Source: Geothrix terrae
GTDB taxonomy: Bacteria > Acidobacteriota > Holophagae > Holophagales > Holophagaceae
Reading direction: 5' to 3'
Assembly (NCBI RefSeq): GCF_022808775.1
Contig: NZ_JAKZLA010000001.1
Span: forward strand, 558,001 to 622,000
Length of the DNA: 64,000 nt
The notes beneath the pieces were generated by a model. That model saw nothing but the letters and a program-made list of their open reading frames with translations. It was not told the DNA's origin and made no database searches. Shown here one piece after another: positions 1 through 64,000 of the stretch. Position numbers and translations under genes: made by a program. Position 1 is the first letter of the stretch, and each line of letters begins with the position of its first letter.

Positions 1-33
1 AGGATGAAGGAACTGAGCGAGGTGTTCCCATGA
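1..33 (+). CDS. 3' end of an upstream gene (partial)
   Basis: An open frame runs from the window edge to TGA at 31-33, ending in the residues MKELSEVFP. The stop overlaps the ATG of the next gene in an ATGA arrangement, which is typical of translationally coupled genes. Only about ten codons are visible, so no function can be given. Confidence 0.5.
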   Translation, partial: RMKELSEVFP

Positions 34-314
34 TCATCCCGGATCTCGACGACCTGGTGCTGGAATCCGACGAGGAGTCCGGCATCCAGGAGCTGGGCCG
101 CCGGTTTCTGGCCCGCGGTCCCTGGACCACCGTGGCCTTCCTCGTGAAGACGAAGGCCGATCCCGAAGGCGACTGGGAGGGCCCTTCCCTCTGGCTGCAC
201 CGGTATCAGAAGGTGGCCCAGGGATGGAAGCTGGTGAGCCGCTTCCGCACCACGGAGCCCGCCCAGCTGGAGAAGCTGGCAGACGCCCTGGATGGCTGGA
301 AGGGTTACTTTTAG
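30..314 (+). CDS. Small conserved-looking hypothetical protein, 94 aa
   Basis: An acidic N-terminus (about residues 1-25) is followed by a compact region rich in W, K and R (WTTVAFLVK, then GWKLVSRFR) and a C-terminal helix ending in DALDGWKGYF. There is no signal peptide or membrane segment, so it is probably a small soluble cytoplasmic protein. I do not recognise the family. The ATG overlaps the stop of the preceding frame by 4 nt, suggesting an operon entering from the left. The TAG stop at 312-314 sits exactly at the left edge of a palindromic repeat element, which probably also ends transcription. Confidence 0.6.
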   Translation: MIIPDLDDLVLESDEESGIQELGRRFLARGPWTTVAFLVKTKADPEGDWEGPSLWLHRYQKVAQGWKLVSRFRTTEPAQLEKLADALDGWKGYF

Positions 315-582
315 AGTGCCTAACAACACCCCCACGGGGCCGGGCGAGGGCCGCCGGGCGAGCGAGGGAGGAAGGCGAGGAGACGCGTAGCGGGTACTAC
401 GTGCGACGAGCGTGACGCGGCATCGCGACGCCCGCCGGCCCTCGCCCGACGGGAGAAAGCCAGGCAGGCGCCCCGCGGCGTCATGGCCCTTGAACGATGA
501 ACCACATCGCCCTGCGGGCCCTTCCTTGCGGTGCATCTCGTCTGGCTTTCTCGCGGCCCCGTCGGGGTTCTGTTAGGCACTC
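314..582. repeat. 269-bp multi-hairpin palindromic element
   Basis: This fills the gap between two convergent genes. The terminal inverted arms are 314-342 and 554-582 (26 of 29 positions match; the outer 11 are perfect and read GAGTGCCTAAC / GTTAGGCACTC). Inside are a second arm pair at 341-360 / 429-448 (19 of 20), a nested hairpin at 384-390 / 397-403, and a third pair at 453-463 / 542-552 (11 of 11). TTA flanks both ends (311-313 and 583-585), which could be a 3-bp target duplication. The right arm supplies the stop codon of the DinB-like gene. No credible protein is encoded. It could be a MITE-like element, an attC-like site or a large bidirectional terminator. Confidence 0.65.
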
Positions 583-1106
583 TTAAGCGCCGGCAGGTAG
601 CGCTCGCGGATCACCGTCAGGTGGTGGGCCGCGTGGCCCTGAGTGATGTAGGGGATGCAGCGGGCCGTGATGGCCCGGTTGTTGGTGGTGCCCTGGTTCC
701 CCCAGGCTGCGTCCGGCAGGCTGCGGAACAGCGCGAGGCTGGCAGTCCGCAGGGCTCGCCATTCCGCGATCAGATCGGCCAGGGACCGTCCGTCGGCTCC
801 GGCGGCCGCAGCGTAGTCGTCCTCCTCGAAGCCTGGCATGGGGGTGGCGTCCCCCCGTCCGATGCGCAGGCAGCGGTAGGTGAAGATGCGCTCGGCATCG
901 ATGATGTGCTGGAGCAGGTCCTTCAGGCTCCACTTCCCGGGGGCGTAGCGGAATCCGCCCTGGGCGTCGGACAGCCCCTCGAACAGGGCCACCACCTCCT
1001 CCAGTTGCGCCTGGAGGAGGGCCAGCACATCGCCCTCGCCAGCCTCGGCGATGTAGGTCGCATAGCCTTCGGCGTATTCACCGGGGAGCGGACGTGTGAG
1101 GCTCAT
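573..1106 (-). CDS. DinB-family (DinB_2) putative metal-dependent protein, 177 aa
   Basis: The protein has the four-helix-bundle layout of the DinB/YfiT superfamily, whose members bind a divalent metal through three histidines and often act in thiol transfer or stress responses. The candidate ligands are H67 in LLQHIIDAERIF and two of H158/H161/H162 in GHAAHHLTVI. The GKWSLKDLLQH stretch at 57-67 is typical of the family. It is cytoplasmic, with no signal sequence. Its last residues (KSA) and stop codon lie inside the right arm of the 269-bp repeat element. It is 10 bp downstream of pyruvate kinase on the same strand. The substrate is not predictable. Confidence 0.8.
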   Translation of the reverse strand: MSLTRPLPGEYAEGYATYIAEAGEGDVLALLQAQLEEVVALFEGLSDAQGGFRYAPGKWSLKDLLQHIIDAERIFTYRCLRIGRGDATPMPGFEEDDYAAAAGADGRSLADLIAEWRALRTASLALFRSLPDAAWGNQGTTNNRAITARCIPYITQGHAAHHLTVIRERYLPALKSA

Positions 1107-1116
1107 GGGCCCTCCT

Positions 1117-2550
1117 TCAGAAGGTCATCACCTTCATGGTGTTCGTGCTGCCGGTCTTCCACAAGGGCAGACCCATGGTCATGACGACGCGATCGAGGCC
1201 CCCCAGCTCATGCTTGGCCACCAGCAGCTCGCGCACCACGGACACCATCTCGTCCGTGCTGCTCACCCGGGGGATCAGCAGGGCCGTGACGCCCCGCAGG
1301 AGGCCCATGCGCCGAGCGGTGACCTCGTCCACCGTGGCCCCCAGCACCGGTGTCCGGCCCGCCAGGCGGCTCACCATGCGGGCCGTGCCGCCACCCTCGG
1401 TGAAGGCCACGATCCAGCGGGCGTTGATCTCGTCCGCCGTGCGGCAGGCGGCGAAGGCCACGGAAATGTCCGTGCGGGAAAGCACCTTCTCGGCCAGCTC
1501 GTCGGGCAGTGTGGGGGTGCGCTGCTTCACGTTGCTGTCCGCCTCCGCCGCGATGCGGGCCAGCCACTGGACGGCTTCCACGGGGTGGGCTCCCGTGGCG
1601 CTCTCGGCGCTGAGCATGACGGCGTCCGTGCCGTCCCAGATGGCGTTCGCCACATCGCTGGCCTCGGCGCGGGTGGGCTGCGCGTGCTCGATCATGCTCT
1701 CCAGCATCTGGGTCGCGGTGATCACCGGCTTCAGGGCCCTGCGGGCGGCCCGGATGATCTCCTTCTGCAGGCCGGGAACCCGCTCCACGCCGAGCTCCAC
1801 GCCCAGGTCGCCGCGAGCCACCATCACGCCCCAGGAGACGTCGAGGATCTCGCCCAGGTGGGCCAGGGCCGTGGGGTGCTCGATCTTGGCGATGATGGGC
1901 TGAGTTCCGCCCAGGTGCTGGATGATCGCCTGGAGCTGCTGCACGTCGGAGGCCCGGCGGACGAAGCTCTGGGCGAAGAGATCCACCTCGTGCTCCACCC
2001 CCCACCGGATGTCGGCGTGATCCTTCTCGGTCAGCGGATCCACATTGATGTCCATGCCGATGGGATGGACGCCCTTCCGCGCCTTGAGGGGGCCGCCGAT
2101 GACCACCTGGGCCTTCAGCAGGTCCGCGCTCTTCGCGAGGATCCTCACCGTGATGGCGCCGTCGTCCAGGAGCCAGAGCTGGCCCGGCTCGGCCCCCTCG
2201 AAGAGCTCGGGATGCGGCAGGGGCGCGGCCCAGGCCACGCCGGCGGGGACGGTGGCGCCGGGCGCGTGGAAGACCCCTTCGCTGCCCTCGGCCAGGTCCG
2301 CGGGCGTTTCCAGGAGGCCCACCCGCCACTTCGGGCCCTGGAGGTCCAGGAACACGGGAATGGAGCGGCCGAGTTCCGCGGCCAGGGCCCGGACCTTCTG
2401 GAGAGCTTCCAGGCGCGTCGCGGGATCCCCATGGCTGGCATTCAGCCGGACCGCATCCGCCTCGCGAAGGGATTCCCGCAACCGGTCGCCTTGCATCAGG
2501 GCGGGTCCCAAGGTCATCACGAGTTTGGTCTTGCGCACATCAGCTCCCAT
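1117..2550 (-). CDS. pyk: Pyruvate kinase
   Basis: This enzyme converts phosphoenolpyruvate and ADP to pyruvate and ATP, the last step of glycolysis, in the cytoplasm. It starts into the barrel directly (KTKLVMTLGPA) and carries the substrate and metal region RLNASHGD, the B-domain insert, IIAKIEHPTALAHLGEI, VMVARGDLGVELG and the signature VITATQMLESM. The C-terminal domain after about residue 340 (AFAACRTADEINARWIVAFTEGGGTARMV) is the usual allosteric fold. I chose ATG at 2550 because the fold begins at once; ATG 2565 and GTG 2574 are in-frame alternatives and none has a strong ribosome-binding site. The two GAPDH genes and a Fis-like gene are divergently transcribed next door, so this is a lower-glycolysis cluster. 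Confidence 0.93.
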   Translation of the reverse strand: MGADVRKTKLVMTLGPALMQGDRLRESLREADAVRLNASHGDPATRLEALQKVRALAAELGRSIPVFLDLQGPKWRVGLLETPADLAEGSEGVFHAPGATVPAGVAWAAPLPHPELFEGAEPGQLWLLDDGAITVRILAKSADLLKAQVVIGGPLKARKGVHPIGMDINVDPLTEKDHADIRWGVEHEVDLFAQSFVRRASDVQQLQAIIQHLGGTQPIIAKIEHPTALAHLGEILDVSWGVMVARGDLGVELGVERVPGLQKEIIRAARRALKPVITATQMLESMIEHAQPTRAEASDVANAIWDGTDAVMLSAESATGAHPVEAVQWLARIAAEADSNVKQRTPTLPDELAEKVLSRTDISVAFAACRTADEINARWIVAFTEGGGTARMVSRLAGRTPVLGATVDEVTARRMGLLRGVTALLIPRVSSTDEMVSVVRELLVAKHELGGLDRVVMTMGLPLWKTGSTNTMKVMTF

Positions 2551-2678
2551 CGCATGCACAGGCATTCCACACACTTTTCCACAGTCTGCGCCTGCGTTTT
2601 GAGGTTGTCACGGGGCTTTCACTCTTTTCATCGCGGTGCTACCTTCTTGATCCCGATACGGATGATGGAGAAGACGGA

Positions 2679-2903
2679 ATGCGCGAGAAGCTGCGTATCC
2701 TCGTGGCGGAGATGGTGCGTGGCGGTGTGCCTCTGGAGCTGGCGCGCCGCGAGTTCGAGCGGGTGTACCTGGAGGAGGTGCTGGCGACCCACGAGGGGAA
2801 CCACAGCGCCGCGGCCCGCGAGCTGGGCATCCATCGGAACACGCTCGCCAAGAAGCTGGAGGCCCCGACGAGCCGGCTCAAGCGCGTCAGCCTCGCCAGC
2901 TGA
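2679..2903 (+). CDS. Fis-type helix-turn-helix DNA-binding protein, 74 aa
   Basis: The C-terminal half carries the Fis/HTH_8 helix-turn-helix as seen at the end of NtrC-type regulators: LEEVLATHEGNHSAAARELG followed by IHRNTLAKKLE (about residues 31-61). The N-terminal 30 residues form a charged dimerisation-like helix. It lacks the AAA+ and receiver domains of NtrC proteins, so it is a stand-alone Fis-like protein. GGAGAAG precedes ATG 2679. It lies between divergent pyk and co-directional gap, with a strong terminator directly behind it. A local role in glycolytic gene control is possible but is inferred only from position. Confidence 0.75.
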   Translation: MREKLRILVAEMVRGGVPLELARREFERVYLEEVLATHEGNHSAAARELGIHRNTLAKKLEAPTSRLKRVSLAS

Positions 2904-2924
2904 CCTCTGGACCACCCGCGGACG

Positions 2925-2948
2925 AAAACCCGGTTGCGCCGGGTTTTT
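2925..2948 (+). terminator. Rho-independent terminator after the Fis-like gene
   Basis: A perfect 9-bp stem (AAAACCCGG at 2925-2933, CCGGGTTTT at 2939-2947) with loop TTGCG is followed by T. The A/T arms allow use in both directions. It separates the Fis-like gene from gap. Confidence 0.85.
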
Positions 2949-3023
2949 CATTTTGCATACCGCGCCCGCTTTTCTTTCGACAGGACCGCCCCGGATCGGT
3001 ACAACTGGGAATCGGAGGGCGCC

Positions 3024-4028
3024 ATGAAGAAGGTGGCCATCAACGGGTTGGGGCGGATCGGGAGGCTGGTGCTGAGGCACCTCATGAAGGTGCCCCATGT
3101 GCGTGTGGTGGCGGTGAACGACCTCACGGACGCCGCCACCTTGGCCCACCTCATGAAGTACGACTCCGTGCATGGGCCCGCGGACTTCCCGGTGGCCTCC
3201 GACGGGAACTACCTGGTGCTGGACGGACGCCGCATCCGGGTTTACGCGGAGAAGGATCCCCAGCTCATCCCCTTCGGCGCCCAGGGAGCCCAGGTGGTCC
3301 TGGAATGCACCGGGAAGTTCACCAAGCGGGTCCAGGCCGCCGTCCACCTCCAGGGCAGCGTCAGCCATGTGATCATCAGCGCGCCCTCCGGCGACGCGGA
3401 CCGCACCATCGTCATGGGCGTGAACGAAGCGACGCTGGATCCCGCCAACGAGCACGTGATCTCCAACGCGAGCTGCACGACCAACTGTCTCGGCCCCCTG
3501 GTGAAGGTGATGGACGAGGCCTTCGGCATCGACTACGGCTTCATGACCACGGTGCACAGCTACACCAACGATCAGCGCGTCCTCGACCTTCCCCACAAGG
3601 ATCTCCGGAGGGCGCGGGCCGCGGCCCTCAGCATGATCCCCACCAGCACCGGCGCGGCCAAGGCCATCGGCCTGGTGCTGCCCCACCTCAAGGGCCGCAT
3701 GGATGGCCTGGCAGTGCGCGTCCCCACCCCCGATGTGAGCATCGTCGACCTCACCGCCACGCTCAAGTCCGACGCCACCCTGGAAGCCGTGCAGGAGGCC
3801 TACCGCCGGGCCGCCGAGACCGGCCCCCTGGCGCCCTATCTGGAGGTTCTCGACGCGGAGCTGGTGAGTGCGGACCTGCGCGGACGGACCGCCAGCACCC
3901 TGTACGACCCCTACCTCACGAAGGTGCTCGGGCCCCGGATGGTCAAGGTCTTCGCCTGGTACGACAACGAGTTCGGCTACGCCGCCCGTCTGAAGGACCT
4001 CTGCGTCCACCTGCTGGAGCGCCTCTAG
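3024..4028 (+). CDS. gap: Glyceraldehyde-3-phosphate dehydrogenase, type I
   Basis: This enzyme oxidises and phosphorylates glyceraldehyde 3-phosphate with NAD+ to 1,3-bisphosphoglycerate. The Rossmann motif is INGLGRIGRL (6-15). The catalytic cysteine is C151 in SNASCTTNC and the general-base histidine is H178 in TVHSYTNDQ. The phosphate-binding segment PTSTGAAKAIG is intact, and the C-terminal WYDNEFGYAARL is canonical. The start is ATG 3024, ten bases after GGAGGG; the longer open frame upstream runs through the terminator and is rejected. Only 3 bp separate it from a second, diverged GAPDH gene, so the two are almost certainly cotranscribed. This copy looks like the standard glycolytic enzyme. 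Confidence 0.95.
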   Translation: MKKVAINGLGRIGRLVLRHLMKVPHVRVVAVNDLTDAATLAHLMKYDSVHGPADFPVASDGNYLVLDGRRIRVYAEKDPQLIPFGAQGAQVVLECTGKFTKRVQAAVHLQGSVSHVIISAPSGDADRTIVMGVNEATLDPANEHVISNASCTTNCLGPLVKVMDEAFGIDYGFMTTVHSYTNDQRVLDLPHKDLRRARAAALSMIPTSTGAAKAIGLVLPHLKGRMDGLAVRVPTPDVSIVDLTATLKSDATLEAVQEAYRRAAETGPLAPYLEVLDAELVSADLRGRTASTLYDPYLTKVLGPRMVKVFAWYDNEFGYAARLKDLCVHLLERL

Positions 4029-4031
4029 CCG

Positions 4032-5042
4032 ATGACCGCCCTAGCCCTGAATGGCCTCGGCCGCATCGGCCGTTTGCTGGTGCGTCGCCTCACGGCGACC
4101 CGGCCCGGCGCGCTCGGCGCCGTGAACGACCCGGCCCCCATGGACCAGCTGGTCCACCTGCTCCGCTACGATTCCGTCCACGGCCCCAGCCTCGAGCCCA
4201 TCGAAGGCCTCACGGAGGGCGGGCAGGATTTCCTTCTGCTGGGTGGGCGCCGGGTGCCCCTCTTCCACGCCGCGGATCCGGCCCTGATCCCCTTCCCGGC
4301 GGGCACGCGCCTTGTGGTGGAGGCCAGCGGCCGCTTCACCCGGAACGTCGACGCCACCCGGCACCTCAAAAACGGTGTGTCGCACGTGGTGATCAGCGCC
4401 CCCAGCCCCGACGCGGACTACACCGTCATCGCCCCGGTGAACGGATCCGGGCTCGACCTGGCCCGCCACCGGGTGATCTCCAACGCGAGCTGCACCGCCC
4501 ACGCCACGGCCCCCATGCTGAAGATCCTGGACGACGCCTTCGGCCTCGACCATGCGGGCATGAGCACCGTGCACGTGGTCACCAACGACCAGCGCCTCCT
4601 GGACCTGCCCCACAAGGATATGCGCCGCGCCCGGGCGGCGTTCCTGAGCATCATCCCCACCACCTCGAGCGCCTTCGGGGCCCTGCACCGGGTCATGCCG
4701 GATCTGCCCCCCGCCTTCGACGGTGTGGCCCTCCGGGTTCCCACCCTGAACGTCAACCTGGTGGACGTGGTGGCCACCCTCCACCGCGAGGCCGATGCCG
4801 CCGCCCTGAATGCCGCCTATGCCTCCGCCGTGGCCGGTTCATGGAGGGGCCTCGTGGACCTGGCCCCACCCCACGCGGTCAGCAGCGACGTCACCGGCCG
4901 GGCGGAAAGCGTGCTCATGGACCTGGAGCTCACCATGACCCTCGGTCCGCGCTTCGTGAAGGTCTTCGGCTGGCACGACAACGAGACGGGCTACGCGGCC
5001 CGGCTCTGCGAGCTGGTCCTGGATCTGGCGGGAAGGATTTAG
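4032..5042 (+). CDS. Divergent second GAPDH-family dehydrogenase (tandem paralogue)
   Basis: It has the same fold and length as the preceding gene, with LNGLGRIGRLL (6-16), catalytic C154 in NASCTAHATAP and H181 in TVHVVTNDQ, so the core cysteine/histidine pair is kept. Three local differences stand out: CTTNC has become CTAHA, HSYT has become HVVT, and the phosphate-site segment STGAAKA has become TTSSAFGAL. These changes suggest altered substrate phosphate binding or cofactor handling rather than simple redundancy. Candidates are a gluconeogenic GapB-like enzyme, an erythrose-4-phosphate dehydrogenase-like enzyme or a regulatory paralogue; the sequence alone does not decide. Its TAG stop coincides with the edge of a short palindromic repeat. 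Confidence 0.85.
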   Translation: MTALALNGLGRIGRLLVRRLTATRPGALGAVNDPAPMDQLVHLLRYDSVHGPSLEPIEGLTEGGQDFLLLGGRRVPLFHAADPALIPFPAGTRLVVEASGRFTRNVDATRHLKNGVSHVVISAPSPDADYTVIAPVNGSGLDLARHRVISNASCTAHATAPMLKILDDAFGLDHAGMSTVHVVTNDQRLLDLPHKDMRRARAAFLSIIPTTSSAFGALHRVMPDLPPAFDGVALRVPTLNVNLVDVVATLHREADAAALNAAYASAVAGSWRGLVDLAPPHAVSSDVTGRAESVLMDLELTMTLGPRFVKVFGWHDNETGYAARLCELVLDLAGRI

Positions 5043-5082
5043 ATTGCCCGACCAACCCTCGACGGGGTCTTGTTAGGCGCTC
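5040..5082. repeat. Short palindromic repeat related to the 269-bp element
   Basis: The right end GTTAGGCGCTC (5072-5082) matches GTTAGGCACTC of the element at 314-582 with one change, preceded by a GACGGGG stretch as there. The left end (5042-5052) is a degenerate 8-of-11 match to the other arm. Together they form an imperfect dyad of about 43 bp with no central cargo. As with the larger element, it lies between convergent genes and begins on the TAG stop of the plus-strand gene. Confidence 0.5.
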
Positions 5083-6333
5083 TCAGATCGTCCCCGCCGC
5101 GTAGCCGGTGCTGAAGGCGGCCTGGAGGTTGTAGCCGCCCACGGGGCCGTCGAGGTCCAGCAGCTCGCCGCAGACCCGCAGGTTCTCCCAATCGCGCAGG
5201 GCCATGGTGCGCGGATCCACGGCGGCCAGATCCACGCCTCCCGCCGCCACCTCGCCCCGGGCCAGGGGAACAGGCTGGGGCGCGCCGAGCGGCAGGGCCG
5301 TGACGAGGCCCACCAGCGTCCTTCGCCCGCCCCTGGAGAGATCCTTGAGCATGAGGTCGCGGCCGATCCCCGCCTCCGCCAGAAGATCCTCCACCAGCCG
5401 CTCCGGCAGGCGCCGCTGAAGCCACGTGGCCGCCCGCAGGCGCGGGTTGGCGTGGGTCTCCGCCTGGAGTGCAGCGTCCACCGCCTCCGGCGCCTCGAGG
5501 AGGCTTGCGTGCGCCAGCCAGGCCGCGCCCTCGCGGCGGGCACGCTCCACGGCCTGACTCAGTTCCAGGGCGGCGGGGCCGCTGATGCCGGGCCTCGTGA
5601 AGAGGACGTCCCCCGCGAAGGCGGCAAGCCGGCGTCCGGCGGGCCCCGCGCACAGGCGCAGCTCTCCGTTTCTCAGGGCCACGCCCTCCCAGGCGGGACG
5701 TGGCCGCGCCAACGGGATGGGCGCCAGCGCCGGAAACCAGGGCTTCACGGGGACGCCCAGCTCCCTCAGCCACCCCAGCACCTCCCCCCGCGTGCCGGTC
5801 TCGGGATAGCTCGCCCCTCCGGTGGCGAGGATGACGTGATCCGCCTCCAACCGCGCCTCGCCCACGCGCAGGGCAGCCAGGCGCGACGGACCTCCTTCCG
5901 GCGCGGTCGTGCGAGCCTCCAGCGCAGTCACGCGGGCCCCTGTGCGCACGTCCACACCCAACCGGCGCACGAGGGTCTCGAAAGCGGCCACCACGGCCGC
6001 GGCGCTGCCGGGGCGGTCCAGAGGGAACACCCGGCCGTTCTCCCGGGTGTAGGTCTCCACGCCCTCCCGGCGCAGCAGGTCCAGCACGGCCCCATTGCCG
6101 AAGGCATGCAGGGAGGGGCGCAGGAAGCGGGCCTGGTCCGTGGAGAAGGCCGCCAGCAGGGCCTTCGGCGAACCCTCGTGGGTGATGTTGCACTTGCCGC
6201 CGCCGCTGATGCGGAGCTTCACGCCCAGCCGCCCGTTGGCCTCCAGCAGCGTCACTGCATGTCCCTGCGAGGCGGCCCGCCAGGCCGCCACCAGCCCCGC
6301 CGCACCGCCTCCCACCACGATCACCTTCGCCAT
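5083..6333 (-). CDS. BaiN/HI0933-family FAD-dependent oxidoreductase, 416 aa
   Basis: The N-terminal dinucleotide fold VVGGGAAGLVAAWRAA (6-21) is followed by LLEANGRLGVKLRISGGGKC (29-48) and NITHEG, the hallmark of the HI0933/YhiN/BaiN flavoproteins. A second family motif, VILATGGASYPETGT, lies near 165-180, and the C-terminus ends in GGYNLQAAFSTGYAAG. The family includes dehydroxylating bile-acid enzymes and many uncharacterised reductases, so the substrate is unknown. It is a soluble cytoplasmic protein of normal length. It is convergent with the tandem GAPDH genes and lies 23 bp downstream of the kinase gene on the same strand, with which it may be cotranscribed. Confidence 0.88.
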   Translation of the reverse strand: MAKVIVVGGGAAGLVAAWRAASQGHAVTLLEANGRLGVKLRISGGGKCNITHEGSPKALLAAFSTDQARFLRPSLHAFGNGAVLDLLRREGVETYTRENGRVFPLDRPGSAAAVVAAFETLVRRLGVDVRTGARVTALEARTTAPEGGPSRLAALRVGEARLEADHVILATGGASYPETGTRGEVLGWLRELGVPVKPWFPALAPIPLARPRPAWEGVALRNGELRLCAGPAGRRLAAFAGDVLFTRPGISGPAALELSQAVERARREGAAWLAHASLLEAPEAVDAALQAETHANPRLRAATWLQRRLPERLVEDLLAEAGIGRDLMLKDLSRGGRRTLVGLVTALPLGAPQPVPLARGEVAAGGVDLAAVDPRTMALRDWENLRVCGELLDLDGPVGGYNLQAAFSTGYAAGTI

Positions 6334-6356
6334 GGGTCCATCATGACGGAGCGCGC

Positions 6357-7808
6357 CTACTGGAAGATCCCCTTGAAGAACTTCCGGATCTTTCCGTCAC
6401 CGGCGCCCTTCTTCCCCCGGTGCTTCTGGAGCTGGATGGGATCCGGCAGGGTCCGGTGCCGCTCGGGAACCGCCATCCAGGGCTGGTACCCCTCCAGCTC
6501 GAGCCGAAGCTGGTGGCTGCCTTCCCCGGGAATCTCGATGGCGGCAGGGGTCTTCCCCTTGGGTTCTCCGTCCAGCAGGATCGCGGCGCCCGCCGGCTCC
6601 GTGGTCACCTGGACCTGGAAAGGCGCTGGCTGAAGCCGGAGAGCCAGGTCCTTGTCCTCCGCCTTCAGGTGATAGGCCAGGGGCAGATAGTCCGGCTTCT
6701 CCAGGCGCAGCAGGTCCGCCTTCCCCTTCACCACCACCTGGCGCAGCGGGGTCCGCCCCAGGGACGTTCCATCGAGGAACACCTCGGCGCCCCCGGGCTT
6801 CGATTCGATGGACAGCACCCGGCTGGGCTCGGGCCGAAGCACCAGGAACCCAAGCGCGAGGGCCGCCAGGAGGGCGCCCCCAGCCCAGAGCCACCGGCGC
6901 TGTGGAGGGGCGGCGGCCGGGTGTTCGAGCCTCAGCGTGCCCGTGGCCTTCACTGGAGCTGTGGAGGCCAGCTGGGCCAGGTGGGCCGCGCGGCGCTCCG
7001 AAGGCATGGGCAGCGCCTCGATGAGGGCCGCCAGGAAGGAGGAAAGGTCCGGGTACCGCTTCTCCGGGTTCTTGTCCAGGGCCTTCCCGAAGACCTCGGC
7101 CAGGCCGGAAGGGAAATCCGGCGGCCAGACCGGGGCCTCGTGCACGATCCGGTAGAGGGTCGCCCCCACACTGTCTCCCGCGAACGGGAGCGTGCCTGTC
7201 AGCATCTCGAAGGCCGTGAGCGCCAGGGCCCAGCGGTCGGCGGCCGGGGTGGCCCTCTCGCCGTTCAGCACCTCCGGGGCGGCGTAGGCCGGCGTGCCCA
7301 GGAAGGTCGACGTGGTGGTCAGCCGTCCCGTCTGGTCGCCCCGGGCGATGCCGAAGTCCATGAGTTTCAGGCGTCCGTCCCTGGCCACCATGAAGTTGTC
7401 GGGCTTGATGTCCCGGTGGAGGATCCCCAGGGCATGCACAGCGGCCAGGGCATCCGCGGCCTGGATCAGCAGACCTGCCGTCTCGTCGGGGTCCAGCGGA
7501 CCGCGCCGGATCCGGTCCGACAGCGATTCTCCCTCCACGTACTCCATGACGAGATAGGGCCCGAGGTCCTGCGCCTCGCCCACGTCGTAGACCGTGATGG
7601 CGTTGGGATGGTTCAGCCGGGCTGAGATCTCCGCCTCGCGCTTGAAGCGGAGCAGCACCTCCGCGTCGCCGGTGCCTTCCCGGACAACCTTGATGGCCAG
7701 GGCCCGCTTGAGCAGGGGGTCCTCCGCCAGATACACCATTCCCATCGCGCCAGAACCAAGCGTGCCGAGGACCTTGAAGCGGCCAATGGTGGAAGGATCC
7801 AGACTCAT
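6357..7808 (-). CDS. Membrane-anchored Ser/Thr protein kinase with PEGA domains
   Basis: A Hanks-type kinase domain fills residues 10-270: glycine loop LGSGAMG (17-23), K40 in AIKVV, HRDIKPDN (131-138, D133), DFG (151-153) and APE (177-179). A single transmembrane helix follows at about 306-326 (WAGGALLAALALGFLVL). The C-terminal part contains two PEGA repeats (about 335-395 and 400-455), which in this family usually face the periplasm. It would therefore sense an outside or envelope state and signal inward by phosphorylation. I chose ATG 7808 (MSLDPSTIGRF) over ATG 7823 because the kinase fold starts right after. The lysine-rich C-terminal tail (HRGKKGAGDGKIRKFFKG) is unusual. Confidence 0.92.
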   Translation of the reverse strand: MSLDPSTIGRFKVLGTLGSGAMGMVYLAEDPLLKRALAIKVVREGTGDAEVLLRFKREAEISARLNHPNAITVYDVGEAQDLGPYLVMEYVEGESLSDRIRRGPLDPDETAGLLIQAADALAAVHALGILHRDIKPDNFMVARDGRLKLMDFGIARGDQTGRLTTTSTFLGTPAYAAPEVLNGERATPAADRWALALTAFEMLTGTLPFAGDSVGATLYRIVHEAPVWPPDFPSGLAEVFGKALDKNPEKRYPDLSSFLAALIEALPMPSERRAAHLAQLASTAPVKATGTLRLEHPAAAPPQRRWLWAGGALLAALALGFLVLRPEPSRVLSIESKPGGAEVFLDGTSLGRTPLRQVVVKGKADLLRLEKPDYLPLAYHLKAEDKDLALRLQPAPFQVQVTTEPAGAAILLDGEPKGKTPAAIEIPGEGSHQLRLELEGYQPWMAVPERHRTLPDPIQLQKHRGKKGAGDGKIRKFFKGIFQ

Positions 7809-7866
7809 CCTTCCAACGATCATGCCAGAGGCGGAGCCGGCCCGTCGCCCCGGCTACACTCGAGGC

Positions 7867-8994
7867 ATGTCCGAAGTCGGCTTCTCCAATCCACGTCCCG
7901 CCCAGCTCCGCCGCTTCGGACGGGTGTTCTACCCCGCGGGCCTCCGCATGCAGAAGGCCCTGGCCGCCCATGTGAGCCAGCCGGGAAATCCCGACCAGCT
8001 CGTGCTTCTGGAACACGATCCCGTCTTCACGCTGGGCAGAAACGCCACGCCAGCCGACATCCACATGAGCGACGATTTCCTGACCGCCCAGGGTGTGAGC
8101 GTCCACCGCACCGATCGGGGCGGCGAGGTCACCTACCATGGTCCCGGCCAGATCGTGGCCTACCCCATCTGCAACCTCCGGGGCGGCCGCGAGGACGTGG
8201 GCCGCCTGGTGCGCGGGCTGGAGGAGGCCATGATCCGCACCGCGGCGGACTTCGGCGTGGTGGCGGACCGGCTCAAGGGCGCACCTGGCATCTGGGTGGA
8301 GACCCCGCGGGGCCTCGAGAAGCTGGGCGCCATCGGCCTCCACCTGAGCCGCTGGATCACCACTCACGGCATCGCCTTCAACGTGCGCCCCAACCTGGAC
8401 CACTTCCGCTGGATCACGCCCTGCGGCTTCACCGACAAGGGCGTCTGCAGCCTCCAGTCGCTGCTGGGCGAGGACGCGCCCACCTGGGAGGTCGCGGCGG
8501 ACCGCCTCCAGGGCCACCTCCTCACCTTCCTCGCCATGGACCTGCAGCCGGTCCGCGAACCCAGCCGCAGCGTCTCCGCCATGACCTGGCGCCGCGGCGC
8601 GGCGGGCCCCGAGATCCTGATGATGCTCCGCGTCCCGGCGCACGGGCTCTGGTGGCAGAGTGTCACCGGCATGATGGAGCCTGGCGAGACGCCCGAGCAG
8701 ACCGCCCACCGGGAGCTGATGGAGGAGACGGGCCTCACCGGCACGCTGCGCCCTTTGGGCCTCTCCCACAGCTTCTGGGTGGACCCCGCCATCGTGCGCT
8801 TTCCGGATGCGGAGCCCAGGTTCAACACGGAGACCTGCTTCTCCATGGAGGTGTCCGCCGAAACCCCCGTCCGCCTGGAACCCCTGGAGCACAGCGAGTT
8901 CAAGTGGTGCGCGCCCGATGAGGCCCTGGAACTCATGAAGTGGGAGGGCTCCAAGGCCGCGCTGGGGCTTCTGAGGAAGACCCTCGGCTGCTGA
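7867..8994 (+). CDS. lipB: LipB octanoyltransferase fused to a NudB-like Nudix hydrolase, 375 aa
   Basis: Residues 1-225 are a complete lipoyl(octanoyl) transferase, which moves octanoate from acyl-carrier protein to lipoyl domains. Visible are RGGEVTYHGPGQ (84-95) and the catalytic pair K152 (KLGAIG) and C186 (ITPCG). Residues 240-375 are a Nudix hydrolase with a perfect Nudix box (G268 to L290: GMMEPGE, then RELMEETGL). Its flanks (LWWQSVTG, FNTETCFSM, LEPLEHSEFKW) resemble dihydroneopterin-triphosphate pyrophosphatase NudB of folate synthesis. No stop or frameshift separates the halves. ATG 7867 matches the usual LipB N-terminus; the longer open frame overlaps the divergent kinase gene. 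The Nudix substrate is inferred from resemblance only. Confidence 0.9.
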   Translation: MSEVGFSNPRPAQLRRFGRVFYPAGLRMQKALAAHVSQPGNPDQLVLLEHDPVFTLGRNATPADIHMSDDFLTAQGVSVHRTDRGGEVTYHGPGQIVAYPICNLRGGREDVGRLVRGLEEAMIRTAADFGVVADRLKGAPGIWVETPRGLEKLGAIGLHLSRWITTHGIAFNVRPNLDHFRWITPCGFTDKGVCSLQSLLGEDAPTWEVAADRLQGHLLTFLAMDLQPVREPSRSVSAMTWRRGAAGPEILMMLRVPAHGLWWQSVTGMMEPGETPEQTAHRELMEETGLTGTLRPLGLSHSFWVDPAIVRFPDAEPRFNTETCFSMEVSAETPVRLEPLEHSEFKWCAPDEALELMKWEGSKAALGLLRKTLGC

Positions 8995-9175
8995 ACGGAT
9001 CCCGTTTCGGGAAGGAAGCGGCCTCCTGCGGCCGTCCACCGCATCCCCCTCCCGGAAAGCTGGAGGTTCCCCAAGCCCGGGCATGGGCGGTCTGTGATTC
9101 CACCGCCCGTAGGGCGCGGCGCCAAGGGCACCCGTTCCTGCCTTGCTAACCTGGGATGTTCAACCGGAGCCTCCC

Positions 9176-10315
9176 ATGTTCCCCCAGTTCACCGAGGACC
9201 AGACCGCCATCCGCGACGCCGCGCGGGACTTCGCGATGTCCGAGATCGAACCCGGAGCTTCGGCGCGGGACGCCAGCGGCGAGTTCCCCGGTGACATCGT
9301 GAAGCAGCTCGGGGAGATGGGCTTCATGGGCATGACCGTGCCCGAGGCCTACGGCGGCGCCGGCGTGGACTTCCTCAGCTACATCCTGGCCCTGGAGCAG
9401 GTGGCCTACGCCGACGCCTCCGTGGCCGTGACCATGAGCGTGAACAACTCCGTGGCCTGCGGGCCGATCCTGGCCTTCGGCACCGAAGCCCAGAAGCAGA
9501 AGTACCTCAAGCCCATGGCGAACGGCGAGATGATCGGCGGCTTCATGCTCACGGAGCCCGACGCGGGTTCCGACGCCGCGGCCCTCAAGACCCGCGCCAC
9601 CCGGGTGGACGGCGGCTGGAAGCTGAACGGCGCGAAGGCCTGGATCACCAACGGCGGCGTGGGCCGCTACTTCATCACCATGGCGCGCACCGACCCGGAC
9701 AAGGGCAAGAAGGGCATCAGCGCCTTCATCCTCGACGCGGATCAGCCGGGCGTGGTCATGGGTCGGCCCGAGGCCAAGATGGGCCTCCGCTCCAGCAAGA
9801 CCGTGATGGTGGCCCTGGAAGACGCCTTCGTGTCCGAGGACGCCATGCTGGGCAAGCCCGGCGATGGCCTGAAGGTGGCCTTCGGGGGCCTCGACGGCGG
9901 GCGCGTGGGCATCGCGGCCCAGGCCCTGGGCATCGCCCAGCGGGCCATGGACGAGAGCGTGGCCTACGCCAAGGCCCGCATGTCCTTCGGGAAGCCCATC
10001 GGCGAGCACCAGATGATCCAGACCTACCTGGCGGAGATGGAGGCGCGCCTCCAGGCCGCCCGCCTGCTGGTCTACCGTGCCGCCGCCCTCAAGGGGGCCG
10101 GCAAGCCCTGCACCGTGGAGGCCGCCACCGCCAAACTCTTCACCACGGAAAGCGCCGTGTGGATCTGTGACCGGGCCGTGCAGATCCATGGTGGCTATGG
10201 GTACTCCCGGGAATACACCGTCGAGCGGCTCTACCGGGATGTCCGTGTGACCACCATCTACGAAGGCACCAGCGAGATCCAGCGCATGGTCATCGCCCGC
10301 GAGATTCTGAAGTAG
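9176..10315 (+). CDS. Acyl-CoA dehydrogenase (short-chain/butyryl-CoA type)
   Basis: This 379-residue flavoprotein oxidises acyl-CoA to trans-2-enoyl-CoA, passing electrons to ETF. It has FTEDQTAIRDAARDFA at the N-terminus, MLTEPDAGSDAAALKT near 120-140, the FAD-binding IHGGYGYSREY near 338-348 and catalytic E363 in IYEGTSEIQ. The length and sequence fit short-chain enzymes such as Bcd. The start is ATG 9176, seven bases after GGAG; this leader (GGAGCCTCCCATG) is identical to that of the enoyl-CoA hydratase gene at 13034. Together with that gene and hbd it supplies a beta-oxidation or butyryl-CoA route, although the three are not in one operon. Confidence 0.95.
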   Translation: MFPQFTEDQTAIRDAARDFAMSEIEPGASARDASGEFPGDIVKQLGEMGFMGMTVPEAYGGAGVDFLSYILALEQVAYADASVAVTMSVNNSVACGPILAFGTEAQKQKYLKPMANGEMIGGFMLTEPDAGSDAAALKTRATRVDGGWKLNGAKAWITNGGVGRYFITMARTDPDKGKKGISAFILDADQPGVVMGRPEAKMGLRSSKTVMVALEDAFVSEDAMLGKPGDGLKVAFGGLDGGRVGIAAQALGIAQRAMDESVAYAKARMSFGKPIGEHQMIQTYLAEMEARLQAARLLVYRAAALKGAGKPCTVEAATAKLFTTESAVWICDRAVQIHGGYGYSREYTVERLYRDVRVTTIYEGTSEIQRMVIAREILK

Positions 10316-10466
10316 GCGATCTTTTCAACGCACGATGAAATAACACTTGCCCTCATCTTGCGAGGGAGGCATCCTGCTTGTGCGGGGCTACCTAAACGGG
10401 CCTGCAGGCTGGTCCGTAGGCACCTTGTCCCCGTGGCGGCTCTTTTTGTTCCTCTAAGGAGTGGTG

Positions 10467-11984
10467 ATGACGCGTCCCCTGATCCTCCCGGCCCTGTTGG
10501 TGGCCTTCTCCCTGGTGGCGCAAGAAGCTCCCAAGGCGGATGCGGGCGCGCCCGCCGCCGCGAAGCTGACCCTTCAGGCCGCCATCGAGACCTCCCTGAA
10601 GAACAACCTGCAGGTGCAGATCGCCGTCGAGACGCGCGACTTCACGCGAGCTGGCCTGATGATCGAGCAGGGCGCCTTCGACTGGAACCTCACCAGCGGC
10701 CTGAGCGTGAGCAAGACTCAGGACGGCTTCCGCTATCCCAACGGAGACGGCACTTTCGGAACCCTGGAGGGCACGGCGTTCAACCGGAGCCTGACCGTGG
10801 GGTCCACCAAGGCCTTCGGCTGGGGCGGCAACCTGAGCCTCAGCTACGCGCCTCTGTACAGCTTCCACACCGGCAGCCTCTACACCGGCTCCACGACCAA
10901 TCCCTACGACGGAAGCTTCTCGGCCACCTACTCCCAGAGCCTGCTCCGCAACTTCGGGCGCGCGACCACCGAGAGCCGCCTGATCGTGGCGCGCAAGAGC
11001 GCCCAGGCCGCGGATCTCAATTTCCAGCTCTCCATCATCAGCCTGGTGGCCAGCACCGAGTCCCTCTACTGGGACGTGGTCTTCGCCCAGCGCAATCTGG
11101 AGAACAAGCAGCAGGCCCTGGCCCTGGCCCAGAAGCAGCTCAACGAAAACCAGATCCGCGTGCAGGTGGGCACCCTGGCCCCGATCGAGGTGACCTCCTC
11201 CGAAGCCTCGGTCGCCCAGGCCCAGCAGGACATCATCTCGGCCGAAGCCCAGCTTCTTAATGCCAAGGACGCCTTGATCCGCGCGCTCTATCCCTCCTCC
11301 GAGCGCCCCCTGAACCTGGAACCGGCCGATGCCCCCAGCATCAAACCCCTGGAGCTGAATGAGGCCGCGGCCGAGAAGCAGGCCCTGGCCAACCGCATCG
11401 AACTCAGGACCGCCCGCCTCGACCTGGAATCCAAGCAGGCCCTGGAGACCGCGGCCAACAACCGCATCCTGCCCCAGCTGGACGCCTTCGCCACTTACAC
11501 CGGCAACGCCGCCTCCCAGATCCCGTCGGAAGGCCTGGCCGCGGTCAACAAGGACCTCACGAAGGGCACCTACCCCGGCTACACGGTGGGCCTCCAGTTC
11601 TCCATGCCCATCCAGAACCGGGCAGCCCGGGGCAATCAGGCCCAGGCCCGCGCCAACCGGCGCCAGAGCGAGCTGACCCTCCGCGACCTGGAGCTGGGCA
11701 TCACGCTTGAAGTGCGCCAGGCCTTCCGCAACCTGGACGCCTCCGGCAAGGGCGTGGTGGCCGCCGAGAAGACGCGCATCTTCCGAGAAAAGGACCTCGA
11801 GGCCGAGCAGAAGAAGTTCGAGAACGGCATGAGCACAAACTTCCTCGTGCTCTCCAAGCTCAACGACCTGAACACCGCCAAGGGCAATGAGCTGCAGGCC
11901 CAGATCACCTACGCCAAGGCCGTGACCGCCCTGGAGAAGGCCCTGGGCCATCTGCTGGAAGCGCGGAAGCTTGAGGTGAAATAA
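10467..11984 (+). CDS. TolC-family outer-membrane efflux protein, 505 aa
   Basis: A signal peptide (TRPLILPALLVAFSLVAQ) is followed by two repeats of the outer-membrane efflux protein fold: long coiled helices (NLENKQQALALAQKQLNENQ; TARLDLESKQALETAANN) joined to beta-strand segments. These trimeric channels span the outer membrane and dock with an inner-membrane pump through a periplasmic adaptor. No adaptor or pump gene is adjacent, so the partner is elsewhere. AAGGAG (10456-10461) lies 5 bp before ATG 10467, which decides the start over the in-frame GTGs. The substrate cannot be told. Two hairpins follow the gene. Confidence 0.9.
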   Translation: MTRPLILPALLVAFSLVAQEAPKADAGAPAAAKLTLQAAIETSLKNNLQVQIAVETRDFTRAGLMIEQGAFDWNLTSGLSVSKTQDGFRYPNGDGTFGTLEGTAFNRSLTVGSTKAFGWGGNLSLSYAPLYSFHTGSLYTGSTTNPYDGSFSATYSQSLLRNFGRATTESRLIVARKSAQAADLNFQLSIISLVASTESLYWDVVFAQRNLENKQQALALAQKQLNENQIRVQVGTLAPIEVTSSEASVAQAQQDIISAEAQLLNAKDALIRALYPSSERPLNLEPADAPSIKPLELNEAAAEKQALANRIELRTARLDLESKQALETAANNRILPQLDAFATYTGNAASQIPSEGLAAVNKDLTKGTYPGYTVGLQFSMPIQNRAARGNQAQARANRRQSELTLRDLELGITLEVRQAFRNLDASGKGVVAAEKTRIFREKDLEAEQKKFENGMSTNFLVLSKLNDLNTAKGNELQAQITYAKAVTALEKALGHLLEARKLEVK

Positions 11985-12000
11985 TCCTGCCCGGGGGCCC

Positions 12001-12024
12001 CCTTGCAGCACATGCGCTGCAAGG
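12001..12024. other. Perfect hairpin downstream of the tolC-like gene
   Basis: CCTTGCAGC (12001-12009) pairs perfectly with GCTGCAAGG (12016-12024) around a 6-nt loop. There is no T-tract, so it is more likely an RNA stability or processing element than a terminator; the real terminator lies 40 bp further on. Confidence 0.4.
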
Positions 12025-12063
12025 ATCTAAGGGCGCACTGCGCGCACACCCCCGGACCCTCGC

Positions 12064-12092
12064 GAAGAAGCCCGGCAAAGCCGGGCTTCTTC
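12064..12092. terminator. Bidirectional terminator between tolC-like gene and nadC
   Basis: A perfect 13-bp stem (12064-12076 / 12080-12092) with loop AAA; the outer arms are GAAGAAG / CTTCTTC, followed by TTG. It serves two convergent genes. Confidence 0.9.
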
Positions 12093-12126
12093 TTGTCCCT
12101 TGTTTCCGAGGGGTGGAGGCTGCTGC

Positions 12127-12975
12127 TCAGTCCATCCGCAGGCTGAGGTCCACGGCCGGAGCGCTGTGGGTGAGCGCCCCCACGCTGAGGAAGTCCACGC
12201 CGGTCTCCGCGACGAGGCGGGCCCGCTCCAGGGTGATGTTTCCGCTGGCCTCCAGGAAGATCCGCCGGCCGCTGCGGTCCCGCAGGGCCACCGCCTCGCG
12301 CATCTGGTCGGTGGGCATGTTGTCCAGCAGCACGCCGTCCACGTCCGGCAGGTCCAGGCACGCCTTGAGCTGCCCCAGGTTCTCGACCTCCACTTCGATC
12401 TTCAACAGGTTCGGGGCCGCCCGGCGGGCGGCCTCCACGGCGGCGCGGACCCCGCCGGCCGCGGCCAGGTGGTTCTCCTTCAGGAGCACACCGTCACCCA
12501 GGGTCAGCCGGAGGTTCACGCCCCCGCCGCAGCGCACGGCGTACTTCTCGAGCAGCTTGAGGCCGGGCGTGGTCTTGCGGGTATCGAGGATGCGCGCGCC
12601 GGTGCCTTCCACCGCTTCCACGAACTTCCGGGTGAGGGTCGCCGTGCCGGACAGCCGCTGGAGGAGGTTCAGCATCACCCGCTCCGCCAGGAGGATGCCG
12701 TGGCTGGAACCGCGCAGACGCATCACCTCGGTGCCCGGGCCGACCCGCTGGCCGTCGTTTCGTGCCAGATCCGCGTTGAGGTTCGGACAGGTGAGCCGGA
12801 AGGTCTCCACCGCCATGGGAAGTCCCGCCAGCACCAGGTCGCCCTTGGCCACCACCCGGGCGGTCATGGGCCGGTCGGGCACGGCAGCCGTGGTCCAGTC
12901 CTGGGTGCCCCAGTCCTCCCGCAGGAAGGCGCGCAGCTGGTCGCGGTAGGCTTCGGGGTGCGGGGGATGGAACAT
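12127..12975 (-). CDS. nadC: Nicotinate-nucleotide pyrophosphorylase (quinolinate phosphoribosyltransferase)
   Basis: This enzyme converts quinolinate and PRPP to nicotinate mononucleotide, CO2 and PPi in de novo NAD synthesis. Family motifs in order are LREDWGTQDWTT near the N-terminus, ERVMLNLLQRLSGTAT (98-113), ILDTRKTTPGLK (129-140), KYAVRCGGGVNLR (144-156), LLKENHL, KIEVEVENLGQ and VLLDNM, ending with the LEASGNI strand and VGALTHS. Active-site arginines, lysines and the acidic residues of EVE and LLDN are all present. The length (282 aa) is standard. nadA and nadB are not in the window. GGAG precedes the start codon. Confidence 0.96.
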   Translation of the reverse strand: MFHPPHPEAYRDQLRAFLREDWGTQDWTTAAVPDRPMTARVVAKGDLVLAGLPMAVETFRLTCPNLNADLARNDGQRVGPGTEVMRLRGSSHGILLAERVMLNLLQRLSGTATLTRKFVEAVEGTGARILDTRKTTPGLKLLEKYAVRCGGGVNLRLTLGDGVLLKENHLAAAGGVRAAVEAARRAAPNLLKIEVEVENLGQLKACLDLPDVDGVLLDNMPTDQMREAVALRDRSGRRIFLEASGNITLERARLVAETGVDFLSVGALTHSAPAVDLSLRMD

Positions 12976-13033
12976 CGGTCACTCCGGCCCCAGCTTACAA
13001 TGCTCGACACCGATCCCAAACCAGGAGCCTCCC

Positions 13034-13810
<777 letters not shown>

Positions 13811-13815
13811 TCTTT

Positions 13816-13867
13816 TTTTCACCGCAGAAAAGCGGGGCCGGGTGGCCCCGCTTTTCTGCGGTGAAAA
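13816..13867. terminator. Bidirectional terminator with 24-bp perfect stem
   Basis: Arms 13816-13839 and 13844-13867 are perfectly complementary over 24 bp around a GGGT loop, with TTTT and AAAA at the outer ends. It sits between the crotonase gene and the convergent beta-propeller gene, whose stop codon is 3 bp away. Confidence 0.92.
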
Positions 13868-13870
13868 CGG

Positions 13871-16003
13871 TTAACGCTTGGCGCCCACCGCGCCAAGCGT
13901 GACCGCGGCTGTCTGCTCGTTGTTGTTCTGGTCCGCGACCTTCACGAGGACGCGGTCGCCGCGGACGGCATCCCGGGGCACAACCACGTCGAAACGCTCG
14001 TCTTTCTGGTCGAAGACCCGGTCCTCCGGCACGATCTGCAGCCAATGCTCCCCATCGGCGCTGACGGCGGCCTCCTTCAGGGTGGAGGTCTCGTCCCGGG
14101 CCACGAAGCGGATCCGGACGCCCTCACCCTCGGGCGTGGCGCTCAGCTCGGAGATGGTGGGCGGTGTGTGGTCGATGATGAAGGGGGCAGTCCGCCAGAG
14201 GCTGGTGAGGGCGACGTTGAAGGCTGCCGTCGGCGCGTCCGAAGCGGTCACTTCGAGGCGGTACCGGCCATCGGGCACGGGCAGGGTGTCGAAGCTGAAG
14301 AACTTCTCTTTCCAGGCCTTTTCCAGAAGGATCGGCGCGCCCCGCTCGGGCACGAGCCGGATGGCGAACTGGAGGGTGTCGGCGTTGGGGTCGTTCACGC
14401 GGAACACGAAGCTCTGGGCGCCGCGGCGGAAGCTGCGCTTCTCGGCGCCCATGTAGCCCATGGCTGGGATGAGCTTCTGCGTCTCCAGGGGCACCCGTTC
14501 AATGCCGATGTCATCCGGGGGCGCCGTGCGCGTGATGACCAGGCCTGGCGGCATCGTGTCCACGCCCTCCCAGATCGGGGCCAGGTTCCGGTGGGCCCAG
14601 TGGACGGTCACGGTCTCCACCACCGGGGTGGCGCCGCCCCGGGTGCTGCTGAGGCGCAGACGGAACTGGGCGAACCGAGAAGACGGCAGGGCCGGACGCT
14701 CGCCGCTGCGCAGGGGGGGCGTCCAGGGGCTCCAGGTGGCATCCGGCGTCTCCGTGCTCCCCGTGCGGAACTGGAATTCCACGTTGGTGCCCGATGGCGT
14801 GTCGGCATCAAGGTAGGCTCGGCCCCAATCCGCCAGGGGCGCTCCTTTGAGGATCCGGGATTCGACGGTGCCCTCGGTGGCCTGGGCTTCGGACAGCAGG
14901 TGCAGCTCGGCGGGGTTCGAGCCCACCACGAGAAGATCCCCGCCGGAGGGCAGGAAGGCCGTGGCCTGCGCCGTGCCCAGCTCCTGCACCACGGCGAAGG
15001 GATCCGTATCGCGCACCTTGCCGAGGGGCAGAGAGAAGAGGCGGGAACGGTTGCCCGTGCCCACCAGCAGCTGGCCCTTCCATGGGGTCAGGGCGTAGAC
15101 CTGGCTCTGGGCGCTCTGCCACAGGGTCTCGGGCACCCGATCGCGGTCCAGGCGGATGACGGCCGACCGCGTGGCCGCCGCGGTATCCGCCTGGAGATAG
15201 CCTTCGCGCCGTTCCAATTGGCCAGTGCTGAACTTCGGCGTGAGCCCATTGTCCGCGCCGACGTAGAGCTGCCCATCGGCCACGGCCAGGGCGCGCACCT
15301 CTTCAAAGGGTGTATCCATCAGCGTCTCGAGGCGATCACCCTGGCGGCTGTAGCGGAGCACCAGACCTCGGCCATGGCTGCCGAGGTACCAGCCTCCCTG
15401 CCCGTCCGGCGTCAGGGCCGTGAACGCCGTCTCGTCCGCCAGTTCCGCCAGGCGGCGGCTCGATCCGCTCCGGGCCTGGACCAGCACGGCGCCCTTCTCG
15501 GAACCACCCGCGGCGATGACAGCATCTCCATCCACCGCCAGGGCCCAGACGATGCGGGCCTCGATGTCCGCGAAAGGCTTCACGTCGCCGGAAGGGGACA
15601 CGCGGAAGAGCTTCCCCTCCCCCGTGGGCGCCACGATCAGATCCTGGCCCAGGCGCGCCAGGGCGAACACGATGCCGCCCTTCACCTGGCCCAGGGGCTT
15701 CACCTGGCCACCGGTGTAGTGGAAGAGCTTGCCGTCCGTGCCCGCGGACAGGTACGCACCCCCAGAACCATCCGGAACGGCTGCCCAGATCACGCCCTCG
15801 GGCAGCTGGCCCACGCGACGCAGGTTCGGCGCCAGGCGCAGCCGGCCGTCGGCCCCGATGCGAACGCCGTGGGTCTCGGACCCCAGCCAGTCGTTGAACC
15901 CGGAGAAGGTGGCCACGGGCTGATCCGCCAGAGCCGCCACGCCCACGACAGCGGAGAGAAGGAAAGTCATCCAGCGCATAGAGCCCTTTCGATTCATGTC
16001 CAT
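13871..16003 (-). CDS. Secreted beta-propeller protein with C-terminal Ig/Fn3-like domains, 710 aa
   Basis: A signal peptide (MRWMTFLLSAVVGVAALA) leads into about 350 residues of short repeated strands with propeller-style turns (GGAYLSAGTDGKLFHY, GGWYLGSHGRGLVLRY, QLLVGTGNRSRLFSL). The C-terminal 300 residues look like beta-sandwich modules (WSPWTPPLRSGE; DHTPPTISELSATPEG; VKVADQNNNEQTA). It is exported to the periplasm or cell surface. I cannot assign a function. The ATG at 16003 overlaps the TGA of the upstream S55-domain gene in a TGATG junction, so the two are translationally coupled and probably work together. Confidence 0.75.
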   Translation of the reverse strand: MDMNRKGSMRWMTFLLSAVVGVAALADQPVATFSGFNDWLGSETHGVRIGADGRLRLAPNLRRVGQLPEGVIWAAVPDGSGGAYLSAGTDGKLFHYTGGQVKPLGQVKGGIVFALARLGQDLIVAPTGEGKLFRVSPSGDVKPFADIEARIVWALAVDGDAVIAAGGSEKGAVLVQARSGSSRRLAELADETAFTALTPDGQGGWYLGSHGRGLVLRYSRQGDRLETLMDTPFEEVRALAVADGQLYVGADNGLTPKFSTGQLERREGYLQADTAAATRSAVIRLDRDRVPETLWQSAQSQVYALTPWKGQLLVGTGNRSRLFSLPLGKVRDTDPFAVVQELGTAQATAFLPSGGDLLVVGSNPAELHLLSEAQATEGTVESRILKGAPLADWGRAYLDADTPSGTNVEFQFRTGSTETPDATWSPWTPPLRSGERPALPSSRFAQFRLRLSSTRGGATPVVETVTVHWAHRNLAPIWEGVDTMPPGLVITRTAPPDDIGIERVPLETQKLIPAMGYMGAEKRSFRRGAQSFVFRVNDPNADTLQFAIRLVPERGAPILLEKAWKEKFFSFDTLPVPDGRYRLEVTASDAPTAAFNVALTSLWRTAPFIIDHTPPTISELSATPEGEGVRIRFVARDETSTLKEAAVSADGEHWLQIVPEDRVFDQKDERFDVVVPRDAVRGDRVLVKVADQNNNEQTAAVTLGAVGAKR

Positions 16004-17745
16004 CACTCGATTTCCACGTCCAGCTGGCTCAGCCCCCGCACCTCGCGGTCGAGCGGCAGGACGGCCCGGCCCACGATCCGCCGCTGGAGCTTGTTGTCGC
16101 TACTGGCCCCGTCGCCGCTGACCAGGGTCGCCACCGTGGGCGGAATGCCCTCGATGCGGCTGCCGCGAAGCCCGGCGCCGGGCTGACTCTGCACCAGCAG
16201 CGCGTAGGCGTGGTTGTTCCGGAGGGCCCCGTTCAGGAGGCGTACCACATCCCCCAGGTTGGCCACCTCGATCATGCGCTCATCCGGATCGGCCGCCATG
16301 AGGCTGAATCCATCGCCGACCATGAGGGTCGCCTTGCCCTTGGCCGCGGAGGAAGGCACCTGGATGTTGAAGGTGGCGGTCTCGCGCACGCCCTGGATGT
16401 TCTGAAGGGTGACCAGCACCGGAAGGATCTCTCCCCGCTTCGCCCGGGCCTTGAGGAGACGGACACCCGCGATGGCCGAGAGATCCAGCCGCTCCTCCGC
16501 CTTGATGGTGAGGGAGATCCCTTCGAACACCGGCTTCTCGAAGGGATTGAGCGTGATGGCCTGGAGCATGGCCCCGACGTACTGGGAGAGGCGCGAGGGG
16601 TTCAGGTCCGCGATGACGTTCTCGATCAGGATCGCCGGGTGCCCGGCCAGCTTGATGTTGCCCTGCATGGACAGGCTCTGGAGCCCGAGGCCCCGGGTGT
16701 GGGCGTCCAGGGTCTGCGCCACGGCCGTGGCCACCAGGGCCGGGGTGGCCACAGGGTGGTCCATCAGTTCGAACCGGAAATTCAGGGTGCGCTTGCCCCC
16801 CAGGTTCAGGCCGATCCGGAGGGGGACCATCCGCGCCTCGGCCCCCAGCAGCCCCGCGACACCGGAGCTGCGGTCCAGCCGCAGGGCGCCGATGGGCGCC
16901 ACGGGCATGGCCATCTTGAAGGAGCTCTGGTAGCTGGCCACGGTGCTCGCCACCGTGGCGGACCAGAGGGGCAGGTCCACGGACCCGAGGTTGAACAGCT
17001 GGTGCCCGAAGAGCAGCACCCGCTTGCCCGAGATATAGGTGATGGTGCCCGCGGCGGCCAGGTCCAGATCGCCCTGCATGAGCGTGACGGCCGCCATGCC
17101 TCCCGGTTCGAGGGGGCTGGCCTCCTCCCGCGCGCCCCCGGATAGGACCGGCGCGGCGGCGAAGGCGACCGGGAACCCGGCCCAGAGGCGCCGGGCTTCG
17201 GGCCCGAGCGCGCTGCCGACGATGGACATGGGCACGGCCTGGGGATCCGGCTCGCCCATCAGCGTCCGGAAATCTAGCATCTGCCCAGAGAGGGCCGCCT
17301 TGAGGACCTTGGGTGGCTCCAGCTTGGGCAGGATCAGGGGCGTGCGGCTGGGCGGGGTTTCCGGGATGTCCCGGAGCTGGTCCAGCATCTCGGCGATGGG
17401 GGTGATGCCGCCGATGGCCTCCTTCTCGAAGAGGATGCCCGTGCTCAGCGCCCCGATGAGTTTCCCGTCGATGTAGCAGGGGCTGCCGCTCATGCCGGCC
17501 AGGATCCCCGTGTCGGTCAGCGGCCCTCCAGAGGCCCTGACCATGATGCGGCTTTTGCCTGGGGCGGCGTTCCGTTGCACCCCCAGCACTTCGAACTCGA
17601 AGCGCTCAATCTTGCCGCCCTGGAACACCGTCCGGCCGTACCCCTTCATGCCCGCCCGGATCTCTGCGACCGGAAGGGTGGCGGGCCCCTGGCCTGCCAG
17701 GGGTACCAGAGAAAAGAGGGCGAAGGCGAGGGCGACCAGTTTCAT
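16003..17745 (-). CDS. Secreted SpoIVB-type (S55) peptidase-domain protein, 580 aa
   Basis: After a signal peptide (KLVALAFALFSLVPLAGQ) comes the S55 signature: GMKGYGRTVFQGG (32-44), a strand FEVLGV, then GILAGMSGSPCYIDGKLIGA (80-99). S86 or S88 in GMSGSP would be the nucleophile. A candidate catalytic histidine, H247 in LLFGHQLFNLG, lies after the serine rather than before it. The region from about 300 to 580 has no recognised domain. In Bacillus the family is known from the sporulation signalling protease SpoIVB; here nothing suggests sporulation. The gene is the first of a coupled pair with the propeller gene. Confidence 0.78.
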   Translation of the reverse strand: MKLVALAFALFSLVPLAGQGPATLPVAEIRAGMKGYGRTVFQGGKIERFEFEVLGVQRNAAPGKSRIMVRASGGPLTDTGILAGMSGSPCYIDGKLIGALSTGILFEKEAIGGITPIAEMLDQLRDIPETPPSRTPLILPKLEPPKVLKAALSGQMLDFRTLMGEPDPQAVPMSIVGSALGPEARRLWAGFPVAFAAAPVLSGGAREEASPLEPGGMAAVTLMQGDLDLAAAGTITYISGKRVLLFGHQLFNLGSVDLPLWSATVASTVASYQSSFKMAMPVAPIGALRLDRSSGVAGLLGAEARMVPLRIGLNLGGKRTLNFRFELMDHPVATPALVATAVAQTLDAHTRGLGLQSLSMQGNIKLAGHPAILIENVIADLNPSRLSQYVGAMLQAITLNPFEKPVFEGISLTIKAEERLDLSAIAGVRLLKARAKRGEILPVLVTLQNIQGVRETATFNIQVPSSAAKGKATLMVGDGFSLMAADPDERMIEVANLGDVVRLLNGALRNNHAYALLVQSQPGAGLRGSRIEGIPPTVATLVSGDGASSDNKLQRRIVGRAVLPLDREVRGLSQLDVEIE

Positions 17746-17925
17746 TGATATCTCAAGGAATGTATGAAGCCTAGCAGGACAGTCCCGATGACCGGGACGG
17801 CCGCCGGCCGGGCGCCCCTGTGAATTTCAGATGCTGCATGTGACTTTTTCGTTCCTTGACCAACAGATCCCTTTTAATGCGATGCCCCCCGTGGCTATTC
17901 TTTGGGGAACACGGAGGAACTTCTC

Positions 17926-20907
17926 ATGCGATCAAGGCATTTCGCCGGCTCATCCCTTGTGGCCCTGCTCGTGGCGGCGGCCCCCATCATGGCCCAGGGT
18001 GTCTCCACCCAGCTGGGTGGTCGCGTGCTCGATAACCAGGGCGCTGGCGTCGCCGGAGCCACGGTGGTCATCCGGAACACCGAGACCGGCCTCACCCGCA
18101 CCCTGCAGACCAGCGCCGAAGGCCGCTACCTGGCCACCCTTCTGCCGGTGGGCCCCTACACCGTCACCGTCACCAAGGCCGGTTTCCAGACCGCGAGCAA
18201 CGTCAAGGTGAACCTGAACCTCGGCGATGCCGCCCCGCTGACCATCAAACTCGCTCCCGAGACCGGCGCCACCGTGGAAGTGATCGCCGCCACCGCTCAG
18301 GTGGACACGGAGCGCGCCAGCGCCGCCGCCATCATCTCCCCCGACAACCTCACCAACCTGCCGGTCTTCAACCGTAACTTCACGAACCTGGCGACCCTGG
18401 CTCCCCAGGTCGTGGTGGACAGCAGCCGCGGCAACCTCGCCATCGCCGGCCAGCGCGGCGTGAACACCTCCATCAACATCGATGGCGGCGACAACAACGA
18501 GCCCTTCTTCGGGGGCGCCACCGGCGCGGCCGAGGGCAAGACGCCCTTCACCATCTCCATCGAGGCCATCCGCGAGTACCAGGTGATCACCGACGGCGCC
18601 AGCGCCGAGTTCGGCCGCATGGGCGGCGGCTATGTGAACGCCATCACCAAGAACGGCACCAACGACCTGAGCGGCAGCCTCTTCTACTACCAGCGCCCCC
18701 GGGGCTGGGTGGAAGCCGGCCCGACCCTGCGTCAGCCCAATGGCACCACCACCACGAATCCGGTCGGGGACTTCCAGCAGGAGCAGTTCGGCTTCAGCGT
18801 GGGCGGCCCCATCCTCAAGGACAAGCTGTTCTACTTCGTGGCCTACGACGCCCAGCGCCGGAAGGATCCCATCCACCAGGTCTGGGGCGGCAGCCGGCCC
18901 GTGACCCTGGACCCCGCCACCTACCCCAATGATGCGGTGCTCCTGGCCAAGGCCGGCGACTACTCCGCCAAGGCGGATTCCGACGTCTACTTCCTCCGCT
19001 TCGACTGGAACCCCACCGTCGACCACAACATCCAGTTCCGGATCAACCACTCCAAGTTCAAGGGCGTCACCGGCGCCAGCACCATGGCCTCCTCCGAGAA
19101 CCTGGCCTCGGATGACGTCACCACCGACGCCTACGTGCTGCAGTGGAACTGGGTGATCAGCGGGAACTGGATGAACGAGTTCCGGGTGAGCCATACCAAG
19201 GACGACATGCCCCGCTCGACCTACTCGCACCTCCCGGAGGTCAGCATCAGCAACGTGGGCTACTACGGCGCCTACCCCTTCGACCGGACCTACAACACCA
19301 AGCGCACCCAGATCCAGGAGAACATCAGCTACGTGACTCCCACCTTCCAGGTGAAGGCGGGCGTGGACTACAACGACATCAACGTGTCGGAGTTCTTCGC
19401 CGGCAACTGGCAGGGGGTCTACCAGTTCAACTCTCTTGCTGATTTTCGCAATGGCCTCTGGAGCTATTACCGTCAGAACTTCGGCCTGAACAGCCCCGTC
19501 CAGCAGGCTGGCCTCTTTGACACCAGCTACAAGCAGATGGCCGCCTTCATCCAGACCGAATGGCGCCTCACCGACACCTTCAAGCTCGGGGCCGGCATCC
19601 GCTGGGACCGCCAGGAGAACCCGGACTACCCGATCCTGAACATGGGCGACCCGCTCGCGAACCCCATGCCCATCACGGCCAAGATCCCCTCGGACAGCCA
19701 GTTCTCGCCCCGCGTGTCCTTCACCTGGACTCCGGCCTTCGACCAGGGCAAGACCGTGATCCGCGGCAGCGTCGGCCGCTACGTCAGCACCACGCCGGCC
19801 GTGTTCTTCTACCAAGCCTATGCTGCCAACGGCGTCCGCACGGGATCCAAGGATTTCCAGCCGGGTGATGCCGCCACCTATGGCATCCCCATCGGGGCCT
19901 CCTTCAACGCGGCGAACCCCTATTGGATTTCCTCCCTGCCGACGGGCGTGACCTTCACAGGATTCAACATCTGGACCTTCAACCCGGACTTCAAGAACCC
20001 CTACACCGACCGCGTGAACATCGGCGCCGAGCGTCCCTTCTTCAACGACTTGGTGCTCGGTCTATCCGCCACCTACGCTAGGGGCAAGCAGCTGGAGCGA
20101 ACTGCAGATCTTAACCTCGGAACACCGACTCCCAACGCTTATGGGCGCCTGATGTACCCTTCCACTCTCACGACTACAACGGTCGGAGGACGGACCACCA
20201 TCTCCTGGACGCCAATCCGGCCAAATGCCAACTACGGCACCATGGGAATGTATTTCTCGGATGCTACCAGCCTCTACCACGCCTACACGGCCAGTCTGAA
20301 GTACCACAAGGATGGCAGCGCTTTTGACGCCCAGCTGTACTACACCTACGCCATCAACAAGGACAGCGATTCCAACGAGCGCAACTACTCGGGCATCAGC
20401 ATCCAGGATGCAGGCCTTCTGGGGAACCAGTGGGGCTATGCCGACACGGATCGCCGCCAGGTGTTGACCGGCTACTTCAGCTTCCTCGACAAGCAGGTTA
20501 CCGGAATCCTCGCGTCCGTTTCTGTGCGCTACCAGACCGGGACCCCCTATACCTTGACGTACAGTGCCGATGTGAACGGTGACGGGAATACCACAAACGA
20601 TCGTTACTTCCAGAATGGCGTCGACACGGGCCGTAATACCCAGCGAGCCGGATCCACATTGACTTTCGACCTTGGGCTTCGTCGAGACATCGAATTTACC
20701 AAGCGGATCAAATTGACCCTGTCGGCCGACGTATTCAACCTGTTCAACCGCCAGGACACCTACCTGTCAAACAGGACTCCCTCGGTGCCCAATACCACGA
20801 CCTCGAATGTCTCCACGGTTGACGCGCAGCAGCTTGCACTCAACCCGCAGCAGAACTGGACCGGCTCCGCCCGCCAGATCCAGGTCGGCGCACGCTTCGC
20901 CTTCTAG
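17926..20907 (+). CDS. Oar-like TonB-dependent receptor with carboxypeptidase-regulatory domain, 993 aa
   Basis: The signal peptide ends at MAQ. Residues 28-110 form a carboxypeptidase-regulatory (CarboxypepD_reg) sandwich (GGRVLDNQGAGVAGATVVIR, then GRYLATLLPVGPYTVTV). A plug follows (NLPVFNRNFTNLATLAPQ, INIDGGDNNEPFFGG), then a large beta-barrel ending in VGARFAF, with the terminal phenylalanine typical of outer-membrane barrels. Such Oar-like receptors are abundant in Acidobacteriota and import or bind large substrates. ATG 17926, seven bases after GGAGGA, was chosen over ATG 17902. Codon choice is strongly G/C-ending up to about 19.4 kb and visibly looser at 20.04-20.88 kb. Confidence 0.88.
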   Translation: MRSRHFAGSSLVALLVAAAPIMAQGVSTQLGGRVLDNQGAGVAGATVVIRNTETGLTRTLQTSAEGRYLATLLPVGPYTVTVTKAGFQTASNVKVNLNLGDAAPLTIKLAPETGATVEVIAATAQVDTERASAAAIISPDNLTNLPVFNRNFTNLATLAPQVVVDSSRGNLAIAGQRGVNTSINIDGGDNNEPFFGGATGAAEGKTPFTISIEAIREYQVITDGASAEFGRMGGGYVNAITKNGTNDLSGSLFYYQRPRGWVEAGPTLRQPNGTTTTNPVGDFQQEQFGFSVGGPILKDKLFYFVAYDAQRRKDPIHQVWGGSRPVTLDPATYPNDAVLLAKAGDYSAKADSDVYFLRFDWNPTVDHNIQFRINHSKFKGVTGASTMASSENLASDDVTTDAYVLQWNWVISGNWMNEFRVSHTKDDMPRSTYSHLPEVSISNVGYYGAYPFDRTYNTKRTQIQENISYVTPTFQVKAGVDYNDINVSEFFAGNWQGVYQFNSLADFRNGLWSYYRQNFGLNSPVQQAGLFDTSYKQMAAFIQTEWRLTDTFKLGAGIRWDRQENPDYPILNMGDPLANPMPITAKIPSDSQFSPRVSFTWTPAFDQGKTVIRGSVGRYVSTTPAVFFYQAYAANGVRTGSKDFQPGDAATYGIPIGASFNAANPYWISSLPTGVTFTGFNIWTFNPDFKNPYTDRVNIGAERPFFNDLVLGLSATYARGKQLERTADLNLGTPTPNAYGRLMYPSTLTTTTVGGRTTISWTPIRPNANYGTMGMYFSDATSLYHAYTASLKYHKDGSAFDAQLYYTYAINKDSDSNERNYSGISIQDAGLLGNQWGYADTDRRQVLTGYFSFLDKQVTGILASVSVRYQTGTPYTLTYSADVNGDGNTTNDRYFQNGVDTGRNTQRAGSTLTFDLGLRRDIEFTKRIKLTLSADVFNLFNRQDTYLSNRTPSVPNTTTSNVSTVDAQQLALNPQQNWTGSARQIQVGARFAF

Positions 20908-20923
20908 TCCCACCCGCACTACG

Positions 20924-20955
20924 AAAGGGCGGCGCTCCGGCGCCGCCCTTTTTTC
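20924..20955 (+). terminator. Rho-independent terminator after the TonB-dependent receptor
   Basis: An 11-bp perfect stem (AAAGGGCGGCG 20924-20934 / CGCCGCCCTTT 20941-20951) with a run of T. It lies 15 bp before the ymdB-like start. Confidence 0.92.
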
Positions 20956-20969
20956 GCTAGGCTGGAAGC

Positions 20970-21740
20970 ATGAAGATCCTGGCGCTGGGCGATGTGGTGG
21001 GGGAACCGGGGCGGCGGCTGGTGGAGGCCTTCGTGCCCGAGCTGCGCCGGGAGACCGGCGCTGACCTCGTGATCGTGAACGGCGAGAACGCCGCCCACGG
21101 CCACGGCATCACCGACACCATCGCCCGGGAGTGGTTCGACCGCTTCGGCGTGGACGTCATCACCACGGGCAACCATGCCTTCGACGTGAAGGGGATCGAG
21201 AGCTACTTCCGCCTGGAGCCCCGCCTGCTGCGACCCGCCAACCACCCCCCCGACACACCGGGGAACGGGTGGGTGAAGCTGCATACGCCCTCGGGAGCCG
21301 AGGTTCTCGTCATCAACCTCATGGGCCGGGTGCACATGCCCGCCTGCGACTGCCCCTTCCGGGGCGTGGACAGCATCCTCCAGAAGGAGCGGGCCGACCT
21401 GGTCATCGTGGACATGCACGCCGAAGCCACCAGCGAGGCCCAGGCCATGGGCTTCCACCTGGAGGGCCGCGCGGCGGCCGTCCTGGGAACCCACACCCAC
21501 GTGCCCACCCTGGACGCCAAGGTGCTGCCCGGCGGCACGGCCTACATCACCGACATCGGCATGACCGGCCCCTACGACGGAGTCATCGGCATGAAGAAGG
21601 AGGCCAGCATCGGCCGCTTCCTCAAGGTCCAGCGCCCCAAGTACGAAGTGGCCGAAGCCGACCTCCAGCTCCACGCCGTGCTGGTCACCACCGAGGGCCG
21701 GAAGGCGATCAGCATCGAGCGGATCCTGAGGAAGCTGTAG
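20970..21740 (+). CDS. YmdB/TIGR00282-family metallophosphoesterase, 256 aa
   Basis: All metal-binding blocks of the YmdB family are present: LGDVVG (6-11), NGENAAHG (37-44), TTGNHAFD (65-72), VDMHAEATSE (about 146-155) and GTHTHVPT (about 171-178). Known members hydrolyse 2',3'-cyclic nucleotides, and YmdB affects biofilm and motility decisions in Bacillus. It is a cytoplasmic protein with two metal ions expected. It stands alone behind a terminator and converges with aqpZ, with only 15 bp between stop codons. In other genomes the gene often follows rny, which is not seen here. Confidence 0.9.
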   Translation: MKILALGDVVGEPGRRLVEAFVPELRRETGADLVIVNGENAAHGHGITDTIAREWFDRFGVDVITTGNHAFDVKGIESYFRLEPRLLRPANHPPDTPGNGWVKLHTPSGAEVLVINLMGRVHMPACDCPFRGVDSILQKERADLVIVDMHAEATSEAQAMGFHLEGRAAAVLGTHTHVPTLDAKVLPGGTAYITDIGMTGPYDGVIGMKKEASIGRFLKVQRPKYEVAEADLQLHAVLVTTEGRKAISIERILRKL

Positions 21741-21755
21741 AGATCTTCGAGGGGT

Positions 21756-22433
21756 TCAGTCCTCGAGCTTGGGGAAGAGCCAGCCCGCAATGGCCGCCCC
21801 CAGGAGGGGCGCCACCCAGAAGAGCCAGAGCTGGCCGAGGGCCCAGCCGCCGACAAACAGGGCCGGTCCCGTGCTGCGGGCGGGATTCACGGACGTGTTC
21901 GTCACCGGGATGCTGATGAGGTGGATGAGGGTGAGACAGAGGCCGATGGCGATGGGCGCGAAACCTGGCGCGGCCTTCTTGGCGGTGCTGCCCAGGATCA
22001 CCATGAGGAAGAAGAAGGTCATCACCACTTCAGTCAAGAAAGCCGCGCCCAGCCCGTACTTGCCAGGCGAGTGGTCCGCATAGCCGTTGGCCGCGAAACC
22101 GCCGATGGCGGACCCGTTGCCCGTGGCGATGACGTAGAGGATGGCCGAGGCGACCACGGCCCCCAGCACCTGCGCCAGCCAATAGCCGGTCACATCCTTG
22201 TAGGGGAAGCGTCCGCCCACGGCCAGGCCCAAGGTCACGGCTGGGTTCAGGTGGCAGCCGGAGATGGGGCCAATGGCGAAGGCCATGGTCAGCACCGTGA
22301 GCCCAAAGGCTAGGGCGACACCGAGGAAGCCGATGCCCACGCCCGGGAAGGTTGCGGCCAGCACGGCGCTGCCACACCCACCCAGCACCAACCAGAGGGT
22401 CCCGAAGAATTCCGCCGCAAGCCTTTTGTTCAC
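21756..22433 (-). CDS. aqpZ: Aquaporin Z-type water channel
   Basis: This 225-residue integral membrane protein has six predicted helices. Both half-helix signatures are intact: [12 protein letters not shown] (58-69) and [11 protein letters not shown] (about 180-190). The selectivity-filter positions look like a water-specific channel (F in MAFAIG, H in [10 protein letters not shown] in NPARS). It mediates rapid osmotic water flow across the inner membrane. It is monocistronic. Potassium uptake genes for osmotic adjustment are in the same window but far away. Confidence 0.95.
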
Positions 22434-22513
22434 ACATCCTCCATGGAAGAAAAGCGTGATGGCCGGAAAGCTGGGGCCAGTCTAGCCGTCTCTTCGAAGG
22501 ATTCAAGCAGGAG

Positions 22514-23329
22514 TCAAGCGAGCCGAGTCCACCCCTCCAGGTAGAGGTTAAAGGCCGGATCCGCCTCGGCCTTCTGACGGACCAGGGCGCGGATCTGAGC
22601 CTCCTCGGCCTCCATCTGCTCGGGCGTCAGGTGGCCCGAGAGCGTCATGGCCCGCAACCACACCAGGAAGGTGGTGAGGGCGTCGAACTGGTTGTAGCGG
22701 ACGATGCCGGTGATGTCCCCCGCCCGCCAGAGGTCGATGACGCTCTTGCCGTCGGTGCCCAGCTTGCCGGGAATCCCGCAGGCCGTGGCCAGCTCGTGCA
22801 GCGTGGACGAGGCCTTCCCCCAGGCGCCGGTGATCTCGCGGAGGTCGATGTGCTGGTTTCCGTAGCGATCGAAGAAGTCGCCCGGTGCCCACTTCTCCGC
22901 GCTGCGACCCAGGCCCGGGATGGACAGACGGTGCACCATGGCGCGCTGCACGAGGATGGGCATATCGGCATCCCGGGAGTTGAAGCCCACCAGCTGGGGC
23001 TTCTTGTCCCCCAGGGCCACCAGGAAACGGCGCAGCAGGTCGTCCTCGGCCAGGGCCTCCGGCCCCTCCGGGAGCGCGAAGAGCTTGTGCTGGACGTCAC
23101 CGTGCCGCACTGTGCGGATCACCGCCGCGATGGACACCACGCGGCAGAGGATGGTCTTGAGGTAGGGCCGGGGCTCCGTCTCCGTGGCCCCGCCGTAGGC
23201 CCAGAGGCGCTCGGTCACCTCCTCGTCCGGCATCTCCTTCGGAAGGTCCAGCACCCGCCGTCCCGTGGCTGGGTCCGGCACCCACTCGGCATCGAAGGCG
23301 AAGATCTGGTGGTGCGGAGGGCGCAGCAT
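22514..23329 (-). CDS. PolB-like 3'-5' exonuclease, 271 aa
   Basis: This stand-alone DnaQ/RNase H-fold exonuclease is related to the proofreading domain of family B DNA polymerases. Exo I is FDAEWVPD (about 11-18), Exo II is VGFNSRDADMPIL (mid-protein) and Exo III is RYNQFDALTTFLVW, in the YxxxD form. Four acidic residues for two-metal catalysis are thus visible. Similar proteins are found across bacteria as predicted 3'-5' exonucleases of uncertain cellular role. ATG 23329 is chosen because the longer open frame extends into the DoxX gene. It follows the DoxX gene by 2 bp and is probably cotranscribed with it. Confidence 0.85.
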   Translation of the reverse strand: MLRPPHHQIFAFDAEWVPDPATGRRVLDLPKEMPDEEVTERLWAYGGATETEPRPYLKTILCRVVSIAAVIRTVRHGDVQHKLFALPEGPEALAEDDLLRRFLVALGDKKPQLVGFNSRDADMPILVQRAMVHRLSIPGLGRSAEKWAPGDFFDRYGNQHIDLREITGAWGKASSTLHELATACGIPGKLGTDGKSVIDLWRAGDITGIVRYNQFDALTTFLVWLRAMTLSGHLTPEQMEAEEAQIRALVRQKAEADPAFNLYLEGWTRLA

Positions 23330-23331
23330 GG

Positions 23332-23688
23332 CTACTTCTCCAGCGCCCATTTCCCGCCGCCGCCCACCGCGCAGGCCAGGCCCACGAGCAGGCGGAAGAG
23401 GGCGGGCAGGTTCGACAGGGGCCCGGCGCCGTGCATCCAGCCGTGCACCAGTGGCCAGCCCAGGACGGCCACGAGAATCCCGCCCGCCAGGGCCACCCAC
23501 ACGCCGAGCAGGATGAGGGCGCCGCACACCAGCTCGCCCAGGGCCAGGCCCCATGTGGAGGCCTGGGCGAAGCTGATGGCCCCGTGGGCGCGGCGGAGGA
23601 TCTCGAAGCCGTGAAGCACCGCCATGCCGCCCACGGCGAGACGCAGCAGGAAGAGGGCCCAATCGGTGCGGGTCTTGGAAGCGGCCAT
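23332..23688 (-). CDS. DoxX-family small membrane protein, 118 aa
   Basis: Four hydrophobic helices (ALFLLRLAVGGMAVLHG; TWGLALGELVCGALILLGVWVAL; GILVAVLGWPLVHG; LFRLLVGLACAVGG) match the DoxX/DoxD layout. LRLAVGGMAVLHGFEIL is the conserved first helix. The family is widespread, with roles proposed in quinone-linked redox and oxidative stress, none firm. It is the first gene of a two-gene unit with the exonuclease gene. Confidence 0.85.
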   Translation of the reverse strand: MAASKTRTDWALFLLRLAVGGMAVLHGFEILRRAHGAISFAQASTWGLALGELVCGALILLGVWVALAGGILVAVLGWPLVHGWMHGAGPLSNLPALFRLLVGLACAVGGGGKWALEK

Positions 23689-23741
23689 GAATACCTCGGA
23701 AAACTTCCATTGTAGGCTGGGGATTCTCCACGGAAACCGCC

Positions 23742-24428
23742 ATGCGCCCCACCCTCGCCTTCGACGCCGACGACACCCTCTGGCACAACGAGACCCTCTA
23801 CGCCGAGACCCAGGAGGCCTTCCGGGCCCTCTTGCGCCCCTTCCACGACGACGCCTGGATCGATGCCCGCCTCCACGAGACGGAGATGCGCAACCTCCGC
23901 CGCTACGGCTATGGCATCAAGGGCTTCACGCTCTCCATGATCGAGACGGCCCTGGAGCTGACCGAGGACCGCCTCGACGGAGCGGGCGTCCGGAAGGTGC
24001 TGGAGCTGGGCCAGGCCATGCTGGACAAGCCCGTGGAGCCCCTCCCGGGCGTGGCCGAGGTCCTGGGACAGCTGGCCGGGGCTTTCGACCTGATGCTCAT
24101 CACCAAGGGCGACCTCTTCGACCAGGAGACCAAGCTGGCGAAGTCCGGCCTCGGACATCACTTCTCGCGGGTGGAGATCGTCTCCGAGAAGGACGAGGCG
24201 ACCTACGCGGCCCTCCTCGGGCGCCACGGCCTCCAACCCCAGGCCTTCACGATGGTGGGCAACTCGGTGAAGTCCGACATCCTGCCGGTATTGGCCCTGG
24301 GCGCGCGCGCGATCCACATCCCCTACCACCTGACCTGGGCTCATGAAGTGGTCGCCACCCCAGTGGAATCCCCCTTCCCCGTGCTCGATTCCATCCTCGA
24401 CCTGCCCGCCCTGCTCGCAGGCTGGTGA
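23742..24428 (+). CDS. HAD-superfamily hydrolase, 228 aa
   Basis: The phosphatase motifs are [11 protein letters not shown] (7-17, nucleophile D8 and acid D10), LITKGD (about 119-124), K in SEKDEATY and [11 protein letters not shown] (about 171-181). The helical cap lies between motifs I and II, as in class C1 enzymes. It hydrolyses a phosphomonoester, substrate unknown. It is preceded by the divergent DoxX gene and followed by a structured leader and hbd. Its stop is 139 bp before hbd. Confidence 0.9.
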
Positions 24429-24450
24429 CCCTGTCCTCCGCTATGCTGGG

Positions 24451-24529
24451 GGAACGGAGGATTCCATCTCGGTATCCGCTCCGCGGATACGCGAGACCTC
24501 TCCTTGCAAGGTTGCGCAGTCTCCGTTCC
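24451..24529 (+). ncRNA. Candidate structured 5' leader RNA of hbd
   Basis: The 139-bp HAD-hbd gap can fold as a closed multi-branch structure. GGAACGGAG (24451-24459) pairs perfectly with CTCCGTTCC (24521-24529). Inside, GTATCCGC / GCGGATAC (24472-24479 / 24483-24490) form a hairpin extended by CTCG / CGAG, and CCTTGCAAGG forms a small third helix. There is no T-tract, so it is not a simple terminator of the HAD gene. It does not match a riboswitch consensus that I recall. Confidence 0.4.
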
Positions 24530-24567
24530 TCAGCCCCTTCAGTCACCTTCCCAAACAAGAGGTCGTT

Positions 24568-25425
24568 ATGAGCATCCAGAACATCGGCGTCATCGGTGCG
24601 GGCCAGATGGGCAACGGCATCGCCCACGTCTTCGCCCAGGCGGGCTTCAGCGTGCTGATGCAGGACATCAGCGACGCCTTCGCCGCCAAGGGCGTGGCCA
24701 CCATCGACAAGAACCTCCAGCGGGGCGTGGACAAGGGCAAGATGAGCGCCGACGAGAAGGCCGCCGTCCTGGGCCGGATCCACACCACCACCAAGCTCGA
24801 GGACCTGGCTGCCTGCGACATCGTCATCGAGGCCGCCACCGAGAAGTGGGAGGTCAAGAAGCAGATCTTCGAGACTCTGGACAAGGTCTGCAAGCCCGGC
24901 GTCATCCTGGCCAGCAACACCAGCAGCATCTCCATCACCAAGCTGGCCGCGGTCACCAGGCGCCCCGAAGCCTTCATCGGCATGCACTTCATGAACCCGG
25001 TTCCGGTCATGCAGCTCATCGAGGTCATCCGCGGCCTGGCCACGGGCGATGCGACCTTCGACGCCGTGATGGAGCTGTCGAAGAAGCTGGGCAAGACCCC
25101 GATCCACTGCAACGACTTCCCTGGCTTCGTCAGCAACCGTGTGCTGCTGCCCATGATCAACGAAGCCATCTACGCGCTGTACGAGGGCGTGGCCTCGATG
25201 GAGAGCATCGACGGCATCATGAAGCTGGGCATGAACCATCCCATGGGCCCTCTCACCCTGGCGGACTTCATCGGCCTGGACACCTGCCTCTTCATCCTCA
25301 ACGTGCTGCACGAGGGCCTGGGCGATCCCAAGTACCGCCCCTGCCCCCTGCTCATCAAGTACGTGGACGCCGGCTGGCTCGGCAAGAAGAGCGGGCGCGG
25401 CTTCTACGACTACAGCAAGGCCTGA
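24568..25425 (+). CDS. hbd: 3-hydroxybutyryl-CoA dehydrogenase
   Basis: This enzyme interconverts acetoacetyl-CoA and 3-hydroxybutyryl-CoA with NAD(P)H. The Rossmann motif is GAGQMG (10-15). The substrate/catalytic region is [12 protein letters not shown] (115-126) and [11 protein letters not shown] (140-150, H140), followed by [12 protein letters not shown] and the helical C-terminal domain with [13 protein letters not shown]. At 285 residues it is the single-domain bacterial type. AAGAGGT stands 5-6 bp before ATG 24568. The leader upstream can form a stable multi-helix structure. It supplies the third step of the butyryl-CoA route with the enzymes at 9176 and 13034. Confidence 0.95.
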
Positions 25426-25437
25426 TCTCCGCGAGCC

Positions 25438-26508
25438 ATGCCACGCCGCGCGGCTCTTGCCTTCGTGGCCTTCCTGGGACTGGCGGCGGAGGAGCCCCTC
25501 CACGAGATGGGCCCCTTCCCCACCCGGGAGATGTTCCCCCTCTACCTGCCCACCATGGCCTACCAGCCGGTGGACCCCGTTCCCCTGGGGCGGGGCCGCT
25601 GGCGGTGGGGCCTGCACTGGATCGAGGCCAACACCTTCCAGTTCTCGGACATCTTCGAGCAGTATGCCCCGCGGGACGCCTCCGGCCGCGTGGCCGTGAC
25701 CGAGGCGGTGTTCGCCTCAGCCGCCGCCGCTTTTCCCGATCTCCCGACCCTGTACTACTTCGACGAGGAGATCGCCCGGTTCGAGCTGGAGGGAAGGTAC
25801 GGGCTGTCGGACAAGACCGACCTGTGGTTCCGGCTGCCGGTCCAGAACCACACGGGGGGCTTCCTGGATCCCCTCATTGAGGGATTCCACAGGATCGGGT
25901 TCGAGCAGCCCGGACGGGATCGCGTCCTGAAGAACCAGGTGGCCCTCGCGGTGGCCCAGTACGGCAAGGTCGTCTTCTACAACGATGAACGCATCCTCGG
26001 GAAGACCCAGGATCCGGTCCTGGGGCTCACCCACCGTCTACTGGCGACGCCCACGTGGACGCTCTCCGCCGCGGTCAGCCTCAAGCCCCCCCTCACCCAT
26101 ACCTACGACGCCTTCCGGTCCGGGTGGGACCAGACCTACGGGATCACCGGTGCCTATAGGCCGGAGGGGCGGCATGCGTTCTACTTCGGCGGAGCCTTCG
26201 TCCGCCGGCCCCACGGGAGCCCGGAGTACACGGCCATCGGGTTCCGGAACGGGGTCGGCGCCCATGCCACCTGGGAATACCGGCGCTGGCGGCGGGTCCA
26301 GCCCTTTCTCCAGCTCTACTGGCAGAGCGGCTACCTGCCCCGGCGGCCCTCCCAGCACTTCGACCAGCCCAGCCTCCAGCACGATGCGGGAGTGCACTGG
26401 CACTGGACGCCCCATACCACCCTGACCTTCCGCTACCTGAACAACATCTCCCACTGGGGGAACACCGCGGACATGGGCCTTGGCGCGAGCCTGACGGCGC
26501 ATTTCTAG
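25438..26508 (+). CDS. DUF3187-like outer-membrane beta-barrel protein, 356 aa
   Basis: A short export signal (RRAALAFVAFLGLAAE) is followed by alternating amphipathic strands with many W/Y/R residues (RWRWGLHWIEANTFQF; GRYGLSDKTDLWFRLPVQNH; TWEYRRWRRVQPFLQLYWQ) and a C-terminal F in LTAHF, all features of outer-membrane barrels. The pattern recalls DUF3187 proteins of unknown role. It begins 12 bp after hbd and may be cotranscribed with it, although no functional link is evident. Confidence 0.7.
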   Translation: MPRRAALAFVAFLGLAAEEPLHEMGPFPTREMFPLYLPTMAYQPVDPVPLGRGRWRWGLHWIEANTFQFSDIFEQYAPRDASGRVAVTEAVFASAAAAFPDLPTLYYFDEEIARFELEGRYGLSDKTDLWFRLPVQNHTGGFLDPLIEGFHRIGFEQPGRDRVLKNQVALAVAQYGKVVFYNDERILGKTQDPVLGLTHRLLATPTWTLSAAVSLKPPLTHTYDAFRSGWDQTYGITGAYRPEGRHAFYFGGAFVRRPHGSPEYTAIGFRNGVGAHATWEYRRWRRVQPFLQLYWQSGYLPRRPSQHFDQPSLQHDAGVHWHWTPHTTLTFRYLNNISHWGNTADMGLGASLTAHF

Positions 26509-26543
26509 GTAGAATGGGCGTTTGAATCCATGCGAGGTGCCCC

Positions 26544-27464
26544 ATGGCCACGGCCAAAGTCCGCGAGATCCTGTCCTGGTACAGCTCCGAAAACCCCGGC
26601 GTGAAGGCCAACCTGGCCCGGATGATGAACACCGGCCGCCTGGCGGGCACCGGCAAGTTCGTGATCCTGCCCGTGGACCAGGGCTTCGAGCACGGCCCCG
26701 CCCGCAGCTTCGCGCCCAACCCGGCCGGCTACGATCCCCGCTACCACGTGGAGCTGGCCATCGAGGCCGGCTGCAACGCCTACGCGGCGCCCCTGGGCTT
26801 CATCGAGCACGTGGCCTCCGACTACGCCGGCGACATCCCCCTCATCCTCAAGCTCAACAACAGCGACATCCTCAGCAAGGGCCACGAGCCCTGCAGCGCC
26901 ATCACGGGCAGCGTCGAGGACGCCCTGCGCCTGGGTTGCGCCGCCATCGGCTACACCATCTATCCCGGCAGCGGCGACCGCAACATCCAGTACGAGAGCC
27001 TGCGTGAGCTGATCCTCGAGGCCAAGGCCGTGGGCCTGCCCACCGTCGTCTGGTCCTATCCCCGGGGCGCCGGCCTGTCCAAGGAAGGCGAGACCGCCGT
27101 GGACGTGGCCGGCTACGCCGCTCAGATTGCGGCCCAGCTCGGTGCCCACATCATCAAGGTGAAGCCCCCCAAGCAGCACCTTGAGGTGAAGGAAGCCGCC
27201 GCCGCCTTCGAGAAAGCCCAGATCCCCGTCGAGACCCTGGCGGATCGGGTGAAGGAAGTGGTCCGTAGCGCCTTCAACGGTCGCCGCATCATCATCTTCA
27301 GCGGCGGCGAGGCCAAGGGCACCGAGGCGGTCCTCCAGGAAGTGGCTGAGCTGGCCAAGGGCGGTGCCTTCGGCAGCATCATGGGCCGCAACGCCTTCCA
27401 GCGGCCCAAGAAGGAAGCCATCGAGCTCCTGCATGCGGTGATGGATATCTTCGCGAAGGTGTAG
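26544..27464 (+). CDS. Class I fructose-bisphosphate aldolase (DhnA type)
   Basis: This enzyme splits fructose 1,6-bisphosphate into two triose phosphates without a metal cofactor. The DhnA/FbaB pattern is clear: ILPVDQGFEHGP (41-52), ILKLNNSD (101-108), YTIYPGSG (137-144), WSYPRG and the Schiff-base region HIIKVKPP (202-209; K205 or K207 is the lysine). The phosphate site FSGGEAKG and GGAFGSIMGRNAFQR are near the C-terminus. At 306 aa it has the normal length. It may work in glycolysis with gap and pyk at 1-5 kb or in gluconeogenesis. A strong terminator follows. Confidence 0.94.
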   Translation: MATAKVREILSWYSSENPGVKANLARMMNTGRLAGTGKFVILPVDQGFEHGPARSFAPNPAGYDPRYHVELAIEAGCNAYAAPLGFIEHVASDYAGDIPLILKLNNSDILSKGHEPCSAITGSVEDALRLGCAAIGYTIYPGSGDRNIQYESLRELILEAKAVGLPTVVWSYPRGAGLSKEGETAVDVAGYAAQIAAQLGAHIIKVKPPKQHLEVKEAAAAFEKAQIPVETLADRVKEVVRSAFNGRRIIIFSGGEAKGTEAVLQEVAELAKGGAFGSIMGRNAFQRPKKEAIELLHAVMDIFAKV

Positions 27465-27496
27465 CTGTCGCTCGGAACGCTGTACGTTCCTGGATG

Positions 27497-27526
27497 GAAA
27501 GAGCGGCGCATTCGCGCCGCTCTTTC
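27497..27526. terminator. Bidirectional terminator after FBP aldolase
   Basis: A perfect 13-bp stem (27497-27509 / 27514-27526) with loop ATTC, bordered by GAAA / TTTC. It lies between two convergent genes. Confidence 0.9.
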
Positions 27527-27548
27527 GTTTGGCGTCATTCCTGGGTCA

Positions 27549-28721
27549 TCAATCCGCGGTCGCGACGATCTCCCGGAAGAACGCGTTGACCTGGCGGGCC
27601 ACCTTCAGGTCGCCGTAGGCACCAGCGGTGATGACCACACAGAGGTCCAGGTCAGGCGCGACGAAGATGCGCTGGCCGCCATTCCCGAAGGCCGCGGCCC
27701 AGGGCACGGCCCGGCCATGCCAGGCCGCGGAGCCAGTCCACCAGAGGTACCCGTAGCCTGTGTCGTCGAAGCCGGTGCGGAGCCGTGGTGTCAGAGAGGC
27801 GTCGATCCAGGCCGAGGGCACGATCTGGCGACCCCGCCATTGGCCTCGGTTCAGGACCAGGCGGCCGAGCTTCGCCATGTCCCTGGGCCGCATCCGCAAC
27901 CCCGTGTAGGCCATGGGCCTCCCGAGGAAATCCCCCACCCATTCCACATCCCTGATCCCCAGGGGCTCGAACAAGGCCGTCCGCGCATACTCCGTCCACG
28001 GCATGCCCGTGGCACGCGAAAGGATGTCCGCCAACAGCAGGGCGCCCCCGCTGTTGTAGTTGAAGACTGTTCCGGGCGCCGCCGCCACGGGACGGCTCAG
28101 CGGATGGTAGGTCGGGGTCCACTTCCACATCAGCTTGTGCTCATCGTCAGGCCCGTCGCCACCTTCATGCCAGGCTAGGCCGCTGCTCATCCCGAGGAGG
28201 TGCTCCAGCGTGATGGTCCGCCGCTCCGGCGAGGCCAGCTCCGGGAATTCCGGATAGAACTCGAGCACCGGGGTGTCCACGCGCTTCAGCCTCCCCTGGG
28301 CCAGCGCCACCCCCACCAGTAGGTCGATGACGCTCTTGCCCACGGACCGCGCGTCGTGCCGCACCTCGGGACCGAAGGCCCGCGTGTGGGCGAAGAGGCT
28401 GTTCACGGTGCGGTCCCTGCCCGTCCGGTAGGCCTCTGCGACCAGCCGGCCGTGCCGCTCGACGACCACGCCATGGAGGTTGGCCTGGCTGCCCATCATC
28501 TCCATGAGAAGGGCGTGAAAGCGGGCGGGATCAAAGCCGGCCTCGGCAGGACTCAGCCGCTGCCAGCCGTCCCCCGCCAGAGCCGGCGTATCGAAGGGCG
28601 CGCTTGGCGATGGGGCCTCGGCATGGGCCAGCGCGGGCAGCAGAAAGAGGACCCACCCGAGGAACCACCTTCGACGCCGCCTTGCCACCTGGATGGAACC
28701 GCGTCCCCTGGATGGCGTCAT
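27549..28721 (-). CDS. Exported serine hydrolase of the beta-lactamase/S12 family, 390 aa
   Basis: After an arginine-rich start and signal helix (WFLGWVLFLLPALAHA) lies the class C-like penicillin-recognising fold. The nucleophile motif SxxK is S126-V-G-K129, the tyrosine motif is YNS (222-224), and LEHLLGMSSGLAWHEG (173-188) is the typical family block. The third motif is probably in the FGNGGQRIF region. Members include esterases, D-amino-acid peptidases and beta-lactamase-like proteins, so the substrate is open. ATG 28721 with GGAG about 6 bp upstream is preferred; the longer frame adds only low-complexity arginine-rich sequence. Confidence 0.85.
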   Translation of the reverse strand: MTPSRGRGSIQVARRRRRWFLGWVLFLLPALAHAEAPSPSAPFDTPALAGDGWQRLSPAEAGFDPARFHALLMEMMGSQANLHGVVVERHGRLVAEAYRTGRDRTVNSLFAHTRAFGPEVRHDARSVGKSVIDLLVGVALAQGRLKRVDTPVLEFYPEFPELASPERRTITLEHLLGMSSGLAWHEGGDGPDDEHKLMWKWTPTYHPLSRPVAAAPGTVFNYNSGGALLLADILSRATGMPWTEYARTALFEPLGIRDVEWVGDFLGRPMAYTGLRMRPRDMAKLGRLVLNRGQWRGRQIVPSAWIDASLTPRLRTGFDDTGYGYLWWTGSAAWHGRAVPWAAAFGNGGQRIFVAPDLDLCVVITAGAYGDLKVARQVNAFFREIVATAD

Positions 28722-28806
28722 GGCAGGCTCCTCTCCTCTCCACCGACGGGTGGGAACAGGATGGTATCTGTCACGTGTGCCGCCCGGACGACGGCGTGGT
28801 GACAGA

Positions 28807-30384
28807 TCAAGGTCTTTTCTTCGCTGGGTGCTCCAGGAACACAAGGCCCGGCGACTTCTCCGCCGTGGTCCTTCGCTGCCAGTCGTTCTCGAAGAGGATG
28901 GCGGGGTTGCCCTCGGTGTCTTCCACCAGCTCGCCCCAGAACTTGCTGGGCTCGGGCCAGCCGCCTTCAAGCCAGCGGGCCATCTGGAAACCGCGGGGCT
29001 CCAGCAGCACAGGGCAGGCGTACTCGTCCTTGAGGCGGTGCTGGAGCACCTCGAACTGGAGGCGGCCGATGGCGCCGAGGATGGGCAGGGGCGCGCCGCC
29101 CTTGGGCCAGAAGACCTGCACCACGCCTTCTTCCGCGATCTGGCTCAGGCCCTTCAGGAAGCCCTTGCGGGCGCCGGGGTCCGCCAGGCGCACGGAGGCG
29201 AACTGCTCAGGCGAGAAGCGGGGCACGGCGTGGAACTCGATGGGACCGGCGGCGCTCAGGACGTCGCCGATGCGGAACAGGCCGGGGTTGATGAGGCCCA
29301 GGATGTCTCCGGGGTAGGCCTCATCCACGATCTGCCGCTCGCGACCGAAGAACATGTGGGGGTAGTTCAGCTTGATGGATTTCTTCTCGCGAACGTGAAG
29401 GGCGTCCATGCCCCGGTCGAACTTCCCGGACACGATGCGGGCGAAAGCCACGCGGTCCCGGTGGGCCTTGTTCATGTTGGCCTGCACCTTGAACACGAAG
29501 GCGGTGAAGGGTTGCTCCGGCCCCACTTCGCCGCCGTTCATCAGGGGCCGCGGGCCCGGCGCGGGGGCAAGCTCCAGGAACTCTTCCAAGAATTCCGCCA
29601 CGCCGAAGTTGTTCACGGCCGACCCGAAGAACATCGGGGACTGCTCGCCGCGCAGGAAGGCTTCCCGGTCGAAGGACGGCAGCACGTGATCCATGAGATC
29701 CACGTCATCCTTGAGCTGCTGCAGCTCGGCGGGTGTCAACAGGGCGGCGATCTCGGGATCGTCCAGACCGCCCTTCCCGGCCACGCGCGCCTTCTGGCCC
29801 GCCTTGGCCCGCTCGAAGACCTGGATCTGGCCCGTGGCCCGGACGTAGACACCCTTGAAGTCCGTGCCAGAACCGATGGGCCAGGTCATGGGCACGGCGT
29901 GGAGACCGAACAGCTCCTCCACCTCGTCGATGAGCTCCACGGGCTCGCGGCCAGGGCGGTCCAGCTTGTTCACGAAGGTGAAGATGGGCAGCTTGCGTTC
30001 ATTGGCCACGCGGAACAGCTTCTTGGTCTGCTCTTCCACGCCCTTGGCGCAGTCCAGGAGCATCACCACGGCGTCGGCGGCCGTAAGCGCCCGATAGGTG
30101 TCCTCGCTGAAGTCCTGGTGGCCCGGCGTATCCAGCAGGTTGATGGCCCGGCCGTGGTACTCGAACTGCATGGCCGCGGAGGTGACGCTGATGCCGCGTT
30201 CCTGCTCGATGCTCATCCAGTCCGAGTGGGCCGCCGCCCCGCCTTCGCGGGCCTTCACGCTGCCCGCCCGGTCGATGGCGCCGCCGTAGAGCAGCAGCTT
30301 CTCCGTCAGCGTGGTCTTGCCGGCGTCGGGGTGGCTGATGATGGCGAAGGTTCGCCGCCGCTGGATCTCATCGGAGAGGGACAT
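28807..30384 (-). CDS. prfC: Peptide chain release factor 3 (GTPase)
   Basis: RF3 recycles RF1/RF2 from the ribosome after peptide release. The GTPase motifs are ISHPDAGKTT (16-25), the switch region with ERGISVTSA, LLDTPGHQDF (about 81-90) and FVNKLDRPGR (about 135-144). Downstream come the RF3 domains with GSAVNNFGVAEFLEEFLELA and FKVQANMNKAHRDRVAFARI. At 525 aa it matches E. coli RF3. The HQDFSED variant and lack of an EF-G domain IV separate it from EF-G and TypA/LepA. ATG 30384 is chosen because the longer frame overlaps the VOC gene. Confidence 0.96.
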   Translation of the reverse strand: MSLSDEIQRRRTFAIISHPDAGKTTLTEKLLLYGGAIDRAGSVKAREGGAAAHSDWMSIEQERGISVTSAAMQFEYHGRAINLLDTPGHQDFSEDTYRALTAADAVVMLLDCAKGVEEQTKKLFRVANERKLPIFTFVNKLDRPGREPVELIDEVEELFGLHAVPMTWPIGSGTDFKGVYVRATGQIQVFERAKAGQKARVAGKGGLDDPEIAALLTPAELQQLKDDVDLMDHVLPSFDREAFLRGEQSPMFFGSAVNNFGVAEFLEEFLELAPAPGPRPLMNGGEVGPEQPFTAFVFKVQANMNKAHRDRVAFARIVSGKFDRGMDALHVREKKSIKLNYPHMFFGRERQIVDEAYPGDILGLINPGLFRIGDVLSAAGPIEFHAVPRFSPEQFASVRLADPGARKGFLKGLSQIAEEGVVQVFWPKGGAPLPILGAIGRLQFEVLQHRLKDEYACPVLLEPRGFQMARWLEGGWPEPSKFWGELVEDTEGNPAILFENDWQRRTTAEKSPGLVFLEHPAKKRP

Positions 30385-30400
30385 GGGGTTCCGGAACAAA

Positions 30401-30428
30401 GAAAGGCGCGGCGGATGCCGCGCCTTTC
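30401..30428 (-). terminator. Terminator of the VOC gene
   Basis: A perfect 12-bp stem (GAAAGGCGCGGC / GCCGCGCCTTTC, loop GGAT) between the VOC gene stop and the prfC start. On the minus strand it ends in CTTTCTTTG. Confidence 0.8.
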
Positions 30429-30454
30429 CATTGTCCCCCGACCGGAGGGGAGAC

Positions 30455-30886
30455 TCAACCCCGGGCCGCCATCCGGCGCTGGACCTCGGCCTCGCCCACA
30501 TCCTCGATGTGGGTGGCGATCCACCACTGGTTGCCCCACGGGTCCTGCACGCCGGCATTGCGGTCGCCGTAGAACTGGTCGGCGGGTTCCGTGAGCGAGA
30601 CCCCGCCGGCCGCCATGGCGGCCTGGTACACCGCATCGGTGTCGGGGACATAGAGGTAGAAGCCCGTGGGCATCGGCTTCCATGGCTCCCGGGCCTGGGC
30701 CAGCATCACCATGGAATCGCCGATGCACACTTCGGCATTGGCGATGGCCCCGTCCGGGCGTACCGCCCGGCTGCGTTCCTCCGCGAGGAAAGCGGCTCGG
30801 AGAAAGGCGATGAAGCCCTCCCCATCCGGCACGATCACGTAGGGCGTGACCGTGTGGTATCCAGCCGGAACAGGTGAAACAGCCAT
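30455..30886 (-). CDS. VOC-family (glyoxalase/PhnB-like) protein, 143 aa
   Basis: Two beta-alpha-beta-beta-beta modules are visible: TVTPYVIVPDGEGFIAFLRA (12-31) and FYLYVPDTDAVYQAAMAAGG (76-95), with the module end QDPWGNQWWIATHIEDV (114-130). H11 in GYHTVTPY and E52 in NAEVCIGDS may contribute to metal binding, as in PhnB/YnfM-like proteins. The reaction is unknown. GAGGTG lies at a good distance before ATG 30886, which excludes the longer frame. It is flanked by hairpin terminators on both sides and is probably monocistronic. Confidence 0.85.
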   Translation of the reverse strand: MAVSPVPAGYHTVTPYVIVPDGEGFIAFLRAAFLAEERSRAVRPDGAIANAEVCIGDSMVMLAQAREPWKPMPTGFYLYVPDTDAVYQAAMAAGGVSLTEPADQFYGDRNAGVQDPWGNQWWIATHIEDVGEAEVQRRMAARG

Positions 30887-30909
30887 GGCCCACCTCATCT
30901 TTCCCAGGT

Positions 30910-30939
30910 TCCAGAGGGCGCTGATGCGCCCTCTGGAAC
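30910..30939 (-). terminator. Hairpin terminator after the S9 peptidase gene
   Basis: A perfect 13-bp stem (30910-30922 / 30927-30939, loop TGAT), 9 bp after the peptidase stop. It has no strong T-run, so it is less certain as a terminator. Confidence 0.6.
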
Positions 30940-30948
30940 GATGCGCGG

Positions 30949-33072
30949 CTATTTGGCGATGCCGACCTGCCGAAGCATCCACGCCGCCTCGAAGGCCTTG
31001 TCCTTCAGGGCGTCGTAGCGGCCCGAGGCGCCGCCATGACCCGCTGGGTCCATCTTGATCTTCAGCAGCAGCGGGTTGGCGTCGGTCTTGAGGGTGCGGA
31101 GTTTGGCCACGTACTTCGCGGGTTCCCAGTACATCACCTGGCTGTCGTTGAAGCTGGTGGTGACGAGGATGGCCGGGTAGGCCTTCTTCGCCAGGTTGTC
31201 GTAGGGGCTGTAGGCCCGCATGTAATCGAAGGCGGCCTTCTCGTTGGGATTCCCCCACTCCAGGTATTCGCCCACGGTGAGGGGCAGGCTGGCGTCCATC
31301 ATGGTGTTCATCACATCCACGAAGGGCACGGCGCTGTGGACGGCCTTGAAGAGGTCGGGCCTCATGTTCGTGACCGCCCCCATGAGCAGGCCACCGGCGC
31401 TGCCGCCCTCGATCACCAGGCGGTCCTTGCTCGTCCACTTCTCCTTCACCAGGTAGTCGGCGGCATCGATGAAGTCGGTGAAGGTGTTCATCTTCTTCAT
31501 GAGCATCCCATCGTCGTGCCAGGCCTCGCCCATCTCGTTCCCGCCCCGGATGTGGGCGATGACATAGACCATGCCCCGGTCCAGCAGGCTGAGGCGGGGG
31601 ATGGAGAAGGTGGCGGACATGCCGAAGCCGTAGGAGCCATAGGCATACAGGAAGAGCGGTGCGGAGCCGTCGGGTTTCACGCCCTTCTTGTAGACCACGG
31701 ACAGAGGCACCTTCGCCCCGTCCCGGGCCGTGGCCCAGAGGCGCTCCGTGGCGTACTGGGACTTGTCGTAGCCGCCCAGCACCTCCGTCTCCTTCAGGAG
31801 GGTCTGCTTCCCGGAAGCCATGTCGCAGTCATAGATGCTCTGGGGCGTGATCATGGACTGGTAGGCGAACCGGAAGGCCCTGGCGGTGTATTCAGGCGTC
31901 CCACCGGGGAAGGCCGCGTACACCCGCTCGGGGAAGGCCACCTCCTTCCAGTCGCCGGTCTTGACGTCCTGGATCCTGAAGCGGTCCAGGCCTTCGTGCT
32001 TCTCGGCCACCACCAGGAAGTCGCGGAAGGGTTCGAGGCCCTCGATCAGCACATCCGCCCGATGGGGGATGAAGGTCTTCCAGTGCTTGGGATCCGGCGT
32101 CGCCACCGGGGCCGTGACCAGACGGAAGTTCTTCGCGCCCTTGTTGGTGCGGATGTAGAAGGTCCCCTCCCGGTGCTCCACGTCGTACTTGTGGCCCTTC
32201 TCCCGGGGCAGGAGGACCTTGAAGGCACCGGTGGGCTTGGATGCGGCCAGGTACCGGGTCTCCCAGGTATCCGTGGACTGGCTTTCCATCAGGAGGAACT
32301 TCCGGTCCTTCGTCCGCCCCACCCCGATCCGGTACAGCTCGTCCTTCTCCTCGTAGATCAGTTCCGGCTTGCCACCCTTGAGGTCCAGCCGCCAGAGCTG
32401 GTTGGAGCGCTTGGTGACATCGTCCTCCGTGACGAAGAGGAGGTGCCGGGAATCCGCCGCCCAGGTGAAGGAGGTCACCCGCTCCGCGAGTGGGCTGCTG
32501 ACCTTGCCCGAGGCCAGATCCTTCGTGAAGAGCTTGTACTGGCGGAAGCCCGTGGCATCAGTGCTGTACAGCAGGGTGCGGTCGTCGTCGCTCACGGACA
32601 TGCCGCCCAGGCCGAGGAACTTGAGGCCCTTCGCCAGCTCGTTCTGATCCAGCAGGACCTCCTCGACGGCCTTCTCGTCATAGGCCCCGTCCTTTCCCGC
32701 CTTCCGGCGACACTGGATGGGGTACTGCTTCCCTTCTTCCGTGCGGGCGTAGTAGTAGAAGGCTCCGCGACGGACAGGGACGCTGAGATCCGTCTGCTTG
32801 ATGCGCCCCAGCATCTCCTTGTAGAGGGCCTCGGAGAAGGGCTGGAGGTCCTTGGTCATGGCCTCGGTGTAGGCGTTCTCCGCATTCAGGTAGGCCACCA
32901 CCTCCGGATTGGCCTTCTCCCTCAGCCAAAACCAGGGATCGTTCACCGCCTCCCCATGCCAGAGGCTCGCGTGGGCCTTCTGGGGGGCGACGGGGGGCTT
33001 GGGGGCAGGATCGGCAGCCATGAGCAGTCCGCAGGCGAGCAGGGTAACTGGAATATGAAATAATCGGTGCAT
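30949..33072 (-). CDS. Exported S9A prolyl oligopeptidase / oligopeptidase B-like, 707 aa
   Basis: A signal peptide (LFHIPVTLLACGLLMAA) precedes a seven-bladed propeller (about residues 75-410) and an alpha/beta-hydrolase domain. The N-terminal block HGEAVNDPWFWLREK is typical of S9A. The catalytic serine is in IEGGSAGGLLMG, the aspartate in TSFNDSQVMYWEPAK, and the histidine in DPAGHGGASGRYD. YAYGSYG and IAHIRGGNEMGEAWHDDGM are family signatures. It cleaves short peptides after Pro or basic residues, probably in the periplasm. ATG 33072 gives the signal peptide directly. Confidence 0.93.
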   Translation of the reverse strand: MHRLFHIPVTLLACGLLMAADPAPKPPVAPQKAHASLWHGEAVNDPWFWLREKANPEVVAYLNAENAYTEAMTKDLQPFSEALYKEMLGRIKQTDLSVPVRRGAFYYYARTEEGKQYPIQCRRKAGKDGAYDEKAVEEVLLDQNELAKGLKFLGLGGMSVSDDDRTLLYSTDATGFRQYKLFTKDLASGKVSSPLAERVTSFTWAADSRHLLFVTEDDVTKRSNQLWRLDLKGGKPELIYEEKDELYRIGVGRTKDRKFLLMESQSTDTWETRYLAASKPTGAFKVLLPREKGHKYDVEHREGTFYIRTNKGAKNFRLVTAPVATPDPKHWKTFIPHRADVLIEGLEPFRDFLVVAEKHEGLDRFRIQDVKTGDWKEVAFPERVYAAFPGGTPEYTARAFRFAYQSMITPQSIYDCDMASGKQTLLKETEVLGGYDKSQYATERLWATARDGAKVPLSVVYKKGVKPDGSAPLFLYAYGSYGFGMSATFSIPRLSLLDRGMVYVIAHIRGGNEMGEAWHDDGMLMKKMNTFTDFIDAADYLVKEKWTSKDRLVIEGGSAGGLLMGAVTNMRPDLFKAVHSAVPFVDVMNTMMDASLPLTVGEYLEWGNPNEKAAFDYMRAYSPYDNLAKKAYPAILVTTSFNDSQVMYWEPAKYVAKLRTLKTDANPLLLKIKMDPAGHGGASGRYDALKDKAFEAAWMLRQVGIAK

Positions 33073-33101
33073 GGATATACCCTCACGACACAAGGTATCA
33101 C

Positions 33102-33133
33102 ACAAGAAGGGGCCCTGCAGGGCCCCTTCTTGT
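33102..33133 (-). terminator. Hairpin terminator of the pyrophosphatase gene
   Basis: A 32-bp perfect palindrome (14-bp arms 33102-33115 / 33120-33133 around TGCA), 27 bp after the hppA-like stop. It is GC-rich in the core, with TTCTTGT at the end. Confidence 0.75.
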
Positions 33134-33160
33134 ATTCGTACGTCTTGACGGCGGCAGGTG

Positions 33161-35659
<2,499 letters not shown>

Positions 35660-35802
35660 GGTTATTCCTCCAGATGGGTTAAGGAGAGGGAGAATGGAAA
35701 GCTGGATCGGCTGGAAGCAGGACGGACATGGTGGCCTGTGCGGAAGCTGCACGAGCCCCACGCGGGGGCGATCCACCAAAGATCGTGTCTAGATCGGGCT
35801 TG

Positions 35803-35832
35803 ATTTTAGCGGACCGGGGATTGCAAACGCAA
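35803..35832 (-). promoter_or_regulatory. Candidate promoter for hppA
   Basis: On the minus strand TTGCGT (35827-35832), 18-bp spacer, TAAAAT (35803-35808). This is a sigma70-like match; the transcript would have a leader of about 140 nt. Confidence 0.42.
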
Positions 35833-35921
35833 GACTTCAGGCCGGCCTCCGACCAAGGTCCCAGCAGGGTGGGACAGGACGATGCCCATTGTCACAGCTT
35901 GCCTTGCTCCAGCATTAGCGC

Positions 35922-35950
35922 TTGGGAATCGAGGATCGTCCGAAGATAAT
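35922..35950 (+). promoter_or_regulatory. Candidate promoter for sdhCAB
   Basis: TTGGGA (35922-35927), 17-bp spacer, GATAAT (35945-35950), about 90 bp before the sdhC start. Confidence 0.42.
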
Positions 35951-36042
35951 CGGGTCAGATATGGCCCCGCCATTGAAAGAGGGCCCCGCCGCCAGACGCG
36001 GGCGCTCCGACCCACCTCCCCGTTTTTCAAAGGAGTCACCCT

Positions 36043-36738
36043 ATGTCCGTTGCTGAACAGAGCATCGCGGGCGCGGAAGCACGCGGCCACGGCTTCCTGG
36101 CCTCGTCGGTCGGCCGCAAGGTCGTCATGGCGGCCACCGGCGTCATCCTCTTCGGATTCGTCACGGTCCACATGCTGGGCAACCTGACGTCCTACATGGG
36201 TGCCGAGGCGATGAACCACTACGCCGAGTTCCTGCACACCATGATCCACGGCATGGGCATCTGGGTGTTCCGAGCGGTGCTGCTCACCGCGGTCGGCCTC
36301 CACATCTGGGCCGCCACGACCCTCACGCTGGACAACATGGCCGCCCGCCCCGTCGGCTACCGGAACCAGAAGAACATCGCGTCCACCTGGGCTTCCCGCA
36401 CCATGCGCTGGAGCGGCGTCATCCTCGCCGCGTTCATCGTCTACCACCTCCTGCACCTCACCACCGGCACCGTCCATCCCAACTTCGACCGCGCGAACCC
36501 CTACGCCAACTTCGTGAACGGCTTCAAGGTTCCTGCCGCGGCCGCCTTCTACATCGTGGCCCAGCTCTGCCTGGGCCTGCACATGTGGCACGGCGTGTGG
36601 AGCTGCACCCAGAGCTTCGGCCTGGCCCATCCCCGCTACGACAGCCTGCGGCGCAACTTCGCCACCGGTCTGACCGTCCTCGTGGTGGGTGTGAACATCT
36701 CCTATCCCATCGCCGTCCTGACCGGCTTCATCCACTGA
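36043..36738 (+). CDS. sdhC: Succinate dehydrogenase/fumarate reductase cytochrome b subunit
   Basis: The membrane anchor of complex II, 231 aa, has five predicted helices ([97 protein letters not shown]). Histidines in VHMLGN, HYAEF, GLHIWA, YHLLHL and GLHMWHG would bind two hemes b, as in the Bacillus/Wolinella-type single-anchor enzymes. It passes electrons to or from menaquinone. AAAGGAG lies before ATG 36043. It is the first gene of a tight sdhCAB operon. Confidence 0.93.
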
Positions 36739-36754
36739 TCCCAGGGAGCGCTCC

Positions 36755-38674
<1,920 letters not shown>

Positions 38675-38685
38675 GGAACTGAGCC

Positions 38686-39471
38686 ATGTCCAAGCACCTC
38701 AATCTCACCCTCCATGTGTGGCGGCAGAAGAACGCCAAGTGCGACGGCAAGTTCGTCGAGTACCCCGCCGAGAACATCAGCCCCGACATGTCCTTCCTGG
38801 AGATGCTCGACGTCGTGAACGAAGGCCTCATCCGCAAGGGCGAGGAGCCCATCACCTTCGACCACGACTGCCGCGAGGGCATCTGCGGCACCTGCAGCAT
38901 GGTGATCAACGGGCGCCCCCACGGTCCCCGCGAGCGCACCACCACCTGCCAGCTGCACATGCGCAGCTTCAAGGACGGGGACAGCATCACCCTCGAGCCC
39001 TGGCGCGCCGAGGCCTTCCCGGTCATCAAGGACCTGATGGTGGACCGCGGCGCCTTCGACCGCATCATCGCGGCCGGCGGCTTCATCAGCGTGCCCACCG
39101 GCTCGCCCCAGGACGCCAACGCCCTGCCCATCCCCAAGCAGAGCGCCGACCTCTCCATGGATGCGGCCGCCTGCATCGGCTGCGGCGCCTGCGTGGCCGC
39201 CTGCCCCAACGCGAGCGCCATGCTCTTCGTGTCCGCGAAGATCAGCCACCTGGGCCACCTGCCCCAGGGCCAGCCCGAGCGCCACATCCGCGTCCGCGAC
39301 ATGATCGCCCAGATGGATGCCGAGGAGTTCGGCACCTGCACCAACCACGGCGAGTGCGAAGCCGCCTGCCCCAAGGGCATCAAGATGGAGAACATCGCGC
39401 GCATGAACCGCGACTTCATCAAGGCCAGCCTCACCTACCGTCCCGCCACCAGCGGCGGCGGCGTGGGCTGA
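38686..39471 (+). CDS. sdhB: Succinate dehydrogenase/fumarate reductase iron-sulfur subunit
   Basis: At 261 residues it carries three clusters. [2Fe-2S] is bound by CREGICGTC (64-72) with a further cysteine in TTCQLHM. [4Fe-4S] is bound by [12 protein letters not shown] (about 164-175) and [3Fe-4S] by [14 protein letters not shown] (about 219-232). It relays electrons between SdhA and the heme b anchor. Spacing to sdhA is 11 bp. A terminator 20 bp after the stop closes the operon; no sdhD exists, as expected for this type. Confidence 0.95.
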
Positions 39472-39491
39472 ACCAGCCCTGCCCCGAGAGG

Positions 39492-39515
39492 AACGCCCGG
39501 CAACTGCCGGGCGTT
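39492..39515 (+). terminator. Rho-independent terminator of sdhCAB
   Basis: A 10-bp perfect stem (AACGCCCGGC / GCCGGGCGTT, loop AACT) followed by TCCTTA. Confidence 0.82.
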
Positions 39516-39624
39516 TCCTTATCGGGAAACTGTGCCATCCGGCCCACCGCTCCGGAGCACCCTTCAGGCGCTCGAAAAGGCCGTTTTCCCCTATCCTGGG
39601 CCCTTGGGACAGAGGTGAAGCGGC

Positions 39625-40302
39625 ATGAGGCTCCTGTTGGTCGAGGATGATGAGCGGGCTGCGACGGCCCTGGAACGAAGCCTCCGGGAGCAGGGATTCT
39701 CCGTCGAAGTGGCACTGGATGGGGTGAACGGCTTGGCCGCCGGGAAGTCGTCCTCCTTCGACTGCCTCATCCTGGACGTGATGTTGCCTGGGATGGATGG
39801 CTTCTCCCTCCTCTGGGAACTGAGGGCGGCCGGCGTGCAGACACCCGTCATCTTCCTGACGGCCCGGGACGCCCTTCCCGACCGAGTCCGGGGCCTGGAG
39901 CTGGGTGGAGGGGACTACCTGGTCAAGCCGTTCGCCTTCTCGGAACTGCTGCTGCGGATCAACAACCTGCTCGCCCGCGGAACCTCCGCCACACCCAAAC
40001 CCTGGGTCATCGGAGACCTCACGGTGAACCCCTTCCAGAGGAAGGTCTACCGTGGGGCGGACCGCCTCGACCTTAGCTCGCAGGAATACGCGCTGCTCGA
40101 GCTCCTCGTCCGGAATGCCGGGCACATCGTGACCCGGACCCGGATCGCCGAGGAGTTGTGGGACCTTTCCTATCAGGGCGATCCGAACCTGGTGGACGCC
40201 GCTGTCCGCCGGCTGAGGAAGAAAGTGGATGATCCCTACCCACGCAAGATCATCCAGACCCGGCGGGGCGTGGGCTATCTGGTCGAGCCTGGCCATGATT
40301 GA
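39625..40302 (+). CDS. OmpR/PhoB-family response regulator, 225 aa
   Basis: The receiver domain (1-115) has acidic pocket E7-D8-D9, phospho-acceptor D51 (LILDVMLPG), T79 in FLTARD and K101 in DYLVKPF. The C-terminal winged helix (128-222) contains LSSQEYALLELLVRNAG and RRLRKKVDDP, then RGVGYLVE. It most resembles CusR/CopR-like metal-responsive regulators. Its stop overlaps the kinase start by 8 bp. Direct repeats at 41659-41689, upstream of the cytochrome genes, are a plausible binding site. Confidence 0.92.
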   Translation: MRLLLVEDDERAATALERSLREQGFSVEVALDGVNGLAAGKSSSFDCLILDVMLPGMDGFSLLWELRAAGVQTPVIFLTARDALPDRVRGLELGGGDYLVKPFAFSELLLRINNLLARGTSATPKPWVIGDLTVNPFQRKVYRGADRLDLSSQEYALLELLVRNAGHIVTRTRIAEELWDLSYQGDPNLVDAAVRRLRKKVDDPYPRKIIQTRRGVGYLVEPGHD

Positions 40303-41650
40303 AACCCTGCGCCGGTCGATGCTCCTGCACCTGGCCCTGATCTTCGCCGCGGGGATGTCCTTGGTGGTGGGCGGCGCGGGGCTGTACCTGCATGCCTCCG
40401 TGACCCACGCGGTCTATGCCCAGGTGAACCGGGATCTGATTGATTCCGCCCGGCTGACCCTCCACCGGCTCGAAGAAGACAAGATGGGGCTGGACAAGGA
40501 ACTTCTGGATCTCGGAGACAACGTCTACCTGCGCGTGATGAGGCCCTCGCGGGAGGTGGTCCTCGAAAGCAAGGACATGTCCCAGCTCCTGCCGAGGGAA
40601 GCCCCGGTGCCGCTGGGCTCATGGCTCTGGTGGGAGAGCCCCCGCAAGTCGCCTATCCGGGTCAAGGTCGTCTCCTTCCGCTACCAGGGCGGATGGATCC
40701 AGCTCGCCAGGGACATGCACCCGGAGGAAGGGGTCCTGAAGGACTTCAGGAGGTCCCTCCTCGTCCTCCTGTCCATCATCCCGTTCGCATCCGCAGCCCT
40801 GGGTTTCGGCCTGCTCAGCCTGGGCTTCCTGCCCCTCGAACGCCTCCGATCCAAGGCGGGGGACATCGGTCCCGAGACGCTGCAGTCCCGCATCGATCCC
40901 TCGCCCTTCCCGAAGGAGCTCGACCCGCTCGTCCAGACCGTGAACCAGGCCCTGGGCAAGCTGGAGTCTGGCTTCACGCGCCTTTCCGAGCTGAACAGCG
41001 ACCTCGCGCACGAGCTGCGGACGCCCGTGCATGCCCTCCGGCTGGAGTGCGAGAGCCTGCTCTCCCGCGGGGATCTCACAGAGCAGGCGATGGATCAGCT
41101 CGAGTCCATGATGGAGACTCTGGTCCACATGGGAGCCGTGATCGAGCAGATGCTCGTCCTGGCCAGGTTCGAGGATCCCTCCACCAGCATCACCCCTGTC
41201 CTTCTCCAGGCGGGTGCCCTAATCCGGGAGGCCGTCGCGCCCTTCGAGCCCCTGGCCGAGGAGAAGGGGCTCGCCATCGAACTGGCCTCGTCGCGGGGGC
41301 TGTCGTTCATGGGCGATGCGACCCTGCTCAAGCGGGCCCTGCACAACCTGCTTGGGAATGCCATCCGGCACGCGCCCGAAGGCTCGCGGATCCGCCTTTC
41401 GGCGTTGCGGGAGGGCGATGCCGCGGTGCTCGCAGTGTCCGACCAGGGGGAGGGCATCCCGGCCGGTGTGTTGGGCCAGCTCGGCAGGCGCTTCGTCCGG
41501 GAGGACGCCTCGCGAAGCCGCCAAAGCGGGGGCGCCGGCCTAGGCCTCGCCATCGTCCACGGCATCGCCCGGCTCCACGGAGGAGCGCTATCCCTGCAGA
41601 GCACGGAGGGCCGTGGCACCGTGGCGAAGATCACAATCCCGACACCCTGA
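40295..41650 (+). CDS. Membrane sensor histidine kinase, CusS-like, 451 aa
   Basis: TM1 is at 12-32, a periplasmic sensing loop at about 33-152, TM2 at 155-180, then a HAMP-like linker (LGFLPLERLRSKAGDI). The phosphorylation site is H239 in LNSDLAHELRTPVHAL. The ATPase has the N box LLKRALHNLLGNAIRHAP, G1 VSDQGEGIP and G2 SGGAGLGLAIVHGIA. It forms a pair with the overlapping response regulator gene. The sensed signal is unknown; the downstream cytochrome genes suggest a redox or metal cue. ATG 40295 was chosen because the overlap is normal and TM1 follows at once. Confidence 0.92.
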   Translation: MIETLRRSMLLHLALIFAAGMSLVVGGAGLYLHASVTHAVYAQVNRDLIDSARLTLHRLEEDKMGLDKELLDLGDNVYLRVMRPSREVVLESKDMSQLLPREAPVPLGSWLWWESPRKSPIRVKVVSFRYQGGWIQLARDMHPEEGVLKDFRRSLLVLLSIIPFASAALGFGLLSLGFLPLERLRSKAGDIGPETLQSRIDPSPFPKELDPLVQTVNQALGKLESGFTRLSELNSDLAHELRTPVHALRLECESLLSRGDLTEQAMDQLESMMETLVHMGAVIEQMLVLARFEDPSTSITPVLLQAGALIREAVAPFEPLAEEKGLAIELASSRGLSFMGDATLLKRALHNLLGNAIRHAPEGSRIRLSALREGDAAVLAVSDQGEGIPAGVLGQLGRRFVREDASRSRQSGGAGLGLAIVHGIARLHGGALSLQSTEGRGTVAKITIPTP

Positions 41651-41658
41651 CCGAATCG

Positions 41659-41689
41659 TCAGGTTCGCATCATCGGCCCATCAGGTTCG
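41659..41689 (+). promoter_or_regulatory. Direct repeats TCAGGTTCG, candidate response-regulator site
   Basis: TCAGGTTCG occurs at 41659-41667 and 41681-41689, a 22-bp period (two helical turns), just upstream of a TATTCC-like -10 hexamer (41695-41700) and of the porin-cytochrome gene. OmpR-family dimers often bind such repeats. Confidence 0.4.
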
Positions 41690-41766
41690 GGCTGTATTCC
41701 TGTGGACACAAGATGGGCCCGGATCCTCCGAGGTTCCTTCCCCCCCCACTCCACAGGAGGAAGACC

Positions 41767-43323
41767 ATGCACGAACCCCGACGTTTAGCGTTGGCCAAGG
41801 CGGTCAGGAAGGCTCTGTCCTTCGCCGCCCTGGCTGCCCTGGCCATGCACCTCATGCCCGTGGCCAAGGCCGTTCCCTCGTTCTCCCGCCAGTACGGCCA
41901 GAAGTGCTCGGCCTGCCACAATCCCTGGGGTGGCCTCACGCCTGCGGGCGCAACCTTCAAGCTCAGCGGCTACCGGGCCATGAACGGCCGGGACCTCAAG
42001 CCCGTCAATCCTGAGATCGAGATCACGAAGGACTTCAGCCTGCCAGGTTCCCTGCCCTTGTCCATCATCACGGGCGTGGGCCTCGAGAGTCGCACCGAAA
42101 AGCGAGAAGCGGCCGTGGGACGGTCCCCCGAGGTCACGTCCAAGGGCACGTCACTCGCCCTGGAAGACCTGAGCATCTTCCTAACCTCCTCCATGGGCAA
42201 GCACTTCGCCTACTTCATCGAATTTCCCATGTACGAGACCAAGGCCTGGGAATTCACCCCCACCGGCAACTACGAAGCCCGCTACAACACGAACCCCGAC
42301 CGGCAGATCAAGTTCGCCACGGAGATCCCCAGCTTCGAGGTGGCTAAGTTTTTCTGGAACAACCTCTTCGGCGATGCCGCGCCGCGTGACAGCGTGAACC
42401 TGCTCGCCGGCATCACGCACCCGCCCTTGGCCTACTCACCCGGCAAGGTCCGGCTCTCGGTCAATCAGTACCTGGTCTACGAGAGGACCGCGCTCGACCT
42501 GATCAGCCCCCGGAAGGTGGAGGACGTGGTGGGCGGTGAACCCAACGACTCCATATTCCGCTTGAGCGAACCCCAGGTCCTGGCGGAAGCCTTCGGCATG
42601 CTGACCTTCGGCAAGCCGGTCACCGACGTGGGCAAGAAGGAGACCTTCTGGGCCGAGTACCACGTCGGCATCTCGAACGGCGCGAACGGCAAGGCGGCGA
42701 ACAATGCCACGCCCAGCTGGTATGGCCGCTGGGTCATGCGCTACTACGGCCAGTCCCTGGGTGTCTTCGGCTGGAAGAGCACGGACTCCTACAGCGACAA
42801 GATCCGCGCCACCGCGTCCCTGGCGAACCCCAGCGGCATCATGTCCGGCCTCAACAACCCGAACCAGGTGACCCGCTTCGGCCCCGACATGACCCTGAAC
42901 CTGGCGCCCTGGGGCATCCCCGTCAACCTGGAGAACCAGTACATGGTCAACCGGGAAAGCAACCCCATGGGCTTCGGGAAGGCGTTCAAGTGGAAGGGCG
43001 GATTCCACCAGATCAACTACCGCCCCACAAGCACCCAGGCCCTGTACGCGCGCTACGACTACCTCAAGGGCGATCCCTATGACGACACCAGCGTGACCCT
43101 GAACGGCAACACCGGCATCACGCGCTCCACCCCGAAGGAGAGCGACTGGATCTTCGGCTACCAGCGCATGATCCAGGAGCACATCAAGTGGGTGTTCGAG
43201 TACCGGCACCACCAGTTCGATGACCTGGCCCTGGGCGGCGTCATCCCCACGCTCGGGGTTGCCACCAACCCGGCCCGGCTGACCGACGACGGGTTCACCG
43301 CGAAGTTCATGTTCGGCTTCTGA
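41767..43323 (+). CDS. Outer-membrane beta-barrel protein with N-terminal heme-c motif, 518 aa
   Basis: A long export signal (ALSFAALAALAMHLMPVAKA) ends near residue 35. A single heme-c attachment motif C47-S-A-C50-H51 follows within QYGQKCSACHNPWGG. The rest (about 90-518) is a barrel-like series of amphipathic strands (FWAEYHVGISNGANG; WYGRWVMRYYGQSLGVFGW; LYARYDYLKGDPYDDTS) ending in FTAKFMFGF with terminal F. This combines an electron carrier with a pore and may place a heme at the inner mouth of an outer-membrane channel. AGGAGGAAG precedes ATG 41767. It leads a cytochrome/ferredoxin cluster behind a two-component system. Confidence 0.8.
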   Translation: MHEPRRLALAKAVRKALSFAALAALAMHLMPVAKAVPSFSRQYGQKCSACHNPWGGLTPAGATFKLSGYRAMNGRDLKPVNPEIEITKDFSLPGSLPLSIITGVGLESRTEKREAAVGRSPEVTSKGTSLALEDLSIFLTSSMGKHFAYFIEFPMYETKAWEFTPTGNYEARYNTNPDRQIKFATEIPSFEVAKFFWNNLFGDAAPRDSVNLLAGITHPPLAYSPGKVRLSVNQYLVYERTALDLISPRKVEDVVGGEPNDSIFRLSEPQVLAEAFGMLTFGKPVTDVGKKETFWAEYHVGISNGANGKAANNATPSWYGRWVMRYYGQSLGVFGWKSTDSYSDKIRATASLANPSGIMSGLNNPNQVTRFGPDMTLNLAPWGIPVNLENQYMVNRESNPMGFGKAFKWKGGFHQINYRPTSTQALYARYDYLKGDPYDDTSVTLNGNTGITRSTPKESDWIFGYQRMIQEHIKWVFEYRHHQFDDLALGGVIPTLGVATNPARLTDDGFTAKFMFGF

Positions 43324-43346
43324 TCCTGCGCCGAGAGGATGACACC

Positions 43347-43661
43347 ATGCGTTCGACTTCCCTCCTCCCACTGATCTCCGTCGCGTTCCTTGCCACGGCT
43401 GCTCCCGCCTTCACGGCGGAAGACAAGACCGCGGATCCAGGTGCCCAGGTGTTCCAGGGCTCGTGCCTGACCTGCCATAAGGGGAACCAGTCCCTCGACC
43501 AGGTTCGCCTGACGCGGGACAAGTGGAAGGAGGCAGTCGATCGCATGGCGGATTCGGGCTTCCTGGATCCGGTCCCCTCCAAGGAAAAAGTGAACCTCCT
43601 CCTGGATTACCTGGCGAAAGAAAAGGGCCCAGTCGATCCTGGGAACGCCTCCAAGAAATAG
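43347..43661 (+). CDS. Small periplasmic monoheme c-type cytochrome, 104 aa
   Basis: The signal peptide (TSLLPLISVAFLATAAPAFTA) is followed by heme site C40-L-T-C43-H44 in FQGSCLTCHKGN. The mature protein is only about 80 aa and ends in a lysine-rich tail. M68 in VDRMADSGF is a candidate sixth ligand. It resembles class I monoheme carriers with the quinohemoprotein-type SCLTCHKG pattern. It probably shuttles electrons in the periplasm to or from the porin-cytochrome encoded 23 bp upstream. Confidence 0.85.
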   Translation: MRSTSLLPLISVAFLATAAPAFTAEDKTADPGAQVFQGSCLTCHKGNQSLDQVRLTRDKWKEAVDRMADSGFLDPVPSKEKVNLLLDYLAKEKGPVDPGNASKK

Positions 43662-43680
43662 CCGCCCCTTTCCTGGCACC

Positions 43681-43710
43681 GCCTGGGCGCCGGCCAGCCG
43701 GTGCCCAGGC
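43681..43710. other. Strong intercistronic hairpin
   Basis: A 13-bp stem with one G-T pair (43681-43693 / 43698-43710, loop CCAG) between the monoheme cytochrome and the 5-TM gene. It lacks a T-tract, so it may limit transcription or protect the upstream mRNA rather than stop it fully. Confidence 0.45.
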
Positions 43711-43774
43711 AGGCCACGCCCTGCCCCGGCCAGGACCAGCACCCTCTTGGCGCCTTCCCGCAGAGGATGGATTC

Positions 43775-44407
43775 ATGAACGAGCACGACATCGCGAAGGG
43801 CCTCGAGGTCTGGGGCCTCCAGACCCTCCTGGATGCTTCGATCCTCTTGGGGATCCTGGCCTCCGGCTTGCTCCTCGCCCAGGGCTACTATCGCGGGCTC
43901 AACCGCCACCTGAGCCTCCGAGTGTCCCGGGAACTCTGGGATCTGCTCACCGTGCTGCTGCCGGACCTGATCCTGGCGGCCCTCTTCCTGGTGGGCTACG
44001 CAGTCCTGAATCCCGACATCATGGCGGACATCAAGATGGCCGTGCCCTTCTACCCGCTCGCCACCCTGCTCTTCGCCTGGGCCTTCATCCTCCGGTTGTT
44101 CAAGGGGGGCCACGAGGCCGGATCTTCCGCGTTCCACCGAGCGCTCCGGCTGACCCTGATCGCCAACGCCATCAACATGGTGGGCTTCACGTTCATCGCA
44201 GAAGCGGCCAGCGAGGAATACCTCGTCCATCACGCCAGCCCTGTCTGGACCTACCTGAAGACCCACTTCCGCTCCAACGCGGACCCCGTTGGCCTCGAGG
44301 TCTCCCAGGGCACGTTCTATATCTGCTTCCCCATCCTCCTCCTTCTCGGCGCGTGGGGCGTGAAGTTGGCTCTGGCAGGCATGAAGGCCCGCCAGAGCCA
44401 GGACTGA
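43775..44407 (+). CDS. Five-TM inner-membrane protein of unknown function, 210 aa
   Basis: Hydrophobic helices lie at about 15-37, 52-78, 84-106, 118-144 and 182-205. Histidines near the membrane (H108 region KGGHEAG, FHRAL, LVHHASPVW, LKTHFRSN) could bind heme b, but there is no clear family signature. I do not recognise it. The ATG at 43775 has only a weak GAGG upstream. After the TGA stop (44405-44407, context TGAC) the same frame stays open and encodes a dicluster ferredoxin, so readthrough would give a membrane-anchored ferredoxin of about 280 aa. Its neighbours suggest a redox role. Confidence 0.65.
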   Translation: MNEHDIAKGLEVWGLQTLLDASILLGILASGLLLAQGYYRGLNRHLSLRVSRELWDLLTVLLPDLILAALFLVGYAVLNPDIMADIKMAVPFYPLATLLFAWAFILRLFKGGHEAGSSAFHRALRLTLIANAINMVGFTFIAEAASEEYLVHHASPVWTYLKTHFRSNADPVGLEVSQGTFYICFPILLLLGAWGVKLALAGMKARQSQD

Positions 44408-44410
44408 CCC

Positions 44411-44617
44411 GTAGGTTGGGCCTGGACCCTGGACGAGCAGGCCTGCGCAGGTTGCGGCATCTGCGTGGACCTGTGTCCCCACGGCGCTCTGGAGATGGCC
44501 CCAAGCCAGGTCCGCCCTGCGGCCGTCCTGGGCACCTGCACGGGGTGCATGGCCTGTGCGGAGGACTGCCCACTCGACACCATCATCCTCTGGCAGAGCG
44601 CCCTTCCCTGCCCCTAG
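44411..44617 (+). CDS. Dicluster 2[4Fe-4S] ferredoxin frame lacking a normal start codon
   Basis: Reading from GTA 44411 gives VGWAWTLDEQACAGC..., with cluster motifs CAGCGICVDLCP and CTGCMACAEDCP, both perfect CxxCxxCxxxCP, and a TAG stop at 44615. The spacing and length (about 68 aa) are normal for a bacterial ferredoxin, so the frame is surely under selection. No ATG, GTG or TTG occurs between the preceding TGA and the first cluster; CTG 44429 is the only near-start. AGGA at 44399-44402 is well placed for a start at the GTA codon. Options are a GTG-to-GTA change, CTG initiation, or readthrough of the TGA from the in-frame membrane gene. Confidence 0.6.
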   Translation, partial: VGWAWTLDEQACAGCGICVDLCPHGALEMAPSQVRPAAVLGTCTGCMACAEDCPLDTIILWQSALPCP

Positions 44618-44664
44618 GACACCCGGAGCACCCCACAGGGATCGCGCCTCGAAGACCGGCAGCT

Positions 44665-45570
44665 TCACTTTTCCTTGATCGGATGGCCACCAAATTCGTG
44701 GCGCATCGCCGCCACCAGCCGGTCCGAGAACGACTCGGCATCGCGCGAGCGCAGCCGCTGAATCAGCGCCTGGGTGATCACGGGCGCCGGTACGTCCAGA
44801 TCGATCGCTTCGTCCACCGCCCAACGGCCTTCCCCGGAATCCGCCACGTAGGGGGCGATGCCGGCCAGGCCGCCCGGCTTCGCCAGCGCGCGGGCGGTCA
44901 GGTCCAGCAGCCAGGAGCGCACCACGCTCCCGTGCCGCCAGATCTCGGCGACCTGGCTCACATCCAATCCGAATGCCTCCTTGTGCTGGAGGATCGAGAA
45001 GCCTTCCGCGTACGCCTGCATCAGCCCGTACTCGATGCCGTTGTGAACCATCTTGGCGAAGTGGCCCGCGCCGCACGGGCCGACCCGGCCCCAGCCCTCA
45101 CCTCCTTCGGGAGCCAGGCTCTCGAAGATCGGCCGCAGCCGCTCGATCACCGCCGGATCGCCCCCCACCATCAGGCAATAGCCCTCGGTGAGCCCCCAGA
45201 CGCCCCCGCTCGTCCCGCAGTCCAGATAGTGGATCCGCCTTCCCGCCAACGTCGCCACCCGGCGCAGCGTGTCCTTGTAATGCGAGTTGCCCCCGTCGAT
45301 GATCACATCCTCCACTGAGAGCAGCGGCAGCAGGGCGTCGATCGTCTGGTCCACCTTCTCCCCGGCGGGCACCATCAGCCAGAGGACCCGCGGCCCTGGC
45401 AGGCCGCCCGCCAGCGTCTCCAGGGACCCGGCGACGTCGAGCCCGTGGCCTTGCAGGCGCGCGCGGGCCCCGTAATCCGGGTCGAAGCCCACCACGCGGT
45501 GGCCGGCTCCCGCAAGGCGCCGGGCCATGCCCGCACCCATCCTGCCCAGCCCGATCATGCCGATGTCCAT
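44665..45570 (-). CDS. gnd: 6-phosphogluconate dehydrogenase, short (GndA-like) form, 301 aa
   Basis: This enzyme oxidatively decarboxylates 6-phosphogluconate to ribulose 5-phosphate. The Rossmann motif MIGLGRMGAGMARRL (5-19) is followed by the cofactor loop GFDPDYGARA, which suggests NAD rather than NADP preference. IIDGGNSHYKDT (90-101), LDCGTSGGVWGL (116-127) and the catalytic GHFAKMVHNGIEYGLMQAYA (about 171-190, K and H) are all present. It is about 170 residues shorter than E. coli Gnd, as usual for this bacterial subgroup. GGAG before ATG 45570 fixes the start. Confidence 0.93.
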   Translation of the reverse strand: MDIGMIGLGRMGAGMARRLAGAGHRVVGFDPDYGARARLQGHGLDVAGSLETLAGGLPGPRVLWLMVPAGEKVDQTIDALLPLLSVEDVIIDGGNSHYKDTLRRVATLAGRRIHYLDCGTSGGVWGLTEGYCLMVGGDPAVIERLRPIFESLAPEGGEGWGRVGPCGAGHFAKMVHNGIEYGLMQAYAEGFSILQHKEAFGLDVSQVAEIWRHGSVVRSWLLDLTARALAKPGGLAGIAPYVADSGEGRWAVDEAIDLDVPAPVITQALIQRLRSRDAESFSDRLVAAMRHEFGGHPIKEK

Positions 45571-45630
45571 GGTGGCGCTCCTTAGGTGTCGATTCCGGCT
45601 CCATGAATGGTGAGCCCATGTGCAACGGTG

Positions 45631-45660
45631 TTGCCACAGCCTCTCCACTTGGGCTATTCT
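45631..45660 (+). promoter_or_regulatory. Promoter of the marR-clc operon
   Basis: TTGCCA (45631-45636), 18-bp spacer, TATTCT (45655-45660). The expected start of transcription falls 1-3 bp before ATG 45669, implying a leaderless or nearly leaderless mRNA. Confidence 0.55.
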
Positions 45661-45664
45661 CGAA

Positions 45665-45684
45665 TTGTATGGGATCCCAAACAA
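45665..45684 (+). promoter_or_regulatory. 20-bp dyad, probable MarR operator
   Basis: TTG-N2-TGGGATCCCA-N2-CAA is perfectly symmetric. It lies immediately after the -10 box and overlaps the marR start codon, a typical position and size for autorepression by MarR proteins. Confidence 0.5.
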
Positions 45685-46181
45685 AAACACCTCCAGGCAG
45701 CGATCCGACCACCCGGCGGGTCTTCCAGGCCTTGCGAGCCATCGTCAGGGACCTGCGCCTGGCCTCGACCTCCTGTGAGAAACAGTTCGGTCTGAGCGCC
45801 GCCCAGCTGTTCGTCCTTCAGGCCCTCCGCGATCAGCCAGGCATGAGCCTGGGCGAGGTGGCGGCCCGTACGGTCACAGACCAGAGCTCCGTATCGGTCG
45901 TGGTCAGGAAGCTCCAGGAGAAGGACCTGGTCCAGAAGCATGTCTCCGCCGAAGATGGGCGCCGGCTGGAGCTGTCCCTGACGGCCGCCGGGCAGCGCCT
46001 GACCGGGCAGACGCCTCCCACAGTCCAGGACCTGCTGATCCGGCGCATCGCGGGCCTGGAGTCCGGGGACCGGACCCGGCTGGCCGAGCTGCTCGAGCAC
46101 CTGGTACCCCCGAGCCTGGAGGCCCGGCCGATGTTCTTCGAGGATCCGCCGCGCCCGGCACGGGGAGGGAGGAAGCCATGA
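45669..46181 (+). CDS. MarR-family transcriptional regulator, 170 aa
   Basis: The winged helix is clear: FGLSAAQLFVLQALRDQPG (about 40-58), LGEVAARTVTDQSSVSVVVR as the recognition helix region (about 61-80), and wing KHVSAEDGRRLELSLTAAG (about 89-107). Helices at both ends give the dimer interface. It binds DNA as a dimer and usually responds to small ligands. ATG 45669 fits the promoter position; the longer in-frame ATG 45603 lies upstream of the promoter. The ClC gene overlaps its stop by 4 bp (ATGA), so its regulon includes the channel. Confidence 0.88.
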   Translation: MGSQTKTPPGSDPTTRRVFQALRAIVRDLRLASTSCEKQFGLSAAQLFVLQALRDQPGMSLGEVAARTVTDQSSVSVVVRKLQEKDLVQKHVSAEDGRRLELSLTAAGQRLTGQTPPTVQDLLIRRIAGLESGDRTRLAELLEHLVPPSLEARPMFFEDPPRPARGGRKP

Positions 46182-48013
46182 CGGGCGCGCCATCACCGTT
46201 GCAGCAGCCTGGGGAAGGCCTCCCCGTGGCCCCGAGTCTCGCGCCGACCCTGGAGAATGCCCGGATCCCCCTCGAGCGGACCGTCGTTGATGGCCGGGTC
46301 GCCCTCATCAGCCTGCTCGCCCTCGCCCTGGGCGTGGCCGCGGGGTACCTCGCGGAGCTGCTCGTCCGGCTCATCGGGCTGGTCACCAACCTCGCCTACC
46401 ACCACCGCTTCTCGACGGAGTTCGCCTCGCCGGCCGGGCACCACCTCGGCTGGCCGGCCATTTTCATCCCGGCCGCAGGAGGCATCCTCGTCGGCCTGAT
46501 GGCCCGGTACGGATCCCGGGCGATCCGGGGGCACGGCATCCCCGAGGCGATGGAACAGGTCCTGCTCAACGAGAGCCGCATCCCGGCCCGCATCACCTTC
46601 CTCAAGCCCCTCTCCGCCGCCATCGCCATCGGCACCGGCGGCCCCTTCGGCGCGGAGGGCCCCATCATCGCCACCGGCGGCGCCCTCGGCTCCCTCCTCG
46701 GGCAGGTCCTCTCGACCACGGCGCTGGAGCGCAAGACCCTGCTGGCGGCTGGCGCGGCGGCCGGCATGGCGGCCACCTTCGGATCCCCGGTCTCCGCGGT
46801 GCTCCTCGCCGTGGAGCTGCTGCTCTTCGAGATGCGGCCGCGCTCCATCATCCCGGTGGCCCTGGCCAGCGTGGCCGCCACCGGCGTCCGTTTCTCGCTG
46901 GTCGGCATCCGACCGGTCTTCCCCATGCCCACGCTGGCCACCCCCGGCGGGTCCGCCCTGGCCATCTACATCGCCCTCGGCGCCTTGGTCGGCCTGGCCT
47001 CGGTCTACGTGACCCGGGCCATCTATTGGATCGAGGACGGCTTCGAGCATCTGCCCATCCACTGGATGTGGTGGCCCGCCCTCGGCGGACTGGCCGTCGG
47101 CGGCGTCGGCTACTTCGTCCCCCACACCATGGGCGTGGGCTACGACAACATCCAGGCCATCCTTTCGGCGAACCTCCTCGGGACCGGTCTTCTGGTCCTG
47201 TGCCTGGCCAAGTTCCTCTCCTGGTCCATCGCCCTCGGCAGCGGCACGTCCGGCGGAACGCTGGCTCCCCTCTTCACCCTCGGTGGCGCCCTGGGCGCCC
47301 TCCTGGGCGGCCTCATCGCCGCGGCATTCCCGGAGGCAGGCGTGGACCCCCGGATCTGCGCGCTGGTCGGCATGGCCGCCATCTTCGCGGGCGCTTCCCG
47401 GGCCATGCTCGCCTCCGCCGTGTTCGCCTTCGAGACGACCCTGCAGCCCCTGGGCCTCCTGCCCCTGCTGGGCGGATGCTCCGCCGCCTACCTGATCTCG
47501 GCCCTGATGATGCGGAACAGCATCATGACGGAGAAGCTTGCCCGACGCGGCATCCGGGTCCCCGAAGAATACTCGGCGGACTTCCTGGATCAGGTCCTGG
47601 TCCAGGATGCGGCCTCCAGCCCCGTGGTGACCCTGGAGGCGGACCAGTCGCTCGATTCGGTACGGTGCTGGATCGAAGCCGGAGCTGACGGTGCCTCCCA
47701 CCACGGGTTTCCCGTGGTCGACGGAGATGGCTCTGTGATCGGAGTGCTCACGCGGCGGGACCTGCTGGAGGCCTCCCATCCTCCGGATGCGCCGGTCCGG
47801 GACCTGGTCCACCGGGAACTGGCCGTGGCCTTCGGGGGAAACTCGCTCCGCCAGGCGGCCGACCACATGGTCCGCGAGGCCGTGGGACGCCTTCCCGTCC
47901 TGGACGCGGAGTCCAGGCTGGTCGGCATCCTCACGCGGAGCGACCTGCTGGAGGCCCACACGGCGAGGCTGGCTTCCTCGGAGGTTCCGAAGCGCACTTT
48001 CCGGGCCGGATAG
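46178..48013 (+). CDS. ClC-family chloride channel/transporter with CBS pair, 611 aa
   Basis: The ClC core (about 35-450) shows GHGIPEAMEQVL, the gate segment TGGPFGAEGPIIATGG with E of FGAEGP equivalent to the gating glutamate, and SGTSGGTLAPLFTLGGALG. FAGASRAMLASAVFAFE precedes the last helices. Residues 475-600 form two CBS domains (SPVVTLEADQSLDSV; HHGFPVVDGDGSVIGVLTRR; GRLPVLDAESRLVGILTRSD), which usually bind adenine nucleotides. It moves Cl- (or F-/NO3-) across the inner membrane. It is cotranscribed with marR. Its stop directly abuts that of the convergent kimA-like gene. Confidence 0.92.
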   Translation: MTGAPSPLQQPGEGLPVAPSLAPTLENARIPLERTVVDGRVALISLLALALGVAAGYLAELLVRLIGLVTNLAYHHRFSTEFASPAGHHLGWPAIFIPAAGGILVGLMARYGSRAIRGHGIPEAMEQVLLNESRIPARITFLKPLSAAIAIGTGGPFGAEGPIIATGGALGSLLGQVLSTTALERKTLLAAGAAAGMAATFGSPVSAVLLAVELLLFEMRPRSIIPVALASVAATGVRFSLVGIRPVFPMPTLATPGGSALAIYIALGALVGLASVYVTRAIYWIEDGFEHLPIHWMWWPALGGLAVGGVGYFVPHTMGVGYDNIQAILSANLLGTGLLVLCLAKFLSWSIALGSGTSGGTLAPLFTLGGALGALLGGLIAAAFPEAGVDPRICALVGMAAIFAGASRAMLASAVFAFETTLQPLGLLPLLGGCSAAYLISALMMRNSIMTEKLARRGIRVPEEYSADFLDQVLVQDAASSPVVTLEADQSLDSVRCWIEAGADGASHHGFPVVDGDGSVIGVLTRRDLLEASHPPDAPVRDLVHRELAVAFGGNSLRQAADHMVREAVGRLPVLDAESRLVGILTRSDLLEAHTARLASSEVPKRTFRAG

Positions 48014-49906
48014 TCACTCCACCAGTGGCTCCACGTGGTAGGGGATGGAGATCACGATGGTCTTGGGCTTCAGGAGCAGGGTGCCCTTGATCCGCCAAGC
48101 TGTCTGGTTGTGCAGGAGGTTGGCCCACCAGTGGCCGGTGACGAACTCCGGCAGGATGACGGTGGTGGTGAACTCCGGTTCCGCTTTCCGCATGCGGTCC
48201 AGCTCATTCACGATGGGCTCGACGATCTTGCGGTAGGGGCTGCGGATGGACCGGAGGGGAATCCCCTCGCAGTACATTGGCCAGTCGGACCGCAGCTTCT
48301 CCAGAGCCGCGCTGTCACGACCATGCTCATCGGGGAAGTCGATGGTCAGGGCCTCTACCTCGCCATGTCCGGCGATGACCTTCGCATAGTTCAGGGCCTG
48401 CACCACGCCAGCGTGGATCCCGGAGACCAGCACGACCACCCGGTTGCGGCGGGGCCCGAGGAAGTCCACCCGGCTGGCCGCGAGGATGGATTTGACCCGG
48501 ATGTAGTGCCGGTGGATGTTGAAGAAGGTCACGACCATCAGCGGCACGAGTACGATGACGATCCAGGCGCCGTGGGCGAAGCGCGTCACGGCGATCACCA
48601 GCATGACGATGAACGTGGTGATGGCGCCCAGGCCGTTGATAAGCGCCTTGATCTGCCAGCCGGCGCCCTTCAGCCGGAACCAGCGGCGCACCATGCCCGT
48701 CTGGCTGATGGTGAAGCCGAGGAAGACGCCCACCGCATAGAGGGGCAGCAAGTGGTCTTCCTTCGCGCCGAAGAGCAGGACCAGGAATCCAGCGGCCAGG
48801 GACAGGATGAAAATCCCGTTGGAGAAGACCAGGCGATCCCCCTGGCTGGTGAACTGGCGGGGCAGGAAGCCGTCCCGGGCATGCAGCGCGGCCAGGCGTG
48901 GAAAGTCCGCATAGGCTGTATTCGCCGCCAAGGCCAGGATGGCCATGGTGAAACCGGTGGTGGTGAGGTAGACGAGCTTCGCGAACCCGTGCTCCGCTCC
49001 GCCCAGGGTGATCCTGGTGAGCTGGGACAGCAGAGTCTCGGACGCATCCGGGTGGTAGGTCAGGCCATAGTGATTCGTCAGATAGGTGATCCCCAGGAAC
49101 ATCGTCCCGAGGAGCGCCACCATCCAGGTCATGGTCTTCGAGGCGTTGCGCGACACGGGGTCCTTGAAGGCCGTGACGCCATTGCTGATGGCCTCCACCC
49201 CTGTGAGGGCGGTGCAGCCCGCGCTGTAGGCCCTGGCCAGCAGCCAGACCGCGGCCAGCCGCGAAGTGCCTTCCAGATGGACTGACGCGACGTGGGTGGC
49301 GGCCACTTCATGGCCCGTGGCCACGTTCCAGAAACCCTTGATCAGCAGGCCCACGATGCAGATCACGAAGCCGTAGGTGGGCAGAGAGAAGACCAGGCCA
49401 CTCTCCTTCACACCCCGCAGGTTCATGAGCGCGATGAAGGCGATGATGCCCTCGGCGAGGAATACGCGGTGGGCCTCCAGCCCGGGGAAGGCGGAGACGA
49501 TGGCCGAGACGCCCGCGGACACGGACACGGCCACGGTCAGGATGTAGTCGATCAGAAGGGAGGCGCCGGCGGTCTGCGCCGCGGCCTCGCCGAGGTTGTC
49601 CTTGGCCACCAGGTAGGCGCCTCCACCACTGGGATAGGCGTGGATGGTCTGGCGGTAGCTCACGTTGAGGATCAGCAGCAGGCCGACAATGCCGAGGGAC
49701 ACCCACCAGGACCACCCGAGCACCCCTGCCCCGAACACCGCAATCGCGGCCGTGAGGGGCGCCATGATCTCCTGGGTGCCGTAGGCCACGGATGAAAGCG
49801 CGTCCGAACTGAACACGGCCAGGGCGATGGGGTTGCTGATCCGGGTCTCGTGGCTTTCTTCGCTGGCGAGGCGGCGGCCCAGGAGAATGGTTCTGTAATT
49901 GGGCAT
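48014..49906 (-). CDS. KimA-like APC-superfamily potassium importer, 630 aa
   Basis: About twelve helices are followed by a soluble C-terminal domain from about residue 470. The sequence is recognisably close to Bacillus KimA (YdaO): SSDALSSVAYGTQEI (34-48), SYRQTIHAYPSGGGAYLVAK (82-101), LIDYILTVAVSVSAG, GCTALTGVEAISNG, LPLYAVGVFLGFTISQTGM and the terminal LPEFVTGHWWANLLHNQ. KimA proteins are proton-coupled, high-affinity K+ importers controlled by c-di-AMP. Here the gene is divergent from kdpFABC and shares with it a region carrying two tandem-repeat operators. ATG 49906 fits the family start; an in-frame extension to 49993 would overlap that control region. Confidence 0.85.
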   Translation of the reverse strand: MPNYRTILLGRRLASEESHETRISNPIALAVFSSDALSSVAYGTQEIMAPLTAAIAVFGAGVLGWSWWVSLGIVGLLLILNVSYRQTIHAYPSGGGAYLVAKDNLGEAAAQTAGASLLIDYILTVAVSVSAGVSAIVSAFPGLEAHRVFLAEGIIAFIALMNLRGVKESGLVFSLPTYGFVICIVGLLIKGFWNVATGHEVAATHVASVHLEGTSRLAAVWLLARAYSAGCTALTGVEAISNGVTAFKDPVSRNASKTMTWMVALLGTMFLGITYLTNHYGLTYHPDASETLLSQLTRITLGGAEHGFAKLVYLTTTGFTMAILALAANTAYADFPRLAALHARDGFLPRQFTSQGDRLVFSNGIFILSLAAGFLVLLFGAKEDHLLPLYAVGVFLGFTISQTGMVRRWFRLKGAGWQIKALINGLGAITTFIVMLVIAVTRFAHGAWIVIVLVPLMVVTFFNIHRHYIRVKSILAASRVDFLGPRRNRVVVLVSGIHAGVVQALNYAKVIAGHGEVEALTIDFPDEHGRDSAALEKLRSDWPMYCEGIPLRSIRSPYRKIVEPIVNELDRMRKAEPEFTTTVILPEFVTGHWWANLLHNQTAWRIKGTLLLKPKTIVISIPYHVEPLVE

Positions 49907-50009
49907 GACCGGGGTTCCTGGGATAGTGGGTCCAGACGGGATGACGATGGGACCGACCCGGTCCGCCTGCCCCGAGGTCGGGCCAACCGACAAGAATGGC
50001 CAGGAATGG

Positions 50010-50031
50010 CGTTAAGAATGCGTTAGGAATC
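50010..50031 (-). promoter_or_regulatory. Candidate KdpE operator 1 (kimA side)
   Basis: Two adjacent 11-bp direct repeats: CGTTAAGAATG (50010-50020) and CGTTAGGAATC (50021-50031). Head-to-tail 11-bp repeats are the classic layout of OmpR/PhoB-family sites. It lies 104 bp before the kimA-like start and is inverted relative to operator 2. Confidence 0.5.
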
Positions 50032-50076
50032 CAAGCAGGAAAGGCTGCCCCGGCCGCAACTCGAAAAGTCCTCCTC

Positions 50077-50098
50077 GATTCCTAACAGCACCTTAACG
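50077..50098 (+). promoter_or_regulatory. Candidate KdpE operator 2 (kdp side)
   Basis: On the minus strand this reads CGTTAAGGTGC-TGTTAGGAATC, the same tandem arrangement as operator 1 (17 of 22 positions identical) in opposite orientation, 65 bp before the first kdp-side gene. Confidence 0.5.
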
Positions 50099-50162
50099 GG
50101 GCTCAAACCATGCTGGCGGACCGGGTGGTTCCACGCAGCCCGGATCACCCGCAGGAGTATCT

Positions 50163-50357
50163 GTGCACCTCGTGATGCCATGGTTCCTCCCACTCGCCAC
50201 GCTGGCCGCCTGGCTGGGCCTCCGGGCCGCGCGTACTCTGTGGAGCGAGGGAGAAGGCGGACGCGCGAGCGGCTGGTGGATGCTGATCCTGATGCTCCTT
50301 CCACTCCTCTTCTGGTTGATCGCCCAGATCCAACCCCGGGAAGGAATGCTCCGATGA
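50163..50357 (+). CDS. Small two-helix membrane protein preceding kdpF, 64 aa
   Basis: Two hydrophobic segments ([38 protein letters not shown]) are separated by a charged loop (SEGEGGRAS). AGGAG (50153-50157) is well spaced for GTG 50163; ATG 50175 is an alternative. Its TGA overlaps the kdpF ATG (ATGA), as all the following kdp genes overlap one another, so it belongs to the operon. It is too long for KdpF and unrelated in sequence. It may be an extra accessory subunit or regulator of the Kdp pump. I do not recognise a family. Confidence 0.7.
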
Positions 50358-50446
50358 ACCCCACCCTTCTGCTCGCCTCCCTCCTGGCGCTAGGCCTTCT
50401 TGGCTACCTCACCTTCGCCCTGCTGAAGCCGGAGGCGTTCCAATGA
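50354..50446 (+). CDS. kdpF: KdpF, small subunit of the K+-transporting ATPase, 30 aa
   Basis: A single hydrophobic helix ([20 protein letters not shown]) with the tail KPEAF, exactly the size and pattern of KdpF, which stabilises the KdpABC complex. It overlaps the preceding small gene and kdpA by 4 bp each. Confidence 0.85.
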
Positions 50447-52149
50447 GCCATGCCTGGTCCCAGAATCTGCTGTACCTGGCCCTGCTCCTGAGCCTGGCCT
50501 ACCCCGTGGGAACCTATATGGCCAGGGTTCTGGAGGGCGAGCGCACCTTCCTCCACCCGATTCTGCGCCCCCTCGAACGAGGCCTCTATCGCCTCATGGG
50601 CATCCACGAGGGCGAGGACATGGGCTGGAAGGCCTACGCTTGGTCCATCACCCTCATCAAGCTCCTCGGCCTGGCGGCGGTGTTCCTCCTGATGAAGACC
50701 CAGGCCGCCCTGCCCCTGAATCCCGAGCACCAGGCCGATGTGGCCACGGGCCTCTCCATCAACACGGCCGTAAGTTTCATCACCAACACCAACTGGCAGG
50801 CCTACAGCGGTGAAACGACCCTCAGCTACCTCACCCAGATGCTGGGCCTGACAGTACAGAACTTCATCTCGGCAGCGACCGGCATCGCGGTGCTGGCTGC
50901 GCTGATCCGGGGAATCACCCGCCGCAGCGCCACAGGCCTCGGGAATGCCTGGGTCGACTTGGTGCGCAGCACCCTCTACATCTTCCTGCCCCTCTCCTTC
51001 GTCCTCGCCCTCTTCCTTGTCTCCCAGGGCGTCATCCAGAACCTGTCCTCCTATCTCCACACCTCAGGCGGACAGGTGCTCGCCATGGGCCCCGCGGCCT
51101 CCCAGGCCGCGATCAAGATGCTCGGCACCAACGGCGGCGGGTTCTTCGGCGCCAACGCCGCCCATCCCTTCGAGAACAGCTCGCCGCTCTCGAATTTCAT
51201 CCAGATTCTGAGCATTCTCCTCATCCCCGCGGCTCTCTGCGTGACCTTCGGGCACATGGTGAAGGATCGCCGCCAGGGCTGGGCGTTGCTGGCTGCCATG
51301 ACCGTGATGTTCGTCGGGGCCCTGGCCGTCTGCACGCAGGCCGAGGTGAATGGCAACCCCGCCCTGGACCGCCTGGGAGTGAACCAGGTGGCAAGTGTCG
51401 ATCAGCCTGGCGGCAACATGGAGGGCAAGGAGCTGCGGTTCGGCCCCGGCGGATCTGCCCTATGGGCCACCGCCACCACGGCAGCTTCCAGCGGCTCCGT
51501 GAACGCCATGCACGACTCCTTCACGCCCCTGGGTGGCCTGGTTCCCATGTGGCTCATGCAGCTTGGCGAGGTGGTCTTCGGCGGCGTCGGGTCGGGGCTC
51601 TACGGCATGCTCATGTTCGCCCTGGTCGCCGTCTTCATCGGCGGCCTCATGGTGGGCCGCACCCCGGAATACCTGGGCAAGAAGGTGGAAGCCTTCGAGA
51701 TGAAGATGGCCTCCATCGCCATCCTCCTGCCTTGCGCCGCCGCGCTGATCGGGACGGCCATCTCCGTGCTCGTTCCGGCGGCGGTGGCCTCCGTGAGCAA
51801 TCCCGGGCCCCACGGCTTCAGCCAGATCCTCTACGCCTGGAGCAGCGCCTCCAACAACAACGGCAGCGCCTTCGCCGGCCTCAACGCCAACACGCCCTTC
51901 TACAACGATGGCCTGGCCGTCGCCATGCTCCTGGGCCGCTTCGGCGTGATCTGGCCTGTGCTGGCTGTCGCCGGCTCCCTGGTGAAGAAGAAGCACACAC
52001 CCGAGGGCCTGGGCACCCTGCCCACCCACACCCCGCTCTTCGTCGGCGTGCTCATCGGGGTCGTGCTCCTGGTGGGCGCCCTCACTTTCATTCCCGCCCT
52101 GGCCCTCGGCCCCGTCGCCGAGCACCTGACCCTGAGGAGCATCCGATGA
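50443..52149 (+). CDS. kdpA: K+-transporting ATPase, channel-like subunit KdpA
   Basis: At 568 aa, this is the KtrB/TrkH-like subunit that selects K+. Selectivity-loop regions are [19 protein letters not shown] (about 107-125), [20 protein letters not shown] (about 227-246), a third near the [13 protein letters not shown] segment (about 350) and [17 protein letters not shown] (about 464-480). About ten helices are predicted. It forms the inner-membrane Kdp complex with KdpB, C and F for uptake at very low K+. The gene overlaps kdpF and kdpB by 4 bp, giving strict coupling. Confidence 0.97.
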
Positions 52150-54224
52150 CCTCCCATTCGCGGCAGGATAGGCCCCTCTTCGAATCCACCATCGTGCGGC
52201 GCGCGGTGCTGGACGCCTTCCGGAAGCTGAGCCCCCTTCACCAGCTCCGGAATCCCGTGATGTTCACCGTCTGGGTCTGCAGCGCCTTCGCCACGGGCCT
52301 CTGGATCCAGGCCCTGGCCGGCCAGGGAGAGGGACGGCCAGGCTTCATCCTGGCCATCTCCCTCTGGCTCTGGTTCACCCTCCTCTTCGCCAATTTCGCC
52401 GAAGCCATGGCGGAGGGCCGGGGCAAGGCCCAGGCGGATTCCCTGCGCCGGTCCAAGCGCGACGTGAAGGCCAGGCGGCTGCTCGGGCCCGACCGGAAGG
52501 GGCCGCACGAGGTGGTCGGTGCACCGGTCCTGCGCATCAACGATCTCGTGCTCGTGGAAGCTGGCGAGACCATCCCCGGTGATGGAGAAGTCGTCGAGGG
52601 CGTGGCTTCGGTGAACGAAAGCGCCATCACCGGCGAGAGCGCCCCGGTCATCCGAGAGAGCGGCGGCGACCGCTCCGCCGTCACCGGGGGAACCCTGGTG
52701 CTCTCCGATTGGCTGGTGATCCGCATTTCATCCAATCCTGGTGAGAGTTTCCTGGATCGCATGATCGCCATGGTGGAGGGTGCCAAGCGCCAGAAGACAC
52801 CCAACGAGATCGCCCTCGACATCCTCCTGGCAGGGCTCACCATCGTCTTCCTGTTGGCCACGGCCACCCTGTTGCCTTACTCCGTCTTCTCCACCAAGGC
52901 CGCCGGACAAGGGCATCCCGTGACGCTGACTGTGCTGGTCTCGCTGCTCGTCTGCCTCATTCCCACCACCATCGGCGGTCTGCTCAGCGCCATCGGCATC
53001 GCCGGCATGGACCGCATGATCCAGGCCAATGTCATCGCCACCTCCGGCCGGGCCGTGGAGGCGGCGGGCGACGTGGATGTGCTGCTGCTGGACAAGACCG
53101 GCACCATCACCCTCGGCAACCGGCAGGCCGTGGCCTTCCTGCCCGCCGATGGTCTGGACTTGAAGAACCTGGCGGATGCGGCCCAGCTCTCCTCCCTGGC
53201 CGATGAAACACCCGAGGGACGCAGCATCGTGGTGCTGGCCAAGGAACAGCACGGCCTCCGCGAGCGTGACCTCCATGCCCTGGACGCCCACTTCGTGCCC
53301 TTCACGGCCCAGACCCGCATGAGCGGCGTGAACCTGGGCACGCGCCAGATCCGCAAGGGCGCCGCCTCGGCCATCGAAGCCTACGTCCAGTCCCATGGCG
53401 GCACCTTTCCGGACGACCTGCGCCGCACTGTCGACCAAATCTCCATGGCGGGCGGCACCCCGCTCGTGGTGGCCGAAGGCGCGCACGCCCTGGGCGTGAT
53501 CCAGCTCAAGGACATCGTGAAGGGCGGTATCAAGGAGCGATTCGCGGAGTTGCGGGGGATGGGCATCAAGACGGTGATGATCACCGGCGACAATCCCCTC
53601 ACCGCCGCTGCCATCGCCGCGGAAGCCGGGGTGGATGACTTCCTGGCCCAGGCCACGCCCGAGGCGAAGCTCAAGTTGATCCGCGAATACCAGGCCGGCG
53701 GGCGCCTCGTGGCCATGACGGGGGACGGCACCAACGACGCGCCGGCCCTGGCCCAGGCCGATGTGGCCGTGGCCATGAACAGCGGCACCCAGGCCGCGAA
53801 AGAGGCCGGGAACATGGTGGATCTGGACTCCAATCCCACCAAGCTCATCGAGATCGTGGAGATCGGCAAGCAGATGCTCATGACCCGCGGTTCGCTGACC
53901 ACCTTCAGCATCGCCAACGATGTGGCTAAGTATTTCGCCATCCTGCCCGCGGCCTTCGTGGCCACTTACCCGGCCCTGGGCGCGCTGAACATCATGGGTC
54001 TGCACAGCCCCGAGAGCGCCATCCTCTCGGCCGTGATCTTCAACGCCCTCATCATCGTGGTGCTCATCCCCCTGGCGCTTCGTGGCGTGACGTACCGGCC
54101 CGTGGGGGCGGCCCAGCTGCTGCAGCGGAACCTGCTGCTCTACGGAGCCGGCGGCCTGGTGGTGCCCTTCATCGGCATCAAGGCCATCGACTGGCTGCTC
54201 GTCGCGCTTCACCTCGCCGCGTAG
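52146..54224 (+). CDS. kdpB: K+-transporting P-type ATPase, catalytic subunit KdpB
   Basis: This 692-residue P-type ATPase energises KdpA. Visible are the actuator loop [12 protein letters not shown] (about 160), the phosphorylation site [13 protein letters not shown] (about 313-325), the nucleotide domain with [12 protein letters not shown], and the hinge [20 protein letters not shown] (about 519-538). The actuator serine region TGES, which is the inhibitory phosphorylation site in E. coli KdpB, is conserved. Translation starts at ATG 52146 overlapping the kdpA stop. The longer open frame inside kdpA is a shadow. Confidence 0.97.
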
Positions 54225-54232
54225 GAGATCCC

Positions 54233-54826
54233 ATGAACCTCCAGCTCCGCCCCGCCCTCGTCGCCTTCATCGCGCTGTCCGCCATCACCGGCCTGGCCTA
54301 TCCCCTGGGAGTCACCGGGCTGGCTCAAGCCGCCTTTCCCCATCAGGCCGGGGGCAGCCTGATCCGCAGGGATGGCCAGGTGATCGGCTCCGAGTGGATC
54401 GGCCAGTCCTTCACGGCTCCACGCGACTTCTGGGGCCGCCCTTCCGCCACCGTCGACGCCCAAGGCAGGCCCCTGCCCTACAACGGCGCCAATAGCGGCG
54501 GGTCCAACCTGGCGCCCAGCAGTCCGGATCTCCGCAAGGTGGTTCAGGACCGGATCGCCGCCCTCCGGGCTGCGGATCCGGATGCAGCGAACCCCATTCC
54601 CGTGGATCTCGTCACCGCATCAGGAAGTGGGCTGGATCCGCACATCAGCCCCGCGTCCGCCTCCTATCAGGCGCATCGCGTGGCCAAGGCGAGGGGCCTC
54701 GACGAGGCCAAAGTGCGCGAATTGATCGCGGCCCACACCGAGGGCCCCCAGCTGGGCATGCTGGGCGAGGCCCGGGTAAACGTGCTGAAGTTGAACCTCG
54801 CTCTGGACGAGGTTCCAGCGAAGTAG
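54233..54826 (+). CDS. kdpC: K+-transporting ATPase subunit KdpC
   Basis: The protein has 197 aa with one N-terminal helix ([20 protein letters not shown]) and a periplasmic domain with the KdpC blocks [20 protein letters not shown] (52-71), [16 protein letters not shown] (83-98), [20 protein letters not shown] and the conserved [11 protein letters not shown] near the C-terminus. It binds KdpB and affects nucleotide affinity. It follows kdpB by 8 bp and ends the structural operon; kdpDE lie beyond a convergent porin gene rather than directly behind, which is a less common order. Confidence 0.96.
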
Positions 54827-54919
54827 AGCGGGACTCCTGGCGAGCCCGCCCAGCTTCCAAAGCCGAGGCTGTTCGTGCCGCAGCCTCCATGGCCAAGCCG
54901 AGGCACAGGAATAGCTCGA

Positions 54920-54954
54920 CGCAGGGCACGAATACCGGTGTCGTGTCCCCTGCG
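54920..54954. terminator. Compound hairpin between kdpC and the porin gene
   Basis: An outer stem CGCAGGG / CCCTGCG (54920-54926 / 54948-54954) encloses CACGA / TCGTG, between two convergent genes. There is no T-tract, so it is a moderate call. Confidence 0.45.
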
Positions 54955-54955
54955 G

Positions 54956-56323
54956 TCAGAACTTCACGAGCATGGCCAGGGTGATCCGGCTTTCGGTCTT
55001 GCGAAGATCCGGAGCCCAGCCCGCGACCACGGATCCGGGGGCGCCCTGGTTGCCGCCCGGGGGGGTCACCCCGCCGGGGCCTGAGAAGTAGGGCACGTCG
55101 GCACCACGGCGATTGAACTCGCTGCGCATGGTGATGAACTGACTGGGCATGTAGTCGTAGGTGATCGAGTAGTCCCAGGAATGCCATCTGTCCCCGGGGT
55201 TCTCCGTGAAGTAGGGCGTACCCGAGGCGGCCGTGGCCCCGTTGATGGGCGGCATCAGCACCAGGTAGCGGCCCGGATTCGTGATTTCGCCTCCGCCGAT
55301 GGTGAGGGCGTGGCGGTCTCTCAAAAACCAGAGGCGGTTGTAGAACATCCATCCCGAGAAGGTCTGCTTGGGGTTGCTGGGATCATTGCCGCTCCGGCTC
55401 ACACCACCGCCCTGCTCATCGCCCAGGTCGAAGGTGAACGAGAAGGCGGCCTTATCGAGGAAGGAACCAGGCTCATCGTAGTACTTCACCTGGATGCTGT
55501 TGTCCGTGTGCCGGCGGGTGCGCTTCCGGTTCCCTGGCGCATCGGCGCCAAGGAAGTAGTTGTTGGAGACGACACTGAGGTTCCCGTTGGGGCGCCAGTT
55601 CAGGGAACCGCCGATGCCGGGCGTGTTGTTGAACATGTTGTAGGACTGCCAGCCGTTGGTGAGCCAGAGTTCCAGCTTCAGCCTGTCGCTGGGGAACAAC
55701 TGGACGCGGACGCCATTGAAGAACCATGGGGTGTTGGAGGAGACGTAGGAGGGCTGGTAGGCCCAGTTGTCGAAGTTGTAGTAGCTGAAGAGGCCGATGT
55801 AGGACATGAAGATGCCCGCGTCGAGGTTGAGGCCGCCCATCACGTCCCAGTGGTAGCCGCCGTAGGCTTCGGAGACATAGCGGTAGGCGTTGTCCGTCTG
55901 CCACTGGCCCTTGGCGGTGCTGGCGTCGTTGCGGGGTGTCATGGTCGAGTACATCCCGAACTGGGTCATGATCCGGCCGCGGACGTTCTCCCAGTGGAAA
56001 TCACCGCCGATGCCCAGCTGCTGCACCTGGACTTCATTAGTCCGGCCCAGTTCGCTGGAGCCCACCAAGGTGTGGTCCTGGGGATGATTGAAGTCGTAGA
56101 CCGTGTTCACGTCGGCCCTGAACTCCCCCGTGAAGGCTTTGGTCTCGAGAACGGAGTCCTTGGTTCGGGGGGTTCCGTTCAGCCAGGCGAAGTCCGCGAA
56201 GGCGAAGGGCTCGGCCGCGTTGACCGGCCCAGCAGCAGGAACCGACCGGGCCTGAGGCGCATCCGGCGCCTGCGCCATTACCAGAGGAGCGGCAAGCAAG
56301 AGCATCAGCATGGGCGATTTCAT
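54956..56323 (-). CDS. Outer-membrane beta-barrel porin (BBP2/OmpL-like), 455 aa
   Basis: The signal peptide (SPMLMLLLAAPLVMAQ) is followed by a linker and then a barrel of the putative beta-barrel porin-2 type: FAFADFAWLNGTPRTKDS, FTGEFRADVNTVYDFNHPQD, FNNTPGIGGSLNWRPNGNLS and a C-terminal strand ITLAMLVKF ending in F. Such porins are often found beside kdp genes. It may pass K+ or other small ions through the outer membrane. GGAG lies about 6 bp before ATG 56323. The upstream region carries a direct repeat similar to the predicted KdpE sites, so it may be part of the Kdp regulon. Confidence 0.8.
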   Translation of the reverse strand: MKSPMLMLLLAAPLVMAQAPDAPQARSVPAAGPVNAAEPFAFADFAWLNGTPRTKDSVLETKAFTGEFRADVNTVYDFNHPQDHTLVGSSELGRTNEVQVQQLGIGGDFHWENVRGRIMTQFGMYSTMTPRNDASTAKGQWQTDNAYRYVSEAYGGYHWDVMGGLNLDAGIFMSYIGLFSYYNFDNWAYQPSYVSSNTPWFFNGVRVQLFPSDRLKLELWLTNGWQSYNMFNNTPGIGGSLNWRPNGNLSVVSNNYFLGADAPGNRKRTRRHTDNSIQVKYYDEPGSFLDKAAFSFTFDLGDEQGGGVSRSGNDPSNPKQTFSGWMFYNRLWFLRDRHALTIGGGEITNPGRYLVLMPPINGATAASGTPYFTENPGDRWHSWDYSITYDYMPSQFITMRSEFNRRGADVPYFSGPGGVTPPGGNQGAPGSVVAGWAPDLRKTESRITLAMLVKF

Positions 56324-56807
56324 TACGACTCCAGGGACTCGGCGCTGCACGCCAGTCCGACAGGATGGCCAGAGTCCGTGTTAAGGCGGCGCTAAGACCG
56401 GGTGAATCCCGCTGGGGAAGGGTGAGGGACCATCACGCGGGATACCCTAGCGCCCGGAATCACCCGGGCCTTCTCCGTCCGGGATTCGTTGATATTTACG
56501 CCTTCTTAATGCAAGCCGATGGCATCCTACCGCCGCTTTGACACCCGCCCATCAAGGCAGGCTGATTCGGTTTCCGTTAACAACCGCGTCTCCGCGGAAC
56601 CGTCCCGGCACGGCATGGGACGATGCCCCGACCGATCATGGCCTCGGCAGGAGGCTCGACATGATTGAGGCGTCCATCTTCGACAATGGCGACGGGTTGG
56701 ACCGCGGAAATGCCCGTATCCCTCGCGCGGAAGGCGACAGACGTGATCACGGTTGACACCCCCATTCGCGCCATGACAGGCGACTTGGTTCCGGATAGGT
56801 TTAGGTC
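56324..56807. other. 484-bp divergent control region, porin / kdpD
   Basis: No credible gene is present. It contains a candidate KdpE-like repeat near the porin and several TTAAC/TTAAT-type stretches (around 56507-56513 and 56576-56581). No clear sigma70 promoter for kdpD could be fixed by eye, and no T-rich terminator is seen. Confidence 0.5.
56379..56400 (-). promoter_or_regulatory. Candidate KdpE operator 3 (porin)
   Basis: TGTTAAGGCGG (56379-56389) and CGCTAAGACCG (56390-56400) form an 11-bp-spaced tandem repeat resembling the operators at 50010 and 50077, about 56 bp before the porin start. Confidence 0.38.
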
Positions 56808-59492
56808 ATGAGCCCCGAGCGCCCCGATCCCGATGCCCTGCTGCGCAAGGTGCAGGATGAGGAGGAACGGGCCAGCCGGGCCAAGCTGAAGGTATTCTTC
56901 GGGGCCGCCCCGGGCGTCGGCAAGACCTACGCCATGCTTTCTGAGGCGCGGGAACGGAGCGTGGAGGGGGTCGACCTCGTCGTCGGGGTCGTCGAGACTC
57001 ATGGCCGGAGTGAGACGGCCGCCCTGACAGAGGGGCTGGAGATCCTGCCCCGAAAGGAACTGGCCTACGCCGGTCAGTTCTTTCCCGAGTTCGACCTGGA
57101 CGCTGCCCTGGCCCGCCGGCCAGCGCTGATTCTCGTGGACGAACTGGCCCACACCAACGTGATGGGCTCCCGGCACGCCAAGCGCTGGCAGGACGTCATG
57201 GAGTTGCTGGACGCAGGCATCGACGTTTACACCACGATGAACGTCCAGCACCTGGAAAGCCTCAAGGACGTCATAGCCCAGATCACCGGCGTCACAGTTC
57301 GAGAGAATGTCCCGGATACCGTCATGGAACGGGCAGACGAGGTCGAGCTGGTGGACCTGGCCCCGGAGGATCTGCTCGTCCGGCTCAAGGAGGGCAAGGT
57401 CTACCTTCCAGAGCAGGCCCGTCATGCCCGGGAGCACTTCTTCCGCAAAGGCAACCTTCTCGCCCTTCGCGAGCTGGCCCTGCGCCACACGGCGGAGAAC
57501 GTCGACGCCCAGATGCGACGGTACATGGAATCGGAGGGCATCCGGAAGACCTGGGCCGCCGGAGACCGGCTCCTGGTCTGTGTCGGTCCGGACGGGCTCT
57601 CCGAGCGGCTCATCCGCGCCACACGCCGCATGGCGGGGTCCCTGGGGGCCTCTTGGGTGGCCCTCTACATCGAATCACCCCGGCACTTCAAATTCAGCGA
57701 GGAGGAGCGGAACCGCATCGAGGAGAACCTCCGGCTGGCCGAGAAGCTGGGTGGGGAAACGGTCGTCATCGAAGGCGGCGGCCGCACGGACGAGGACATC
57801 CTCGCCTTCGCTCAGGACCGCAACATCACCAAAATCGTGGTGGGCAAGCCTTCACGTCCAAGATGGCTTGAGGCCTTCGCCGGTTCCCCGGTGGATGACC
57901 TCATCCGCCACAGCGGGGACATCGACATCTACGTCATCACCGGCGAAACAGCGAAACAGATGGGCCCGTCGGGCCTCAGTCCCCGGATCACGAGCCCCCT
58001 GCGGAACTACCTGCTCAGCCTCATCACGGTGGCCCTCGCGACAGCCGTCGCCGGCCTGGTCTTCCGGCGCACGGAACTGGCGGACATCGTGATGGTCTAC
58101 CTGCTGGGGATCCTCGTGGTCGCCACCCGCTTCGGCCGCGGCCCCTCGCTGCTGGCCTCGGTCCTGAGCGTCGCGGCCTTCGACTTCATCTTCGTGCCCC
58201 CTTATTTCACCTTCGTAGTATCCGACTTCCGCCACGTGGGGACCTTCTCCGTGATGCTTCTGGTGGGTGTGGTCATCGGCAACCTCACCGAGCGGATTCG
58301 GGCCCAGGCCCGCCTGGCTCGCGGCAGGGAACAACGGACGCAGGCCCTCTTCCGCCTGGGGCAGGGACTGGCCCACAGCGCCGGGTCCACGGCTCTGGTG
58401 GCCGCCGCAATCCAGACCGTCGCGGCCCAGTTCCAGAGCCATGCGGTGGTGCTGCTTCCTGATGGCTCCGGGCACCTGGAGGCGCCCGCGCATCACTTAT
58501 CCTTCCCGCTGAACGACCAGGAACGGGGCGTGGCCCAGTGGGTCTTCGAGCATGACGAGCCTGCCGGACTGGGCACGGTCACCCTCCCCGGGGCCCGTGC
58601 CACCTACCTGCCACTCAAGGGATCCAAGGGCCCCCTGGGCGTGATGGGTGTGCTTCCGGATGGCGCCCCCCGCTGGGTGGAGCCGGACCAGCGCCAACTG
58701 CTGGAAGCCTTTGCCACCCAGACCGCCCTGGCCCTGGAGCGCTCCCTCCTGGCCGAGCAGAGCGCTGCAGATCGCCGGCGGGCCGAGGAGGAACGCCTGC
58801 GGAACGCCCTGCTCAGCTCGGTGTCGCACGACTTGCGGACCCCTCTGGGCGTCATCACCGGCGCCGTGAGCACGGTCCTGGAGACGCCCGACCTCTCCGA
58901 CGCCACCCGGCGAGACCTCCTGACCTCGGCCCAGGAGGAGGCCCAGCGGCTGCACCGCCTCGTCAGCAACCTGCTGGACATCACACGCCTCGAGGCCGGC
59001 GCCCTGGAGCTCCGCACCGAGTGGATCCCCGTGGAGGAGGTGGTGGGCGCGGCCCTGGATCGCCACGAGCTGGGCGTGGAATCTGCACGGGTGAAAGTCC
59101 ACCTTCCCGACGACCTGCCATTGGTGGCCATGGACCCTGTCCTCATGGAGCAGGTGCTGGTGAACCTCCTCGACAACGCACTGAAGTACTCGCCGCCGGG
59201 TTCGCAGGTGGACATCAAGGCCTGGGCCGCAGGGAAGTCCCTCACCTTCTCCGTGGCGGACCGGGGCCCTGGGATCGCCCCCGGGGAGGAAGTGCGGATC
59301 TTCGAGAAGCTGGCCCGGGGCGAAGCCGCCGCGGGCCGCCCGGGAGCGGGGCTTGGGCTGGCCATCTGCAAGGGCATCGTGGCAGCTCACGGGGGCCGGA
59401 TCCAGGCGGTCAACCATCCCCAGGGCGGCGCCCAGTTCCTCGTGAGCCTTCCCCTGGGCACGCCTCCGTCCATGCCCGAGGAGGGCGCATGA
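56808..59492 (+). CDS. kdpD: Sensor histidine kinase KdpD
   Basis: At 894 residues this is full-length KdpD. The N-terminal KdpD domain has the Walker A FFGAAPGVGKTYAML (30-44) and Walker B ALILVDELAHTN, then a USP-like domain (about 250-370, LLVCVGPDGLSERLIRATRR). Four close TM helices lie at about 400-490, followed by a GAF-like region. The kinase core has H of SSVSHDLRTPLGVI (about 676), N box LLDNALKYSP, VADRGPGIAPGEE and GAGLGLAICKG. It senses K+ limitation and turgor and phosphorylates KdpE. Its stop overlaps kdpE by 4 bp. The N-terminal domains, which bind c-di-AMP in some bacteria, are complete. Confidence 0.97.
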   Translation: MSPERPDPDALLRKVQDEEERASRAKLKVFFGAAPGVGKTYAMLSEARERSVEGVDLVVGVVETHGRSETAALTEGLEILPRKELAYAGQFFPEFDLDAALARRPALILVDELAHTNVMGSRHAKRWQDVMELLDAGIDVYTTMNVQHLESLKDVIAQITGVTVRENVPDTVMERADEVELVDLAPEDLLVRLKEGKVYLPEQARHAREHFFRKGNLLALRELALRHTAENVDAQMRRYMESEGIRKTWAAGDRLLVCVGPDGLSERLIRATRRMAGSLGASWVALYIESPRHFKFSEEERNRIEENLRLAEKLGGETVVIEGGGRTDEDILAFAQDRNITKIVVGKPSRPRWLEAFAGSPVDDLIRHSGDIDIYVITGETAKQMGPSGLSPRITSPLRNYLLSLITVALATAVAGLVFRRTELADIVMVYLLGILVVATRFGRGPSLLASVLSVAAFDFIFVPPYFTFVVSDFRHVGTFSVMLLVGVVIGNLTERIRAQARLARGREQRTQALFRLGQGLAHSAGSTALVAAAIQTVAAQFQSHAVVLLPDGSGHLEAPAHHLSFPLNDQERGVAQWVFEHDEPAGLGTVTLPGARATYLPLKGSKGPLGVMGVLPDGAPRWVEPDQRQLLEAFATQTALALERSLLAEQSAADRRRAEEERLRNALLSSVSHDLRTPLGVITGAVSTVLETPDLSDATRRDLLTSAQEEAQRLHRLVSNLLDITRLEAGALELRTEWIPVEEVVGAALDRHELGVESARVKVHLPDDLPLVAMDPVLMEQVLVNLLDNALKYSPPGSQVDIKAWAAGKSLTFSVADRGPGIAPGEEVRIFEKLARGEAAAGRPGAGLGLAICKGIVAAHGGRIQAVNHPQGGAQFLVSLPLGTPPSMPEEGA

Positions 59493-60187
59493 CAATCGCC
59501 CTCGGCCCGCAGGTCCTTCTGGTTGAGGATGAGCCCCAGATGCGCCGCTTCCTCCGGGTGGCCCTGGAGAGCGGTGGGTACCGCTACCTCGAGGCCGCCT
59601 CGGGCCAGGAGGGCCTGACCCTGGCCGTGCAGCACCGGCCGGACGTGATCCTGCTCGACCTCGGCCTTCCCGACATGGACGGCCTCGACCTCATGACGCG
59701 GCTTCGGGAATGGAGCCGCACTCCGGTCATCATCATCTCCGCCCGGGGGCGGGAAACCGACAAGATCGGCGCCCTGGACGTGGGGGCGGACGACTACCTC
59801 ACCAAGCCCTTCGGCACCGGCGAGCTGCTGGCCCGCATCCGGGTCGCCCTGCGCCATGCGGATCCCGGGGCGGCCGAGGATCCCCTGTTCACCCTCGGGC
59901 GATGGCGGGTGGATCTGGCCCGGCGCCAAGTCCTGGTCGCAGGCCAGGAAGTCCACCTCACTCCGCTTGAGTACCGGCTCTTCACCACCCTGATCCGGCA
60001 CGCGGGGCGGGTGGTCACCCACCGCCAGCTCCTGAAGGAGGTCTGGGGGAACGTGGCCGGGGCCCAGCCTCTGTACCTCCGGGTCTACATGGCCCAGCTC
60101 CGGCACAAGCTCGAAGAGGATCCCTCCCGGCCGCGCTACCTGCAGACGGAGCCAGGTGTTGGGTATCGGCTGAGGACGGAGGATTAG
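59489..60187 (+). CDS. kdpE: Response regulator KdpE
   Basis: A 232-aa OmpR-family regulator. The receiver has acidic residues E14-D15-E16, phospho-acceptor D57 (VILLDLGLPDMDG), S84 in IIISARGRE and K107 in DDYLTKPFG. The C-terminal winged helix contains LTPLEYRLFTTLIRHAGRVV and YMAQLRHKLEEDPSRPRYL with GVGYRL. It activates kdpFABC on K+ limitation. Predicted tandem-repeat targets lie in the kimA/kdp gap and upstream of the porin. ATG 59489 overlaps the kdpD stop. Confidence 0.95.
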   Translation: MTIALGPQVLLVEDEPQMRRFLRVALESGGYRYLEAASGQEGLTLAVQHRPDVILLDLGLPDMDGLDLMTRLREWSRTPVIIISARGRETDKIGALDVGADDYLTKPFGTGELLARIRVALRHADPGAAEDPLFTLGRWRVDLARRQVLVAGQEVHLTPLEYRLFTTLIRHAGRVVTHRQLLKEVWGNVAGAQPLYLRVYMAQLRHKLEEDPSRPRYLQTEPGVGYRLRTED

Positions 60188-60236
60188 AGCACCTCCCGGA
60201 ACCCGACGCGAGACACCGATCTCGATTCGCTGGATC

Positions 60237-61238
60237 ATGTCTTCAATGGACAGCACGACGCGCCCCCCCGAACAGCCCACCGGATCCGCCCCGACCGGAA
60301 CGGACCTGCCCGAGCCGGAGGCCGGGGAGCTGTCCGCGCAGCCGGTCGTACCGGGCCGCTCCTCCTTCAGGCACATGATGGAACTGCTCGACATGATCAA
60401 GTTCGAGCACACGGTCTTCGCCCTGCCCTTCGCCTTCCTGGGGGCCCTGGGGGCGGCCCAGGGAATCCCGCCCCTCCGCACGATCCTCTGGATCCTCGCG
60501 GCCATGGTGGGGGCGCGCACGGCGGCCATGACCTTCAACCGCCTGGTGGACGTGGACGTGGATGCGGAGAACCCCCGCACCGCCGGCCGGGCCCTGCCCG
60601 CGGGCCGAGTCTCCCGGGCCGGCGCCATGCTCCTGATGGGGGCGGGCATCGTCGTCTTCGGCCTGGCGGCCGGCGCCCTGGGACCCCTCACCTGGGCCCT
60701 CTCGCCGCTGGCCCTCGTCATCATCCTCGGGTACTCGCTCTGCAAGCGCTTCACCTCCTGGGCCCATGTGGTGCTGGGTCTGTCCCTCTCCGGGGCGCCG
60801 CTGGGGGCCTGGATCGCCGTGTCCGGCCGCATCGAGGCCCCTGCCCTGTGGCTTTCCGGAGGCGTCCTGGCCTGGACCGCGGGCTTCGACATCCTCTATT
60901 CCCTCCAGGACCAGGCCTATGACCGTGACAAGGGGCTGCATTCCATGCCCGTCTGGCTGGGCACTGGCGGCGCCCTGGCCCTCTCCCGCGCCTTCCACCT
61001 TCTGGCCCTGGCGGCCTGGGCCATGTTCAACGTCCACATGGGCAGCCATCTGATCTCCTGGGCCGGATGGGCCACCGTGGCGGTCATGCTCGCGAAGGAG
61101 CAGTGGCTGGTCCGGGGCGGCGACCTGTCACGCATCGACCAGGCTTTCTTCACGTTGAACAGCCTCGTGGGGCTCGTGTTTTTCCTCGGCCACGTCTTGG
61201 AATGGTGGCTATCGCGCTCGCTCCTGGCTCCGGTCTAG
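60237..61238 (+). CDS. mqnP: UbiA-family prenyltransferase, probable MqnP (menaquinone, futalosine route)
   Basis: This polytopic enzyme attaches a polyprenyl chain to an aromatic ring. The two metal/diphosphate motifs are N101-RLV-D105 in TFNRLVDVDVDAENPRTAGR and the second in FDILYSLQDQAYDRDKG (about 225-241). Eight or nine helices are predicted. It has the UbiA-like pattern (MIKFEHTVFALPFAFLGAL) typical of the proteins assigned to the futalosine pathway, rather than MenA. The first 45 residues are proline-rich and disordered, unusual for the family. The start is uncertain (ATG 60237 or 60246), with no strong ribosome-binding site. The quinone would serve complex II encoded at 36-39 kb. Confidence 0.85.
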   Translation: MSSMDSTTRPPEQPTGSAPTGTDLPEPEAGELSAQPVVPGRSSFRHMMELLDMIKFEHTVFALPFAFLGALGAAQGIPPLRTILWILAAMVGARTAAMTFNRLVDVDVDAENPRTAGRALPAGRVSRAGAMLLMGAGIVVFGLAAGALGPLTWALSPLALVIILGYSLCKRFTSWAHVVLGLSLSGAPLGAWIAVSGRIEAPALWLSGGVLAWTAGFDILYSLQDQAYDRDKGLHSMPVWLGTGGALALSRAFHLLALAAWAMFNVHMGSHLISWAGWATVAVMLAKEQWLVRGGDLSRIDQAFFTLNSLVGLVFFLGHVLEWWLSRSLLAPV

Positions 61239-61298
61239 ATCGTTCGTTGTAAGAAGACGAGTCGATCCATCGCGGATTCCCAGGTATGCTGAGGGGCC

Positions 61299-62276
61299 AT
61301 GTCCACTCACCAGCCCGAACGCCGACTCGCCGTGCGCTCCAGCCGCCCCGATCCCGTGGGGTGGCTCACCGTGATGGTCGTCTTCAGCCACCGCACCCTC
61401 CGCTGGTCCCTCACCCGCCGGATGATGCTCTGGGGAATCGGCCTGGTGGCCGGGTTCTCGGCCCTGGCCATGATCGGCTCCGGCTACGGATTCTGGGCCA
61501 CCAAGAAGATCATGAGCTTCAGCCGGCTCCAGAAGGAGACGGTGGAGCAGCAGGAGCAGCTCCGATCCTCCCTGGATCAGGCCCAGGCCCTCGAAGCTGA
61601 GGTGACGACCCTCCGGCAGCAGCAGACGGAGCTGCTGAAGCTCCTGGACCCGAAAGCCTCCACCGCTTCGCCCCTGCCCCCGCCACCCGGGCAGCCCGTG
61701 CAGTCCGCCACCCCGCCGCCGCCCGGCACCCAGGAGAAGCTGTCCCGCCTCAAGCAGGACCTCGACTACACCACCAAGCAGGCGGCCGTCGTGCGGGCCA
61801 GGATGGAGCCCGTGCTTCGGGCCTGGGCGCATACGCCCTCCATCCCGCCCACGGCCGGCTACCTGAGCTCGGGGTTCGGTGTGCGCGTCAATCCCTTCTC
61901 CCGCCCCAACGAGGAGGGGGATGGCCTGCTGGGCTACCACACGGGCATCGACATCAGCAACTCCCTCGACACGCCGATCCAAGTCACCGCTGACGGCGAG
62001 GTGGAAGAAGCCGGCTGGATGGACCGCTACGGCTGGGGCGTCCGCGTGCGGCACAACAACGAGCAGGAGACGCTGTACGCCCATATGAACCACGTGAACG
62101 TCAAAGCCGGGCAGAAAGTGTCCCGCGGAGATATCCTGGGCACCATGGGACGCTCGGGGAACGCCACCGGGGTCCACCTCCATTACGAAGTGCGGCTGAA
62201 CGGCAAGCCCACGAATCCCCAGCCCTACCTGCGTCTCCAGCGCCAGTGGATCCGGGCGCTGCGAAAGTCGTCCTGA
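61299..62276 (+). CDS. Membrane-anchored M23 metallopeptidase with coiled coil, 325 aa
   Basis: A cytoplasmic N-terminus (1-43), one TM helix (about 45-65), a coiled coil (75-118, LQKETVEQQEQLRSSLDQAQ), a proline-rich linker (124-142) and a LytM/M23 domain (184-312). Zinc ligands are H214 and D218 in GYHTGID and H295 in HLHYEV, with H262 in YAHMNHV as catalytic base, so it is likely active as a peptidoglycan endopeptidase. Bactofilin follows 17 bp downstream, a pairing known from other bacteria in which the M23 enzyme acts with bactofilin on cell shape. Confidence 0.92.
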   Translation: MSTHQPERRLAVRSSRPDPVGWLTVMVVFSHRTLRWSLTRRMMLWGIGLVAGFSALAMIGSGYGFWATKKIMSFSRLQKETVEQQEQLRSSLDQAQALEAEVTTLRQQQTELLKLLDPKASTASPLPPPPGQPVQSATPPPPGTQEKLSRLKQDLDYTTKQAAVVRARMEPVLRAWAHTPSIPPTAGYLSSGFGVRVNPFSRPNEEGDGLLGYHTGIDISNSLDTPIQVTADGEVEEAGWMDRYGWGVRVRHNNEQETLYAHMNHVNVKAGQKVSRGDILGTMGRSGNATGVHLHYEVRLNGKPTNPQPYLRLQRQWIRALRKSS

Positions 62277-62293
62277 CCGCGAAGGAGTAAACC

Positions 62294-62755
62294 ATGTCTG
62301 TCTTCCGCAACACCAAGTCCAAGCCCGACTCCGCCCCCGCCATCCACTCCCTGCTGGGCAAGGATGTGGTGCTCACGGGAGAGATCCACACGGGCTCCCA
62401 GAGCCTGCGCATCGAAGGCACCGTGGAGGGGATCATCCAATCCACCGGCGAGATCTCCATCGCCCCGGGCGGCATGGTGAAGGGAACCATCTACGCCAAG
62501 CACCTCGTGGTGACCGGCCGCGCCGAAGGGACCATGAAGATCACGGAGTGCCTGGAGATCCATGGCACGGGCTACGTGGAGGGGGACGTCGAGGTCGGCT
62601 CCCTGGTCGTCGACGAGGGCGGCACCCTCCAGGGCGTCTGCGTCCGCAGGGACCAGACCCGCACCCTGGAGCTCGCGAACGCCGCCAAGGGCGGGACCCT
62701 CGCCATGTCCCCAACCGGGCCGCAGGTTCAGGACACGATCGACGCCAAGTTCTGA
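62294..62755 (+). CDS. Bactofilin (polymer-forming cytoskeletal protein), 153 aa
   Basis: The central region (about 24-115) is a regular beta-helix with repeated short strands (LTGEIHTGSQSLRIEGTVEG, SIAPGGMVKGTIYAKHLVVT, LEIHGTGYVEGDVEVGSLVV). The N- and C-terminal tails are flexible. Bactofilins assemble into filaments without nucleotide and recruit cell-wall enzymes; the adjacent M23 peptidase is the obvious client. AAGGAG lies 10 bp before the ATG. Its TGA is immediately followed by the displaced copy of the ruvB 3' end. Confidence 0.94.
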   Translation: MSVFRNTKSKPDSAPAIHSLLGKDVVLTGEIHTGSQSLRIEGTVEGIIQSTGEISIAPGGMVKGTIYAKHLVVTGRAEGTMKITECLEIHGTGYVEGDVEVGSLVVDEGGTLQGVCVRRDQTRTLELANAAKGGTLAMSPTGPQVQDTIDAKF

Positions 62756-62831
62756 TCAGCGGAACAGCGGCCCCGGATCGGACTTCACCCCCAGGTAGGC
62801 GTAGGCTGCATCGGTGGCCTTCCTTCCCTGG
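62756..62831 (-). pseudogene. Displaced second copy of the ruvB 3' end
   Basis: A 72-bp stretch (62760-62831) repeats the last 72 bp of ruvB (62931-63002) with one mismatch (62825 T versus 62996 G). It still encodes the last 24 residues of RuvB (ending GVKSDPGPLFR) and has its own TGA at 62756-62758, directly abutting the bactofilin TGA. It has no 5' part. Confidence 0.85.
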
Positions 62832-63002
62832 TGGAGGGACCCGTGTCCGCAAGCGCGGCCCGCAGGGCCAAGCGAGCGGGAGGACAGCGCGGTGCGCTGT
62901 CCGATCCACGGGAGCGGAGCACGCCCCTATCGGAACAGCGGCCCCGGATCGGACTTCACCCCCAGGTAGGCGTAGGCTGCATCGGTGGCCTTCCTGCCCT
63001 GG
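62832..63002 (-). mobile_element. 171-bp insert regenerating the ruvB 3' end
   Basis: It comprises 99 bp of GC-rich structured DNA (62832-62930) plus a fresh 72-bp ruvB end. The unique part holds a perfect hairpin GGACAGCGC / GCGCTGTCC (62882-62890 / 62894-62902), framed by CCCGTG / CACGGG (62840-62845 / 62907-62912). No coding capacity. The layout is like integration into a gene end with restoration of the gene, but no integrase is nearby; a local templated duplication is the alternative. Confidence 0.45.
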
Positions 63003-63940
63003 GGCGTGCGATCCAGGAAGCCCACCTGCATGAGGTAGGGCTCCACCAGGTCCTCGAGCGCCCCCTCATCCTCCCCCAGGGCCGCGGCCAGGGTCCGCAG
63101 GCCCACGGGGCCCCCCCGGTGCTTGTGGCAGATGGCCTGGAGATACTCCCGGTCCAGACCGTCCAGGCCAAGGTCGTCGACCTCGTGGAGCTTCAGGCAG
63201 GCCTCGGCGGATTCCACGGTGATGGTCCCGTCCCCCTTCACCTCGGCGTAGTCCCGGCAGCGCCGGAGCAGGCGGTTGCAGATGCGCGGCGTCCCCCGGC
63301 TCCGGCGGGCGATGGCCTCGGCGCCCTCCGGGGCCAGGTGGATGCCCAGGAGGTCCGCCGACCGGCGGGCGATGATGGCCAGATCCGCCCGGGTGTAGAA
63401 CTCCAGGCGATGAACCATGCCGAAGCGGTCGTGCAGGGGTTTCGAGATGAGGCCGGCGCGCGTGGTGGCGCCCACCAGAGTGAAGGGCCGCAGATCCACC
63501 TTCAGAGTCTGGGCGCTGGGCCCCTGGCCGATGAGGATGTCCAGCTTGCGGTCCTCCATGGCCGAATAGAGCATCTCCTCGATGGGTGCCGACAGGCGGT
63601 GGACCTCGTCGATGAAGAGGAACTCCCCCGCCTCCAGGTTCGTGAGAATGGCCGCCAGGTCTCCCTTCTTCTCCAGCGCCGGGGCTTGGATGACCTTGCA
63701 GGGCGCGCCCATCTCGTTGGCGAGCACGTGCGCGAGGGTGGTCTTGCCCAGCCCCGGCGGGCCGAACAGGAGCACATGATCCAGCACCTCCCCGCGCTTC
63801 GAGGCGGCCTGGAGGGCGATCTCCAACCGGGCTTTCACCTTGGCCTGGCCGATATATTCCTGAAGGCGTTGCGGCCTCAACGAGTATTCAACGGGGTCCT
63901 CCAGGTTCGTGGAGGGATCGAGGTCGGGATGCCGGTGCAT
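62927..63940 (-). CDS. ruvB: Holliday junction branch-migration helicase RuvB
   Basis: At 337 residues this AAA+ motor drives branch migration with RuvA. It has YIGQAKVKARLEIALQAA (29-46), Walker A LLFGPPGLGKTTLA (57-70), Walker B EFLFIDEVHRL, sensor 1 and arginine-finger region VGATTRAGLISKPLHDRFG, and the winged-helix domain with RGTPRICNRLLRRCRD. The TAG stop and last codons lie within the duplicated segment described separately. GAGGGA precedes the ATG; a frame ending in TAG 8-10 bp upstream may be the tail of another gene on the same strand, but only 18 codons of it are in view. Confidence 0.96.
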   Translation of the reverse strand: MHRHPDLDPSTNLEDPVEYSLRPQRLQEYIGQAKVKARLEIALQAASKRGEVLDHVLLFGPPGLGKTTLAHVLANEMGAPCKVIQAPALEKKGDLAAILTNLEAGEFLFIDEVHRLSAPIEEMLYSAMEDRKLDILIGQGPSAQTLKVDLRPFTLVGATTRAGLISKPLHDRFGMVHRLEFYTRADLAIIARRSADLLGIHLAPEGAEAIARRSRGTPRICNRLLRRCRDYAEVKGDGTITVESAEACLKLHEVDDLGLDGLDREYLQAICHKHRGGPVGLRTLAAALGEDEGALEDLVEPYLMQVGFLDRTPQGRKATDAAYAYLGVKSDPGPLFR

Positions 63941-64000
63941 GACTTCTATTCCCTCACGGGACTTCCACTTGTGTCCAGCCGATGGCCGGATAATCTTGGG

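Follow-up and report, generated by a model that had tools for sequence, protein, structure and literature searches.

In the genome of Geothrix terrae, a gene for a five-helix membrane protein is followed, in the same frame behind its stop codon, by the reading frame of a dicluster ferredoxin. These are very probably two separate adjacent genes, with the start codon of the ferredoxin at 44411 changed to GTA and a product that is weak or missing, and without any involvement of readthrough. The sequence-only reading of this DNA had left the choice between programmed readthrough, a drifted start at 44411 and initiation at a CTG. The window in what follows is the whole analysed stretch of 64,000 nucleotides, and its relevant features are listed in Table 1.

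Table 1. Features of the membrane protein/ferredoxin junction and of the surrounding gene cluster, in window positions
Feature	Position	Strand	Remarks
OmpR-type response regulator and histidine kinase	39625..41650	+	head of the cluster
Exported 518-aa protein	41767..43323	+	one N-terminal CxxCH (VPSFSRQYGQKCSACH)
Small c-type cytochrome	43347..43661	+	one CxxCH; several Geothrix relatives have it in the same cluster
Five-helix membrane protein gene	43775..44407	+	210 aa, ATG to TGA; no Pfam or NCBIfam family match
AGGA, Shine-Dalgarno-like	44400..44403	+	7 nt ahead of 44411, within the 3' end of the membrane gene
TGA stop of the membrane gene	44405..44407	+	TGA, TAA or TAG in relatives
GTA codon	44411..44413	+	position of the ATG, GTG or TTG start of relatives
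Dicluster (8Fe) ferredoxin reading frame	44411..44617	+	68 codons counted from GTA, TAG stop
CTG, alternative start proposed earlier	44429..44431	+	use would lose the conserved W-x-W segment

What can be read directly from the junction? The base next to the TGA is C, and the frame behind it runs through 69 codons (44408-44614) to a TAG at 44615-44617 and contains two CxxCxxCxxxCP motifs, as had been noted before. The codons from the TGA to the first cysteine are CCC GTA GGT TGG GCC TGG ACC CTG GAC GAG CAG GCC, and this listing bears out that ATG, GTG and TTG are all absent from the frame of the window ahead of the first cluster. In-frame starts lie only within the ferredoxin (GTG 44465, ATG 44495 and ATG 44549), and none of them can give a complete two-cluster protein. 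The correct spacing of the AGGA for a start at 44411 was also confirmed, and the expectation that gene callers would miss this ferredoxin is reasonable. A conserved small gene can escape annotation through one codon.

An open frame of at least 69 codons follows 20% of all stops in the window (67% GC) and is unremarkable alone, so its significance rests on the homology of the ferredoxin. The first cysteine of motif 1, CAGCGICVDLCP, is at 44444 and that of motif 2, CTGCMACAEDCP, at 44537. Pfam Fer4 was matched with E 7.6e-12 and several dicluster models scored above their cut-offs, which means that the motifs are not a product of chance. By its motifs and Fer4-type profile the frame is a 2[4Fe-4S] dicluster ferredoxin, with predicted cluster binding and electron carriage. 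Bacterial ferredoxins of this type (Pfam Fer4 / Fer4_9 / Fer4_10) share with it the two CxxCxxCxxxCP motifs and the small size. In contrast to them, the subfamily of the window has an N-terminal W-x-W and adjoins the membrane protein in the collected relatives, and the window copy has an altered start codon. No second copy of the ferredoxin was detected in the genome, only weak matches (37-52% over part) to larger proteins, and Fer4_5 membrane ferredoxins were not found there.

Relatives of the membrane protein were gathered by a search of the genus, one scan of a genome collection, and searches at the class and phylum levels. Besides Geothrix and further Acidobacteriota, the source genomes carried the labels Planctomycetota, KSB1, Verrucomicrobiota, Calditrichia and Krumholzibacteriia. 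In the genus of the window the membrane protein is present in only 7 of 47 genomes, the genome of the window included. A full dicluster ferredoxin follows the membrane gene in 27 relatives, drawn from Acidobacteriota and at least five further phyla. It is a separate gene in all 27 and fused to the membrane protein in none, and its start is always ATG, GTG or TTG, 10-13 codons ahead of the first cysteine. The sequence-only reading had named, as a refuting result, homologues with plainly started ferredoxins and no link to the membrane gene. Such starts were indeed found; the link, however, is kept, as the two genes are tightly adjacent.

The gaps between the genes are mostly -4, -1, +2, +3, +4 or +6 nt, with exceptions of +12 nt (L017) and of +211 nt in L034, which is unlike the other members in this respect. 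The pair thus has the conserved overlap or short gap of a termination-reinitiation layout, and short gaps are the range in which this process works (PMC10666635). The pairs described there resemble those of our relatives in their overlap or short distance from stop to start, and the window differs from them in its non-standard downstream start, GTA. From the gene spacing it is predicted that translation of the ferredoxin depends on the membrane gene.

Could the in-frame arrangement instead serve programmed readthrough of the TGA, giving a membrane-anchored ferredoxin? The in-frame layout and the TGA-C context of the window would suit this explanation, which we nevertheless consider extremely improbable. 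Fused relatives do not exist among those collected, and an arrangement with both parts in one conserved frame and the second part lacking its own start was not found in them. About half of the relatives have the ferredoxin in a different frame from the membrane gene, whose stop varies between TGA, TAA and TAG, the last two occurring also in same-frame relatives. G. oryzisoli likewise has TGA followed by C, yet its ATG comes two codons on. Fusion by readthrough was rejected on these grounds: independent starts in 27 relatives, varied stops, and about half of the loci out of frame. Recoding of UGA as selenocysteine is unlikely as well, because the profile search of the genome for selB gave no match above the cut-off (best match 189 bits, cut-off 242). 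The same-frame layout results from a spacing of 3 nt and not from a design for readthrough, and conservation does not extend to the TGA itself. What looked like readthrough in a bacterium is thereby explained by two ordinary genes lying 3 nt apart.

The drift of the start at 44411 is, in contrast, supported by comparison of the junctions. Geothrix and some other loci have a stop, one codon and ATG, and others a 4-nt overlap or an out-of-frame gap. For example, the junction is TGA CCC ATG in G. oryzisoli, TGA TCC ATG in G. limicola and TAG CGG ATG in a Planctomycetota locus, and in the window it is TGA CCC GTA. At the position equivalent to 44411, the Geothrix/Holophagaceae loci with this stop-plus-one-codon layout have ATG in four other cases and GTA in the window only. 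The start has also moved in two Geothrix loci (L005 among them), where TAA TTC AAG GTG places it one codon later. An error of base calling or consensus, with GTG or ATG as the real codon, is improbable. GTG is one base away and stands at the equivalent position in two relatives (L040, L049), but to obtain GTA from the ATG of Geothrix two errors within one codon are needed, and the adjoining codons also differ naturally (ATG GCC versus GTA GGT).

The CTG at 44429, proposed earlier as another start, is the best near-start codon in the frame and has a weak upstream anti-Shine-Dalgarno pairing (-4.8). Initiation there is very improbable: it would remove the W-x-W, which is present in the window and conserved in nearly all members, and no relative starts at this point.

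If the start has drifted to GTA, ribosomes terminating at the TGA (44405) would be held by the AGGA (44400-44403), seven bases from the GUA, and would re-initiate at the GUA (44411) very inefficiently. The ferredoxin would then be made at a low level, or its production would have stopped recently. The calculated duplex of this AGGA with the anti-Shine-Dalgarno sequence is -4.6 kcal/mol, within a range of -0.1 to -9.5 among the relatives. GUA has reportedly been described by Haggerty and Lovett in 1997 as a defective start in E. coli recJ. In that mutant, as in the window, GUA replaces a normal start codon; the recJ case, however, is a laboratory mutation, whereas the window belongs to a wild genome and its GUA lies behind an adjacent upstream gene.

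Two outcomes of the changed start have to be weighed. One is early decay of the gene, in which the start is really gone and ferredoxin production has ceased; we regard this as possible, with somewhat less than even odds. GTA at the start position agrees with it, and so does the deviation of this ferredoxin, the largest in the family: 6 of 28 well-conserved columns depart from the consensus, against at most 4 in every other member. Additional support comes from L025, a locus of a different Acidobacteriota genome: the membrane-protein paralogue there is accompanied by no more than a ferredoxin remnant, with an internal deletion and a single cluster. However, all eight cysteines and the W-x-W are retained in the window, internal stops are absent, and the branch-average omega is well below 1.

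The other outcome, a functional GTA at which coupled ribosomes initiate at a low but sufficient rate, is possible, if somewhat doubtful. The correctly spaced AGGA, the TGA 3 nt upstream, the coupling geometry conserved among relatives and the retained sequence constraint are all consistent with it, but in E. coli GUA initiates poorly (the recJ precedent), and it may be too weak for any useful product and is used by none of the relatives. A functional GTA is also favored by work in E. coli, where re-initiation at non-AUG codons was demonstrated using mutant initiator tRNAs (PMC2268962). A still stronger suggestion, which we consider rather unlikely, is that this natural GUA start is kept working by coupling under purifying selection and holds the ferredoxin low relative to its membrane partner. 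Initiation at this GUA, if it occurs, would make the locus a natural experiment on the extent to which coupling compensates for a poor start codon.

How much divergence has accumulated in the window ferredoxin? It is 50-53% identical to its Geothrix relatives, compared with mostly 60-70% for Geothrix ferredoxin pairs with similar membrane-protein identity. When its branch was scaled on the membrane-protein tree, the best fit was 2x the expected length (2dlnL 5.8, uncorrected), an acceleration that is not significant after correction for the eight branches tested. On the same branch omega = 1 was rejected (2dlnL about 11), with a support interval of roughly 0.05-0.3, whose limits are loose owing to saturation at synonymous sites. 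In comparison with G. oryzisoli, 11 of 14 four-fold sites of the ferredoxin differ, and the corresponding values for the regulator, kinase and CxxCH-protein genes are 0.31-0.36. Given this unusual four-fold divergence, the length of the ferredoxin branch may stem, at least in part, from divergence of long standing or from recombination and not from decay. The pattern of divergence and constraint is compatible both with a recent loss and with continued use at a weak level.

The membrane protein itself is 78% identical to its G. oryzisoli counterpart. Its family occurs in several phyla, has the near-invariant motifs LNPDIMADIK and LRVSxE, and is without a curated family model. The predicted structure is fairly confident (pLDDT 81); Foldseek gave nothing for it at E <= 0.001, its VIA-align matches were generic helical bundles, and a sequence search for relatives of solved structure found none. 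The protein was not found in plasmids or in viral contigs. Its pairing with the ferredoxin across several phyla appears to be undescribed. Within a cluster that includes c-type cytochromes and would be under two-component control, the pair probably exchanges electrons between the ferredoxin of the cytosol and a redox step in the membrane. It occurs in several phyla, in many cases after two-component genes, and merits study as an uncharacterised redox module of the membrane.

In the window and in several Geothrix relatives the gene order is response regulator, histidine kinase, CxxCH protein, cytochrome c, membrane protein, ferredoxin. The 518-aa CxxCH protein had no Pfam or NCBIfam matches; it appears similar to Cyc2-type cytochrome-porins, and together with the small cytochrome it may form a Cyc2-type cytochrome-porin system. 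At the same place of the cluster, L009 (2368-3813) and L012 (2593-3930) have a different large CxxCH protein (26-30% identical). The regulator, kinase and CxxCH protein of the window are 88-93% identical to those of G. oryzisoli (L008), and the following three products 64% (cytochrome), 78% (membrane protein) and 55% (ferredoxin). A recombination breakpoint near 43330 is possible, judging by these identities.

In Calditrichota the pair often lies behind a two-component system, of the OmpR type in L068, L069, L016 and L070, and cytochromes are absent. Several Calditrichota loci have an exported protein similar to 3-keto-disaccharide hydrolase after the pair, and in some of them DsbD and an AcrB-family pump are neighbors. 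In L025 (genome G091) the membrane-protein paralogue is a second copy, and the ferredoxin remnant follows it at about 2140-2230; here the internal deletion has joined the two cluster motifs (CTGCLQCETECP), so that one cluster is left.
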